From Gammaproteobacteria bacterium (GTDB lineage Bacteria; Pseudomonadota; Gammaproteobacteria; Eutrophobiales; Eutrophobiaceae), in contig JACORW010000050.1 of NCBI GenBank assembly GCA_016179185.1, positions 1 to 41,124 of the forward strand: a DNA stretch of 41,124 bases, given 5' to 3'. Positions 1 to 41,124 of the stretch are shown here, piece after piece; the stretch's first letter is position 1; the number at the start of each line of letters is the position of its first letter. The notes beneath the pieces were generated by a model. That model ran no database searches, was not told the origin of the DNA, and worked only from the letters and a program-made list of their open reading frames with translations. A program made the position numbers and the translations under genes.

Positions 1-167
1 GCCGTGGCGTTGCCGTCATCGGTCTTGAGGCGCCAGATGAAACCGGGCGATGAATCCGCCAGCGCATTGATCCGATCCAGATTCGCGACGAACTCCGCCA
101 TGGCCGGAGACTCCAGCGGCACCTTCATCGCTGCGACGTTCAGTTGGGCGAGTTCGAACCGGGACAC
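1..167 (-). CDS. DUF3291 domain protein, 5' part only
   Basis: The gene enters the window from its start codon and runs off the left edge, so only about 55 codons are visible. The protein begins VSRFELAQLNVAAMKVP and continues with a MAEFVANLDRINALA stretch and a GFIWRL stretch. This is the typical N-terminus of DUF3291 proteins, a small family of unknown function with a ferredoxin-like (antibiotic-monooxygenase-like) fold. The start is GTG: an in-frame TGA lies six codons upstream, no other start lies between, and GAAAGA could serve as ribosome site. It lies 40 bp downstream of the small gene at 208-474 on the same strand and could be the last gene of that operon. Family assignment is from recalled N-terminal sequence; function unknown. 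Confidence 0.7.
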   Translation of the reverse strand, partial: MSRFELAQLNVAAMKVPLESPAMAEFVANLDRINALADSSPGFIWRLKTDDGNAT

Positions 168-207
168 GGGTCTTTCGGCCGGTCAGGCCGGGAGATCAGG
201 CGCGCCG

Positions 208-474
208 TCACGGCCGGTTGCTCTTGCGCAGCGCGGGATTAAGCCGGTCAATATCCCGCTGAACCTGCTCGCGGCTGCGCTCGTACACGATCTCACGCCC
301 CTTCACGCTCCCGGCGTAGGCCTGCCCGGAGCGCGTGGGCGTGAGCGTGCACCTGACATTGTGCACGCCGGCGCCAATAACCACCTCGATCTGTTCGGCT
401 CGCTTGCTCAATACCACAACGTCCATGGTCTGGCCGGTTTCGGTTATGCGAACTTTGATCTTTTCTTCGTTCAT
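208..474 (-). CDS. small conserved protein, third gene of the TA operon
   Basis: An 88-residue soluble protein with no signal peptide or membrane segment. The N-terminal half is beta-rich (KIKVRITETGQTMDVVVLSK, then a second strand set around IEVVIGAGVHNVRCTL). The C-terminal third is a charged helix rich in Arg, Glu and Gln. The start is ATG with AGGG six bases upstream. It lies 35 bp downstream of the RelE/ParE-type toxin on the same strand, so it is probably co-transcribed with antitoxin and toxin. I do not recognise a named family. It could be an accessory TA component, an unrelated passenger, or an RNA- or DNA-binding protein; nothing in the sequence decides this. Confidence 0.7.
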   Translation of the reverse strand: MNEEKIKVRITETGQTMDVVVLSKRAEQIEVVIGAGVHNVRCTLTPTRSGQAYAGSVKGREIVYERSREQVQRDIDRLNPALRKSNRP

Positions 475-509
475 GGAGTGCCCTGGAGGTTGAGTCGCGC
501 CTTTTCACC

Positions 510-785
510 TTACCGGTACATCTCATCATGGCTACCCACGTCCAGCAGAATGATTTCCTTCTCGGATACCGCAACTGTCAGCGTGATGCGATAGCTATCG
601 GTGATGCTGATGGCCTGAATGCCTTTGAGCTTGCCGCCGAGGTGGCGATATTTCAGGTGTGGTTGGAACGGGTCGTTCTCCAGATCGCGGAGGATATCAG
701 CGAACTTTTTCCTTAATTCACTGTGGCGCTTGATGAATTTTTCAGCCGCGCCGGTAAAACGAGGCGTCCAGACGAGCGCATACAC
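510..785 (-). CDS. RelE/ParE-superfamily toxin (YafQ-like)
   Basis: A 91-residue basic protein. It starts with YALVWTPRFTGAAEKFIKRH, followed by helices around LRKKFADILRDLENDPF and a core HLGGKLKGIQAISITDSYRI, then strands ending LLDVGSHDEMYR. This is the usual RelE/ParE layout: strand, two helices, then a beta-sheet carrying the G-x-R/Y-x-R-I region and a final 'I.LLDVGSHDE.Y' strand. Family members cleave mRNA on the ribosome or poison gyrase; which applies here cannot be read. The start is GTG, three bases after the antitoxin stop, so the pair is probably translationally coupled. Antitoxin first, toxin second is the standard type II order. Confidence 0.85.
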   Translation of the reverse strand: MYALVWTPRFTGAAEKFIKRHSELRKKFADILRDLENDPFQPHLKYRHLGGKLKGIQAISITDSYRITLTVAVSEKEIILLDVGSHDEMYR

Positions 786-788
786 GCT

Positions 789-1052
789 TCAATCTTCCAG
801 ACCCAATTCTTTAATCAAGTCATTCGCCGTGCCTCGCTTTACCCGTCCGGCCTTGAGGTCCTGCAGCGATGCACGCACTCGCGCCTCGTAGGCCTCGTCT
901 TGCGCCTCGATTAATTCCCGATACCGCACCTCCGAGAGCACCACGTACTGGGGCTGATTATTTCTGATGACGTGCACGTCCCCGGTTCCAATAAGATCAT
1001 CCACAGCGGCAATGCCGCGCCGTTTGATCTCCTGCGCAGGTATGGAATTCAT
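789..1052 (-). CDS. type II antitoxin, Phd/YefM-like
   Basis: An 87-residue acidic protein. It begins MNSIPAQEIKRRGIAAVDD, then has a strand stretch VHVIRNNQPQYVVLSEVRYR typical of the Phd/YefM DNA-binding N-domain ('V..NN.P..V.LS...Y..L'). A helical C-terminus (residues about 50-87) would wrap the toxin. The ATG has a good ribosome site, AGGAG, seven bases upstream. It is the first gene of a leftward operon with the toxin at 510-785. The upstream region holds a periodic operator (1066-1111), consistent with autorepression known for this family. Confidence 0.85.
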   Translation of the reverse strand: MNSIPAQEIKRRGIAAVDDLIGTGDVHVIRNNQPQYVVLSEVRYRELIEAQDEAYEARVRASLQDLKAGRVKRGTANDLIKELGLED

Positions 1053-1065
1053 GGGCTGACTCCTA

Positions 1066-1111
1066 ATGGTACTTTAGTAGATACTTATAATGATACCTAA
1101 ATGAGTACCAT
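1066..1111 (-). promoter_or_regulatory. operator/promoter of the TA operon
   Basis: Four hexamers ending in TAC start exactly 12 bp apart: TGGTAC (1067), AGATAC (1079), TGATAC (1091), GAGTAC (1103). The outer two form a perfect inverted repeat, ATGGTACT (1066-1073) and AGTACCAT (1104-1111). On the minus strand a sigma-70-like promoter overlaps them: TTGATG, 17-bp spacer, ATTATA. The patch is AT-rich in GC-rich surroundings. Autorepression by the antitoxin or antitoxin-toxin complex is inferred from the family and the layout. Confidence 0.7.
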
Positions 1112-1176
1112 CAATCAAGGGACCTGGCCGGGCATTCGCAACCTGAAAACGGACGGCCGGGACACGGGTCTCAAGT

Positions 1177-1362
1177 TCATCTGCGCCTTTCGCGCCAAAG
1201 CATGCATGAAAGCCCGGCGGCAATTACAAATGCGACGGCACTGACCCAGACCGGAACAGCCACTCCGTTTACCGAAACCGGCCAGGCCAGAATGAAGCGC
1301 AGCAGTTGAGCCAGCGCAATCAACGCAAATACAAGAGCAGCGATGGTAGTGAAGGGTTTCAT
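1177..1362 (-). CDS. small two-helix membrane protein
   Basis: A 61-residue protein with two hydrophobic segments (about residues 5-27 and 36-55), a short loop VSVNGVAVP between them, and a basic tail WRERRR. The ATG at 1362 has GGGGGA four bases upstream. A longer reading frame starting at 1431 lacks a ribosome site and adds a non-hydrophobic leader, so the shorter form is preferred. It is predicted to sit in the inner membrane with the Arg-rich end in the cytoplasm. No named family is recognised. It stands alone between the TA operon and the dehydratase, all on the same strand. Confidence 0.7.
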   Translation of the reverse strand: MKPFTTIAALVFALIALAQLLRFILAWPVSVNGVAVPVWVSAVAFVIAAGLSCMLWRERRR

Positions 1363-1464
1363 GTGCTCCCCCTTGTTTGGTTGTCTGATGCCGGGGTGTG
1401 AATCGCTATTCAGTTCATGGCCCGGCGGCAATGCCGACCGGCGCGTGTTTTTTCGGCGCGCGGC

Positions 1465-2487
1465 TCATGGCGCGAGCACGCCGGCCGCCAGCGCCTGTTG
1501 CCCGCGGACCACGAGGCGATGGTGGCTGTCCGCATCTATGTTGGTACCGCAGACGATGAGTCCCACGCGTTTGCCGGCCAGCTTGGCGCGCAATGGGCCG
1601 AACGCCCCGGCGGTGCTGGCGGCGCCCGCTGCCTCCACTACCAGTTTCATTTCCGCGAACAGGATCGCGGCGGCAGCGGCCATCTCATCGTCACTCACCA
1701 GCACGACTTCATCCACCGAGCGGCAGCACATCTCGAACACATACGGCGTCGTCATCGGCGGGGCGAGGCTGTCGGCGATGGTCGTCACCTGCCCGATGTG
1801 TTGCGCGCTTCCGGCAGCCAGGCTCTTCGTCATTACCTGGGTCGCCTCAGGCTCCACACCGTAGACCCTGCACTTCGGATCGAGGAGCTTGGTGACCGTG
1901 GCCACTCCGGAGCACAGTCCGCCGGCGCCGATGGGCACGACGACCGCATCCAGTCCCGCCACCTGCTCATGGAACTCCAGTCCGCAGGTGGCCGTGGCCG
2001 CGGTCACCCGCGGACCTTCGAAGGGATGAATGAAAGTGCGGCCTTCGGTCCTGACGATCTCTTCGACCATCTGAAATCCCGTGGCGCCGTCCGGTGCCGT
2101 CAGGATCTCCGCGCCAAAATGCTTCGCGGCGGCGACACGGGCCGGGTTGGCGGTTGCCAACATGACCACTTTCGCGCTCGCTCCGACACAGGCTGCGGCA
2201 TAGGCGGCGGCGATGGCGTGATTGCCGGCGCTGATGGCGGTGACGCCCCGGCGCCGGGCATTCTCATCCAGTGCCAGCACATTATTAATAGCGCCACGGG
2301 CCTTGAAAGTGCCGGTGCGCTGGAACAGTTCCAGCTTGAGATGCAGGTTCGCAGGCCGGACGAAGCGCGCCTCCACCGCGGGGCTGCGCCACTCATGCAC
2401 CGGCGTGCGCACCGTGTACGGTGCGATGCGCCACGCTGCGGCGCGGATGTCCGGCATGGACGGCGGGATCAGGTCAACGGCGCTCAC
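1465..2487 (-). CDS. PLP-dependent threonine/serine dehydratase-like enzyme
   Basis: About 340 residues, fold-type II PLP enzyme. The Schiff-base lysine lies in TGTFKARGA (K62 from the chosen start), a substrate loop in SAGNHAIAAAYAA, the phosphate-binding glycine loop in PIGAGGLCSG, and a C-terminal CGTNIDAD strand. Members deaminate threonine or serine, or 3-hydroxyaspartate, to a keto acid and ammonia, or racemise serine; the substrate cannot be fixed here. The C-terminal ACT regulatory domain of biosynthetic IlvA is absent, which suggests a catabolic or single-domain form. The start is taken as GTG at 2487; a longer frame to 2637 has a low-complexity leader that runs across the divergent promoter region. 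The FAD monooxygenase is divergent, with a 91-bp gap. Confidence 0.85.
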   Translation of the reverse strand: MSAVDLIPPSMPDIRAAAWRIAPYTVRTPVHEWRSPAVEARFVRPANLHLKLELFQRTGTFKARGAINNVLALDENARRRGVTAISAGNHAIAAAYAAACVGASAKVVMLATANPARVAAAKHFGAEILTAPDGATGFQMVEEIVRTEGRTFIHPFEGPRVTAATATCGLEFHEQVAGLDAVVVPIGAGGLCSGVATVTKLLDPKCRVYGVEPEATQVMTKSLAAGSAQHIGQVTTIADSLAPPMTTPYVFEMCCRSVDEVVLVSDDEMAAAAAILFAEMKLVVEAAGAASTAGAFGPLRAKLAGKRVGLIVCGTNIDADSHHRLVVRGQQALAAGVLAP

Positions 2488-2578
2488 GGTCGAACTGCTT
2501 CGGCGCGGTGACAGGCTCCCGCCGGACGCCGCCGGCAGGTATGCTGTTGAGACACGCACAGGTTCCAATGGTTGATCC

Positions 2579-4264
2579 GTGGGCAAGTATGCTGACGTAG
2601 GGAGGGCAAAGCAAACCGCGCGAAAGGCGCGTCGCACCTATCCCTTTGTGCCGCCGCCGGAGCTGACCTCCGGCACGGTGCCGCATGTTCCGGTCATCAT
2701 CGCCGGCGGCGGACCCATCGGCCTTGCCACCGCCGTGGACCTGGCGCGCCGCGGGATCCGTTCGCTGGCGCTGGAACGGACCAATACCGTCAGCGACGGA
2801 TCGCGCGCCATCTGCTGGGCCAAGCGCACGCTGGAAATCCTGGATCGGCTCGGCACCGGCGAGCGCATGCTTGAGAAAGGCGTGATCTGGAATGTGGGCA
2901 AGGTGTATTTCGGCCCGAACCCGGAACCGCTGTATACCTTCGATCTGCTGGCGGACAAGGAGCAGAAGTTTCCCGCGTTCATCAATTTGCAGCAGTACTA
3001 CGCCGAGGAATATTTGATCGATCGCTTTTCGGAATTGCCGGCGGCGTCAATCCGCTGGCAGAACGAGGTGGTCGGCGTGGACAACGGCGCGGATCGCGTT
3101 GTCGTCACGGTGCGCACCCCGGCCGGTGACTATCAGTTGAGCTGTGAATACCTGATAGCCGCCGACGGCCATCGCAGCCCGGTGCGCAATCTGCTCGGCC
3201 TCGATTTCGAGGGCCGCCTGTTCGAGGATCACTTTCTGATCGCGGATGTCATCATGAAGGCGGATTTCCCCGCCGAGCGCCGCTTCTGGTTCGATCCGCC
3301 GTTCAATCCGGGCCAGACCTCGCTGATCCACAAGCAGGCCGATGATGTGTGGCGGATAGATTTTCAGATGGGCTGGCACATCGATCGGGAGGCGGCGCTC
3401 AGGGAGGAGAACGTGGATGCCAAGGTGCGGGCGTTCCTGGGACCGGATATTGACTACGAGTATGAATGGGTCAGCCTGTACACGTTCCAGTGCCGGCGCA
3501 TGCGGAACTTCGTCCATGGGCGGGTGATCTTCGCCGGCGACGCCGCTCACCTGGTATCGCCGTTCGGCGCGCGCGGCGCCAACGGCGGCATCCAGGACGT
3601 GGACAACCTGGCCTGGAAGCTCGCGCTGGTGCTGGAGGGCAGGGCGTCGGCGGCATTGTTGCAGAGTTATGACGTGGAACGCATTCACGGCGCCGATGAA
3701 AACATCCTGAACTCGTCGCGCAGCACGGACTTCATGACGCCGAAGAGCGAGGTGAGCCGGGCGTTCCGCGATGCGGCGCTGGAGCTGGCGCGGGATTTCC
3801 CGTTCGCGCGCCGCTTCGTGAACCCCGGGCGCCTGTCGGTCCCGTGCACGCTGGACAATTCGCCGCTCAACACGCCGGACAGCGACACGTTCAGTCCGTG
3901 CCAGCGCCCCGGTTCGCCGTGCATGGATGCGCCGGTGACGATCAACAATCGCGCGGACTGGCTTCTGAGGCAGTTGGGAGATCGGTTCACCGGCATCTAC
4001 TTTGCGGCCGGCGCTGAACCGGCACCCGTGGCCCTAGGTTTGCCGGCCGATCCGGTCCCGGTGCAACTGATCGTGGTGCGGCAACCCGGCGCAGAGGGGC
4101 GCGAGAACGAAATCGTTGATCCCCGCGGACTCCTGGCGAAGCATTACGACGCCGGGCCCGGCACCTTTTATCTGATTCGCCCGGACCAGCACGTCGCCGC
4201 GCGCTGGCGGACCTTCGATGCGGTCACGGTCAGGGAGGCGCTCGCCCGATGCCTCTGTCTCTGA
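2579..4264 (+). CDS. FAD-dependent aromatic-type monooxygenase (MhpA/TfdB-like)
   Basis: 561 residues, class A flavoprotein monooxygenase family (PheA/TfdB, MhpA, PobA-like), which hydroxylate phenolic substrates with NAD(P)H and O2. The ADP-binding loop is VIIAGGGPIGLATAVDLARR (about residues 39-58). The DG motif is YLIAADGHRSPVRNLLGL. The GD motif is VIFAGDAAHLVSPFGARGAN followed by GGIQDVDNLAWKLA. A C-terminal domain of about 170 residues matches the thioredoxin-like tail of this family. The GTG start is the first after an in-frame TGA at 2573, and no clear ribosome site is visible, so the start is uncertain. No aromatic-degradation operon surrounds it; the substrate is unknown. Confidence 0.88.
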   Translation: MGKYADVGRAKQTARKARRTYPFVPPPELTSGTVPHVPVIIAGGGPIGLATAVDLARRGIRSLALERTNTVSDGSRAICWAKRTLEILDRLGTGERMLEKGVIWNVGKVYFGPNPEPLYTFDLLADKEQKFPAFINLQQYYAEEYLIDRFSELPAASIRWQNEVVGVDNGADRVVVTVRTPAGDYQLSCEYLIAADGHRSPVRNLLGLDFEGRLFEDHFLIADVIMKADFPAERRFWFDPPFNPGQTSLIHKQADDVWRIDFQMGWHIDREAALREENVDAKVRAFLGPDIDYEYEWVSLYTFQCRRMRNFVHGRVIFAGDAAHLVSPFGARGANGGIQDVDNLAWKLALVLEGRASAALLQSYDVERIHGADENILNSSRSTDFMTPKSEVSRAFRDAALELARDFPFARRFVNPGRLSVPCTLDNSPLNTPDSDTFSPCQRPGSPCMDAPVTINNRADWLLRQLGDRFTGIYFAAGAEPAPVALGLPADPVPVQLIVVRQPGAEGRENEIVDPRGLLAKHYDAGPGTFYLIRPDQHVAARWRTFDAVTVREALARCLCL

Positions 4265-4309
4265 GTTCAGGATCCGCGGCGGACGGGTCCTGTCGCCGGG
4301 ACTGCCGGT

Positions 4310-4365
4310 TGTGGGGCCGGCTTTACGCCGGCCCACCATTTGGCCGGGATAAACCCTGCACCACA
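4310..4365. repeat. REP-like inverted pair, copy 1
   Basis: Two head-to-head copies of a 24-bp unit: TGTGGGGCCGGCTTTACGCC plus GGCC at 4310-4333, and its inverse at 4342-4365, which carries small changes (CCCTGCACCACA). Each unit has its own stem (GCCGGC...GCCGGC) and the pair can form a longer hairpin. It sits between the monooxygenase stop and the stop of the convergent AcoX-like gene, so it may also terminate transcription. Five more sites of the family are listed below. Confidence 0.75.
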
Positions 4366-4424
4366 AGGGAATGGAGATCCGGCGGACCCTGCCGCTGCGC
4401 GCGGACAGGCAGTACCTCGGCTCT

Positions 4425-5555
4425 TCAAAGCATCGGCGCCAACGGGTACAACTGATACTCTCCCGGACCCGTGATCACTCGCACATTGAGCGGGAAGTGC
4501 CGCAGCAATTCCCGGTCGTCCAGATCATTGCGCAACGGCCGGCCGCGCAGCGCCTGCATCTTGGCCGGTATTGAAATAACGGAGACATTTTCAACGCCCA
4601 CCGCCCGGATCACGCCCGCGCTCAGCGGCTGATTGCCGCGGCCGAACAGAAAACCCTGGCCGCCCACCGGTGAAATGACAATCCGGGCACGGTGACGCTG
4701 GTCGAGTATGCGCAGCAGTTGCGGCTCATTGGCATCCAGGGCCACCAGTTTCCCCCGCTGTACGACGTCAACACCAAGCAGACTTCCCGTCAGGCCGACG
4801 CGCCCCAATATCGCCATCTTGGTGCTGCCGGGCCCGAACAATAGGCACGCATCTGACTCCAGCAATTCGACTGCCGCCTCGACAACCCGCTGCAATTGTG
4901 CCGCGTCAGGCGGCGATGAAACTTTCGGTCCGGGAATGAAGTCGCGATCATAGGGAACGCGTAACCGGCCATAGGCGATAGGCGCGATGTGCGTCGCACC
5001 CGGCGCAAGTCCGCCGCGCCCCAATACCTCCTGTTCCCTGACGGTCGGGCATTCGCCGCGCAGAAAGGCCAGCGCCAGCGTGCCGGCCGCCTCCGGAGAT
5101 GCCGCAAAAACGCCGGACTGCATGTTTGCGCCGCAGGGAATGCCGATCACCGGGATGCGATCCCGGATGCTCGCCAGAATGTCCCGCGCGGTGCCGTCTC
5201 CGCCGGCGAACAACAGCAACTCCACGCCGCGCCCGAGCATCTGCGCGGCACAGCGCCGTGTGGATCCGGCGCTCGACTCTCCAGTGCCGGCCCGGTCGCA
5301 CAACTGCAAGTCCCCGAACATCCCCGTCAGGACATTCTCGCCCAGCAATCCGGCGCCGGAATAAAAGCGCAACCGGCGCGCCATCGGCAACAGACATTGC
5401 AGCGCGCGCCGGCTCCGGTCCACGGCAGTGGCTTCGATGCCGAGCGCCCGGGCGGCCGAGAACTGCTCCGGGGTGTCCGTGCCCTTGACGCCCGCTCGGC
5501 CGCCGAGGCCCGCTATGGGATTGACGATGAGCCCGATTTCGCGTCCTGCCGGCAT
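4425..5555 (-). CDS. ATP-NAD kinase-fold protein (AcoX/COG3199-like)
   Basis: 376 residues. It opens with IGLIVNPIAGLGGRAGVKG and carries LLLFAGGDGTARDI, the GGDGT loop that binds the nucleotide in the NAD-kinase/diacylglycerol-kinase superfamily. Length and C-terminal part (ISPVGGQGFLFGRGNQPLS) fit the AcoX branch, found next to acetoin or branched-chain 2-oxoacid dehydrogenase genes in other bacteria. Its biochemical role there is not well defined. The bkd operon in this window is 33 kb away, so no operon link can be claimed. ATG start at 5555 without a strong ribosome site. Convergent with the monooxygenase gene. Confidence 0.82.
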   Translation of the reverse strand: MPAGREIGLIVNPIAGLGGRAGVKGTDTPEQFSAARALGIEATAVDRSRRALQCLLPMARRLRFYSGAGLLGENVLTGMFGDLQLCDRAGTGESSAGSTRRCAAQMLGRGVELLLFAGGDGTARDILASIRDRIPVIGIPCGANMQSGVFAASPEAAGTLALAFLRGECPTVREQEVLGRGGLAPGATHIAPIAYGRLRVPYDRDFIPGPKVSSPPDAAQLQRVVEAAVELLESDACLLFGPGSTKMAILGRVGLTGSLLGVDVVQRGKLVALDANEPQLLRILDQRHRARIVISPVGGQGFLFGRGNQPLSAGVIRAVGVENVSVISIPAKMQALRGRPLRNDLDDRELLRHFPLNVRVITGPGEYQLYPLAPML

Positions 5556-5586
5556 GCAAATCCGGGGCTACATCACGCGCGGGGAA

Positions 5587-5684
5587 GTGAAAGGTAAAAA
5601 GTTGAAAGTGCAAAGTAAGACAAGACTTCCCCGCACCGCAGCGGGACTGTTTTTACTTTCCACTTTTTACTTTCCACTTTTTAC
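5587..5684. repeat. two facing heptad tandem arrays
   Basis: Left array at 5587-5614: four 7-bp units, GTGAAAG, GTAAAAA, GTTGAAA, GTGCAAA, then a partial. Right array at 5650-5684: a 14-mer TTTTTACTTTCCAC repeated twice exactly and followed by TTTTTAC. The right array is the reverse complement of the left-array pattern, so the two can pair across a 30-bp GC-rich spacer. The arrays lie between the divergent genes at 5555 (leftward) and 5820 (rightward). Related arrays occur at 31974 and, with another heptad, at 39896. Confidence 0.8.
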
Positions 5685-5733
5685 TTGATTGGCAGTTTTG
5701 CGCCGCATTGATGCTTCCCTGCGACGAACCGAG

Positions 5734-5761
5734 CTCACAACGCGGATCCGATTCCTATAAT
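5734..5761 (+). promoter_or_regulatory. sigma-70-like promoter for the small secreted protein
   Basis: A perfect TATAAT at 5756-5761 with CTCACA (four of six matches to TTGACA) 16 bp upstream at 5734-5739. Predicted start near 5768 gives a leader of about 50 bases before the ATG at 5820. Inferred by consensus only. Confidence 0.5.
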
Positions 5762-5819
5762 GCAGTCCAACTGGAACGCAGCGAAATTCATCCTGCCTGA
5801 CAATTTCTGGAGAACCATC

Positions 5820-6098
5820 ATGAAGACTTTCATCGTATCCGTTATCAGCGCCGCGATTGTCACCCTGTCCGGCGTCGCACAGGCGCGCATCCACAATGAG
5901 CCCGGGCATTTTACCCGGGAGTATGCCCGCGAGGCGCAGCAGGCCATGAGCCGATGGGTCGAACTCGAACTGCGCAATTTCCTCAAAGCCGGCGCGCCCG
6001 CGCTCCGCATTGAGGAAACCGGCAAGTTTGGTCTTGACCACCCCTCGCTCCACGCTGAGACCCAGGCGTCGAATTCCGGCCCCGCGTCATCGAAATAG
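5820..6098 (+). CDS. small secreted protein
   Basis: 92 residues beginning MKTFIVSVISAAIVTLSGVA, a clear Sec signal peptide with a likely cut after VAQA (about residue 22). The mature part is about 70 residues, hydrophilic, with no cysteine (FTREYAREAQQAMSRWVELE, then a tail ending NSGPASSK). Ribosome site GGAGA precedes the ATG; an earlier in-frame ATG at 5760 overlaps the -10 box and is rejected. No family recognised. It ends 28 bp before a strong terminator, so it is probably a single-gene transcript. Confidence 0.72.
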   Translation: MKTFIVSVISAAIVTLSGVAQARIHNEPGHFTREYAREAQQAMSRWVELELRNFLKAGAPALRIEETGKFGLDHPSLHAETQASNSGPASSK

Positions 6099-6125
6099 AC
6101 GCGGAGGCTGAACCGGCCCCCTTCC

Positions 6126-6163
6126 ATCGCCGCTTTGGCGTGACCACTGCGGCGATTTTTTTT
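6126..6163 (+). terminator. rho-independent terminator
   Basis: Stem ATCGCCGC (6126-6133) and GCGGCGAT (6149-6156), 15-base loop, followed by a run of eight T (6156-6163). It closes the small secreted gene and lies just before the histidine kinase start. Confidence 0.8.
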
Positions 6164-6181
6164 CGGGCTACACTGGCGGTC

Positions 6182-7273
6182 ATGGACAATCCGTTTACCA
6201 CGCTGATAGACGTGCTCGGCCGGAGCCGGCAGCGCCAGTACTGGACGTTGCAGGCCATCGGCTGGTCCGGCTACGTTTTTTTCCTGATTGCCCAGTCGCT
6301 CGCGTCCGGGGAAGCCACCGCCGTACACACCATCTATTCGCTTTGCGCCATGCTTACGGGACTCTTGCTGACAATGGGGATGCACCGGGTGTTCAAGGAC
6401 ACCTGGGATCATCCCCCGGTCGCGCGCGCGGCATATACGGTGCTCGCCGTCGGTGCGGCGACGGCATTATGGTCCGCGTGGAAATTTTACGTGTTCCTGC
6501 AAATTTACCCGCACGCAGTGGAGGGTAAGGATACCGGCCTGCTGGCAGGTTACCTGTTCTGGTATTCTTATTCATTCTTCATCCTGCTGAGCTGGGCCGG
6601 ACTGTACTACGGCATCAAGTATTATCAGATGACGCAGGCGGAACACGAAAAAGGATTGCGCATCGCGGCCATGGCCCATCAGAGCCAGCTCAAGATGCTG
6701 CGCTATCAGCTCAACCCGCACTTCCTGTTCAATACGCTGAACGCGATCTCCACGCTGATCATGGACAGGCGCGGCGACATCGCGAACCGCATGGTCACGG
6801 AACTGTCGCGTTTCCTGCGCTATTCCCTGGACAACGATCCGATGCAGAAAGTGAGCCTGGCGCAGGAAGTGGAAGCGATGAGACTCTATCTCGACATCGA
6901 AAAAGTGCGCTTCGAGGAACGCCTGGAGCTGGACATCCGGATGGACGAGGCGGCCCGCCGGGCGCGCATCCCGAGCCTGCTGCTGCAACCGCTGGTTGAG
7001 AACTCGATCAAGTACGCGGTGGCGCGCAGCGAGCGGGGCGGGACGGTCCACCTGCACGCAAAGGTATTCGCCGATGAACTGCTGCTGGAATTGAGTGACG
7101 ACGGCCCGGGCATCCCGGCGCTGGAACAGATCCTCGCCTCGGCCCAGGGAGTCGGTCTTACCAACACCCGCGAACGGCTGCGTGTCATCTACGGCGAAAA
7201 CCACTCCTGCAAGTTCAGCAACCTGGAGCCGCACGGCCTGCGGGTCAGCATCCGCCTGCCCTACGAACCTTGA
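6182..7273 (+). CDS. LytS/YehU-type sensor histidine kinase
   Basis: 363 residues. Four hydrophobic segments lie in roughly residues 20-150 (for example TLQAIGWSGYVFFLIAQSLA and YLFWYSYSFFILLSWAGLYY). Then a short coiled linker leads to the His_kinase domain with RYQLNPHFLFNTLNAIS, where H180 is the phosphorylation site of this family. The ATPase part has LLLQPLVENSIKYA (N-box) and DDGPGIP (G-box). It would pass phosphate to the LytTR regulator at 7368, which starts 94 bp downstream beyond a REP pair. An in-frame GTG at 6140 lies inside the terminator and is rejected in favour of the ATG at 6182. Signal unknown. Confidence 0.9.
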   Translation: MDNPFTTLIDVLGRSRQRQYWTLQAIGWSGYVFFLIAQSLASGEATAVHTIYSLCAMLTGLLLTMGMHRVFKDTWDHPPVARAAYTVLAVGAATALWSAWKFYVFLQIYPHAVEGKDTGLLAGYLFWYSYSFFILLSWAGLYYGIKYYQMTQAEHEKGLRIAAMAHQSQLKMLRYQLNPHFLFNTLNAISTLIMDRRGDIANRMVTELSRFLRYSLDNDPMQKVSLAQEVEAMRLYLDIEKVRFEERLELDIRMDEAARRARIPSLLLQPLVENSIKYAVARSERGGTVHLHAKVFADELLLELSDDGPGIPALEQILASAQGVGLTNTRERLRVIYGENHSCKFSNLEPHGLRVSIRLPYEP

Positions 7274-7291
7274 AAAAGTTGACGAAGCGAT

Positions 7292-7364
7292 GGCCGGGTA
7301 GACCCGGCCCCACAGGTGCTGCTGCGGCATTTCCAACATCCTGTGGGGCCGGCTTCAGCCGGCC
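7292..7364. repeat. REP-like inverted pair, copy 2
   Basis: Inverse unit GGCCGGGTAGACCCGGCC plus CCACA at 7292-7314, then forward unit TGTGGGGCCGGCTTCAGCC plus GGCC at 7342-7364. The order is opposite to copies 1 and 6, with a 27-base spacer. It fills the gap between the kinase and regulator genes and stops three bases before the regulator start codon, leaving no ordinary ribosome site. Confidence 0.75.
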
Positions 7365-7367
7365 GGA

Positions 7368-8189
7368 ATGCGTGTAATGACACCGCTGCGGACATTGATC
7401 GTGGATGACGAGGCGCTGGCGCGCCGCGGCCTGCGCATGCGGCTGGAAAGGCACAAGGACGTCGAGATCCTGGGGGAATGCCGCAACGGCCGCGAGGCCC
7501 TTGCCTCCATCCCCGAGCTCGAACCCAATCTCGTTTTTCTGGACATCCAGATGCCCGGTTTCGACGGCTTCGACGTGGTGCGCAGCCTGCAGGGCGACGA
7601 CATGCCGATGGTGATCTTCGCCACGGCGTTCGACCAGTACGCGATCAGGGCGTTCGAAGTGCACGCCGTGGACTACATCCTGAAACCCGTGGACGAGGAC
7701 CACCTGGCGCGCGCGCTGGAGCGGGCGCGGGACCGGCTCACCGGCAAGCAGGCGGTCAGCGAAAAGGAGCATCTGCTCGATGTCATCGGCGAAATCACCG
7801 GCCGCGCGCCGGCGGAGGTCGAACAGTGGATCGGCGACGGCACGACGCCGGCGCGGCGTTACCCGGAAAAGATCGCGATCCGCGACGGCGGCAGCACTGC
7901 GCTGGTGCCGGCCCGGGACATAGACTGGGTGGACGCGGCCGGCGACTACATGTGCGTGCACGCAAAGGGCCTCATTCACGTCATGCGCATCACGATGAAG
8001 CAGCTGGAGGAGCAGCTCGACCCGGCGCTTTTCCTTCGCGTCCATCGCTCGACCATCGTCAACATCGATCGCGTGCAGAAGATCAGCGCGCACATGAACG
8101 GGGAGTATCACCTGATCCTGAGCGACAACACGCGCCTCAAGATGAGCCGCGGTTACAAGGACAGGGTACAGTTGTTGCTGAAACATTAG
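7368..8189 (+). CDS. LytTR-family response regulator
   Basis: 273 residues. Receiver domain at about 7-125 with acidic pair D13-D14, phosphoacceptor D59 in LVFLDIQMPGFDGFD, and conserved Lys in DYILKPVDE. After a linker of about 45 residues comes a LytTR DNA-binding domain (about 165-270) with DIDWVDAAGDYMCVHAKG, FLRVHRSTIVN and a final LKMSRGYKDRVQ. Such regulators bind direct repeats upstream of target promoters. Start at 7368 or at the second ATG, 7377; neither has a clear ribosome site because a repeat ends at 7364. Partner of the kinase at 6182. The gene is closed by a strong terminator at 8197, so the RND pump downstream is a separate unit. Confidence 0.92.
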   Translation: MRVMTPLRTLIVDDEALARRGLRMRLERHKDVEILGECRNGREALASIPELEPNLVFLDIQMPGFDGFDVVRSLQGDDMPMVIFATAFDQYAIRAFEVHAVDYILKPVDEDHLARALERARDRLTGKQAVSEKEHLLDVIGEITGRAPAEVEQWIGDGTTPARRYPEKIAIRDGGSTALVPARDIDWVDAAGDYMCVHAKGLIHVMRITMKQLEEQLDPALFLRVHRSTIVNIDRVQKISAHMNGEYHLILSDNTRLKMSRGYKDRVQLLLKH

Positions 8190-8196
8190 GAATGTC

Positions 8197-8235
8197 GGGG
8201 TCAGACCCCGAAACCGGGGTCTGACCCCTTTATTT
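8197..8235 (+). terminator. strong palindromic terminator
   Basis: Perfect 14-bp stem GGGGTCAGACCCCG (8197-8210) and its complement (8215-8228), loop AAAC, then TTTATTT. It starts 7 bp after the regulator stop. Each arm is itself nearly palindromic (GGGGTC-AGACCCC), so alternative folds exist. Confidence 0.85.
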
Positions 8236-8317
8236 CGGTTTGCCGCAGGCCGGCATCCGCTGGTCGCAGCCGAAAGGCACCCTGACGGACGCGGTGGTAG
8301 CCTTGCAGGATCGAAAC

Positions 8318-11300
8318 ATGATCGGAACATCCGCCATGAACCTGACTGAATCCACATTGCGCAACCCTGCCGGCGCCGTCGTCGGAATCGCGCTGGTCGC
8401 GCTGTTTGGCGTTTTCAGCCTGACCAAGCTGCCCGTGCAGCTGTTTCCGGATATCGAAAATCCGCAGATCAACATCCAGACCACGTGGCGAGCGGCCTCC
8501 CCCAATGAAATGGAGGCCGAGATCGTGGAGCCCATTGAGGAAGTGCTGCAGGGCCTGCCGGGGATGAAGGAGATGGACGGCAGCGCCAATACTGGCTTCG
8601 CCTGGATCAATCTGACGTTCGCTGTCGGCACCGACATGCAGAAGTCCATGGTGGAGGTCATCAGCCGCATGAACCGGCTGCCGCCCCTGCCCCGCGACGC
8701 GGATCAGCCGGTGATCACGTTGGGCGGCTGGGACGGCGCCGTACCGGCGCTGACGTGGTTCTTCCTGCAGGTGCTGCCCGGCAATGACACGCCGGTGCTG
8801 GAGTACACGACGCTGATCGAGGACGTCATCAGCCCGGCCATCGAGTCCGTGCCGGGCGTGGCGCGGGCCGAGGAACAGACGCTGGGGGCGGATGCCGAGG
8901 AAGTGCAGGTGATCTTCGACCCATTTCGCGCCGCGGAACTCGGCATCCAGTTGCCGACGCTGGTGCGCACGCTGGGCGACGCCGAGAACGTCTCCGGCGG
9001 GCAGGTGGATGTGGGCCGCCGCCAGTACACGCTGCGTTTTGCGGGAAAATACGACCCGGCAACGCTGCCGGAGCAGGTGCTGGAGTGGCGCGATGGGCGG
9101 CCGATCCGGTTGGGCGACATCGCCACCGTCAGGATCGCGCAGGTGGATCGCTTCGCGCTGGCGAGCCAGAACGGCAATCCGGCGTTGGGGATCCGCGTGG
9201 ATCGCGAGAGCGGCGCCAACGTGCTGAAGACGCTGACCGAGGTCAAGCTGGTAGTTCAGAAACTGAATGACGGGCCGCTGAAGGAGCGCAATCTGCGCCT
9301 TGTGCAGTCCTTCGACTCATCGCTGTACATCAACCGCGCGATCAGTTTCCTGACCGGCAACCTGACCGCGGGCGTGGCGTTGTCGCTGGGTCTCCTGTGG
9401 TGGTTCGTGCGCCACAACCGGGCCACGCTTATCATTGCCACCGCGATTCCGGTTTCCCTGCTCAGCACGTTCATCGTGCTGTTCCTCACCGGACGATCCT
9501 TGAACGTGATCTCCATCGCCGGCGTTGCATTCGGCATCGGCATCGTGGTGGACACCACCATCGTCGTCATGGAAAACATCGTGCGGCTGCGCGACAAGGG
9601 GCTCGGCCTGCTGGACAGCGCCGCGCAGGGCGCACGCGAGGTCTGGGGCGCATTGCTGGCTTCCACGGCCACGACCGTGGCGATCTTCATCCCGGTGCTG
9701 TTCATCAAGGACGTGGAAGGCCAGTTGTTCGCGGATCTGGCGCTCACCATCTCCATCGCGGCGGTCCTGTCGCTCATTGTCTCGGTGACCATCGTGCCAC
9801 TGGCCACCAGCCGCTGGTTCGGCGAACAGCGCTCCGATGATCCGCACGCCGGGCTGTGGAATCGTATCACCAATACCGTGATGGCCCTGACCAGCACGCC
9901 ACACAAGCGTCAAGCCCTGATCGCGGCGCTGATCGGCGTGCCGGTGCTGACCACGTGGCTGCTGCTGCCGGAACTGGACTATCTGCCGCCGGTGAAACGC
10001 GACGCAGTGGACAGCTTCTTCATGCTGCCGCCGGCGGCGAACATTGACACGGTGAAATCGGAAGTCGTGGACGTGCTGCAGGCGCGGTTGAAACCCTACA
10101 TGGACGGGATCAAGGAGCCCGCGCTGAAGAACTATTACATTCTGATCTGGCCATCGGGCGGCACCATGGGCGTGCGCGTCAAGGATGAACCGCGGCTGAA
10201 GGAGATGGAGAAGATCATCAACACCGAGATCACGGCCGGCCTGCCGGATTTCGTCGCGTTCAGCTCCCAGGGCGATCTGTTCGCCGGCTACGACGGCGGG
10301 CGGGAGATCCCCGTGCACTTGCAGGCCCGGGACCAGAAGGCGCTGGCCGCCGTGGCCGGCCGGACCATGGCCTGGCTGCAGGAAGCATTGCCGGAGGCTA
10401 GCATCCGGCCGGAATTGCCGCAGGCCCAGCCGGAACTGCGCGTCATCCCGGACGACCGCAGCCTGATGGAAAAGGGCTGGTCCCGCGCCGAACTCGGCGC
10501 CATTCTGCGCGCGCTGGGCGACGGCATTTACGTAGCGGAGTATTTCGACGGCGTGAAACGCAAGGACGTGATCCTGCGTGCCAGCAAATGGACCAACCCC
10601 GACGAACTGGCTGCGGTACCGCTGGCGACGCCTTCCGGCGGCGTCGTGCCGTTGGGTCAACTGGCAACCGTCGAGCAGACCGTGGGGCCGGATCAGGTGC
10701 GGCGCGTGGATCGGAAGCGCACATTGACGCTGCGGGTCGTGCCGCCGGAGAACATGTCGCTGGAGCGCACCATGGCGAAAATCCGCGAGGTGGAGCCGCG
10801 CACGCGCGCCGCCCTGCCGCCAGATGGCAACATTCTCTACGGCGGCAGCGCCGATCGCCTGAAGCAGGCGGTGAACACCATGGCGCAGAACTTCGCGCTG
10901 GCACTGATGATCCTGTTCCTGTTGATGGCCGCGCTGTTCCGCTCGCTCAAGGACAGCCTGCTGGTGATGCTGACCATCCCGCTCGCCACGGTGGGCGGCG
11001 TGATCGCCCTGCGGCTGATGAATCTGTTCAGCTTCCAGCCGCTGGATCTGCTGACCATGATCGGCTTCATCATCCTGCTGGGGCTGGTGGTAAACAACGC
11101 CATCTTGCTCGTGGATCAGACCCGGACCGCGGAGCGGGAGGGCACGAACCGGCACCAGGCGGTGGAGCAGTCGCTGCGCTACCGGCTGCGCCCGATTTTC
11201 ATGGGCACGCTGACCACCGTGCTCGGCATGGCGCCGCTGGTGCTGGTGCCGGGCGAAGGCAGCGTCATATACCGCGGACTTGCCACCGCCATCGTCGGCG

Positions 11301-11437
11301 GACTCAGCATCAGCACGGTGTTCACGGTGCTGCTGCTGCCGTGTTTCCTGCGCATGGGTGCAAGCCAGCCGGTGCTGGTCACGGAGGGCTCGATGGTGCA
11401 GGCCGAGGCGCCGCCGCGACTGGAGTCCGCGGCATGA
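8318..11437 (+). CDS. RND-family efflux pump inner-membrane subunit
   Basis: 1039 residues, AcrB-superfamily size and layout. N-terminal helix (AGAVVGIALVALFGVFSLTKLP), first porter region with LFPDIENPQINIQTTWR, helices TM2-TM6 from about residue 335, a second porter half from about residue 555, and TM7-TM12 ending with SISTVFTVLLLPCFLR. TM4 reads GIVVDTTIVVMENIVR: the Asp-Asp proton relay of AcrB is Asp-Thr here. The start with AGGA seven bases upstream is ATG 8318; ATG 8336 is possible; a GTG at 8240 would add a non-hydrophobic leader. It overlaps the adaptor gene by four bases (ATGA), so the two are one operon. No outer-membrane channel gene is adjacent. Substrate unknown. Confidence 0.93.
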   Translation: MIGTSAMNLTESTLRNPAGAVVGIALVALFGVFSLTKLPVQLFPDIENPQINIQTTWRAASPNEMEAEIVEPIEEVLQGLPGMKEMDGSANTGFAWINLTFAVGTDMQKSMVEVISRMNRLPPLPRDADQPVITLGGWDGAVPALTWFFLQVLPGNDTPVLEYTTLIEDVISPAIESVPGVARAEEQTLGADAEEVQVIFDPFRAAELGIQLPTLVRTLGDAENVSGGQVDVGRRQYTLRFAGKYDPATLPEQVLEWRDGRPIRLGDIATVRIAQVDRFALASQNGNPALGIRVDRESGANVLKTLTEVKLVVQKLNDGPLKERNLRLVQSFDSSLYINRAISFLTGNLTAGVALSLGLLWWFVRHNRATLIIATAIPVSLLSTFIVLFLTGRSLNVISIAGVAFGIGIVVDTTIVVMENIVRLRDKGLGLLDSAAQGAREVWGALLASTATTVAIFIPVLFIKDVEGQLFADLALTISIAAVLSLIVSVTIVPLATSRWFGEQRSDDPHAGLWNRITNTVMALTSTPHKRQALIAALIGVPVLTTWLLLPELDYLPPVKRDAVDSFFMLPPAANIDTVKSEVVDVLQARLKPYMDGIKEPALKNYYILIWPSGGTMGVRVKDEPRLKEMEKIINTEITAGLPDFVAFSSQGDLFAGYDGGREIPVHLQARDQKALAAVAGRTMAWLQEALPEASIRPELPQAQPELRVIPDDRSLMEKGWSRAELGAILRALGDGIYVAEYFDGVKRKDVILRASKWTNPDELAAVPLATPSGGVVPLGQLATVEQTVGPDQVRRVDRKRTLTLRVVPPENMSLERTMAKIREVEPRTRAALPPDGNILYGGSADRLKQAVNTMAQNFALALMILFLLMAALFRSLKDSLLVMLTIPLATVGGVIALRLMNLFSFQPLDLLTMIGFIILLGLVVNNAILLVDQTRTAEREGTNRHQAVEQSLRYRLRPIFMGTLTTVLGMAPLVLVPGEGSVIYRGLATAIVGGLSISTVFTVLLLPCFLRMGASQPVLVTEGSMVQAEAPPRLESAA

Positions 11438-12516
11438 ACGGGGGCACAGACATGGCGAAATTCCCGATCGGCCGCAAGCTCCTGCCCGCGCTGCTGGCGC
11501 TCTGTCCGGTTCTGGCGCTGCATGCGCAGGGGCAGCAACCGCCGTCCCCGGTGGGCGTCGTGGAAGCGCGCAGCGAAATGGTGACGCCGGCGCGCTGGGT
11601 GCCCGGCACCGTGATCAGCCGCGAGGACTCGCGCATCGCCTCCGAAGTCGCCGGAAACTTGGTCTCTATTGCCGAGGTCGGCGCACAGTTGAAAAAAGCG
11701 GAACTCCTGGCGCGCCTCAACGATCGGGAACTGCAATTGCAGGTGCGCAATGACGATGCCCAGGTGGCCCGCCTGTCCGCGCAACTGGAATACCTGAAAC
11801 GGCAGGTGCAACGGGTGGCGAAGCTCGCGCAGACCAATACCGCCGCGGTCGCCAACCTCGACGAGAGCACCGCCCAGCGGGACATGCTGGAACAGGAGCT
11901 CAAGGCCGCGCAGGTCGCCCGGGATCGGACACAGTACTTCATCGAGCGTACGCGCATACAGGCGCCGTTCGACGGTGTCGTCGTGGAGCGCCTGCGCATG
12001 CCGGGCGAGTTCATTGCCCGGGGAGACCCGGTGGTCCGGCTGGTCAATACGGCTGAGCTGGAGATCCGCGTGCAGGCCCCCCTGGACGTCGTCCGCCACG
12101 TGCGCGCCGGGGACACCGTGTCCGTGACCGGCGACAGGAGACAGGCCGAGACCCGGGTGCGCAGCGTCGTGCCAGTCGGCGATGAGGTGTCCCGGATGTT
12201 GCAACTGCGGCTGGTTTTGACCGGAACGGAGTGGATCATCGGCGAACCGGTGCGTGTGGCCGTGAGTCATGGCGAGCCGGCGGAGGTCGTGACCGTCCCA
12301 CGCGACTCGGTCGTGTTGCGAGAAGGTGAAACCTACGTCTACAAGGTCACCCCGGACAACATTGCGCACAAGGTGGTCGTCACGCTGGGGGAAGGCGCAG
12401 GAAATCGCGTCGCGATCAAGGGCGACGTCAAGGTGGGAGATCGCGTGATCATCCGCGGAGCCGAACGCCTGCAGGATGGAAGTCCAATCACCATCGTAGG
12501 CGACGATGCGGCGTAA
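11434..12516 (+). CDS. periplasmic adaptor (membrane fusion protein) of the RND pump
   Basis: 360 residues, HlyD/AcrA-type. N-terminal signal (MAKFPIGRKLLPALLALCPV to about residue 31), lipoyl half GTVISREDSRIASEVAGNLV, a coiled-coil hairpin (about residues 90-155, rich in Leu, Gln, Lys, Glu), the second lipoyl half RIQAPFDGVVVERL, a beta-barrel with VRLVNTAELEIRVQAP, and a membrane-proximal end VGDRVIIRGAERLQDG. No lipobox, so it is probably anchored by its uncleaved signal or soluble. ATG 11434 overlaps the pump stop; ATG 11452, preceded by GGGGG, is a good alternative. Pump first and adaptor second reverses the acrAB order. Confidence 0.92.
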   Translation: MNGGTDMAKFPIGRKLLPALLALCPVLALHAQGQQPPSPVGVVEARSEMVTPARWVPGTVISREDSRIASEVAGNLVSIAEVGAQLKKAELLARLNDRELQLQVRNDDAQVARLSAQLEYLKRQVQRVAKLAQTNTAAVANLDESTAQRDMLEQELKAAQVARDRTQYFIERTRIQAPFDGVVVERLRMPGEFIARGDPVVRLVNTAELEIRVQAPLDVVRHVRAGDTVSVTGDRRQAETRVRSVVPVGDEVSRMLQLRLVLTGTEWIIGEPVRVAVSHGEPAEVVTVPRDSVVLREGETYVYKVTPDNIAHKVVVTLGEGAGNRVAIKGDVKVGDRVIIRGAERLQDGSPITIVGDDAA

Positions 12517-12587
12517 CTCCGCCGCCGTCGCCGGAATGACCACCTCGTCATCCCCGCGCACGAATTTCGTCCCCGCGCACGGATGTC

Positions 12588-12646
12588 GTCCCCGCCCAAG
12601 CGGGGACCCGGATCGATCCCGCCTCGATTCCCGCTGGCGCGGGAAT
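12588..12646. repeat. tandem palindromes, incl. dRS3-like ATTCCC-N8-GGGAAT
   Basis: GTCCCCGC-CCAA-GCGGGGAC (12588-12607) and ATTCCC-N8-GGGAAT (12627-12646), preceded by two partial arms (CATCCCCGCGCAC at 12549, CGTCCCCGCGCAC at 12569). The second matches the pattern of the Neisseria dRS3 repeat, a motif also widespread in other proteobacteria as CATTCCCGC...GCGGGAAT. They fill the 174-bp gap between the adaptor and peptidase genes and could stop transcription. No gene seen in the gap. Confidence 0.65.
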
Positions 12647-12690
12647 GACTGCTTCGCCATCCCGGTCCCGTGTCACCGGCCTGCACCGAC

Positions 12691-14340
12691 ATGATGACAT
12701 GCCTTACCGCCGCAACGATCCTGTGTGCGGCGTTGACCGCGCCCGGCACCGCGGAGCAGTCCGGAATTGCCGGCATTGAGCAGCGCTATCTCGAACTGCG
12801 GAACCTGAAGGACGCGATAACCTCCATACGCGTCCACAATGGCGCCGTCGGTCCCGACCCCGCGACTCTGCCGGCACTGGTTGAGCGATTTACTCTGGCC
12901 AGGGAATCCGTGGCCCGGGAACTCCAGTCCGCTGATGTGCGCCGGTTCGCAGCGGAAGACCGGCGCGCTGTGGAAACCATGCGCGCGGCCATCGTGACCC
13001 TCGGCAGCGAATCTGCTGTAGACGTCGACGGCGGCACATCGCCTATTTCTTGTGGGGCCGGCTTTACGCCGGCCACCGCTGATGCGAAGCGAATCGCTCT
13101 GGAGGAATTATCGAGTCGCCTCTATGAATGTTTCGGCGCCGCGGCCGGAAATCTCGCCTTCGAGGGCGAATCCCTTGACCGGCTTACGGTGCTTGCGCGC
13201 CTGGCAATCACCGACGAACCGGACCGGCGCCGGGGACTGTTCCTGGCCCTTGGACCCGTGTGGGCCGCCATCAATGGTGACGGAACCCCCGCGAGCCCGT
13301 GGCGCTCGTTGATAAAGTTGAGCGCCGCGCGGATGCGCGCCGGGGCCTCCTCAATCGAGTCACGCGCAGCGCTGCTGAGCGTCGATCCGCTGCACGTCGA
13401 ACCGTGGCTGGTTGCCATCCTCGCCCGCTGGCGCGATGCAACCTCCGGCGCCGAACTTGAACCATGGGATTTTTATTACGCAGCGGGCGCCATGGAGCGT
13501 GCGTTGTCCGCTCACATTCCTCTGGACGCGTTGCGGCCGCTGAACGATCGCGTCTACCGCGATCTGGGCGCCGATCCCGTCGCTCTGCGCGTGCAATATG
13601 ATCTCGCTTTCCGTGCCGGCAAGTATCCGGTCGCCCACACGGATTTCCTTTCACGGCCGCAAATCCCGCCGGCAACCGGCGGATCCCGCGGCGCGGTTCG
13701 CGTATCGGCGTCCTATCGCGTCGGCGGCGCCGGGAACCTCGCCGAACTCCTGCACGAGACCGGCCATGCCATCCACATTGCCGCGATCCGGACCCGCCCG
13801 GCATTCGCCGACTGGCCTGACAGTGATACGTTTTCCGAGGCGCTGGGCGATCTGGTCGCACTTGATGTCTATGAGCCCGAATGGCAGCAACGCTACCTGG
13901 GCAATTCGGTCCCGGCGGATCAGGCGTTGCGCGCGAAATACGCGGGCGTCGTGCTGGACACCGCCTGGGCGCTGTTCGAAATTTACATGCACCGCGATCC
14001 CGACCAGGATCCGAACCGGGTGTGGACGAAAATCACGCGGGAATATCTGCACATCCGGCCGCACGCGGAATGGTCGTGGTGGGCGGTGCGCGGTCAACTG
14101 GTTTCGCAGCCCGGTTACATGCTCAATTACGCACTGGGCGCGATCCTCGCCGCCGAACTGCGCGCCCGCACGCGGGAGTTGTTCGGCGCGCGGCCGTGGG
14201 GCGATGCGTCCTGGTACGGGGCCGTGTCGGAGCGACTCTATCGCTTCGGCCTGGAACGGCCGAGCCGCGAAGTGATCGAAGAATATCTCGGCCGGCCGGT
14301 GTCGCCGGCTGCACTGTTGCAGGACATGGGCGCCCGATAG
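12691..14340 (+). CDS. secreted zinc metallopeptidase (HExxH, M3-like gluzincin)
   Basis: 549 residues. An N-terminal Sec signal starts at MMTCLTAATILCAALTAPGTA. Zinc motif: AELLHETGHAIHIAA (HETGH, about residues 354-358). The likely third ligand Glu is about 25 residues later in DSDTFSEALGDLVALD, the gluzincin arrangement used by M3-type oligopeptidases. The C-terminal half (WSWWAVRGQLVSQPGYMLNY, ALGAILAAELRAR) has the helical character of that clan. Substrate probably peptides in the periplasm. Residues 121-128 are encoded by a REP-like repeat (13051-13074). Start: ATG 12691 or 12694; GTG 12670 is possible. Convergent with the amidohydrolase. Confidence 0.82.
   Translation: MMTCLTAATILCAALTAPGTAEQSGIAGIEQRYLELRNLKDAITSIRVHNGAVGPDPATLPALVERFTLARESVARELQSADVRRFAAEDRRAVETMRAAIVTLGSESAVDVDGGTSPISCGAGFTPATADAKRIALEELSSRLYECFGAAAGNLAFEGESLDRLTVLARLAITDEPDRRRGLFLALGPVWAAINGDGTPASPWRSLIKLSAARMRAGASSIESRAALLSVDPLHVEPWLVAILARWRDATSGAELEPWDFYYAAGAMERALSAHIPLDALRPLNDRVYRDLGADPVALRVQYDLAFRAGKYPVAHTDFLSRPQIPPATGGSRGAVRVSASYRVGGAGNLAELLHETGHAIHIAAIRTRPAFADWPDSDTFSEALGDLVALDVYEPEWQQRYLGNSVPADQALRAKYAGVVLDTAWALFEIYMHRDPDQDPNRVWTKITREYLHIRPHAEWSWWAVRGQLVSQPGYMLNYALGAILAAELRARTRELFGARPWGDASWYGAVSERLYRFGLERPSREVIEEYLGRPVSPAALLQDMGAR
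13051..13074. repeat. REP-like unit inside the peptidase gene, copy 3
   Basis: TGTGGGGCCGGCTTTACGCC plus GGCC, identical over 24 bp to the forward unit at 4310-4333. It is exactly eight codons and is read in frame as CGAGFTPA in the peptidase at 12691-14340. It is a single unit, without an inverted partner. Confidence 0.85.
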
Positions 14341-14359
14341 CGAGGCCGGTCAGCAGATT

Positions 14360-14382
14360 GATGCAAAACGGAGTTTTGCATC
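14360..14382. terminator. GATGCAAAAC hairpin, possible bidirectional terminator and repeat
   Basis: Perfect 10-bp stem GATGCAAAAC / GTTTTGCATC with loop GGA, between the stops of two convergent genes (14340 and 14393). The A and T tracts inside the stem could end transcripts from both sides. A near copy with similar flanks lies at 21941-21963. Confidence 0.6.
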
Positions 14383-14392
14383 AGCCTGTTAA

Positions 14393-16159
14393 TCATTCAA
14401 CAGCGCGGACTTCCCGGCCACCCAACACCGTAAGGCGCACCTGGGTATCGCCGATCTGCTCCGGCGGAATGTCGAACAGGTTGCGGTCCAGCACGATGAA
14501 GTCCGCGAACTTTCCCGGCTTGAGCGATCCGGTCTCGTTTTCCAGGTACAGTGCCTCGGCCCCGGCCAATGTGAAGATGCGCAACGCCTGCGCAAGATCA
14601 ATCGCCTGATCCACGCCTTGCGTCCCCGCATGTTCACCGTAGGGATCGGCCCGCGTCACCATGGCCTCGATACCGGGCCAGGGCGACGGCGACGGCACGA
14701 CCGAAGGCCAGTCTGAACCGTAGGTCACACGCGCGCCGGATTCCAGCAGCGACCTTATCGGCCACCATTTCTGCAAGCGTTCCCGACCCAGCACGAGGTC
14801 CATGGAATCCACCAGCGGCGAGGGGTACCACAGGATTGGCGACATCTCGGCCGTGATGTTGAGCGCGGCAAAGCGCGGCAGGTCGGCCTCCGAAATGGCC
14901 TCCGCATGCGAGACTTCATGCCGGCGATCCGTCCGGCCGCTCGATTTGCGCGCCGACTCGAAGGCGTCCAGCGCCGTGCGCACGCTGCGATCGCCGGTGG
15001 CGTGGATCTTGATCGTGAAGCCTTGGGCATCCAGTGCCGTCACGTCGGCCGAGAGCTCTTCCGGCGTATAGATCAATTTCCCGTTGTCAGGCTGCTGGTG
15101 CGTCGCGTCCGGCAGGTAGGGGTCGAGGAACGCCGCGGTGCGGGTCGGCGGAATGCCGTCCAGAAACATCTTGATGAAGTGGTTGTTGATAAGCGCGGAG
15201 CGCAATTCGCCGCGTGCGGCGATGTTCTGTTGTTCCTGCTCGTGCGTCTCGGTCCAGGAATTCTTCCAGGGCAGGCTCGCGGCCACCCGCATGGTCAGCG
15301 CGCCCTTGTGTTCGGTGTCGCGGTAGGCGCTGACGGTGTAGTGATCCGCCTGGGCATCCTTCATCGCGGTCACACCGACGGCATTCAGGCTGGTAACCGA
15401 CCAGCGGATGGCATCCTCGTACTGCTGCGCGGAAAACGCCGGCAGTTTCTGCATGACCTGGTAGGCGGCCTTGTCCAGCAGGATGCCGGTGGGTTCGCCG
15501 GTTTCCGCGTCACGCAGGATCGTGCCGCCATTGGGGTCCGGTGTGCCCTGGTTGATCCCGAGTTGTTGCAGCGCCTTTGAGTTCAACCACGCGTTGTGCA
15601 CGGTGGAGTCCATCAGAAATACGGGATGATCGGGGACCACGGCATCCAGCACCGCCCTGTGCGGAGGCCGGTCGCCGCCCAGCAGTTCCGCGGACCACTG
15701 CCCGCCCCGCACCCATTCGCCCTTCGGGGTGGACGCGGCGCACTCCTGCACGCGCCTGAGTATGTCCGGCATGCCGAGGCTGAACGGGAACCCGCACTCC
15801 AGCAGTTCCTTGCGCCCCGCGTCCATGGGATGCACGTGGGTGTCGATGATCCCCGGCATCACCATGCGCCCGCCCAGATCCACAATACGCGTGGCCGGCC
15901 CGGTGACTGTTTGCACCGCGGCGGCATCTCCCACCGCCAGCAGCCTGCCCTCCCTGATCGCCAATGCCTCGGCCCAGGGCTGCCCCGGCTCGACGGTGTA
16001 GATGCGGGCGTTGCGATAGACGGTGTCCGCATGGGCCACGGCCGGCGCGGCAGTACTCGATGCGGCCGACTGCGCCGGCGGCGGCGCAGGGTCACAGGCA
16101 GCCGCCGCGATCACGATGATCACTGCGCCCAGCAGGCGCTTTTTCAACCCAATTTCCAT
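14393..16159 (-). CDS. lipoprotein amidohydrolase (YtcJ-like, amidohydrolase 3 family)
   Basis: 588 residues. The start ATG 16159 has AGAGGGA upstream and gives a lipoprotein signal MEIGLKKRLLGAVIIVIAAA followed by Ala-Cys (Cys22 probably lipidated), then a Pro/Ala-rich linker. Metal motifs: VMPGIIDTHVHPMDAGR (HxH), FTIKIHATGDRSVRTALD (second His), RRHEVSHAEA and TYGSDWPSV (final Asp). This is the TIM-barrel amidohydrolase layout of the YtcJ-type family, usually two-zinc hydrolases of amides, imides or formamides. The true substrate is not predictable. Membrane-anchored, probably facing the periplasm. Single gene, convergent with the peptidase. Confidence 0.88.
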   Translation of the reverse strand: MEIGLKKRLLGAVIIVIAAAACDPAPPPAQSAASSTAAPAVAHADTVYRNARIYTVEPGQPWAEALAIREGRLLAVGDAAAVQTVTGPATRIVDLGGRMVMPGIIDTHVHPMDAGRKELLECGFPFSLGMPDILRRVQECAASTPKGEWVRGGQWSAELLGGDRPPHRAVLDAVVPDHPVFLMDSTVHNAWLNSKALQQLGINQGTPDPNGGTILRDAETGEPTGILLDKAAYQVMQKLPAFSAQQYEDAIRWSVTSLNAVGVTAMKDAQADHYTVSAYRDTEHKGALTMRVAASLPWKNSWTETHEQEQQNIAARGELRSALINNHFIKMFLDGIPPTRTAAFLDPYLPDATHQQPDNGKLIYTPEELSADVTALDAQGFTIKIHATGDRSVRTALDAFESARKSSGRTDRRHEVSHAEAISEADLPRFAALNITAEMSPILWYPSPLVDSMDLVLGRERLQKWWPIRSLLESGARVTYGSDWPSVVPSPSPWPGIEAMVTRADPYGEHAGTQGVDQAIDLAQALRIFTLAGAEALYLENETGSLKPGKFADFIVLDRNLFDIPPEQIGDTQVRLTVLGGREVRAVE

Positions 16160-16286
16160 TCGTATTCCCTCTGAGGAAGTGATGCGGGGCGGCAACCCCG
16201 GCATTCGAAGGCACCGCATTGTTGCGGACCCGGCCCGTCGTTCTTTCCGCCCGGACCAGTGAAAATCCCCTGAATTTTCATTCTGT

Positions 16287-16388
16287 TACCGCCGCCTGCC
16301 GGGCGATGCGGCCGACAGCCCGCTGGTGGACGATCGGGGATCGGTCAATCAGTTCGTCATCGGCGCGGGGCCGAATTACACGTTCTGA
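16287..16388 (+). pseudogene. C-terminal remnant of a MipA/OmpV family outer-membrane protein
   Basis: The 33 codons before TGA at 16386 read YRRLPGDAADSPLV, then DDRGSVNQFVIGAG, ending NYTF. This matches the end of MipA/OmpV family barrels (Y-x-RL-x-GDAA-DSPLV...GS-x-NQ...G-x-Y-x-F, with the terminal aromatic residue of outer-membrane proteins). Upstream of 16287 the frame loses similarity and there is no start codon context, so only the last two strands survive. It occupies most of the gap between the amidohydrolase and the Mla operon. Assignment rests on recalled family features. Confidence 0.6.
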
Positions 16389-16413
16389 CCGGAAAGCAGG
16401 AAGTAGCCGGCGT

Positions 16414-16731
16414 TCATCTGCGCGTTCCGGGGCTGCCGGTCAGGCCGGAGTTCACCGTCAACCCGGGAAAGTGGCGCGATAACCGCGACCCCCAATCCAG
16501 CGGGTCCACCATCGCATCAGGAACATATACTGAAGGATGCACGGGCAGGTCGTCGCCGCAAACGAGCGTCGGTATCCGCGACCCGGTGCGCACGATCTCC
16601 ACGCAACGGGGCGGCTCCGATCGCGAAGCGCGATCCTCGGCGCCCGTTGCGTCGGACCGCGCCGCGGGCGCAGCCAGCCCGAACAGCGACATCACCACGA
16701 ACCAGGCAAATCCCGCGTTGCGAACGGTCAT
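16414..16731 (-). CDS. small secreted two-cysteine protein, last gene of the mla operon
   Basis: 105 residues. Signal peptide MTVRNAGFAWFVVMSLFGLA with a likely cut near AAPAARS. The mature part holds two cysteines (C43 and C58) around CVEIVRTGSRIPTLVC, which could form a disulfide in the periplasm, then a Pro/Gly-rich tail. The ATG overlaps the STAS gene stop by four bases (ATGA), so it is translated with the mla genes. MlaC, the periplasmic phospholipid carrier (about 200 residues), is usual in E. coli-type operons; this protein is too small and shows no resemblance to it. Function unknown. Confidence 0.7.
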   Translation of the reverse strand: MTVRNAGFAWFVVMSLFGLAAPAARSDATGAEDRASRSEPPRCVEIVRTGSRIPTLVCGDDLPVHPSVYVPDAMVDPLDWGSRLSRHFPGLTVNSGLTGSPGTRR

Positions 16732-17051
16732 AGCGTCAACACCGATTCCAGCTCGCTGACCCGGGCGATGCTGGTCAGCGCCCGGGGAACATTGATCAGT
16801 TTCAATTCGCGTCCGCCGCGCTGAAACTCGCGCTGCCACTCCAGCAGCAATGCGAGCCCGGCGCTGTTGACGCCGGTGAGCCCCCCGAGATCCAGCCGCA
16901 CGAGTCCGGCGGCGGGAAAGGTCTCCCGGCCACTCGCCAGCAATCCGGGCACCGCGCCGAAATTCAGCTCGCCCCGCAACCGGAACAGCGCGCCCTGCCC
17001 GTCCTGGCCGGCCTCCAGCGTCGCTCCGCCGCGGGAATTTTCCAAGCTCAT
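16728..17051 (-). CDS. mlaB: STAS-domain protein MlaB
   Basis: 107 residues, a single STAS domain: ALFRLRGELNFGAVPGLLAS, then LVRLDLGGLTGVNSAGLALL and a helix LLEWQREFQRGGRELKLINV. The conserved 'D...(L/V)..(V/I)(N/D)S(A/S)G' turn is present. In the MlaFEDB complex MlaB binds the ATPase MlaF and is needed for its activity. The start ATG 17051 overlaps the mlaD stop (TGATG); a GTG three bases earlier is possible. Cytoplasmic. Confidence 0.85.
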   Translation of the reverse strand: MSLENSRGGATLEAGQDGQGALFRLRGELNFGAVPGLLASGRETFPAAGLVRLDLGGLTGVNSAGLALLLEWQREFQRGGRELKLINVPRALTSIARVSELESVLTL

Positions 17052-17512
17052 CACTCCGACAGCTTGTCAGTCACAATTTTTCCGATGATGCGTTCCAGTA
17101 CCATCGCGGAATCGCTGAACATGATCGTGTCGCCCTGTTTCAGCACCGCATCTTCCGCGCCCGGAGTCAGGCTCACGTACTGCTCGCCCAACAGTCCGGC
17201 GGTGAAGATGCTGGCGGTGGTATCGGTCGGGAACTGGTTGAACTGATTTTCGATGGTGAGGGTGACGATGGCCTCGAAGGTCCTGCTGTCATAGTTGATT
17301 TTTGACACGCGCCCCACCAGCACGCCGCTGGCGCGCACCGGCGAGCGTACGTTCAGGCCGCCGATGTTTCCAAAGCGCGCGAAAATTTCGTAACCGTCGC
17401 CGCTGCTGACGGTGCTCATGTTGCTGACCTTCATCGCCAACATGAACAGGGCGGCAAATCCGGCCGCCACGAACAACCCCACCCAGACCTCCATTGTGCG
17501 TCTCGATATCAC
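17051..17512 (-). CDS. mlaD: MCE-domain protein MlaD
   Basis: 153 residues. N-terminal transmembrane anchor (about residues 8-27, VWVGLFVAAGFAALFMLAMK). Then one MCE domain: YEIFARFGNIGGLNVRSPVR and ASGVLVGRVSKINYD, followed by TASIFTAGLLGEQYVSL. MlaD forms a periplasmic hexameric ring on MlaE through which phospholipids pass. Size is slightly shorter than E. coli MlaD (183), lacking part of the C-terminal tail. The GTG start overlaps the mlaE stop (GTGA). Confidence 0.92.
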   Translation of the reverse strand: MISRRTMEVWVGLFVAAGFAALFMLAMKVSNMSTVSSGDGYEIFARFGNIGGLNVRSPVRASGVLVGRVSKINYDSRTFEAIVTLTIENQFNQFPTDTTASIFTAGLLGEQYVSLTPGAEDAVLKQGDTIMFSDSAMVLERIIGKIVTDKLSE

Positions 17513-18330
17513 GTGTCCGTCTCCAGCAGGAATGCGGTCAAAACGAAATTGAGCCCCAGCACAAGCAGCGAGGCGCTGACCACGCTGCGGGTCGTGGCCC
17601 GCCCCACGCCTTCGGCCGTGGGCTCGGCGTCATACCCTTCGAACAACGCCACCCAGGTGGCGGCGAACCCGAATGCCAGCGACTTCCAGAACCCGGTCAT
17701 CAGGTCCTCGTCAAAATCAACGGCGCTCTGCATTTGCGCCCAATAGGCGCCGGCATCCACGCCCAGCAGTCCGACACCGATGAAATATCCCGCCAGTACG
17801 CCGACCGCGCTGAAGATCGCCGCCAGCAGCGGCATGGAAATGAATCCGGCCAGCATGCGTGGCGCCAGCACGCGCTTGTAGGGATCGACCGCCATCATTT
17901 CCAGACCGGCGAACTGCTCGGTGGCCTTCATCAGCCCGAGCTCTGCGGTCAATGCGGAACCGGCCCGGCCGGCAAAGAGCAGCGCCGTCACCACCGGGCC
18001 GAGTTCGCGCACCAGCGTCAAACCCACGAACGTGCCGAGCGAGGCCTCGGAATTGAAGCGCACCAGCACGTTGTACCCCTGGAGCCCGAGCACGAGCCCG
18101 ACAAACGCACCGGCCACCAGTACGATGACGATGGTGAGCACGCCCACCGAAAACACCTGCTGCACGATCAACCCCGGCCGCGCCAACACCGCCGGAATGC
18201 TCTGCAACACGCGCAGCAGAAACAGCCCGGCGCGCCCGGTGCGCTCCAGGAACACAAACGCCCGGCGGCCGGCATTGGCGATGGCGTCCAGCCGTCCGTT
18301 CGCGGATACCGCAGTCGCTTCAGTTTTCAA
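17509..18330 (-). CDS. mlaE: ABC lipid-transport permease MlaE
   Basis: 273 residues, MlaE/YrbE permease family with an amphipathic N-terminus (FVFLERTGRAGLFLLRVLQS), then about five membrane helices, and the conserved stretch LVRELGPVVTALLFAGRAGS with ALTAELGLMKATEQ. The start is taken as TTG at 18330: it has GGAGGA five bases upstream and the protein then begins LKTEATAVSANGR. It overlaps the mlaF end by 11 bases. The alternative upstream start (18381) lies inside mlaF. Inner-membrane partner of MlaF and MlaD. Confidence 0.92.
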   Translation of the reverse strand: MKTEATAVSANGRLDAIANAGRRAFVFLERTGRAGLFLLRVLQSIPAVLARPGLIVQQVFSVGVLTIVIVLVAGAFVGLVLGLQGYNVLVRFNSEASLGTFVGLTLVRELGPVVTALLFAGRAGSALTAELGLMKATEQFAGLEMMAVDPYKRVLAPRMLAGFISMPLLAAIFSAVGVLAGYFIGVGLLGVDAGAYWAQMQSAVDFDEDLMTGFWKSLAFGFAATWVALFEGYDAEPTAEGVGRATTRSVVSASLLVLGLNFVLTAFLLETDT

Positions 18331-19132
18331 ACAGATCCTCCGCGTAATCCCCGGCCGGATAATGGAAGTGCACCGGTCCATCCGGCAGTCCCTTCAGGAA
18401 CTGCCGCGCCCATTCGGAAGCGGTGCGCTCCAGCTCCGCCGGACTGCCCTGATCCATGACCCGGCCGTCCGATATCACATATATATGATCCGCGATCGAC
18501 GACGTCTCCACCACATCGTGGGAGACGATGATGCTGGTCAATCCCAGATTGTCGTTCATCGTGTGAATCAACTTTATCAGCACACCCATCGAAATCGGGT
18601 CCTGGCCGGTGAACGGCTCGTCGTACATGATCATCATCGGATCCAGCGCAATGGCGCGCGCCAGCGCCACGCGCCGCGCCATGCCGCCGGACAGTTGCGC
18701 CGGCAACAGCCCGGCCGCCCCGCGCAAACCCACGGCCTGCAGCTTGGCCAGCACCAGATACCGGATCATGCGCTCCGGCAGTTGCGTGTGTTCGCGCAGC
18801 GGATAGGCGACGTTTTCGAACACCGTCAAATCAGTAAGCAGCGCGCCGCTCTGAAACAGCATGCCCATGCGCTTGCGCATCTCGAACAGCTCGGGAGTGC
18901 TCAACGCATGGATGTTGCGACTCGCCACCTCGACGCTGCCGGCATCCGGCGTCAACTGCGCGGTGATCAGTTTCAGCAACGTGGTCTTGCCGGTGCCGCT
19001 CGGACCCATGATGGCCGTGATGCGGCCACGCTGGAAATCCAGATCCACGTTGTCGAAGATGACGCGCTCGCCGCGGCGGAACGTCAGGCCGCGCACGCGA
19101 ATTAGGATGTCTGAACCCGGGGAATCTTGCAT
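18320..19132 (-). CDS. mlaF: ABC lipid-transport ATPase MlaF
   Basis: 270 residues. Walker A GPSGTGKTT, Q-loop in GMLFQSGALLTDLTVFENV, signature LSGGMARRVALARA, Walker B MIMYDEPFTGQDP and switch His in IIVSHDV. The LTDLTVFENVAYPLREHT stretch is characteristic of the MlaF branch. First gene of the leftward operon mlaF-mlaE-mlaD-mlaB-small protein, all overlapping. The ATG at 19132 begins MQDSPGSDILIRVRGL; no strong ribosome site is visible. A longer frame to 19249 runs through a repeat and is rejected. Confidence 0.93.
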   Translation of the reverse strand: MQDSPGSDILIRVRGLTFRRGERVIFDNVDLDFQRGRITAIMGPSGTGKTTLLKLITAQLTPDAGSVEVASRNIHALSTPELFEMRKRMGMLFQSGALLTDLTVFENVAYPLREHTQLPERMIRYLVLAKLQAVGLRGAAGLLPAQLSGGMARRVALARAIALDPMMIMYDEPFTGQDPISMGVLIKLIHTMNDNLGLTSIIVSHDVVETSSIADHIYVISDGRVMDQGSPAELERTASEWARQFLKGLPDGPVHFHYPAGDYAEDLFEN

Positions 19133-19213
19133 GCGGGCGGGAAGTTTCACCGTTTGACCCGGCCCCGTCAACCTGCATGACTCGGCCTGAACCGGACACT
19201 GCACCGAATGCAA

Positions 19214-19284
19214 AGCCGGGTAAACCCGGCCGCACAACAAGAACTGCATTCAGATTGTGCCCGTGGGGCCGGATGTATCCGGCC
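19214..19284. repeat. REP-like inverted pair, copy 4 (degenerate)
   Basis: Inverse unit AGCCGGGTAAACCCGGCCG plus CACA (19214-19236) and forward unit GTGGGGCCGGATGTATCC plus GGCC (19263-19284). It lies between the divergent mlaF (starts 19132) and old yellow enzyme (starts 19359). The 226-bp gap also has a TACAAT (19311-19316) that could be the -10 box of the rightward gene; I see no gene in it. Confidence 0.7.
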
Positions 19285-19358
19285 AGGCGCGGGCCGTAAT
19301 CGCTCGTTGATACAATACGCGGGCCGGGAACCACCCCGCAGAATACGGAGATCAGCAA

Positions 19359-20453
19359 GTGATGACGACCACTGCCGCCATCAACCTTTTCACGCCCCTG
19401 ATGATGGCGGATCTGCAATTGCCCAGCCGGATCGTCATGGCGCCGATGACCCGCAGCCGGGCAGGCGCGGGCAATGCGCCGACCTGCATGATGGCGACCT
19501 ATTATCTCCAGCGCGCCGGGGCCGGGCTCATCATCAGCGAGGCGACCCAGGTTTCACCCCAGGCGGTGGGGTACCCGGGTACACCCGGCATTCACAGCTA
19601 CGATCAGATCGCAGGCTGGCGCAATGTCACCGACGCAGTGCATGGCGCCGGTGGGCGGATTTTCGTGCAGCTCTGGCACGTCGGCCGCATTTCCCATCCA
19701 TCGTGGCAGCCGGACGGGCAATTGCCGGTGGCGCCATCCGCCATTCGGCCCGCCGGAGAGGCCATGACCGCGGACGGCATGCAACCCTTCGTAACCCCGC
19801 GCGCGCTGGACACCGACGAGATCCCCGGCATCGTCGAGCAGTTTGCCCGCGCCGCGGCCAATGCAAGGGCCGCCGGATTCGACGGCGCCGAACTTCACGC
19901 CGCCAACGGCTACCTGCTGGACCAGTTTCTGCGCGACGGCAGCAACCGGCGGACCGATCGCTACGGCGGTTCGGCGGAGAACCGCTGCCGGTTGTTGCTG
20001 GAAGTCACCGCCGCCGTCGGTGACGTGCTCGGAGCGGGCCGGGTCGGGGTGCGGCTGTCGCCGGACGGCACGTTCAACGACATGCATGACTCCGATCCGG
20101 TCCGCACGTTCGGCACGGCGGTGCAATTGTTGAACCGGATCCGCCCCGCATACCTGCACGTTTCGGAAGGAAAATACGATTGTTCCCCGCTGCGCCGCGC
20201 CTTCAACGGGTTGTACATGGCGAACAGCGGATACGATTTCGCGCGCGGCAGCGCAGCGCTCGCGTCGGGCACCGCCGATCTCATCGCCTACGGCACTTCC
20301 TTCATCGCCAATCCCGACTTGCCAGCCCGGTTCGCGGACAATCTGCCGCTGGCGCCGGCCGACCCCGCCACGTTCTATGGCGGCGACAAGCGCGGCTACA
20401 CTGATTACCCGCCGGCAGCCGGCCGTCGGATGGCGGCGTCCGAGTGTGATTGA
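19359..20453 (+). CDS. old yellow enzyme-type alkene reductase (NemA-like)
   Basis: 364 residues, FMN TIM-barrel. Family marks: LPSRIVMAPMTRSRAG, GRIFVQLWHVGRISHP, FDGAELHAANGYLLDQFLRD (His-x-x-Asn active-site pair) and NRRTDRYGGSAENRCR. It reduces activated C=C bonds, or nitro and nitrate-ester groups, with NADPH via FMN. GTG 19359 and ATG 19362 are both possible, with GGAG eight and eleven bases upstream respectively. fnr follows, its promoter overlapping this gene's stop. Physiological substrate unknown. Confidence 0.93.
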   Translation: MMTTTAAINLFTPLMMADLQLPSRIVMAPMTRSRAGAGNAPTCMMATYYLQRAGAGLIISEATQVSPQAVGYPGTPGIHSYDQIAGWRNVTDAVHGAGGRIFVQLWHVGRISHPSWQPDGQLPVAPSAIRPAGEAMTADGMQPFVTPRALDTDEIPGIVEQFARAAANARAAGFDGAELHAANGYLLDQFLRDGSNRRTDRYGGSAENRCRLLLEVTAAVGDVLGAGRVGVRLSPDGTFNDMHDSDPVRTFGTAVQLLNRIRPAYLHVSEGKYDCSPLRRAFNGLYMANSGYDFARGSAALASGTADLIAYGTSFIANPDLPARFADNLPLAPADPATFYGGDKRGYTDYPPAAGRRMAASECD

Positions 20454-20477
20454 AGCGTCACCAAAAGGCGTTACACT
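20450..20477 (+). promoter_or_regulatory. sigma-70-like promoter for fnr
   Basis: TTGAAG (20450-20455), 16-bp spacer, TACACT (20472-20477). The -35 overlaps the stop of the upstream reductase. Predicted start near 20484 leaves about 22 bases before the fnr ATG, including a GAGGGGG ribosome site. Confidence 0.55.
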
Positions 20478-20505
20478 GGCGGCGACTGAATCGAGGGGGC
20501 GGGCG

Positions 20506-21261
20506 ATGAAGGCAAATATCGTCGATCTGGCGAAGATAAAGGTCTCGTGCGGCAACTGCAATCTGTCCGAGCTTTGCCTTCCCCGCGGACTGGATCACGA
20601 CGAACTGGCGCAGTTGGACCGCGTTATCAAGCGAACCACCCCGCTGCACAAGGGGGATTACCTGTTTCGCGCCGGCGACTCCCTCGGCTCCATCTATGCG
20701 GTGCGTTCCGGCGCCGTCAAACTTTACTCGCTCAGCGACACCGGCGAGGAGCATGTGCTGGGATTCTATCTTCCCGGTGAACTGGTGGGACTGGATGCCA
20801 TCAATGCCGAACGTCACCGGGGATTTGCCGTGGCCCTCGAAACCAGCAGCTACTGCTCAATCCCCTACAGCCAGCTTGAGGAGTTTTGCAGTCAGCTGCC
20901 CGGACTGGGTCATCAGTTTCTGAGACTGATGAGCCGGGAAATTTCACATGAGAACCGGCTGCTGCTGACGCTGGCCACGCGCAGCGCCGAAGAGCGCATC
21001 GCGGCGTTTCTGCTGAATCTTTCGAGCCGGTACCGCCGCCTCGGCTATTCCGCGCTGGAATTCCGGCTGCCGATGCCGCGCAAGGACATTGGATTGTTCC
21101 TGGGGCTCACCATAGAGACCGTAAGCCGCATCTTCAGCCGCCTGCAACGCGAGAAAATCATCTCAGCAGACCGCCGTTTCGTCCGCATCTCCAATCCGGC
21201 GGCACTGGACCGGCTGTGCGGCGGCGCGGCTGCGCCGGTTGCCTCGGCGGGGAGAGCCTGA
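20506..21261 (+). CDS. fnr: FNR oxygen-sensing transcription regulator
   Basis: 251 residues. N-terminal cluster CGNCNLSELC gives Cys15, Cys18 and Cys24, and SSYCSIPY gives Cys117. The spacing (x2, x5, then 92) equals that of E. coli FNR (20, 23, 29, 122), so a [4Fe-4S] cluster is expected. A cyclic-nucleotide-fold sensor (about 40-150), a dimer helix, then a winged helix with KDIGLFLGLTIETVSRIFSR: the E-x-x-S-R recognition residues predict binding to TTGAT-N4-ATCAA sites. The ATG has GAGGGGG upstream. It probably controls the switch to anaerobic or microaerobic metabolism. I found no convincing full FNR site in the window. Confidence 0.93.
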   Translation: MKANIVDLAKIKVSCGNCNLSELCLPRGLDHDELAQLDRVIKRTTPLHKGDYLFRAGDSLGSIYAVRSGAVKLYSLSDTGEEHVLGFYLPGELVGLDAINAERHRGFAVALETSSYCSIPYSQLEEFCSQLPGLGHQFLRLMSREISHENRLLLTLATRSAEERIAAFLLNLSSRYRRLGYSALEFRLPMPRKDIGLFLGLTIETVSRIFSRLQREKIISADRRFVRISNPAALDRLCGGAAAPVASAGRA

Positions 21262-21309
21262 CAAATTTCGCGATGCATCGCCGTCGCTGACCGCCGCTCG
21301 CAACGTTCC

Positions 21310-21798
21310 TTACTCGGGCAACAAATCCGGCACGCCCGGCGGCAGCACGCCATCGCCCCGGGCAGTGAGATAGGCATACAGCTCACGAATGTGATTGCGA
21401 ACGTCCGGATTGTCACGCCAGCGCGGCATGTCCACGGCCGGATGCGACTTTTCCGCGCTTTCCTGTATGGCCTGTCGCGTGCCGCGGGAGGCTTCCGTCA
21501 CGGCCTCGTCCAGCGGCAACGTGACGAAGTACCGGTTCAGAACGAGGACGCGGAACTGGTCCGGACTGATCCGGTTGATTCGCTCCGTCAAATCGGGAGC
21601 GGCATCGGTGCCGCTCGCATTGACGCCGTGGCAGCGCGCGCAGTTTTCGTTGAATACCTGCCACCCGGTGTAGGTAACCCGATCCACCTTGCCGTCAACA
21701 ATCAGATAGGCCTGGTCCGGGCTGGTCCGCTCCACCGCCCAGGATGCCGCGGTCCAGACGATGCACGCAGACAGCAGCACAAGACGCATCAGGTTCAT
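21310..21798 (-). CDS. secreted monohaem cytochrome c
   Basis: 162 residues. Signal peptide MNLMRLVLLSACIVWTAASW with a likely cut after SWA. Haem motif NCARCHG at residues 53-57. The likely axial Met lies in HPAVDMPRWRDN; the C-terminal helix is VRNHIRELYAYLTARGDG. This is a class I periplasmic c-type cytochrome of the small c5/c550 kind; partner oxidase or dehydrogenase unknown. ATG 21798 or 21789; no clear ribosome site. Its end is convergent with fnr, 48 bp apart, with a perfect 12-bp palindrome GCGATGCATCGC (21270-21281) between. Possible FNR regulation is only suggested by proximity. Confidence 0.87.
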   Translation of the reverse strand: MNLMRLVLLSACIVWTAASWAVERTSPDQAYLIVDGKVDRVTYTGWQVFNENCARCHGVNASGTDAAPDLTERINRISPDQFRVLVLNRYFVTLPLDEAVTEASRGTRQAIQESAEKSHPAVDMPRWRDNPDVRNHIRELYAYLTARGDGVLPPGVPDLLPE

Positions 21799-21940
21799 GC
21801 ACAAATCATATCGCTGTGGGCCCATTGGGGCCGGAACATTCAGCCCGGGCGTTGATCCCGGTCAATTGCCCGCGCGCCGGGCGCCTTGCCGGCGCCGTTC
21901 CGCCGCCCGGGGCGCGATGTGCTATCTTCTTTCAGTGGTT

Positions 21941-21963
21941 GATGCAAAACCGGGTTTCGCATC
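21941..21963. repeat. GATGCAAAAC hairpin, second copy
   Basis: GATGCAAAAC (21941-21950), CGG, GTTTCGCATC (21954-21963). Flanks resemble those at 14351-14400 (CAG before, CTGT and ATTC after), so the repeat is about 45 bp. It lies 34 bp before the membrane-protein gene, between it and the divergent cytochrome c. A weaker partial match (GATGCAAACCCGG) is at 30173. No gene seen in the 198-bp gap. Confidence 0.6.
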
Positions 21964-21996
21964 ACGCTGTCAGTATTCGAGGATCCGGCCAGCTTC

Positions 21997-22503
21997 ATGA
22001 TACAGCTCCTGTTCGAATCGTTTCACGCCGCCACCCTGACCATGGGACTCGATGGCGCGCTGCTGCTGGCCGGTGCCCGGGAACGCGTGCTGGCGTGGGG
22101 CATTGTTTTCTGCCTCATGGCCGCGGCGGCGCTGTTGCTGTGGCTGTTGAATGTCCGGCGCAGAATTGCCGTGAGCATGCTCGTCGTGTCCGCTCTTATT
22201 CCGCTGCTGGTCATGCCGGGGCTGCGCAGGGAGAATATCCGCGTCCTGCCGCACCGTATTGTCGTGGACACCGGCGCCTGGCTGCTGCCGGCACGCACTG
22301 CCATCGATCTTACGAACCTCAGACAAATCCGCCAGCAACAGACGCAATTCACATTTGCGGGATACATCGTGGAACCCAACGCGCTGTGGGAGCTGGAGTA
22401 CGCCGACGGCAGTACGCGGCAGATCCTGCTGAACGATTTCTTTACGGCGCATCGCATGGCGATCGCGCAATATCTGCGCGATCGCGGCCACGTCGTGCTT
22501 TGA
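21997..22503 (+). CDS. membrane protein of unknown function
   Basis: 168 residues. Two hydrophobic segments (VLAWGIVFCLMAAAALLLWL and VSMLVVSALIPLLVMPGL), then a soluble C-terminal domain of about 90 residues with beta character (VLPHRIVVDTGAWLLPARTA, FAGYIVEPNALWELEYADG). The domain looks PH-like, as in small membrane proteins with bPH domains, but this is a guess from pattern. ATG 21997 is preceded by a repeat and no strong ribosome site. Convergent with the peroxiredoxin gene. Confidence 0.75.
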   Translation: MIQLLFESFHAATLTMGLDGALLLAGARERVLAWGIVFCLMAAAALLLWLLNVRRRIAVSMLVVSALIPLLVMPGLRRENIRVLPHRIVVDTGAWLLPARTAIDLTNLRQIRQQQTQFTFAGYIVEPNALWELEYADGSTRQILLNDFFTAHRMAIAQYLRDRGHVVL

Positions 22504-22574
22504 TTGCCGGCAGCGCCGGCCACGGCGACGCCGGGGACTCTACATACACGTTCCGAATTGCAGATCAGGCGGGC

Positions 22575-22598
22575 GGTCCGATCCCATGTTGGCGGACC
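22575..22598. repeat. GATCCCATGTTG hairpin element
   Basis: GGTCCG ... CGGACC inverted ends around ATCCCATGTTGG. The core CGATCCCATGTTG and the following CGGAC recur twice upstream of icmF (35595 and, inverted, 35719). It lies just before the stop of the peroxiredoxin gene, between two convergent genes, so it could act as a terminator. Confidence 0.55.
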
Positions 22599-22608
22599 GA
22601 GTGCCGCA

Positions 22609-23151
22609 TCAGGTCTTGCCCTGCAGCCGACCCAGTTCCGCGATGACCTCTGTGCTGTGCGTCTTTGGATCCACGTCGCGGTAAATCCGCGCCAGCTTTC
22701 CGTCCGGCCCGATGATGAACGTGTGGCGCTTGGCGAACTTCACCGGCCCGAGGCCCATCATGGCGCCGTAAGCTTCGGCGGTTTTCCCGTCCGCGTCCGA
22801 CAGCAGCGGGAACGGCAGCCCGTGCTTCTTCGCGAACTGCGCGTGACTGTCCGTGCTGTCAAGGCTGACACCCAGCACCTCGGCGCCCTGTTCCCGGATC
22901 CTGAAAATGTCGTCACGGAAATTGCAGGCTTCTTTCGTGCACCCGGGCGTATCGTCCTTGGGATAGAAATAGAGCACCACCCATTTCCCCGCGTAGTCCG
23001 AAAGTCGCTGGGGGTTCTGGTACTGATCCGGCAGATCGAACGCCGGGGCCGGATCGCCGACGTCGAGTTCCGCTCCGGCGCTGGCAGAAAACAATCCCAA
23101 GATCAGGATCCCGATGAATGCCGCGGCGCGGCGAACAACTGAAATTGACAT
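22609..23151 (-). CDS. secreted peroxiredoxin (BCP/PrxQ-like)
   Basis: 180 residues. N-terminal signal (SVVRRAAAFIGILILGLFSA, likely cut after SAGA). Then an AhpC/TSA-type thioredoxin fold with YFYPKDDTPGCTKEACNFRD: peroxidatic Cys71 and resolving Cys76 five residues apart, the PrxQ pattern. It reduces hydroperoxides, here in the periplasm, with electrons from an unknown thiol donor. ATG 23151. Convergent with the membrane protein at 21997. Confidence 0.9.
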   Translation of the reverse strand: MSISVVRRAAAFIGILILGLFSASAGAELDVGDPAPAFDLPDQYQNPQRLSDYAGKWVVLYFYPKDDTPGCTKEACNFRDDIFRIREQGAEVLGVSLDSTDSHAQFAKKHGLPFPLLSDADGKTAEAYGAMMGLGPVKFAKRHTFIIGPDGKLARIYRDVDPKTHSTEVIAELGRLQGKT

Positions 23152-23212
23152 GTCGGTGACCTCGATTGCATTTGCTTGATCTTAGCAGGTTGCCGCAGCA
23201 GGAATCGCACGG

Positions 23213-24178
23213 TCACTGTCCGGCACCGCCGATAATGCGGGCAAACCGGTCGGCGTCTATATTGCCGCCGGAAATCACGCACACCACGCGTCCGCTCCCG
23301 GCGCGGCCGGCCAGGGCGCAGGCCACCGACACCGCCCCGGCGCCTTCGACGACGAGCCGATGGCGTTCGAACAGGAGCCGCACTGCGGCCGCCGTCTCCT
23401 CCTCGGTCGCAACCAGCGCGCCGCCGAGCAGACTGTGCGCCAGCGGCCACATTTCTTCAAGTACCCGGCCGGCGCCCAGCCCGGTGATGAAACTCGGAGC
23501 AAGCGCTACTTCTACCGGATGACCCGCGGCCAGACTCGCGGACAACGGCGCACAGTGGGCGCCTTCCGCGGCAAACACCCGCGCGACTGAACCAAGGCCA
23601 CGCAGGGCGGCTGCAATCCCGCAGGAAAGTCCGCCTCCGCCATAGGGAACCACGACCGTGTCAAGGTCCGGGAGATCAGAAAAAATTTCCAGCCCCACCG
23701 TTCCGTCGCCGGCGATCACATCCGTGTCGGCGGCCGGGTGGATGAACCGGCCGGCGCAGTCGGGGTGTCCGCGATTCTTCAGCACGTCCCACCATTCCTC
23801 GTGGGAAACGAACAGGATGCGCGCGCCAAGGCGCTGCAATGCGCTGACTTTCGCAGCCGCCGCATCCCGCGGCAACACAACGCTGCACGGTACATTCAGG
23901 CGGCGCGCGGTGTAGGCGACGCCCTGCGCCATGTTGCCGGCACTGGCGGTATACACGCCCCGGGCCAGTTGATCCGCCGGCACATTCAGGATCGCGCTCG
24001 CCGCCGGCCTGACCTTGAACGAGCCGATGGGTTGCAGATTTTCGCACTTGATCCAGATCTCGGCAGGCGCCTGCTCGGCATTCAGCCGCAGCAAAGGCGT
24101 GCGAATGGCGACACCATGAATACGCTCCGCGGCGGACCGGATCGCCCCCAGCCCCGGAGCGCTCACCGGCCCGATCAT
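23213..24178 (-). CDS. PLP-dependent threonine/serine dehydratase-like enzyme, second copy
   Basis: 321 residues. Fold-type II PLP enzyme with K55 in IGSFKVRPA, ASAGNMAQGVA, the glycine loop VPYGGGGLSCG, and VCVISGGNIDAD at the end. Two departures from the usual motif are notable: SFKxRP instead of SFKxRG, and AGNMAQG instead of AGNHAQG, so substrate may differ. Clearly divergent from the dehydratase at 1465. ATG 24178 overlaps the stop of the P-loop gene (ATGA), so the two are coupled. No ACT domain. Confidence 0.85.
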   Translation of the reverse strand: MIGPVSAPGLGAIRSAAERIHGVAIRTPLLRLNAEQAPAEIWIKCENLQPIGSFKVRPAASAILNVPADQLARGVYTASAGNMAQGVAYTARRLNVPCSVVLPRDAAAAKVSALQRLGARILFVSHEEWWDVLKNRGHPDCAGRFIHPAADTDVIAGDGTVGLEIFSDLPDLDTVVVPYGGGGLSCGIAAALRGLGSVARVFAAEGAHCAPLSASLAAGHPVEVALAPSFITGLGAGRVLEEMWPLAHSLLGGALVATEEETAAAVRLLFERHRLVVEGAGAVSVACALAGRAGSGRVVCVISGGNIDADRFARIIGGAGQ

Positions 24179-24780
24179 CGCATCGCTCCCGCCGGGCGAT
24201 TCGATCGTGAGGCGGGATCTGCGATGACATACCCGTTCGCGGTCTCGGTGATCCGCCAGTGCTGCCTTGGGCGCAGCGCGCCGATGAATCTGTTCCATAC
24301 CCCGTACAGGTGCCGATAGAGAAGATCATCATCCGCGGCATCGGACAGGATCCGGACCAGGTTCGTCGCCACCTGCCGCCGGCCGTCCTGTGACTTTCGA
24401 TCAAGCCACCGGCGCAGCGTCACCTCGCGCGGCACGTCCAGGGTCACCGCGTACAGTTCGCGCGCCGACTCGATCATCGCAACGGCCTTATTGCCGGCGA
24501 ACCTCCCGACGGTCATCCATGCCTTCAATTCGGCGCCGGGGAGAATTGGCGCGTATTCAAAGGGCGTATAAATATCCAGGTGCAGAATTGCGTGTTCGTA
24601 GGTCTTGCCGCGATGTTTCTCCACCTGGGTCATGCGAATGGATTTTGGCGCCCGCCCGAAAAACCGCGCCAGCTCCGGCGCCTGCTGTTGCAACGCCGTG
24701 TCGCGCCGGCAACTGGCGATGAATCGCGTCTTGCCGCAGGCGCGGGGCCCGGCGACGACCAGGAGTGTGTCGACTTTCAT
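24175..24780 (-). CDS. P-loop NTPase, kinase-like
   Basis: 201 residues. Walker A at the N-terminus: LLVVAGPRACGKTRFI. Further marks are a Lys/Arg-rich stretch (RRWLDRKSQDGRRQ) that could be a kinase lid, and aromatic residues near the end (YRHLYGVWNRFIGA). The first residues MKVDTLLVVAG and the size fit small nucleotide- or sulfotransferase-like P-loop proteins; no specific family is recognised. ATG 24780. First gene of a two-gene leftward operon with the dehydratase, divergent from the M28 peptidase. Function unknown. Confidence 0.7.
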   Translation of the reverse strand: MKVDTLLVVAGPRACGKTRFIASCRRDTALQQQAPELARFFGRAPKSIRMTQVEKHRGKTYEHAILHLDIYTPFEYAPILPGAELKAWMTVGRFAGNKAVAMIESARELYAVTLDVPREVTLRRWLDRKSQDGRRQVATNLVRILSDAADDDLLYRHLYGVWNRFIGALRPRQHWRITETANGYVIADPASRSNRPAGAMR

Positions 24781-24896
24781 CCCATGAATCCTGCTGCCGG
24801 CGGACATGGCCAGAGTGGGTGGCGCAAAGATAAAGTACACTAAGCGGGCACGGTTCCGCATTCCCCGATCGCGCGGCCAAAGTACCGGAGCATCCC

Positions 24897-26618
24897 ATGA
24901 CACTGCGCTTCTTCATTTTTTTGCTGCTGCTTCATGCCACTTACGGCTGTTCAAAGGGGCCCGGGGGCAGGTTCGATCCTGCGGCACAAGCAGTCGCGGC
25001 GCCGGCGCCTGCCGGCGCCGGTCCGTTCACCGGTGACGCCACGGCCGCCGCCAACACCATTGACGGCAGGCTCATTCACGACACGGTCGCTGAGATAGCC
25101 GGCGATGCGTACCAGGGTCGAACCCCGGGCACGGAGGGAGACCTCCGCGCCCGCGCGTGGCTCGCCGCTGAACTGGTAAAAGTCGGATTTGCGCCGGGCG
25201 CCGCGGACGGCACCTGGGAGCAGCCATTCGATCTGATCGGCATTCAATCCACCGTTCCGGACACCTGGAAGATGAGCGCCGGCGGCAAGACCGTGGAGTT
25301 CAGGAACAATGCGGATTTCATCGCCGCCAGCGGCGTGCAGGCGGAGCTCGCGGCCATTCGGAACGCGGACATCGTCTTTGTCGGCTTCGGCATCGTCGCG
25401 CCGGAATTTCAGTGGGATGACTACAAGGGTATGGACCTCAGGGGAAAGGTGTTGTTGATGCTGAACAACGATCCCGACTGGGATCCGGCTTTGTTCGAAG
25501 GCGAACGCAGGCTGTATTACGGACGCTGGACCTACAAGTACGAGGAAGCCGCGCGCCGGGGCGCTGTAGCGGCGATCATCATTCACACGACACCTTCGGC
25601 CGGGTATCCGTGGCAGGTGGTGCAGAGCTCGTTCAGCGGCGAACAGTTCGAGCTGCCCGCGGGTGATGAACCCCGGGTGCAGGTAACGGCCTGGGTAACG
25701 GAAGAAGCCGCCGGGCGGCTGGCGCAGCTCGCGGGGCGAAATCTCGCCGGGCTGCTCGCCGCGGCGCGTGAGCGCGAATTCAAGCCGGTAGCACTTGGCG
25801 TTCACACGTCGTTGGCGCTGAACACCGCCATCCGCAGCACCCGCTCGGCGAATGTGGTCGGCGTGCTCAGGGGCAGCGACCCGGTGCTGGCGGACGAGGT
25901 GGTCGTCTATAGCGCGCACCATGATCACCTCGGCGTCGGCGAGCCCAACCCCGATGGCGACCCGGATGATCGGATCTACAACGGGGCCGTGGACAATGCC
26001 AGCGGCTGCGGCATGGTGTTGAGCGTGGCGCGCGCGTTCGCGGCGCTGCCCGCGCCGCCGAAACGTTCCATCATGGTGGCGTTTGTGGGCGCCGAGGAAC
26101 AGGGATTGATCGGCTCGGAATTTTTCGGCCGGCATCCGCCGGTTCCCGCCGCCAGACTGGCGGCAAATCTCAACCTGGACAGCGGCAACATCCTGGGTGC
26201 AACCCGCGACATCACGCTGCTTGGCAAGGGCAAGTCGTCACTGGATGCCGTGGCGGATCAGGTGGCGCGGTTCCAGGGGCGCGAGACCAGGCCGGATCAG
26301 TTCCCGGACAAGGGGTACTTTTACCGCTCGGACCAGTTCAATTTCGCCAAGGCCGGCGTGCCGGCCCTGGGCATCGAAGGCGGCACGGACGTGATCGGCC
26401 GCGAGCCGGGCTGGGGCCGCGCGCAACTGGATGCGTTTACCGAACGGCATTACCACCAGCCCAGCGATGAGCTGAACGATGACTGGAACTTTGCCGGCAT
26501 GATCCAGGATGCCCGATTTGCGTTCTGGATGGGACTGCTCATTGCCAACGCACCGGACATGCCGGTGTGGAATCCGGGCGACGAGTTTGAAGCCGTGCGC
26601 CTCAAACCGGGGGAATAA
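24897..26618 (+). CDS. lipoprotein M28-family zinc aminopeptidase
   Basis: 573 residues. Lipoprotein signal MTLRFFIFLLLLHATYGC (Cys18). A protease-associated (PA) domain sits in about residues 120-300 (GFGIVAPEFQWDDYKGMDLR). Catalytic domain: VYSAHHDHLGVG (first His), YNGAVDNASGCG (bridging Asp), VGAEEQGLIGS (catalytic Glu and metal Glu), ANLNLDSGN (Asp) and a final RHYHQPSDE (His). All five zinc ligands of the M28 family are present. It removes N-terminal residues from peptides in the periplasm. ATG has GGAG six bases upstream. The antiporter gene follows after 15 bp. Confidence 0.92.
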   Translation: MTLRFFIFLLLLHATYGCSKGPGGRFDPAAQAVAAPAPAGAGPFTGDATAAANTIDGRLIHDTVAEIAGDAYQGRTPGTEGDLRARAWLAAELVKVGFAPGAADGTWEQPFDLIGIQSTVPDTWKMSAGGKTVEFRNNADFIAASGVQAELAAIRNADIVFVGFGIVAPEFQWDDYKGMDLRGKVLLMLNNDPDWDPALFEGERRLYYGRWTYKYEEAARRGAVAAIIIHTTPSAGYPWQVVQSSFSGEQFELPAGDEPRVQVTAWVTEEAAGRLAQLAGRNLAGLLAAAREREFKPVALGVHTSLALNTAIRSTRSANVVGVLRGSDPVLADEVVVYSAHHDHLGVGEPNPDGDPDDRIYNGAVDNASGCGMVLSVARAFAALPAPPKRSIMVAFVGAEEQGLIGSEFFGRHPPVPAARLAANLNLDSGNILGATRDITLLGKGKSSLDAVADQVARFQGRETRPDQFPDKGYFYRSDQFNFAKAGVPALGIEGGTDVIGREPGWGRAQLDAFTERHYHQPSDELNDDWNFAGMIQDARFAFWMGLLIANAPDMPVWNPGDEFEAVRLKPGE

Positions 26619-26633
26619 CGGGTTGCCGCCTTT

Positions 26634-28418
26634 ATGCTCGGGCAGATAGCGATATTTCTCGCAGCGGCGATCCTCATCGTCCCGGTTTTCCAGAAGCTGG
26701 GCCTGGGCACCGTCATCGGTTACCTGGCCGTTGGGATTCTCATCGGGCCGTGGGGCCTCGGCCTCGTCACCGACGTGGACAGCATCCTGCATTTTTCCGA
26801 ATTCGGCGTGGTGCTGCTGCTGTTCATCATCGGCCTGGAACTGCAGCCTTCGCGCCTGTGGGTGCTGCGCCGCCAGGTGTTCGGACTCGGCAGCGCCCAG
26901 ATGCTGGTCACGTCTCTGCTGCTGGCGCTGACGGCATGGCTGCTGGGACTGGCCGTTCCGGCCGCGTTGCTGGCGGGCGCCGGACTAGCCATGTCCTCCA
27001 CGGCGTTCGTGCTCCAGACGCTGGCGGAGCGCAGCGAACTGACGACGCGGCACGGCCGCGAAGCGTTTTCCATCCTGCTGTTCCAGGACCTCGCCGTGAT
27101 CCCCCTGCTGGCACTGCTGCCGCTGCTGGCGGGTCAACCGGACGCACCGCCGCGCGTGGACTGGAATGGCGCGGGGCTGGCGCTTGCGGCCGTCGCGGCG
27201 ATGGCCGCCCTGGGCCGGCACGTGCTGCGCCACCTGTTCCGGGCCGTGGCCCGGTTCGGCAGCCGGGAACTGTTCACGGCGGCGGCGCTGCTGGTCGTCA
27301 TCTCGACCGCGCTGCTGATGAACGGCGTCGGCCTGTCCATGCCGCTGGGCGCGTTCATCGCCGGCGTGCTCATGGCCGACTCGGAGTTCCGGCACGAGGT
27401 CGAGGCCGAACTCGTACCATTCAAGGGACTGCTGCTGGGCCTGTTCTTCATCGCCGTCGGCATGTCGGTCAACGTGGGCCTGGTGCGCACCGAGCCAGCC
27501 CCGCTCGCGGCGCTCGTGGCCGCGCTGCTGACGATCAAGTTCGCCGCGTTGTTTGCCGTCAGCCTGCTTTCCGGCAGCCGTTCCGACACCGCCCGCAATC
27601 TCGGCATCGCCATGGCCGGCGGCGGGGAATTTGCGTTCGTGTTGTTTACGCTGGCGCGCAAGCATGAACTCATAGACGGCGGCGCCGTAGACATGCTGAT
27701 GGTCGTGGTCACCCTCTCCCTGCTGTCATCGCCGCTGCTGTACGTGCTCAATGATCGGGTTCTTTCGCGCTGGGCCGGGCGCGGCAGCGAGCCGGAATAT
27801 GACCGCATTGATGAACCGGCCAACCCGGTCATCATCTTCGGGTTTGGGCGCGTCGGGCAGATCATCTCGCGCATCCTGCACATGCGCGCAATTCCGTTCA
27901 CAGCCCTCGAGAGCAATCCCACGCAGGTGGATTTCGTGCGCAAATTCGGCAGCAAGATCCATTACGGCGACGCCACGCGGCTTGATTTGCTGCGTTCGGC
28001 CAAGGTGGATACCGCAAAGCTGTGCGTCCTGGCGATAAACAATATCGAGACTTCCGTCCGCGTGGCCGAACTGCTGCGCAGGCATTACCCGCAGATCCCC
28101 ATCTACGCGCGCGCTCACAACCGGCTGCATTGCTACAAACTGATGGACCTGGGCGTGCAGGTGCTGTACCGGGATACCTTCTACTCCAGCCTGGTGCTGG
28201 CGCGTTCCATTCTCGAAGGCCTGGGACTGCCGGCCCAGGACGCGGCACGCACCGTGGAGATGTTCCGCGAACATGACGAAATCCTGCTGAAACGGCAGCA
28301 CGCCATCTACCAGGACGAACAGGCGCTGATCGAGAGCGTGCTCAAGTCGCGGGCGGAGCTGCAAAGCCTGTTTGAGTCCGACAAGAGCGAGCGCAGCAAC
28401 AAACCCTGGGCGGCGTGA
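26634..28418 (+). CDS. Kef/CPA2-type cation:proton antiporter with TrkA-N domain
   Basis: 594 residues. Residues about 1-380 form a CPA2 exchanger with 12 or so helices (GTVIGYLAVGILIGPWGL, HFSEFGVVLLLFIIGLELQP). From about residue 395 comes a RCK/TrkA-N domain: NPVIIFGFGRVGQIISRIL, an acidic ribose-binding residue in FTALESNP and HYGDATRLDLLRSA. Resembles KefB/KefC, which export potassium under electrophile stress; whether it is glutathione-gated cannot be seen. No KefF/KefG-like flavoprotein gene is adjacent. Follows the M28 gene by 15 bp and may be co-transcribed. Confidence 0.92.
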   Translation: MLGQIAIFLAAAILIVPVFQKLGLGTVIGYLAVGILIGPWGLGLVTDVDSILHFSEFGVVLLLFIIGLELQPSRLWVLRRQVFGLGSAQMLVTSLLLALTAWLLGLAVPAALLAGAGLAMSSTAFVLQTLAERSELTTRHGREAFSILLFQDLAVIPLLALLPLLAGQPDAPPRVDWNGAGLALAAVAAMAALGRHVLRHLFRAVARFGSRELFTAAALLVVISTALLMNGVGLSMPLGAFIAGVLMADSEFRHEVEAELVPFKGLLLGLFFIAVGMSVNVGLVRTEPAPLAALVAALLTIKFAALFAVSLLSGSRSDTARNLGIAMAGGGEFAFVLFTLARKHELIDGGAVDMLMVVVTLSLLSSPLLYVLNDRVLSRWAGRGSEPEYDRIDEPANPVIIFGFGRVGQIISRILHMRAIPFTALESNPTQVDFVRKFGSKIHYGDATRLDLLRSAKVDTAKLCVLAINNIETSVRVAELLRRHYPQIPIYARAHNRLHCYKLMDLGVQVLYRDTFYSSLVLARSILEGLGLPAQDAARTVEMFREHDEILLKRQHAIYQDEQALIESVLKSRAELQSLFESDKSERSNKPWAA

Positions 28419-28434
28419 CGCCCGCGACCGCCGC

Positions 28435-29517
28435 CTATTTTGCCGGGATATCCACGCCCTTGCGGCGCAGCAGTTCCCGGGTTCGCTGGACCACTGGAAA
28501 TATCTCCTGGTTCCAGTCGGCGCCCTGCCGGTTGAAGGCCGCCTGTTCCATCTCCACGACGTATTTGTCCTCGGCGAAGATGCCGTTCGTGAACCAGACG
28601 ATGAACGGCCACAGGACCTCCATCAGGCCCGGTATGCCAGGCCGGCGGATGCTCATCAATGCAAAGGTGTGATTGCGGCGCTGGACCGCATCAACGGGTA
28701 CATAGGTGATCCAGAGATCGAGGGCTGGGTGGGCGCTGCCCGCGGTCCAGAATTTCAGGGTCTGGTGTGGATACCCGGTGCGAACGGTCATCAGATCGCG
28801 CGGGCGCTCGCTCGTCGCCTCGGGACGCAGTCCCAGCATGAATTTCTCCCCCACCGGCTGCCTGCCGACACGGGAGAACGTGTAATCCACCTCGACCCAG
28901 TCATCGCCTTCGCGCAGATCCAGAAACCCGGTCCTTATCTGCGCCATGATGCGCCGGTGCAGAAACTGGTGGTTCATGTCCATCAGGTTCTCATGCAGAA
29001 ACGAGTAGTGGCAGTCCACCTCATGATCCAGGTAGCGGGTTTTGTAGGCCGGATCGCGCCACGCCGGGACCTCCGGGAAATGCGCGTTATCCGCCTGCGC
29101 CGCATCGCCCGGGAACAACCAGATCAATCCATATTCCTCGCGACAGGGGTAACCGCGCACGCCCCGCGGTGCGATCTCGTTCCTGCCGATGTAGGGAATG
29201 TTGACGCAGCGCCCGGTGCAGTCGTACGTCCATCCGTGATAGCAGCACTGGATCTGCTCGCCGTTGACGACCCCGGCACTGAGCGGCACCTGTCTGTGCG
29301 CGCAGCGATCCTCGAGCGCAAATGCCCTGCCCGCCACCGTGCGCACCAGGACAATGGGCTCGCCTGCAAAGGTGACCCCGATGGCCTTGCCTTGCTTCAG
29401 TTTTTTCGCGCGCAGCAGCGGGTACCAGTAATCCGGGTGAATGCCGGTGCGGCGCAGATCGCGCGCCGGCGCGGCTTTGGCTGCTGGAGGCAGGACGTCA
29501 AGACCGGTGACGCTCAT
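28435..29517 (-). CDS. Rieske [2Fe-2S] oxygenase, alpha-subunit type
   Basis: 360 residues. Rieske domain (about 25-130): C72-A-H74 in EDRCAHRQVPLS and C91-x2-H94 in IQCCYHGWTYD. Catalytic domain with the mononuclear iron site NLMDMNHQFLH (Asp, His, His). Resembles standalone Rieske mono-oxygenases of the vanillate-demethylase / phenylpropionate-dioxygenase group. No ferredoxin, reductase or beta subunit is next to it, so electrons must come from elsewhere. Substrate unknown. Convergent with the antiporter gene (16 bp). Confidence 0.92.
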   Translation of the reverse strand: MSVTGLDVLPPAAKAAPARDLRRTGIHPDYWYPLLRAKKLKQGKAIGVTFAGEPIVLVRTVAGRAFALEDRCAHRQVPLSAGVVNGEQIQCCYHGWTYDCTGRCVNIPYIGRNEIAPRGVRGYPCREEYGLIWLFPGDAAQADNAHFPEVPAWRDPAYKTRYLDHEVDCHYSFLHENLMDMNHQFLHRRIMAQIRTGFLDLREGDDWVEVDYTFSRVGRQPVGEKFMLGLRPEATSERPRDLMTVRTGYPHQTLKFWTAGSAHPALDLWITYVPVDAVQRRNHTFALMSIRRPGIPGLMEVLWPFIVWFTNGIFAEDKYVVEMEQAAFNRQGADWNQEIFPVVQRTRELLRRKGVDIPAK

Positions 29518-29565
29518 GTGGTTCCACTGTCAGGAATGGTTCCGTCGCCGGCAGTATCGCATGGA

Positions 29566-30159
29566 TCAGAACGCAGCCGGCGCCGCCAATCCGCGTTGCA
29601 CGCGTTCCCAGAACACCTCCTCCGCGCGCAGCATGCGCAGAATGTAGGGTTCATCACGGTCCACAGATAACAGCACTTCCGGCCGGTTCGGCAGGTAGCA
29701 CCAGAAATCCAGCATCTCGAATCCGGTCACCGCCAACAGGTGTTGCAGTTGCCCGTAGTAATGGCGCGGCACGCGCCGGTCGCGGGCGGTCTGACGATAT
29801 ACCGAATCGCCGCATTTGATCTCGACGAGCGCATCGGTCAGGAAACAGATCCCGTCCGCGCTGGCACGCAGCCACTCATGGCGGCGGCTCTGCAGACAGG
29901 CCGGCGCGACGGTGTGACCGGTGCTGGCCATGTAGCGCCGGCGCGCCTCCGGTTCCAGCCGCGCGCCGCGGGCCATGGCCGCGTTCTGGCGCGGAGCGGC
30001 GCCGGGCGTGCACTTCTCGCGCAGCAGATAATCCGCGGACTTCCATGGACATTCGCCCATGATGGCAGGCGCATCCGACGCACCGACACCCTCCCGGCGC
30101 CACGCGCGCCACTCGGGCGTGCCCTGTTCCAGGTGAACCGCGGTGAATGCTTTTTTCAC
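29566..30159 (-). CDS. YqaJ-family recombinase-type nuclease
   Basis: 197 residues. Lambda-exonuclease/YqaJ fold: GTPEWRAWRREGVGASDAPA, then ARLEPEARRRYMA, and the nuclease core WLRASADGICFLTDALVEIK (Asp ... Glu-x-Lys), followed by YYGQLQHLLAVTGFEMLDFW. These proteins are usually phage recombination exonucleases that work with a Bet/RecT annealing protein. No recT/bet, no other phage gene nearby. The GTG start (VKKAFTAVHLEQG) is the first in frame after a TTG-containing leader that lacks homology. Stands alone on the minus strand. Confidence 0.85.
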   Translation of the reverse strand: MKKAFTAVHLEQGTPEWRAWRREGVGASDAPAIMGECPWKSADYLLREKCTPGAAPRQNAAMARGARLEPEARRRYMASTGHTVAPACLQSRRHEWLRASADGICFLTDALVEIKCGDSVYRQTARDRRVPRHYYGQLQHLLAVTGFEMLDFWCYLPNRPEVLLSVDRDEPYILRMLRAEEVFWERVQRGLAAPAAF

Positions 30160-30182
30160 AAAAGTGCTCGAGTGATGCAAAC

Positions 30183-30199
30183 CCGGCGTGACACGCCGG
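30183..30199. terminator. 17-bp palindrome, possible terminator
   Basis: CCGGCGTG-A-CACGCCGG, perfect, with no T tract. It sits in the 82-bp gap between the DUF457 gene end (30242) and the YqaJ gene start (30159), both leftward. Confidence 0.4.
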
Positions 30200-30241
30200 T
30201 TGCGCGCGAAACCCTGGCGCCGCGACTGTGGTGATCCGTCG

Positions 30242-30964
30242 TCATTGGCCCAGGTTGAACCCCAGCGGAACCAGCACGGCCAGCACCAGCAATGCGACGG
30301 CAAGATAGATGATCGCGCGAAGCCGCGCCGCCCCTTGACGGGGCAGCGCATTGCTTTCCACGGCATTTGCCTGCTGTGCCGCCGTGTCCGAGCCCTGCTG
30401 CAACACCCTTACGAACCACCGGTCCAGATCGTAGTTGATCGCCTCGAGCGGTGAATACCCGGACTGTCTGCCGTACACCATCATGCCGGCGAGACAGAAA
30501 AACAGGATGACGTTATTGGGCCAGTCGGCCAGGGTCCAGGACCAGCTCACCCCCCAGCCAAAATCGGCGAGCGGCCAGAGCGGGTACACGGGCCACGTAG
30601 GTCCGCCGCCGACCACGTCACAGAAGACGTGGATCATGGATGCCGCCATGGACAGGCCCGCCACCGCGACCGCCCGCTGTCTGTGCCCCGCTGCCGCGCC
30701 CCGGCGCGCAATCAGGTACGCGACGACGCCCGTTAGCAGCACAAACCCCAGGCCATGGGTGTAACGGTGATGAAACACCTCCCACACGTGCTCAAAGGCC
30801 AGATCCTTGTCAAATCCGAAATAGACGATCGCGGCCAGATAGGCCAGCACATCAATGTCCGGCGCAAGCCCGGACAATGCCACGATGCGGCGCTCCCGGG
30901 GCGACTCCAGCCCGGCCGCTTCCGCCGCAAACCAGGTGATGACGAGGTGCGACGGCCCCTGCAT
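30242..30964 (-). CDS. DUF457/YdjM-type membrane-bound metal-dependent hydrolase
   Basis: 240 residues. N-terminus GPSHLVITWFAAEAAGLESP followed by IVALSGLAPDIDVLAYL and VFHHRYTHGLGF. These His and Asp residues are the hallmark of the YdjM/DUF457 family, predicted zinc hydrolases embedded in the inner membrane. Four to five hydrophobic segments follow, with the last near the C-terminus (AIIYLAVALLVLAVLVPLGF). Some E. coli members are LexA-regulated; no LexA box was found here. It lies two bases after the small membrane protein gene at 30967 and is probably co-transcribed. Confidence 0.85.
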   Translation of the reverse strand: MQGPSHLVITWFAAEAAGLESPRERRIVALSGLAPDIDVLAYLAAIVYFGFDKDLAFEHVWEVFHHRYTHGLGFVLLTGVVAYLIARRGAAAGHRQRAVAVAGLSMAASMIHVFCDVVGGGPTWPVYPLWPLADFGWGVSWSWTLADWPNNVILFFCLAGMMVYGRQSGYSPLEAINYDLDRWFVRVLQQGSDTAAQQANAVESNALPRQGAARLRAIIYLAVALLVLAVLVPLGFNLGQ

Positions 30965-30966
30965 GT

Positions 30967-31170
30967 TCAGTGCCCGCGCTGCCGCGGCGCACGCAACCTG
31001 AGGACAAGCAGCAGGACAATGCAGCCGAAAAACAGCAGCAACGTCATGATGCTGCCCACCTGGTACAGGCGGTTATCGGGTTCAACCGAGATCGCCACCG
31101 GCCAGAGGAAGGCCCACCAGAACATGCCCAGAATCGAGACCGCAAACAGGACGCGAATCACCGTGATCAT
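30967..31170 (-). CDS. small two-helix membrane protein
   Basis: 67 residues with two hydrophobic helices (ITVIRVLFAVSILGMFWWAF and IMTLLLFFGCIVLLLVL) and a basic tail RLRAPRQRGH. ATG 31170. Stop two bases before the DUF457 start, so likely one operon. No family recognised. Confidence 0.68.
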   Translation of the reverse strand: MITVIRVLFAVSILGMFWWAFLWPVAISVEPDNRLYQVGSIMTLLLFFGCIVLLLVLRLRAPRQRGH

Positions 31171-31254
31171 CCGCTGGTTTCCATCCCCATGGGTTTCGCC
31201 GTGACGGGAATTCCCGCGACCATCCTACTTCATGGGCTACCTACCGTCTGCCGG

Positions 31255-31950
31255 TCAATTCCGGGGGTCACGCGCCAGGTGCCCGTACACATTCGACTCG
31301 AACGGCGTCCAACGGCTTACGGTGACCCCGGCCTCACGCAGACCGCCGCCGACCCAGGTGTTGCAGGTCGTGAACGGACCATAGGAGCCACGCGCCTCGA
31401 AGAAGGCATCGTTGTACCCATAGGTTGCGCCGGGGATGCGGATGGCACTTCCCTCTGACAGCAACAGGGTCCGTCGCACATATTCCACCAGCGTGGTGTA
31501 TTGGGACTCGGTCAACGGCAGGCGGTAGCGCTCCCCGTAATCGTCCAGGGACAGAACGTAGGTTGCATGGACGAGCGACGGATTTCGCCCGGAAAGCGCG
31601 CCCAGGGCGCGGCGCAGCGTGAGATCCGGCCAGCGCGGCGTATTCAGGTAGAACTCCCGATCCCCCCAGCCCAGCGCGATGAACTCCGCTTCCCGCGATC
31701 CCGGAGGAAAGTCCCGCAACGGGAAGATCTGCGTCCAGTCCATGCCCGGGGAACGCGCCGGAAACACAAATTCCGCATGCACGCCGTTCGTTGCGATGAA
31801 CGCCTGGACCTTCGCGGGTTCCCGTGGCGGCTCCCGGTTTGCGGGGAACAACACCAGAAGGCCGGCGACCGCGACATAAAGAACCAGCACGCCTATTGGC
31901 GCCGCAATGAGCATTGCGGACAGCTTCAGAAATCTCTGCAGTGACGCCAC
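31255..31950 (-). CDS. DUF2459 (TIGR02117) family protein
   Basis: 231 residues. One N-terminal membrane segment (LIAAPIGVLVLYVAVAGLLV). Then the family signature ATNGVHAEFVFPA, FIALGWGDREFYLNTPRWPD, and a C-terminal TCNTWVGGGLREAGV. The single Cys in TCNTW together with the His in TNGVH suggests a papain-like (NlpC/P60 or transglutaminase-like) active site; this is my inference and the family has no assigned function. Some relatives sit in polyhydroxyalkanoate clusters, not seen here. ATG 31950. Confidence 0.85.
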   Translation of the reverse strand: MASLQRFLKLSAMLIAAPIGVLVLYVAVAGLLVLFPANREPPREPAKVQAFIATNGVHAEFVFPARSPGMDWTQIFPLRDFPPGSREAEFIALGWGDREFYLNTPRWPDLTLRRALGALSGRNPSLVHATYVLSLDDYGERYRLPLTESQYTTLVEYVRRTLLLSEGSAIRIPGATYGYNDAFFEARGSYGPFTTCNTWVGGGLREAGVTVSRWTPFESNVYGHLARDPRN

Positions 31951-31973
31951 GCCTGAAAGTCAGTGCTTTACGC

Positions 31974-31998
31974 TTTTCACTTTTTACTTTTTACTTTT
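31974..31998. repeat. heptad tandem array
   Basis: TTTTCAC, TTTTTAC, TTTTTAC, TTTT: three and a half 7-bp units, the same heptad as the right array at 5650-5684. It fills the short gap between the SelW-like gene end and the DUF2459 gene start. Confidence 0.7.
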
Positions 31999-32002
31999 GC
32001 CT

Positions 32003-32284
32003 TCATTGACGGTCGCTGTGGCCCAGGTCCTTGTCCGGCGCGATGCGGTCGCGGATCAATTGCTTCAGTTCTTTCGATTCCGGGAAGCGTCCCTGCTCCT
32101 TGCGCGAAAAGATCGTGACGCCGTCGAGCCGCACGTCGAAAACGCCGCCCTTGCCGGGGATCAGGGCCACCTCGCCGAGCTCGGTCTCGAAGGTCGTCAG
32201 CAGCTCCTGCGCCATCCACGCCGCGCGCATCAGCCAGCGGCACTGGGTGCAGTATTCAATCTCAATGCGACCGGGCATTGCCAT
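32003..32284 (-). CDS. SelW/SelT/SelH-family (Rdx) redox protein
   Basis: 93 residues. Thioredoxin-like Rdx fold with the CxxC motif near the start, IEIEYCTQCRWLMRA, and the family strand GKGGVFDVRLDGVTIF, then KELKQLIRDRIAPDKDLGH. Bacterial members carry Cys instead of selenocysteine. Their role is unknown, probably thiol redox. ATG 32284 overlaps the icmF stop (TAATG), so its translation is coupled to icmF. A second ATG at 32278 is possible. Confidence 0.88.
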   Translation of the reverse strand: MAMPGRIEIEYCTQCRWLMRAAWMAQELLTTFETELGEVALIPGKGGVFDVRLDGVTIFSRKEQGRFPESKELKQLIRDRIAPDKDLGHSDRQ

Positions 32285-35200
32285 TACATATTCCGCCGGT
32301 ACTGGCCGCCCACCTCAAAGAACGTCTGCGTGATCTGACACAGCGAGCAGCAGCGCACGGCATTCATCAGTTCCGCGAACACGTTGCCGTCGGCAATGGC
32401 GACGTCCCGCAGCCGCTGCAGCGCCGCCGGGGCCGAGTCCCGATGGCGCTGCTGGAACTCCCGCAGGCGCCGGATCTGGCATTGCTTCTCGTCTTCGGTG
32501 GAACGGGCGAGTTGAATTTCCCGCTCCGGCTCGCCGGCGGGATTCAGGAAAGTGTTCACGCCGATGATGGGCAGGGTGCCGTCGTGTTTCCTGTGCTCGT
32601 AGTACAGCGATTCATCCTGGATCTTGCCGCGCTGGTAGCCGGTCTCCATGGCGCCGAGCACGCCGCCGCGTTCGGCGATGCGCTCGAACTCCTTCAGTAC
32701 CGCCTCCTCCACGAGATCAGTCAACTCCTCGATGATGAATGAGCCCTGGTTCGGGTTCTCATTTTTCGCCAGCCCCCACTCGCGGTTGATGATGAGCTGG
32801 ATGGCGACCGCGCGGCGCACCGAATCCTCGGTCGGCGTCGTGATGGCTTCGTCAAAGGCGTTGGTGTGCAGGCTGTTGCAGTTGTCGTAGATCGCGATCA
32901 GGGCCTGCAGCGTGGTGCGGATGTCGTTGAAGGCCATTTCCTGGGCGTGCAGCGAACGGCCGGAAGTCTGCACATGGTACTTGAGGCGCTGGCTGCGCGC
33001 ATTGGCGCCATACTTGAAGCGCAGCGCCGCAGCCCAGATGCGGCGCGCGACGCGGCCCAACACCGTATACTCCGCGTCCATGCCGTTGGAGAAGAAGAAC
33101 GACAGGTTCGGGGCGAAGTCGTCCACCTTCATGCCGCGCGCCAGGTATGCCTCGATGTAACTGAACCCGTTGGCCAGCGTGAACGCGAGCTGCGAGATCG
33201 GATTCGCGCCGGCCTCGGCGATGTGATAGCCGGATATGGACACCGAATAGAAATTGTTCACCTTGTTGGCGATGAAGTACTCCTGGATGTCGCCCATCAG
33301 TTTCAGGCTGAACTCGGTGGAGAAGATGCAGGTATTCTGACCCTGGTCCTCCTTGAGGATGTCCGCCTGCACCGTGCCGCGCACGTTCTCCAGCGCAAAG
33401 GCGCGCAGTCGCGCGGTCTCCGTATCATCCGGGTCGCGGCGCTGTTCGGCGCGGAACTTTTCCACCTGCTGGTCCATGGCGGCATTCAGAAACATAGCCA
33501 GGATGGTCGGCGCCGGCCCGTTGATGGTCATGGAAACGGACGTGCGCGGGTCGCAGAGATCAAATCCGTCATACAGCGCCTGCATGTCATCCAGCGTCGC
33601 GATGGACACCCCGGAATTGCCAACCTTGCCGTAGATGTCCGGCCGCTCGTCCGGGTCGAATCCATACAGCGTCACCGAATCGAACGCCGTGGACAGGCGC
33701 CTGGCCTCGGCGTGCTCGCACAGCTTTTTGAAGCGGCGGTTGGTGCGGAATGCATCGCCCTCGCCGGCAAACATGCGCGTCGGGTCCTCGCCCTCGCGCT
33801 TGAACGGAAACACGCCCGCGGTGTACGGAAACTTGCCGGGAATGTTTTCCCGCAGCAGCCAGCGCAGCAGTTCGCCCTGGTCTTCGAATTTCGGCAAAAT
33901 GACCTTCGGGATGCGGGTGCCGGACAGCGTCGTGTGCGCGAGCGCCGTGCGCACCTCACGATCGCGCACCTTGACCACGGACTCGTCAGCGGCGTAGCGG
34001 GCCTTCACCGCCGGCCAGTTTTCCAGCAGCTTGCGGGCGCGCGGGTCCAGCAGCGCCTCGCGCTTCGCGATCAGGGGCTCCAGCGCAGCGGCATCGCCAC
34101 CCGCGGCCGTCAGCATGTCCCGGGCTGCCGTGAGTTGCTGGCGCTCCCGGGCAACGGCGCTCTGTTCATGCACGGTCTTGTGGTAGTCGCGGACGGTCTC
34201 CGCGATCTCGGCCAGATAGCGCTGCCGCTGCGGCGGGATGATGACGGTGCGCCGGGACGAGGTTTTCACGCTGACCGCGGGCAGGCATTGCCTGTACTCA
34301 CGCAGGCCCTTGCCGCGCAGCAGGTCGCGCAGGCGCTGGTAAAGCGCGGTGACACCATCGTCATTGAAATGCGAGGCAATGGTGCCAAAGACCGGCATGT
34401 CCTCCGGCGGCGTCGAAAACGCCTGCCGATTGCGCTGTACCTGCTTGCGCACGTCACGCAGCGCATCCTCGCCGCCCTTGCGATCGAACTTGTTGATCGC
34501 GACGACGTCGGCGTGGTCCAACATCTCGATCTTTTCCAGTTGACTCGCCGCGCCATATTCCGGCGTCATCACGTACAGCGAGAGATCCACGTACGGCACA
34601 ACACCGGCATCGCCCTGGCCGATGCCCGGCGTCTCCACCAGGATCAGGTCGAATCCCGACACTTTTGCGGCATGAATGACATCCGGCAACGGGTCCGGCA
34701 CCTCGGTGATCGCCGACCGCGTGGCCAGCGAGCGCATGTAGATGTTCGGGTGATAGATGGCATTCATGCGGATGCGGTCGCCGAGCAATGCGCCGCCGGT
34801 CTTGCGGCGCGTGGGATCCACGGCGATCACCGCGATGCGCACGTCATCGCCGCTGTCCAGCCTGAAGCGCCGTATTACCTCATCGGTAAGTGAGGACTTA
34901 CCTGCTCCCCCGGTGCCGGTGATCCCGAGTACCGGCGTCGCCCGACCGCGCGCGGTGGCTTCCTTTCGCAATTGCATTCTCTGGCGATCATCCAGGTGCT
35001 CGTTTTCAAGGGCGGTGATGACCCGGGCCAGCAACGTGCGATCGCCGTTGTTGAGGTCGCCGACTTTCGGCGGCGCGAGCACCGCCGGATCGAAATCGCA
35101 GTGGCTGAGCATGTCGTCGATCATGCCCTGGAGTCCCAGTTTCTGGCCGTCCTGGGGCGAATAGATGCGCGTCACGCCGAACTCGTGCATGGCGCGGATC

Positions 35201-35544
35201 TCCGCCGGCACGATCACGCCGCCGCCGCCTCCGAACACCTTCATCTGCCCGGCACCGCGCGCGCGCAGCATGTCCACCAGGTAACGGAAGTATTCCATGT
35301 GCCCGCCCTGGTAACTGCTGATCGCGATGGCGTGCACGTCCTCCTGGACGGCCGCCTCGACCACCTCCTGCACGGAGCGATTGTGGGCCAGGTGAATGAC
35401 CTCGGCACCCGAGGCCTGGAGGATGCGGCGCATGATGTTGATGGAGGCATCATGCCCGTCGAACAGGCTCGCGGCGGTGACGAACCGGATCGGTGTCCGG
35501 CGCACGGCGAGCCCGGTCTGTGTTTGTTCGGCGATGTGGCTCAT
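32284..35544 (-). CDS. icmF: fused isobutyryl-CoA mutase IcmF (B12-dependent)
   Basis: 1086 residues, the usual IcmF length. Order of parts: B12-binding domain (about 15-150; [19 protein letters not shown] supplies the lower axial His31, [13 protein letters not shown] later), MeaI-type G-protein chaperone (Walker [13 protein letters not shown] at 208-219, [16 protein letters not shown]), a linker, then the acyl-CoA mutase TIM barrel (about 540-1086). It interconverts isobutyryl-CoA and n-butyryl-CoA, and some members isovaleryl- and pivalyl-CoA, using adenosylcobalamin and GTP for cofactor loading. ATG 35544 has GAGAGG eight bases upstream; the longer frame to 35745 runs through a repeat and is rejected. 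Downstream SelW-like gene is coupled. A TetR gene lies upstream. Confidence 0.95.
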
Positions 35545-35592
35545 GGATTGACCTCTCTTGTCATCCGTACCGGACCACCGGATGGCGCGCAA

Positions 35593-35739
35593 CCCGATCC
35601 CATGTTGTCGGACACCCAACAACGACATCCATGTCAGCTCGAGTTCCGCCAGCGGAAAGATGCTCCCTGCGCTTTCCGCACTTCCGCCATCCCTGGCGGG
35701 CGTCCACGGCGTCACACGGTCCTCCAACATGGGATCGGG
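35593..35739. repeat. 147-bp inverted-repeat element upstream of icmF
   Basis: Ends: CCCGATCCCATGTTGTCGGAC (35593-35613, 21 bp) and its inverse at 35719-35739, with 19 of 21 bases matching. Inside are two further hairpins: GCGGAAAG/CTTTCCGC (35652-35679) and CCGCCA-TCCC-TGGCGG (35684-35699). No coding frame fits. The 243-bp gap between the icmF start and the TetR stop contains only this element and the icmF ribosome site. The end motif recurs at 22577. Confidence 0.6.
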
Positions 35740-35787
35740 CCACACGCCATCCTTTCATTGCGCAGTGCTCAACGGTTGTCGAGATCA

Positions 35788-36426
35788 TTATGGTGCCGGC
35801 AACAAGAGTTGCATTGTCCGTTTCAATTCGCTGTACATGCTTTCGATCTCCGGCAACTCGCCGGGATTCACGAGCCACTGATAAACGATGCCGATGATGG
35901 CGGCGCAGAACTGGCGCGCGACTTTTTCGGCATTGACGGCGGGGCTGATCCTCCCGCCATCGATTCCCATGCGGATCCATTCCATGACATCGCGCTGGCG
36001 GCGGCGATGAATGCCGGCGATGACATCCTTGTATTCGGAACCGGGGCCGATGGACTCGAACCAGAGGATGTAGAACGCGCGCACGTGATCCGGCGCCTCC
36101 ACGCAGAAGCGATAATGCGCATCGGTGGCGGCGGTGAGCGCCTCCACGCCCACCTTCCCTTCGGTGACTCGTGTCAGTTCCCTGATCCACTCCTCGCCGA
36201 TGGACTTCACGACGAAACTGTAGAGCCCGCCCTTGGACCCGAAACGGTACCCCGCAAGGCCGCGGCTGTACCCGGCCAGTTCGCCGACCTCTTTCAGTGT
36301 CGTGCGTTCGATTCCCCGCTCGACGATGAGCCGCACAGCGGCCTCCAGCATGCGCGCGTCCGACTGCGCGGTCCGGTCTGCCTGGCGACGGGGCAAAACA
36401 CCTGATTTCAATGCGGGTTGTCCCAT
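35788..36426 (-). CDS. TetR-family transcription regulator
   Basis: 212 residues. N-terminal helix-turn-helix: MLEAAVRLIVERGIERTTLK, EVGELAGYSRGLAGYRFGSK and GGLYSFVVKSI. The C-terminal ligand domain is all-helical (AHYRFCVEAPDHVRAFYILW and QWLVNPGELPEIES). It lies upstream of icmF on the same strand and probably controls it. A palindrome just upstream of its own start (36444-36464) is a likely operator. Ligand unknown; acyl-CoA thioesters are plausible from context. ATG 36426. Confidence 0.9.
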   Translation of the reverse strand: MGQPALKSGVLPRRQADRTAQSDARMLEAAVRLIVERGIERTTLKEVGELAGYSRGLAGYRFGSKGGLYSFVVKSIGEEWIRELTRVTEGKVGVEALTAATDAHYRFCVEAPDHVRAFYILWFESIGPGSEYKDVIAGIHRRRQRDVMEWIRMGIDGGRISPAVNAEKVARQFCAAIIGIVYQWLVNPGELPEIESMYSELKRTMQLLLPAP

Positions 36427-36443
36427 GGGTCACAGCATAGATT

Positions 36444-36464
36444 ACTTGTTTGCGACAAGCAAGT
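36444..36464. promoter_or_regulatory. likely TetR operator
   Basis: ACTTG (36444) ... CAAGT (36460-36464) with inner TTG/CAA pairs; 16 of 21 positions are symmetric. A nested perfect CTTGT-N5-ACAAG is also present. It starts 18 bp upstream of the TetR ATG and lies in an AT-rich patch. Autorepression is inferred. Confidence 0.6.
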
Positions 36465-36555
36465 CGTTGAACGCCCGATTGGAAATCCGCCTATCAGTCA
36501 TTAACTATATGATTTAAAAACGATTTAAGAGAGCGGGCTGATTCCGTATATAAGC

Positions 36556-36714
36556 ATCGGCTGGCTCACATGTTCTTCCCCACCCTCCCCGAATCCATAC
36601 GTTCCAATTCCCGTACGAGATCACTTCGGCCCAGCGCCTGCTCCAGTCGCCGTAATGTCGTAGCCACCAGCGCAAGGTCCACGCGTTCACGATTGGCGCC
36701 CAAGTGGTGTTGCT
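36556..36714 (-). pseudogene. coding-like C-terminal fragment, origin unknown
   Basis: The minus strand frame ending at TGA (36558-36556) reads ANRERVDLALVATTLRRLEQ, then ALGRSDLVRELERMDSGRVG and KNM. It has a helical, protein-like pattern and no good start codon. Upstream it runs into the antisense of the HTH fragment at 36712. It may be the tail of a gene cut by a deletion, or chance. No family claimed. Confidence 0.3.
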
Positions 36715-36891
36715 GAGCGCATCGGAACGACCCAATCCGCGATTGCGCGCCTCGAATCCGGTGCGGGCAAACCTTCGATTGCGACGCTGCAGCGTTACGC
36801 CGGGGCGCTCGGCTATCGTGTCGAAATCAGATTCTTGAAGTCTCGGAGTCAAACCAGCCGCGCCACCCGGCATGCCAAAGCGAGCGGATGA
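36712..36891 (+). pseudogene. 5'-truncated XRE-family HTH gene
   Basis: Reads [20 protein letters not shown], then [20 protein letters not shown] and [19 protein letters not shown] before TGA. This is the second half of an XRE (HTH_3) domain, as in HigA/HipB-type antitoxins. Upstream the frame is closed by TAG at 36661 with no start codon between and no first helix, so the gene is broken. It overlaps the next fragment by four bases (ATGA), the geometry of a former operon. Confidence 0.7.
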
Positions 36892-37052
36892 GCACTGAGG
36901 CCCAACGCATGCTCAACCCTCCCCATCCTGGCGAAATAATCAAGTCCCCGTGTCTTGAACCGCTTGGAGTGAGCGTGACCGTAGCGGCGAAGGCCCTCGG
37001 GGTCAGCCGCAAGACGCTTTCGGCAATCATTACTGAACTCACGGCGGTATAA
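36888..37052 (+). pseudogene. truncated HigA-like antitoxin
   Basis: 54 codons with ATG. It reads [20 protein letters not shown], then [20 protein letters not shown] and stops after ITELTAV. This is the conserved N-terminal half of HigA antitoxins (PPHPGEI...[19 protein letters not shown]). The usual continuation (NGRAGISPEMALRL, about 40 more residues) is missing. It could still be translated but lacks the second half of the HTH. The next gene starts 7 bp later. Confidence 0.7.
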
Positions 37053-37059
37053 TTTCGCC

Positions 37060-37287
37060 ATGGCTCAGGTGACTCCCGCAGAGGTCCGCGACTATCTGGC
37101 CGGCTTGGCGCTCGCCGGCGAGCACGAGATCGAGGAACTGCGCAACACTCCGGTCGAAACCAAGTTGCGGCAAATCTGGGCGCTGCTGGGCTCTGTCGCG
37201 CTGTTCGAGGATTCGGCGCAGCGGGAGGCCGGCGTCTGCGAGGCCCGTGAACGGTGGGCGAGACTGCACCGGGCTCTCCGTGCCTGA
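37060..37287 (+). CDS. small protein paired with nucleotidyltransferase
   Basis: 75 residues, helical, acidic to neutral, with PVETKLRQIWALLGSVALFE and a Trp/Arg-rich end (RERWARLHRALRA). No signal or membrane segment. ATG 37060 lies 7 bp after the HigA remnant. It overlaps the nucleotidyltransferase gene start (37280) by eight bases, so the pair is coupled. Similar small genes precede such nucleotidyltransferases elsewhere, to my recollection, but I know of no characterised function. A possible antitoxin or partner. Confidence 0.75.
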   Translation: MAQVTPAEVRDYLAGLALAGEHEIEELRNTPVETKLRQIWALLGSVALFEDSAQREAGVCEARERWARLHRALRA

Positions 37288-37870
37288 GCACGTTCCGGAG
37301 GCATTTCTCAAAGTACTGGCCGACCTGACGAGCTGGCTGGAAAGCGCCAATGCTCCCGCGATGGTGGTCGGCGGAATCGCCGCATCAATTCTCGGCCGGC
37401 CGCGGGCAACACGAGACATCGACTGTCTGGCATTCATGCCGGAAGAAAGATGGTCTGCATTTCTGGCTGAAGCACAGACTCACGGAATTGGCCCTCGCAT
37501 CGAGCAGCCGCTGGATTTTGCAAGACGGACCCGCGTCCTCCTTCTGCGTCATGCTGGTTCCGGAATCGACATAGACGTAATCCTCGGCCGTCTGCCTTAC
37601 GAGGAAGAAGCCATCTCGCGCGGCGAGTTCCACGATCTCGCGGGCGTGCGCGTGAAGCTGCCGCAGGTCGAGGATCTGATCATCATGAAAGCGATCGCGC
37701 GGCGTCCGCAGGATCTGCGCGACATCGAGGGGCTACTGGACGCGCATCCCGAGGCGAATATCAATCGCGTCCGGCAATGGGTACGGGAGTTTTCCGTGGC
37801 GATGGCCATGCCGGACATTCTCGACAGCCTCGAAAGACTGCTGGCGCAGCGCAATCCTCGAAGCGACTGA
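37280..37870 (+). CDS. nucleotidyltransferase (AbiEii/MNT-like), possible toxin
   Basis: 196 residues. Pol-beta-type nucleotidyltransferase: MVVGGIAASILGRPRATRDI followed by DCL (GG...Ser/Ala...R.T.DID) and a later GIDIDVILG with the third Asp. The strand VKLPQVEDLIIMKAIARRPQ and D-I-E-G-L-L follow, as in DUF1814/AbiEii-like and DUF6036-type proteins. Some relatives are toxins of type IV or MNT-HEPN systems that add NMP to tRNA or proteins. The GTG start (VPEHVPEAF) overlaps the upstream gene; a GTG at 37247 is possible. Function not established here. Confidence 0.82.
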   Translation: MPEHVPEAFLKVLADLTSWLESANAPAMVVGGIAASILGRPRATRDIDCLAFMPEERWSAFLAEAQTHGIGPRIEQPLDFARRTRVLLLRHAGSGIDIDVILGRLPYEEEAISRGEFHDLAGVRVKLPQVEDLIIMKAIARRPQDLRDIEGLLDAHPEANINRVRQWVREFSVAMAMPDILDSLERLLAQRNPRSD

Positions 37871-37877
37871 GGATACC

Positions 37878-37953
37878 CGGCCGGCTGAAGCTACCCACAG
37901 GGACGTGGGGTATGCCGCGCGAGGACAGGATGTCCGAAGCGGCCGGCCCCACA
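37878..37953. repeat. REP-like pair, copy 5 (degenerate)
   Basis: Inverse half CCGGCCGGCTGAAGCTACCC plus ACA (37878-37900) and a closing GCGGCCGGCCCCACA (37939-37953), with an extra GTGGGGT at 37905. It lies between the convergent nucleotidyltransferase and bkdR-like genes and may terminate both. Confidence 0.55.
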
Positions 37954-37970
37954 TGTGCGATTGAACCGCC

Positions 37971-38447
37971 CTACAACTGCGTGTCCAACGGCAACTCGGT
38001 CGTGTCCTTGATCTCTGTCACCGCGATCGTCGAATGCGTCTCGCGGATCATCGGCATCGCCATCAAGTTATCGCGCAGGAACGCCTCGAAGTGGCGGATG
38101 TCGCGGGCGACGATCTTGAGCAGGTAATCCGTGTCGCCGGTCACCGTGTAGCATTCCAGCACCTCGGGGAAGCGCCGGATCTCCTCTTCGAACTGTTTGA
38201 GGTTCTCGCGCCCATGTTGCGAGAGGCGCACGTTGATAAACGCAATGACCTCCATGCCGAGCCGCGCGTGGTCCAGCACCGCGACGCGCTTGCGGATGAG
38301 GCCCTGCTCCTCCAGTTGCGCAATCCGCCGCCAGCACGGTGACGTGGACAGACCCACCTGCCGGGCGATCTCGGAGACGGTCTGCGAGCAATCGTTTTGC
38401 AGAAGCTTCAATATCTTCATGTCATGATTTTGCAGTGCAGCAGGCAT
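37971..38447 (-). CDS. Lrp/AsnC-family regulator, BkdR-like
   Basis: 158 residues. N-terminal winged helix (LQNHDMKILKLLQNDCSQTV, SEIARQVGLSTSPCWRRIAQ) and a C-terminal RAM ligand domain (VIAFINVRLSQHGRENLKQF, LECYTVTGDTDYLLKIVARD). The TVTGDTDY turn binds amino-acid ligands in this family. Position divergent from bkdA1 fits BkdR, the activator of the branched-chain keto-acid dehydrogenase operon in Pseudomonas, and the symbol bkdR is plausible but not proven. ATG 38447. Confidence 0.9.
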   Translation of the reverse strand: MPAALQNHDMKILKLLQNDCSQTVSEIARQVGLSTSPCWRRIAQLEEQGLIRKRVAVLDHARLGMEVIAFINVRLSQHGRENLKQFEEEIRRFPEVLECYTVTGDTDYLLKIVARDIRHFEAFLRDNLMAMPMIRETHSTIAVTEIKDTTELPLDTQL

Positions 38448-38601
38448 ATTTCACCGTATTTTGTGGATATTGGGGATTAGTTTACCTCATTATCGCTGAA
38501 ATGGCGCAATAAAGACAAAATATTTCCCAATCCTTTGCGTACACTTTGCCTGACAAGGCCACCTGTCGGCACGGCCCGATCTCGGGAGACAAGGCAATCC
38601 C
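38448..38601. promoter_or_regulatory. divergent bkdR-like / bkd control region
   Basis: A 154-bp AT-rich stretch (especially 38448-38540) in a GC-rich window, between divergent genes. It holds several A/T-rich half-sites (AAATATTT at 38518-38525, TTTTGTGGATATTGG). Lrp-family proteins bind such DNA. No exact -35/-10 pair is claimed. GGGAGAC at 38583 upstream of bkdA1 is a likely ribosome site. Confidence 0.5.
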
Positions 38602-39822
38602 ATGGCGACCAAGCTCCACATTCCCCACGCGCCGTTCCGGCCCGGAGACAAACCGGATTTCAGCAACATCAAGCTACCGAAGGCCGGAGAACTGCGCCGC
38701 CCGCCGACACGCATCCATGCCAACGAGACCCGGGATCTTTCATTCAGCATGATTCGGGTGCTGGATGGGGATCATCGCGCCGTGGGCGAGTGGGATCCGC
38801 ATCTGGACGCGGAGACTTTGCGGCAGGGATTGCGGCACATGCTGCTGAACCGCGTGTTCGACGACCGCATGTACAAGATGCAGCGCCAGGGCAAGATCTC
38901 CTTTTACATGCGCGCCACCGGCGAAGAGGCCGTGGCGGTGGCGCAGTGCATGGCGCTGCGCCCCGGCGACATGCTGTTTCCCTCCTACCGCCAGCAGGGC
39001 CTGTTGATCGTCCGCGGCATCCGGCTGGTAGACATGATGTGCCAGTGCCTGTCCAATTCCCGCGACAACCTCCAGGGCCGGCAGCTGCCGGTGTTGTACA
39101 GTTTCAAGGACGTGAACTTCTTCACGCTATCCGGCAATCTCGGGACGCAGTTTCCGCAGGCGGTGGGCTGGGCGATGGCCGCGGAATACAAGGGCACCAG
39201 CGATGTGGCTGTGAGCTGGATCGGCGAGGGCAGCAGCGCCGAGGCCGATTTTCACTACGGCCTGACGTTTGCCTCCGTGTATCGCGCGCCGGTGGTGCTG
39301 AACGTGGTCAACAACCAGTGGGCCATTTCCACCTACCAGAACGTGGCCGGCGGCGATCAGAATCCCTTCGCCGCCCGCGCCATCGGCTACGGCATCCCAG
39401 GGCTGCGCGTGGACGGCAATGATTTTCTCGCCGTCTTCGCCGCAACCTCCTGGGCCGCAGAGCGGGCACGGCAGGGCGCGGGGCCGACGCTCATCGAGTT
39501 ATACACCTATCGCGCCGCGCCGCACTCCACCAGCGACGACCCGGGCCGTTACCGGCCGCTGGACGAGTGGCAGTACTGGCCGCTGGGCGATCCCATCGAT
39601 CGGTTGAAGAAACATATGATTGCGCGCGGCGAGTGGTCAGAGGAACAGCACGCGGAGCTGGAGAAAGAACTCACCGATCACGTGCTGGCGTCGTGGAAGG
39701 AGGCGGAGTCATACGGAACATTGAATGAAGGTCCATGGCCTCCCGTGTCAGCCATGTTCGAGGATGTTTACAAGGACGTTCCACCACATCTTATAAAGCA
39801 AAAACGGGAGTTGCTGGAATGA
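38602..39822 (+). CDS. bkdA1: branched-chain 2-oxoacid dehydrogenase E1 alpha
   Basis: 406 residues, full length. TPP-binding motif: WIGEGSSAEADFHYGLTFAS, then VVLNVVNNQWAIS (G-D/E-G ... NN). Active-site phosphorylation-type loop YRAAPHSTSDDPGRYRP, as in BCKDH rather than PDH. N-terminal stretch MLLNRVFDDRMYKMQRQGKI is typical of BkdA1. It decarboxylates keto acids from valine, leucine and isoleucine and passes the acyl group to lipoyl E2. ATG 38602 with GGGAGAC upstream. First gene of the operon. Confidence 0.95.
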   Translation: MATKLHIPHAPFRPGDKPDFSNIKLPKAGELRRPPTRIHANETRDLSFSMIRVLDGDHRAVGEWDPHLDAETLRQGLRHMLLNRVFDDRMYKMQRQGKISFYMRATGEEAVAVAQCMALRPGDMLFPSYRQQGLLIVRGIRLVDMMCQCLSNSRDNLQGRQLPVLYSFKDVNFFTLSGNLGTQFPQAVGWAMAAEYKGTSDVAVSWIGEGSSAEADFHYGLTFASVYRAPVVLNVVNNQWAISTYQNVAGGDQNPFAARAIGYGIPGLRVDGNDFLAVFAATSWAAERARQGAGPTLIELYTYRAAPHSTSDDPGRYRPLDEWQYWPLGDPIDRLKKHMIARGEWSEEQHAELEKELTDHVLASWKEAESYGTLNEGPWPPVSAMFEDVYKDVPPHLIKQKRELLE

Positions 39823-39895
39823 AGGGAGAGTCACAAGTAAATAGGGAAGGTGTTCGCCTGCGAGATACGCTTCACGAACGACGAGATACGTCTTG

Positions 39896-39930
39896 CCAGC
39901 CACTAGCCACCAGCCACTAGCCACCAGCCA
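39896..39930. repeat. 14-mer tandem array CCACTAGCCACCAG
   Basis: CCAG, then CCACTAG CCACCAG twice (39900-39927), then CCA, ending two bases before the E1 beta ATG. A separate pair, GCGAGATACG (39860) and GACGAGATACG (39880), lies in the same 110-bp gap. The array occupies the place where a ribosome site would be expected; none is visible. Confidence 0.75.
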
Positions 39931-39932
39931 AT

Positions 39933-40946
39933 ATGCCTGCAATGAACATGGTCCAAGCCCTGAACTCCGCGATGGATGTGATGCTGGAGCGGGATCCGAA
40001 CGTGGTCGTGTTCGGCGAGGACGTGGGCTATTTCGGCGGCGTGTTCCGCTGCACCGAAGGGTTGCAGAAAAAGTACGGCGAGCACCGCGTGTTCGACACA
40101 CCCATCGCCGAAGGCGGCATCGTCGCCACGGCCATCGGCATGGGCGCCAATGGTTTGCGGCCGGTGGTGGAGATCCAGTTCGCCGACTACATCTATCCGG
40201 CCTTCGATCAGATCGTCAGCGAGCTGGCGCGGCTGCGCTATCGCAGCGGCGGACAGTACTGGTCGCCGATCACCATCCGTTCGCCCTGCGGCGGCGGCAT
40301 CCGCGGCGGGCAGACCCATTCCCAGAGTCCGGAGGCCATCTTCGCCCACGTGTGCGGCCTGAAGACCGTCATGCCGTCCACGCCATTCGACGCCAAGGGG
40401 CTGCTCATCGCCGCCATCGAGGCCGACGATCCGATCATCTTCCTCGAACCGAAGCGGTTGTATAACGGCCCGTTCGAGGGCGATCCGAAGCAGCCCGCGG
40501 TCGGCTGGAATACCCACCCCGCCGGCGAAGTGCCGGACGGCCACTACACGATCCCCATCGGCAAGGCGAACACGGTGCGTACCGGATCGGATCTCACCAT
40601 CCTCGCCTACGGCACCATGGTGCACGTGGCGGGCGCCGCCGCGCAGCAGACCGGCGTCAACGCCGAGATCATAGACATCCGCACCATCGCGCCGCTGGAT
40701 GTGGACACCATAGCCGCATCCGTGTGCCGCACCGGGCGCTGCGTAATCGTGCACGAGGCCACGCGCTTCGGCGGCTACGGCGGCGAGTTGTCCGCCATCG
40801 TGCAGGAGGAATGTTTCTGGAATCTCGAGGCGCCGATCCTGCGTGTGTGCGGCTGGGACACACCCTACCCCCATGCGCAGGAATGGGATTATTTTCCCGG
40901 TCCGCAGCGGGTGGCGAAGGCGATTCGCCAGGTGATGGGTTGTTGA
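39933..40946 (+). CDS. bkdA2: branched-chain 2-oxoacid dehydrogenase E1 beta
   Basis: 337 residues, full length. Markers: NMVQALNSAMDVMLERDPNV, VVFGEDVGYFGGVFRCTEGL, FDTPIAEGGIVATAIGMGAN, and the C-terminal transketolase part (EIIDIRTIAPLDVDTIAASV and VIVHEATRFGGYGGE). Pairs with E1 alpha as an alpha2-beta2 enzyme. ATG 39933 or 39942; neither has a ribosome site because a tandem repeat lies directly upstream. 110 bp after E1 alpha. Confidence 0.95.
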   Translation: MPAMNMVQALNSAMDVMLERDPNVVVFGEDVGYFGGVFRCTEGLQKKYGEHRVFDTPIAEGGIVATAIGMGANGLRPVVEIQFADYIYPAFDQIVSELARLRYRSGGQYWSPITIRSPCGGGIRGGQTHSQSPEAIFAHVCGLKTVMPSTPFDAKGLLIAAIEADDPIIFLEPKRLYNGPFEGDPKQPAVGWNTHPAGEVPDGHYTIPIGKANTVRTGSDLTILAYGTMVHVAGAAAQQTGVNAEIIDIRTIAPLDVDTIAASVCRTGRCVIVHEATRFGGYGGELSAIVQEECFWNLEAPILRVCGWDTPYPHAQEWDYFPGPQRVAKAIRQVMGC

Positions 40947-40948
40947 TT

Positions 40949-41005
40949 TGTGGGGCCGGCTTTATGCCGGCCCATGCTTTTGGCCGGGATGAACCCGGCC
41001 CCACA
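40949..41005. repeat. REP-like inverted pair, copy 6
   Basis: Forward unit TGTGGGGCCGGCTTTATGCC plus GGCC (40949-40972) and inverse unit GGCCGGGATGAACCCGGCCC plus CACA (40982-41005). Both are near perfect. It lies between the E1 beta stop and the E2 start, inside the bkd operon, so it could tune downstream expression or protect mRNA ends. Confidence 0.8.
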
Positions 41006-41035
41006 GGATTGGTGGAATCGGGAGAGGGATTTGAC

Positions 41036-41124
41036 ATGGGCGCATTCACGTTCAAGCTTCCGGACCTGGGCGAAGGCACAGTGGAGTCCGAGATCGTGCA
41101 ATGGCGCGTGCAGCCCGGCGATCA
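41036..41124 (+). CDS. bkdB: branched-chain 2-oxoacid dehydrogenase E2, start only
   Basis: The first 29 codons read MGAFTFKLPDLGEGTVESEI, then VQWRVQPGD, cut by the window edge. The KLPDLGEG...E.V.W.V..GD pattern is the start of a lipoyl domain. GGAGAGGGA eight to ten bases upstream of ATG is a good ribosome site. Third gene of the bkd operon after a REP pair. Confidence 0.9.
   Translation, partial: MGAFTFKLPDLGEGTVESEIVQWRVQPGD

Follow-up and report, generated by a model that had tools for sequence, protein, structure and literature searches.

Why should two stacks of a short heptad face each other in the gap between a NAD-kinase-like gene and a small open reading frame, and what has kept them in that form? 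The question is raised by one intergenic region of the window, the whole stretch of 41,124 nucleotides that was analysed, which is contig C19 of a gammaproteobacterial assembly of 115 contigs and 2.58 Mb (G000, the window genome). Two facing period-7 arrays had been noticed here in a preliminary description made from the letters of the window, and both are present, far above chance (Table 1). The longest run in the window comprises five tandem units, against 0 in 50 first-order Markov shuffles of the window. The spacing of 38 bp is measured between the outermost good units and becomes 33 bp if the TTTTTAC at 5650 is counted. The recurrence of the heptad further along the window has also been borne out by a second AAAGTNN array, and a third array of another heptad class is located just upstream of an ORF at 39933-40946, after an ORF ending at 39822. 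An intergenic 19-bp tandem repeat, GTCGTCCCCGCGCACGAAT (2.6 copies, 12547-12595), is unrelated to the heptads. The flanking genes had been called divergent, which is plausible rather than demonstrated: the plus-strand ORF has a signal-peptide-like start and is preceded by a promoter-like site at 5734-5761, and a Pfam search with this ORF matched no family.

Table 1. Heptad arrays of the window and the genes beside the facing pair.
Feature	Position	Strand	Description
Whole element, window copy	5584-5687		(AAAGTNN)5 – 38 bp – (NNACTTT)5, arms facing
Left heptad arm	5584-5616	+	5 units, inward-reading: (G)AAGTGA-AAGGTAA-AAAGTTG-AAAGTGC-AAAGT
Core between arms	5617-5654	none	GC hairpin and T tail at 5630-5645, terminator-like on +
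Right heptad arm	5655-5687	-	5 units, facing the left arm: ACTTT CCACTTT TTACTTT CCACTTT TTACTTG, complement of the left-arm motif
NAD-kinase-like gene, flanking	4425-5555	-	PF01513/PF20143
Small ORF, flanking	5820-6098 (alternative start 5760)	+	signal-peptide-like N terminus
Second AAAGTNN array	31965-31997	-	one arm only, its partner decayed or missing; a minus-strand gene on either side
Third array, CCAGCCA/CTAGCCA (inward CTRGTGG)	39894-39936	-	other heptad class; period also 7

The heptad is not a local curiosity. The exact three-unit pattern AAAGTNNAAAGTNNAAAGT has 82 matches in G000 and 1 for the reversed control, and with two mismatches allowed the counts are 263 and 87. Scanning the window together with a 34-kb contig of G000 for periodicity yielded 11 arrays of period 7; the other periods tested, multiples excluded, yielded 0-2, and shuffled sequence 0. 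Chance A/T runs occurring nowhere else, which the preliminary description had named as the outcome that would undo its reading, are excluded by the shuffles, the reversed control and the period scan; the heptad is genome-wide and nearly always comes in facing pairs. Counts were taken from searches and from fetched stretches. The fetched G000 places are 44 entries, which amount to about 43 loci because two of them (L040 and L061) are one locus on two overlapping contig ends. Both arms are present under strict criteria in 31 of these entries, and in the non-redundant set of 123 kb all 31 of the 31 neighbouring arm pairs are facing. An element is non-coding and measures ~75-145 bp, typically 90-120 bp, with arms of 4-6 degenerate heptads on either side of a short core whose sequence is unconstrained. 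The core lengths centre on 46-49 bp (range 12 to 93), and no clear phase rule emerged when helical phasing of the spacer was sought in them.

Besides AAAGTNN, the heptad classes ACAAGYN and CTRGTGG occur in G000. ACAAGYN shows the same layout, with 246 matches against 1 in the control, and the places listed for it are also facing (e.g., C1:23930+/23982- and C33:6292+/6341-). Two contig ends of G000 (C6:10-140 and C7:1-63) consist of pure (TAGCCAC)n arrays; long heptad arrays are probably where the assembly is interrupted.

The elements keep to the gaps between genes. Coding overlap averages 10% of element length in a genome whose window is ~91% coding. The gaps that hold elements are tandem in 24 cases, convergent in 8 and divergent in 6, and in the 24 tandem cases the elements lie a median of 9.5 bp from the upstream stop and 33.5 bp from the downstream start, distances that are approximate for any single gene since the gene calls come from a home-made codon scorer. 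Several stop codons are located within the first heptads. G000 contains dozens of copies, always facing, nearly always intergenic and often touching a stop codon. The terminator scan covered the core of the window copy, where a terminator-like hairpin is present; terminators have been rejected as the identity of the elements, which occupy gaps of all three gene orientations as well as mid-operon ribosomal junctions.

The conservation within the units bears on how the arrays arose. Positions 1-5 of the unit (AAAGT) carry 1.46-1.83 bits each, while positions 6 and 7 (NN) carry 0.46 and 0.42. Adjacent units have an identical NN in 13 cases where 29.4 are expected (p<0.0002; 0 of 5000 permutations as low). 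Replication slippage, which the preliminary description had offered as one origin, would make the elements heptad microsatellites produced by a slipping polymerase and inverted by chance, and a 7-nt polymerase footprint has been cited as a reason for heptad slippage (PMC4679880, PMC4692102). The preference for period 7, the long pure arrays such as those at the C6 and C7 ends of G000 and (AAGTTAC)n in the relative G012, and a change of unit number by whole heptads in a Bacteroidia family described below are consistent with it. Yet neighbouring units differ more than chance allows, the opposite of what fresh slippage leaves, the pairs face each other strictly, the number of units is fixed at 4-6, and AAAGT is conserved while NN drifts. 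The facing rule, together with the behaviour of NN, largely refutes slippage as the sole cause, and we regard it as very improbable; whole-unit length change is the part of the idea that stands.

A long cruciform had also been suggested, and the strand of the window copy can indeed fold as a long hairpin (RNA -40 kcal/mol, z -6.6; DNA -19.4, z -4.1). The NN positions of partner arms do not covary in any register (permutation p 0.44-0.97), so that pairing of the arms is not the preserved trait at the free positions. A hairpin as the selected feature has been rejected on this ground, and because the more variable arm columns in the Clostridia family described below show mostly one-sided changes. 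The pattern suggests that a 5-bp word is recognised repeatedly, once every 7 bp, rather than that a stem is under selection. An Rfam scan of the window returned no family at the gathering cut-off; a weak match to mir-577 (E 0.035, far below gathering) is a by-product of the palindrome.

The search of relatives that had been proposed finds the heptad in patches. Among 58 relatives, the exact AAAGT pattern is found 82 times in G016, 53 in G002, 36 in G001, 10 in G032 and 8 in G013, next to the 82 of G000, and 0 times in most genomes of the same family. G001 is a congener of G000 and G002 belongs to another genus of the family; a tree of 12 ribosomal proteins places G002 as sister to G000 and G001 with support 1.0. 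A generic heptad, WAGYNRH in four units, matches G000 at 210 places, G001 at 77 and G016 at 32, against controls of 0-1, but this formula should not be pressed because the control is about equal to or above the count in G009, G012, G013 and G044. The arrays of G012 (C101:931-993, C101:9778-9840 and C109:406-447) are long, near-perfect (AAGTCAT)n and (AAGTTAC)n runs, unlike the heterogeneous arrays of G000.

At orthologous junctions, both filled and empty sites are seen. The rpsJ-rplC gap is filled in G000, G001 and G002 (128, 128 and 129 bp) and measures 15-75 bp in 14 other relatives, while the rplN-rplX gap is filled in G000 (121 bp) and G002 (123 bp) and only 3 bp long in G001. Elements of G000 are clearly missing from the G001 junction at L044 (164 bp in G000 vs 71 bp in G001), L003 (141 vs 5), L041 (138 vs 1), L047 (174 vs 86), L060 (223 vs 149), L049 (225 vs 109) and L002 (106 vs 36); L045 and L054 are less clean cases of the same kind. 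The class may differ where a site is filled in two genomes: the element at tuf-rpsJ is of the AAAGTNN class in G016 but ACAAGNN in G000. At rplX-rplE, both G000 and G001 have the ACAAGNN class. At a tRNA-Val gene, G000 has AAAGTNN downstream (L061 1-280) and G001 has heptads on both sides, AAAGTNN and ATAAGYN (L231 1480-1790); the AAAGTNN element of G000 occupies the place of the ATAAGYN heptads of G001, a class switch at one site.

Where an element is shared, the motif outlasts its surroundings. In four G000/G001 orthologous elements, one with a decayed arm, the motif is identical at 132 of 144 positions (92%), a figure somewhat favoured because labelling demands near-intact units, compared to 25 of 44 NN positions (57%) and 183 of 299 positions of core and flank (61%). 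In the three pairs without decay, AAAGT is kept even in arms that played no part in finding either copy, and at tmk-mltG the cores can still be aligned between the two species; these are therefore old shared copies in which AAAGT has been kept. Orthologous cores have drifted to about 52-68% identity. Between genera, the rplN-rplX element is identical at 37 of 39 motif positions.

Such persistence is what would be expected if the arrays were in the first place host sites for a putative conserved DNA- or RNA-binding protein with a nucleoid, operon-boundary or mRNA role, with selection acting on the sites and mobility being incidental. The retention of AAAGT across the genus and between genera, the nearly constant length of the rpsJ-rplC element in three species, and the presence of elements in ribosomal operons and near stop codons point in this direction. 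The high turnover of presence and absence within the genus, the complete lack of the motif in most family members and the use of every gene orientation without a common function argue against it, and we consider it distinctly unlikely as the primary explanation. The conservation of AAAGT after insertion at fixed sites exceeds the needs of a purely selfish element, a point against the mobile reading.

The origin of new copies in G000 is less easily read. A comparison of G000 cores with each other found no two alike, and for 18 cores searched against G000, G001, G002 and G016, nothing beyond the core itself scored below E=0.1, so that cores borrowed from elsewhere in the genome have been rejected. 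The core of the window copy occurs once in G000 and has no match in three relatives (E<0.1). NN triplets are shared between G000 elements no more than by chance. Without shared cores or NN order, recent copy-and-paste is not visible in G000, and the copies must be either old or made without copying a donor. The diversity of cores and NN triplets in G000 counts against a mobile reading.

The second of these possibilities can be stated as de novo growth, in which each array would form separately, e.g., if a putative templated enzyme added heptads to both 3' ends where the DNA is broken or a fork has stalled, the two arms being joined with filler as the core and nothing being copied from another element. 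Unique cores absent from G001, G002 and G016 would follow from it, as would an NN order not common to different elements, the single heptad class of each element, the inward 3' direction of both arms, and different classes at the same orthologous site (tRNA-Val, tuf-rpsJ). We regard it as unlikely, because AAAGT remains conserved once created and because dispersed copies with homologous cores in two other genomes reveal that copying as a unit does occur.

Facing heptad arrays, sought in GTDB genomes as three units opposite two with a gap of 32-62, were recovered in at least 117 stretches, and cultured carriers are among them (e.g., a Flavobacterium and an Alloalcanivorax). Among the matches listed are Bacteroidota, Patescibacteria, Acidobacteriota, Chloroflexota, Planctomycetota, Cyanobacteria, Clostridia, Alcanivorax and others, mostly with arms of 4-5 units around cores of 5-60 bp, GC-rich genomes included; some AT-rich matches may be due to chance. 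In a Clostridia MAG (RGIG3310, G058), a query with one element returned ~40 dispersed places, nearly all spanning positions 10-122 of the query. Twenty-eight distinct full copies align from AAAGTGG to CACTTT, identity is random immediately outside, and the arms are nearly invariant while the core varies. Among the 24 copies for which both flanks are present, target-site duplications of whatever length do not exceed chance, the flanks hold no conserved target tetranucleotide, and no long version of the element is present among the matches of the query.

The second family, in a Bacteroidia MAG (SKW94, G059), comprises ~30 copies that share additional inverted flanks as well as a core (pairwise identity 0.88). 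Its NN positions are highly variable, and its right array extends 14, 21, 28 or 49 bp up to a fixed anchor. About 12 of its copies (L306-L319) extend rightward into another common repeat (CTTCCTTATAGGTGTCGCCCTTTCAGGGCTTGAAATGG) as composite elements. Similar copies are present in a Kuenenbacteria MAG at 82-85%, and in Bacteroides sp. 51 (L117 94-254) heptad arms are nested with palindromic GCCATGCGGCAT segments. Comparison of the copies thus reveals movement of the structure as a unit in some genomes, with arrays that change by whole heptads, and mobile-element behaviour in at least two of them, G058 and G059. The mobile character proposed in the preliminary description has thus gained support from dispersed homologous copies that end at the arm ends in the one, a dispersed family in the other, and filled and empty sites within the genus of G000.

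Mobility of this kind is known from REP/BIME elements, which are moved by Y1 (RAYT) transposases. The elements described here are likewise small, palindromic and intergenic and lack target-site duplications, and an ORF in which a Y1-transposase-like HYH motif (SNHYHLVV) was recognised by eye (L065 379-1254) is located at a distance of 272 bp from one G000 array, a single AAAGTNN arm. However, this ORF has no Pfam match, the two genomes with the clearest families, G058 and G059, lack PF01797 (Y1_Tnp, RAYT), the presence of this domain does not track element counts in the family of G000, and the G058 flanks offer no tetranucleotide target. Movement by RAYT transposases is therefore disfavoured, with a probability that we would call slight.

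In form, the elements have closer company. Xanthomonas genomes contain ~185 heptad arrays and 70-75 convergent pairs each, built on GGGAATC or GGGANTN; the heptads are heterogeneous with two free positions, mostly in four units, and the arrays are intergenic near the end of the 5' neighbour gene (PMC4692102). A G-rich heptad of Nostoc is GGGGA(T/C)T (PMC4692102). The short heterogeneous arrays and the heptad with free positions (here five fixed and two free) are shared with both; convergent pairs are a large minority in Xanthomonas and the rule here. The Xanthomonas and Nostoc units can form G-quadruplexes, whereas AAAGTNN and ACAAGYN hold no G run, so that quadruplex formation cannot explain the shared architecture. 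The P6b stem of the trnL intron of Nostoc and Calothrix is made of degenerate heptads of class I (TDNGATT) or class II (NNTGAGT) (PMC4476775, PMC3488679). It resembles the present elements in its facing heptads around a loop, its free NN (NNTGAGT is close to NNAAAGT), its unit-wise length change and its replacement of a whole class at one site (here AAAGTNN vs ACAAGNN or ATAAGYN). It differs in being a single group I intron locus where stem pairing is treated as the constraint, while the elements here are scattered and intergenic with no covariation of NN. The cyanobacterial heptads to which the window arrays had been likened are a fair parallel, and the closest forms are the P6b stems of Nostoc (PMC4476775) and the GGGAATC arrays that occur as convergent pairs in Xanthomonas (PMC4692102), a kind that the elements described here extend.

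TAACTGA direct repeats occur in Beggiatoaceae, cyanobacteria and Bacteroidetes in 2-6 heptad copies, and a binding protein has been proposed for them (PMC4679880). They share the scattered phylogenetic spread and the intergenic position, ribosomal protein operons included, but they have an exact unit, almost no inverted partners and a position mostly just upstream of start codons. The elements here have another unit, form facing pairs and lie closer to the upstream stop (9.5 vs 33.5 bp), and do not belong with them. MITEs, REPs and BIMEs are also small, non-coding, intergenic inverted repeats, with dispersed homologous copies as in G058 and G059 and none seen in G000; the absence of target-site duplications and of a related transposase among what was found, the degenerate-heptad arms and the lack of a common core among G000 copies set the present elements apart. 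They may work like a MITE or a REP, and are filed as neither since the target-site duplication and RAYT tests fail.

The explanation towards which we lean, with modest confidence, is that the window copy belongs to a widespread class of small palindromes that are mobile but non-autonomous, have heptad arms as putative recognition sites and are retained at gene ends. The elements would spread as non-autonomous units through a putative enzyme that leaves no target-site duplication. Each heptad would be one recognition unit for a putative repeat-binding protein that reads 5 bp and leaves 2 bp free, for which reason AAAGT would be kept and NN would vary. The Omega-repressor of plasmid pSM19035 is a ribbon-helix-helix protein that occupies unspaced 7-bp repeats, WATCACW, and by analogy its heptad arrays may serve as a lead for the mode of action only. 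Over time, the number of units would shift by whole heptads and units would be exchanged or replaced. Copies would survive at gene ends, where they may be tolerated because the arrays carry stop codons, and once bound they may serve the host. Several heptad classes in one architecture need either several putative binding proteins or one permissive protein.

A broader formulation, possible but rather unlikely in our estimate, is that of mobile or self-propagating DNA that crosses phyla and is defined by a rule, facing degenerate heptads of about [A/T]AGYNNN. The 7-bp step would come from a putative enzyme or repeat-binding protein that reads about five of seven bases, makes or lengthens arrays one heptad at a time and can change the class present at a site.

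Since about 2007, heptanucleotide repeats of bacteria have been described as over-represented and unexplained, and they have been read lineage by lineage as G-quadruplexes, intron stems or products of slippage. The present elements represent one architecture without G runs that is found in many phyla, is gained and lost in ribosomal operons and forms multi-copy families in two genomes. The finding links these scattered reports and argues against G-quadruplexes and pure slippage as a general cause. The question of why the unit has seven bases becomes a testable question on one putative DNA-binding or DNA-moving protein.
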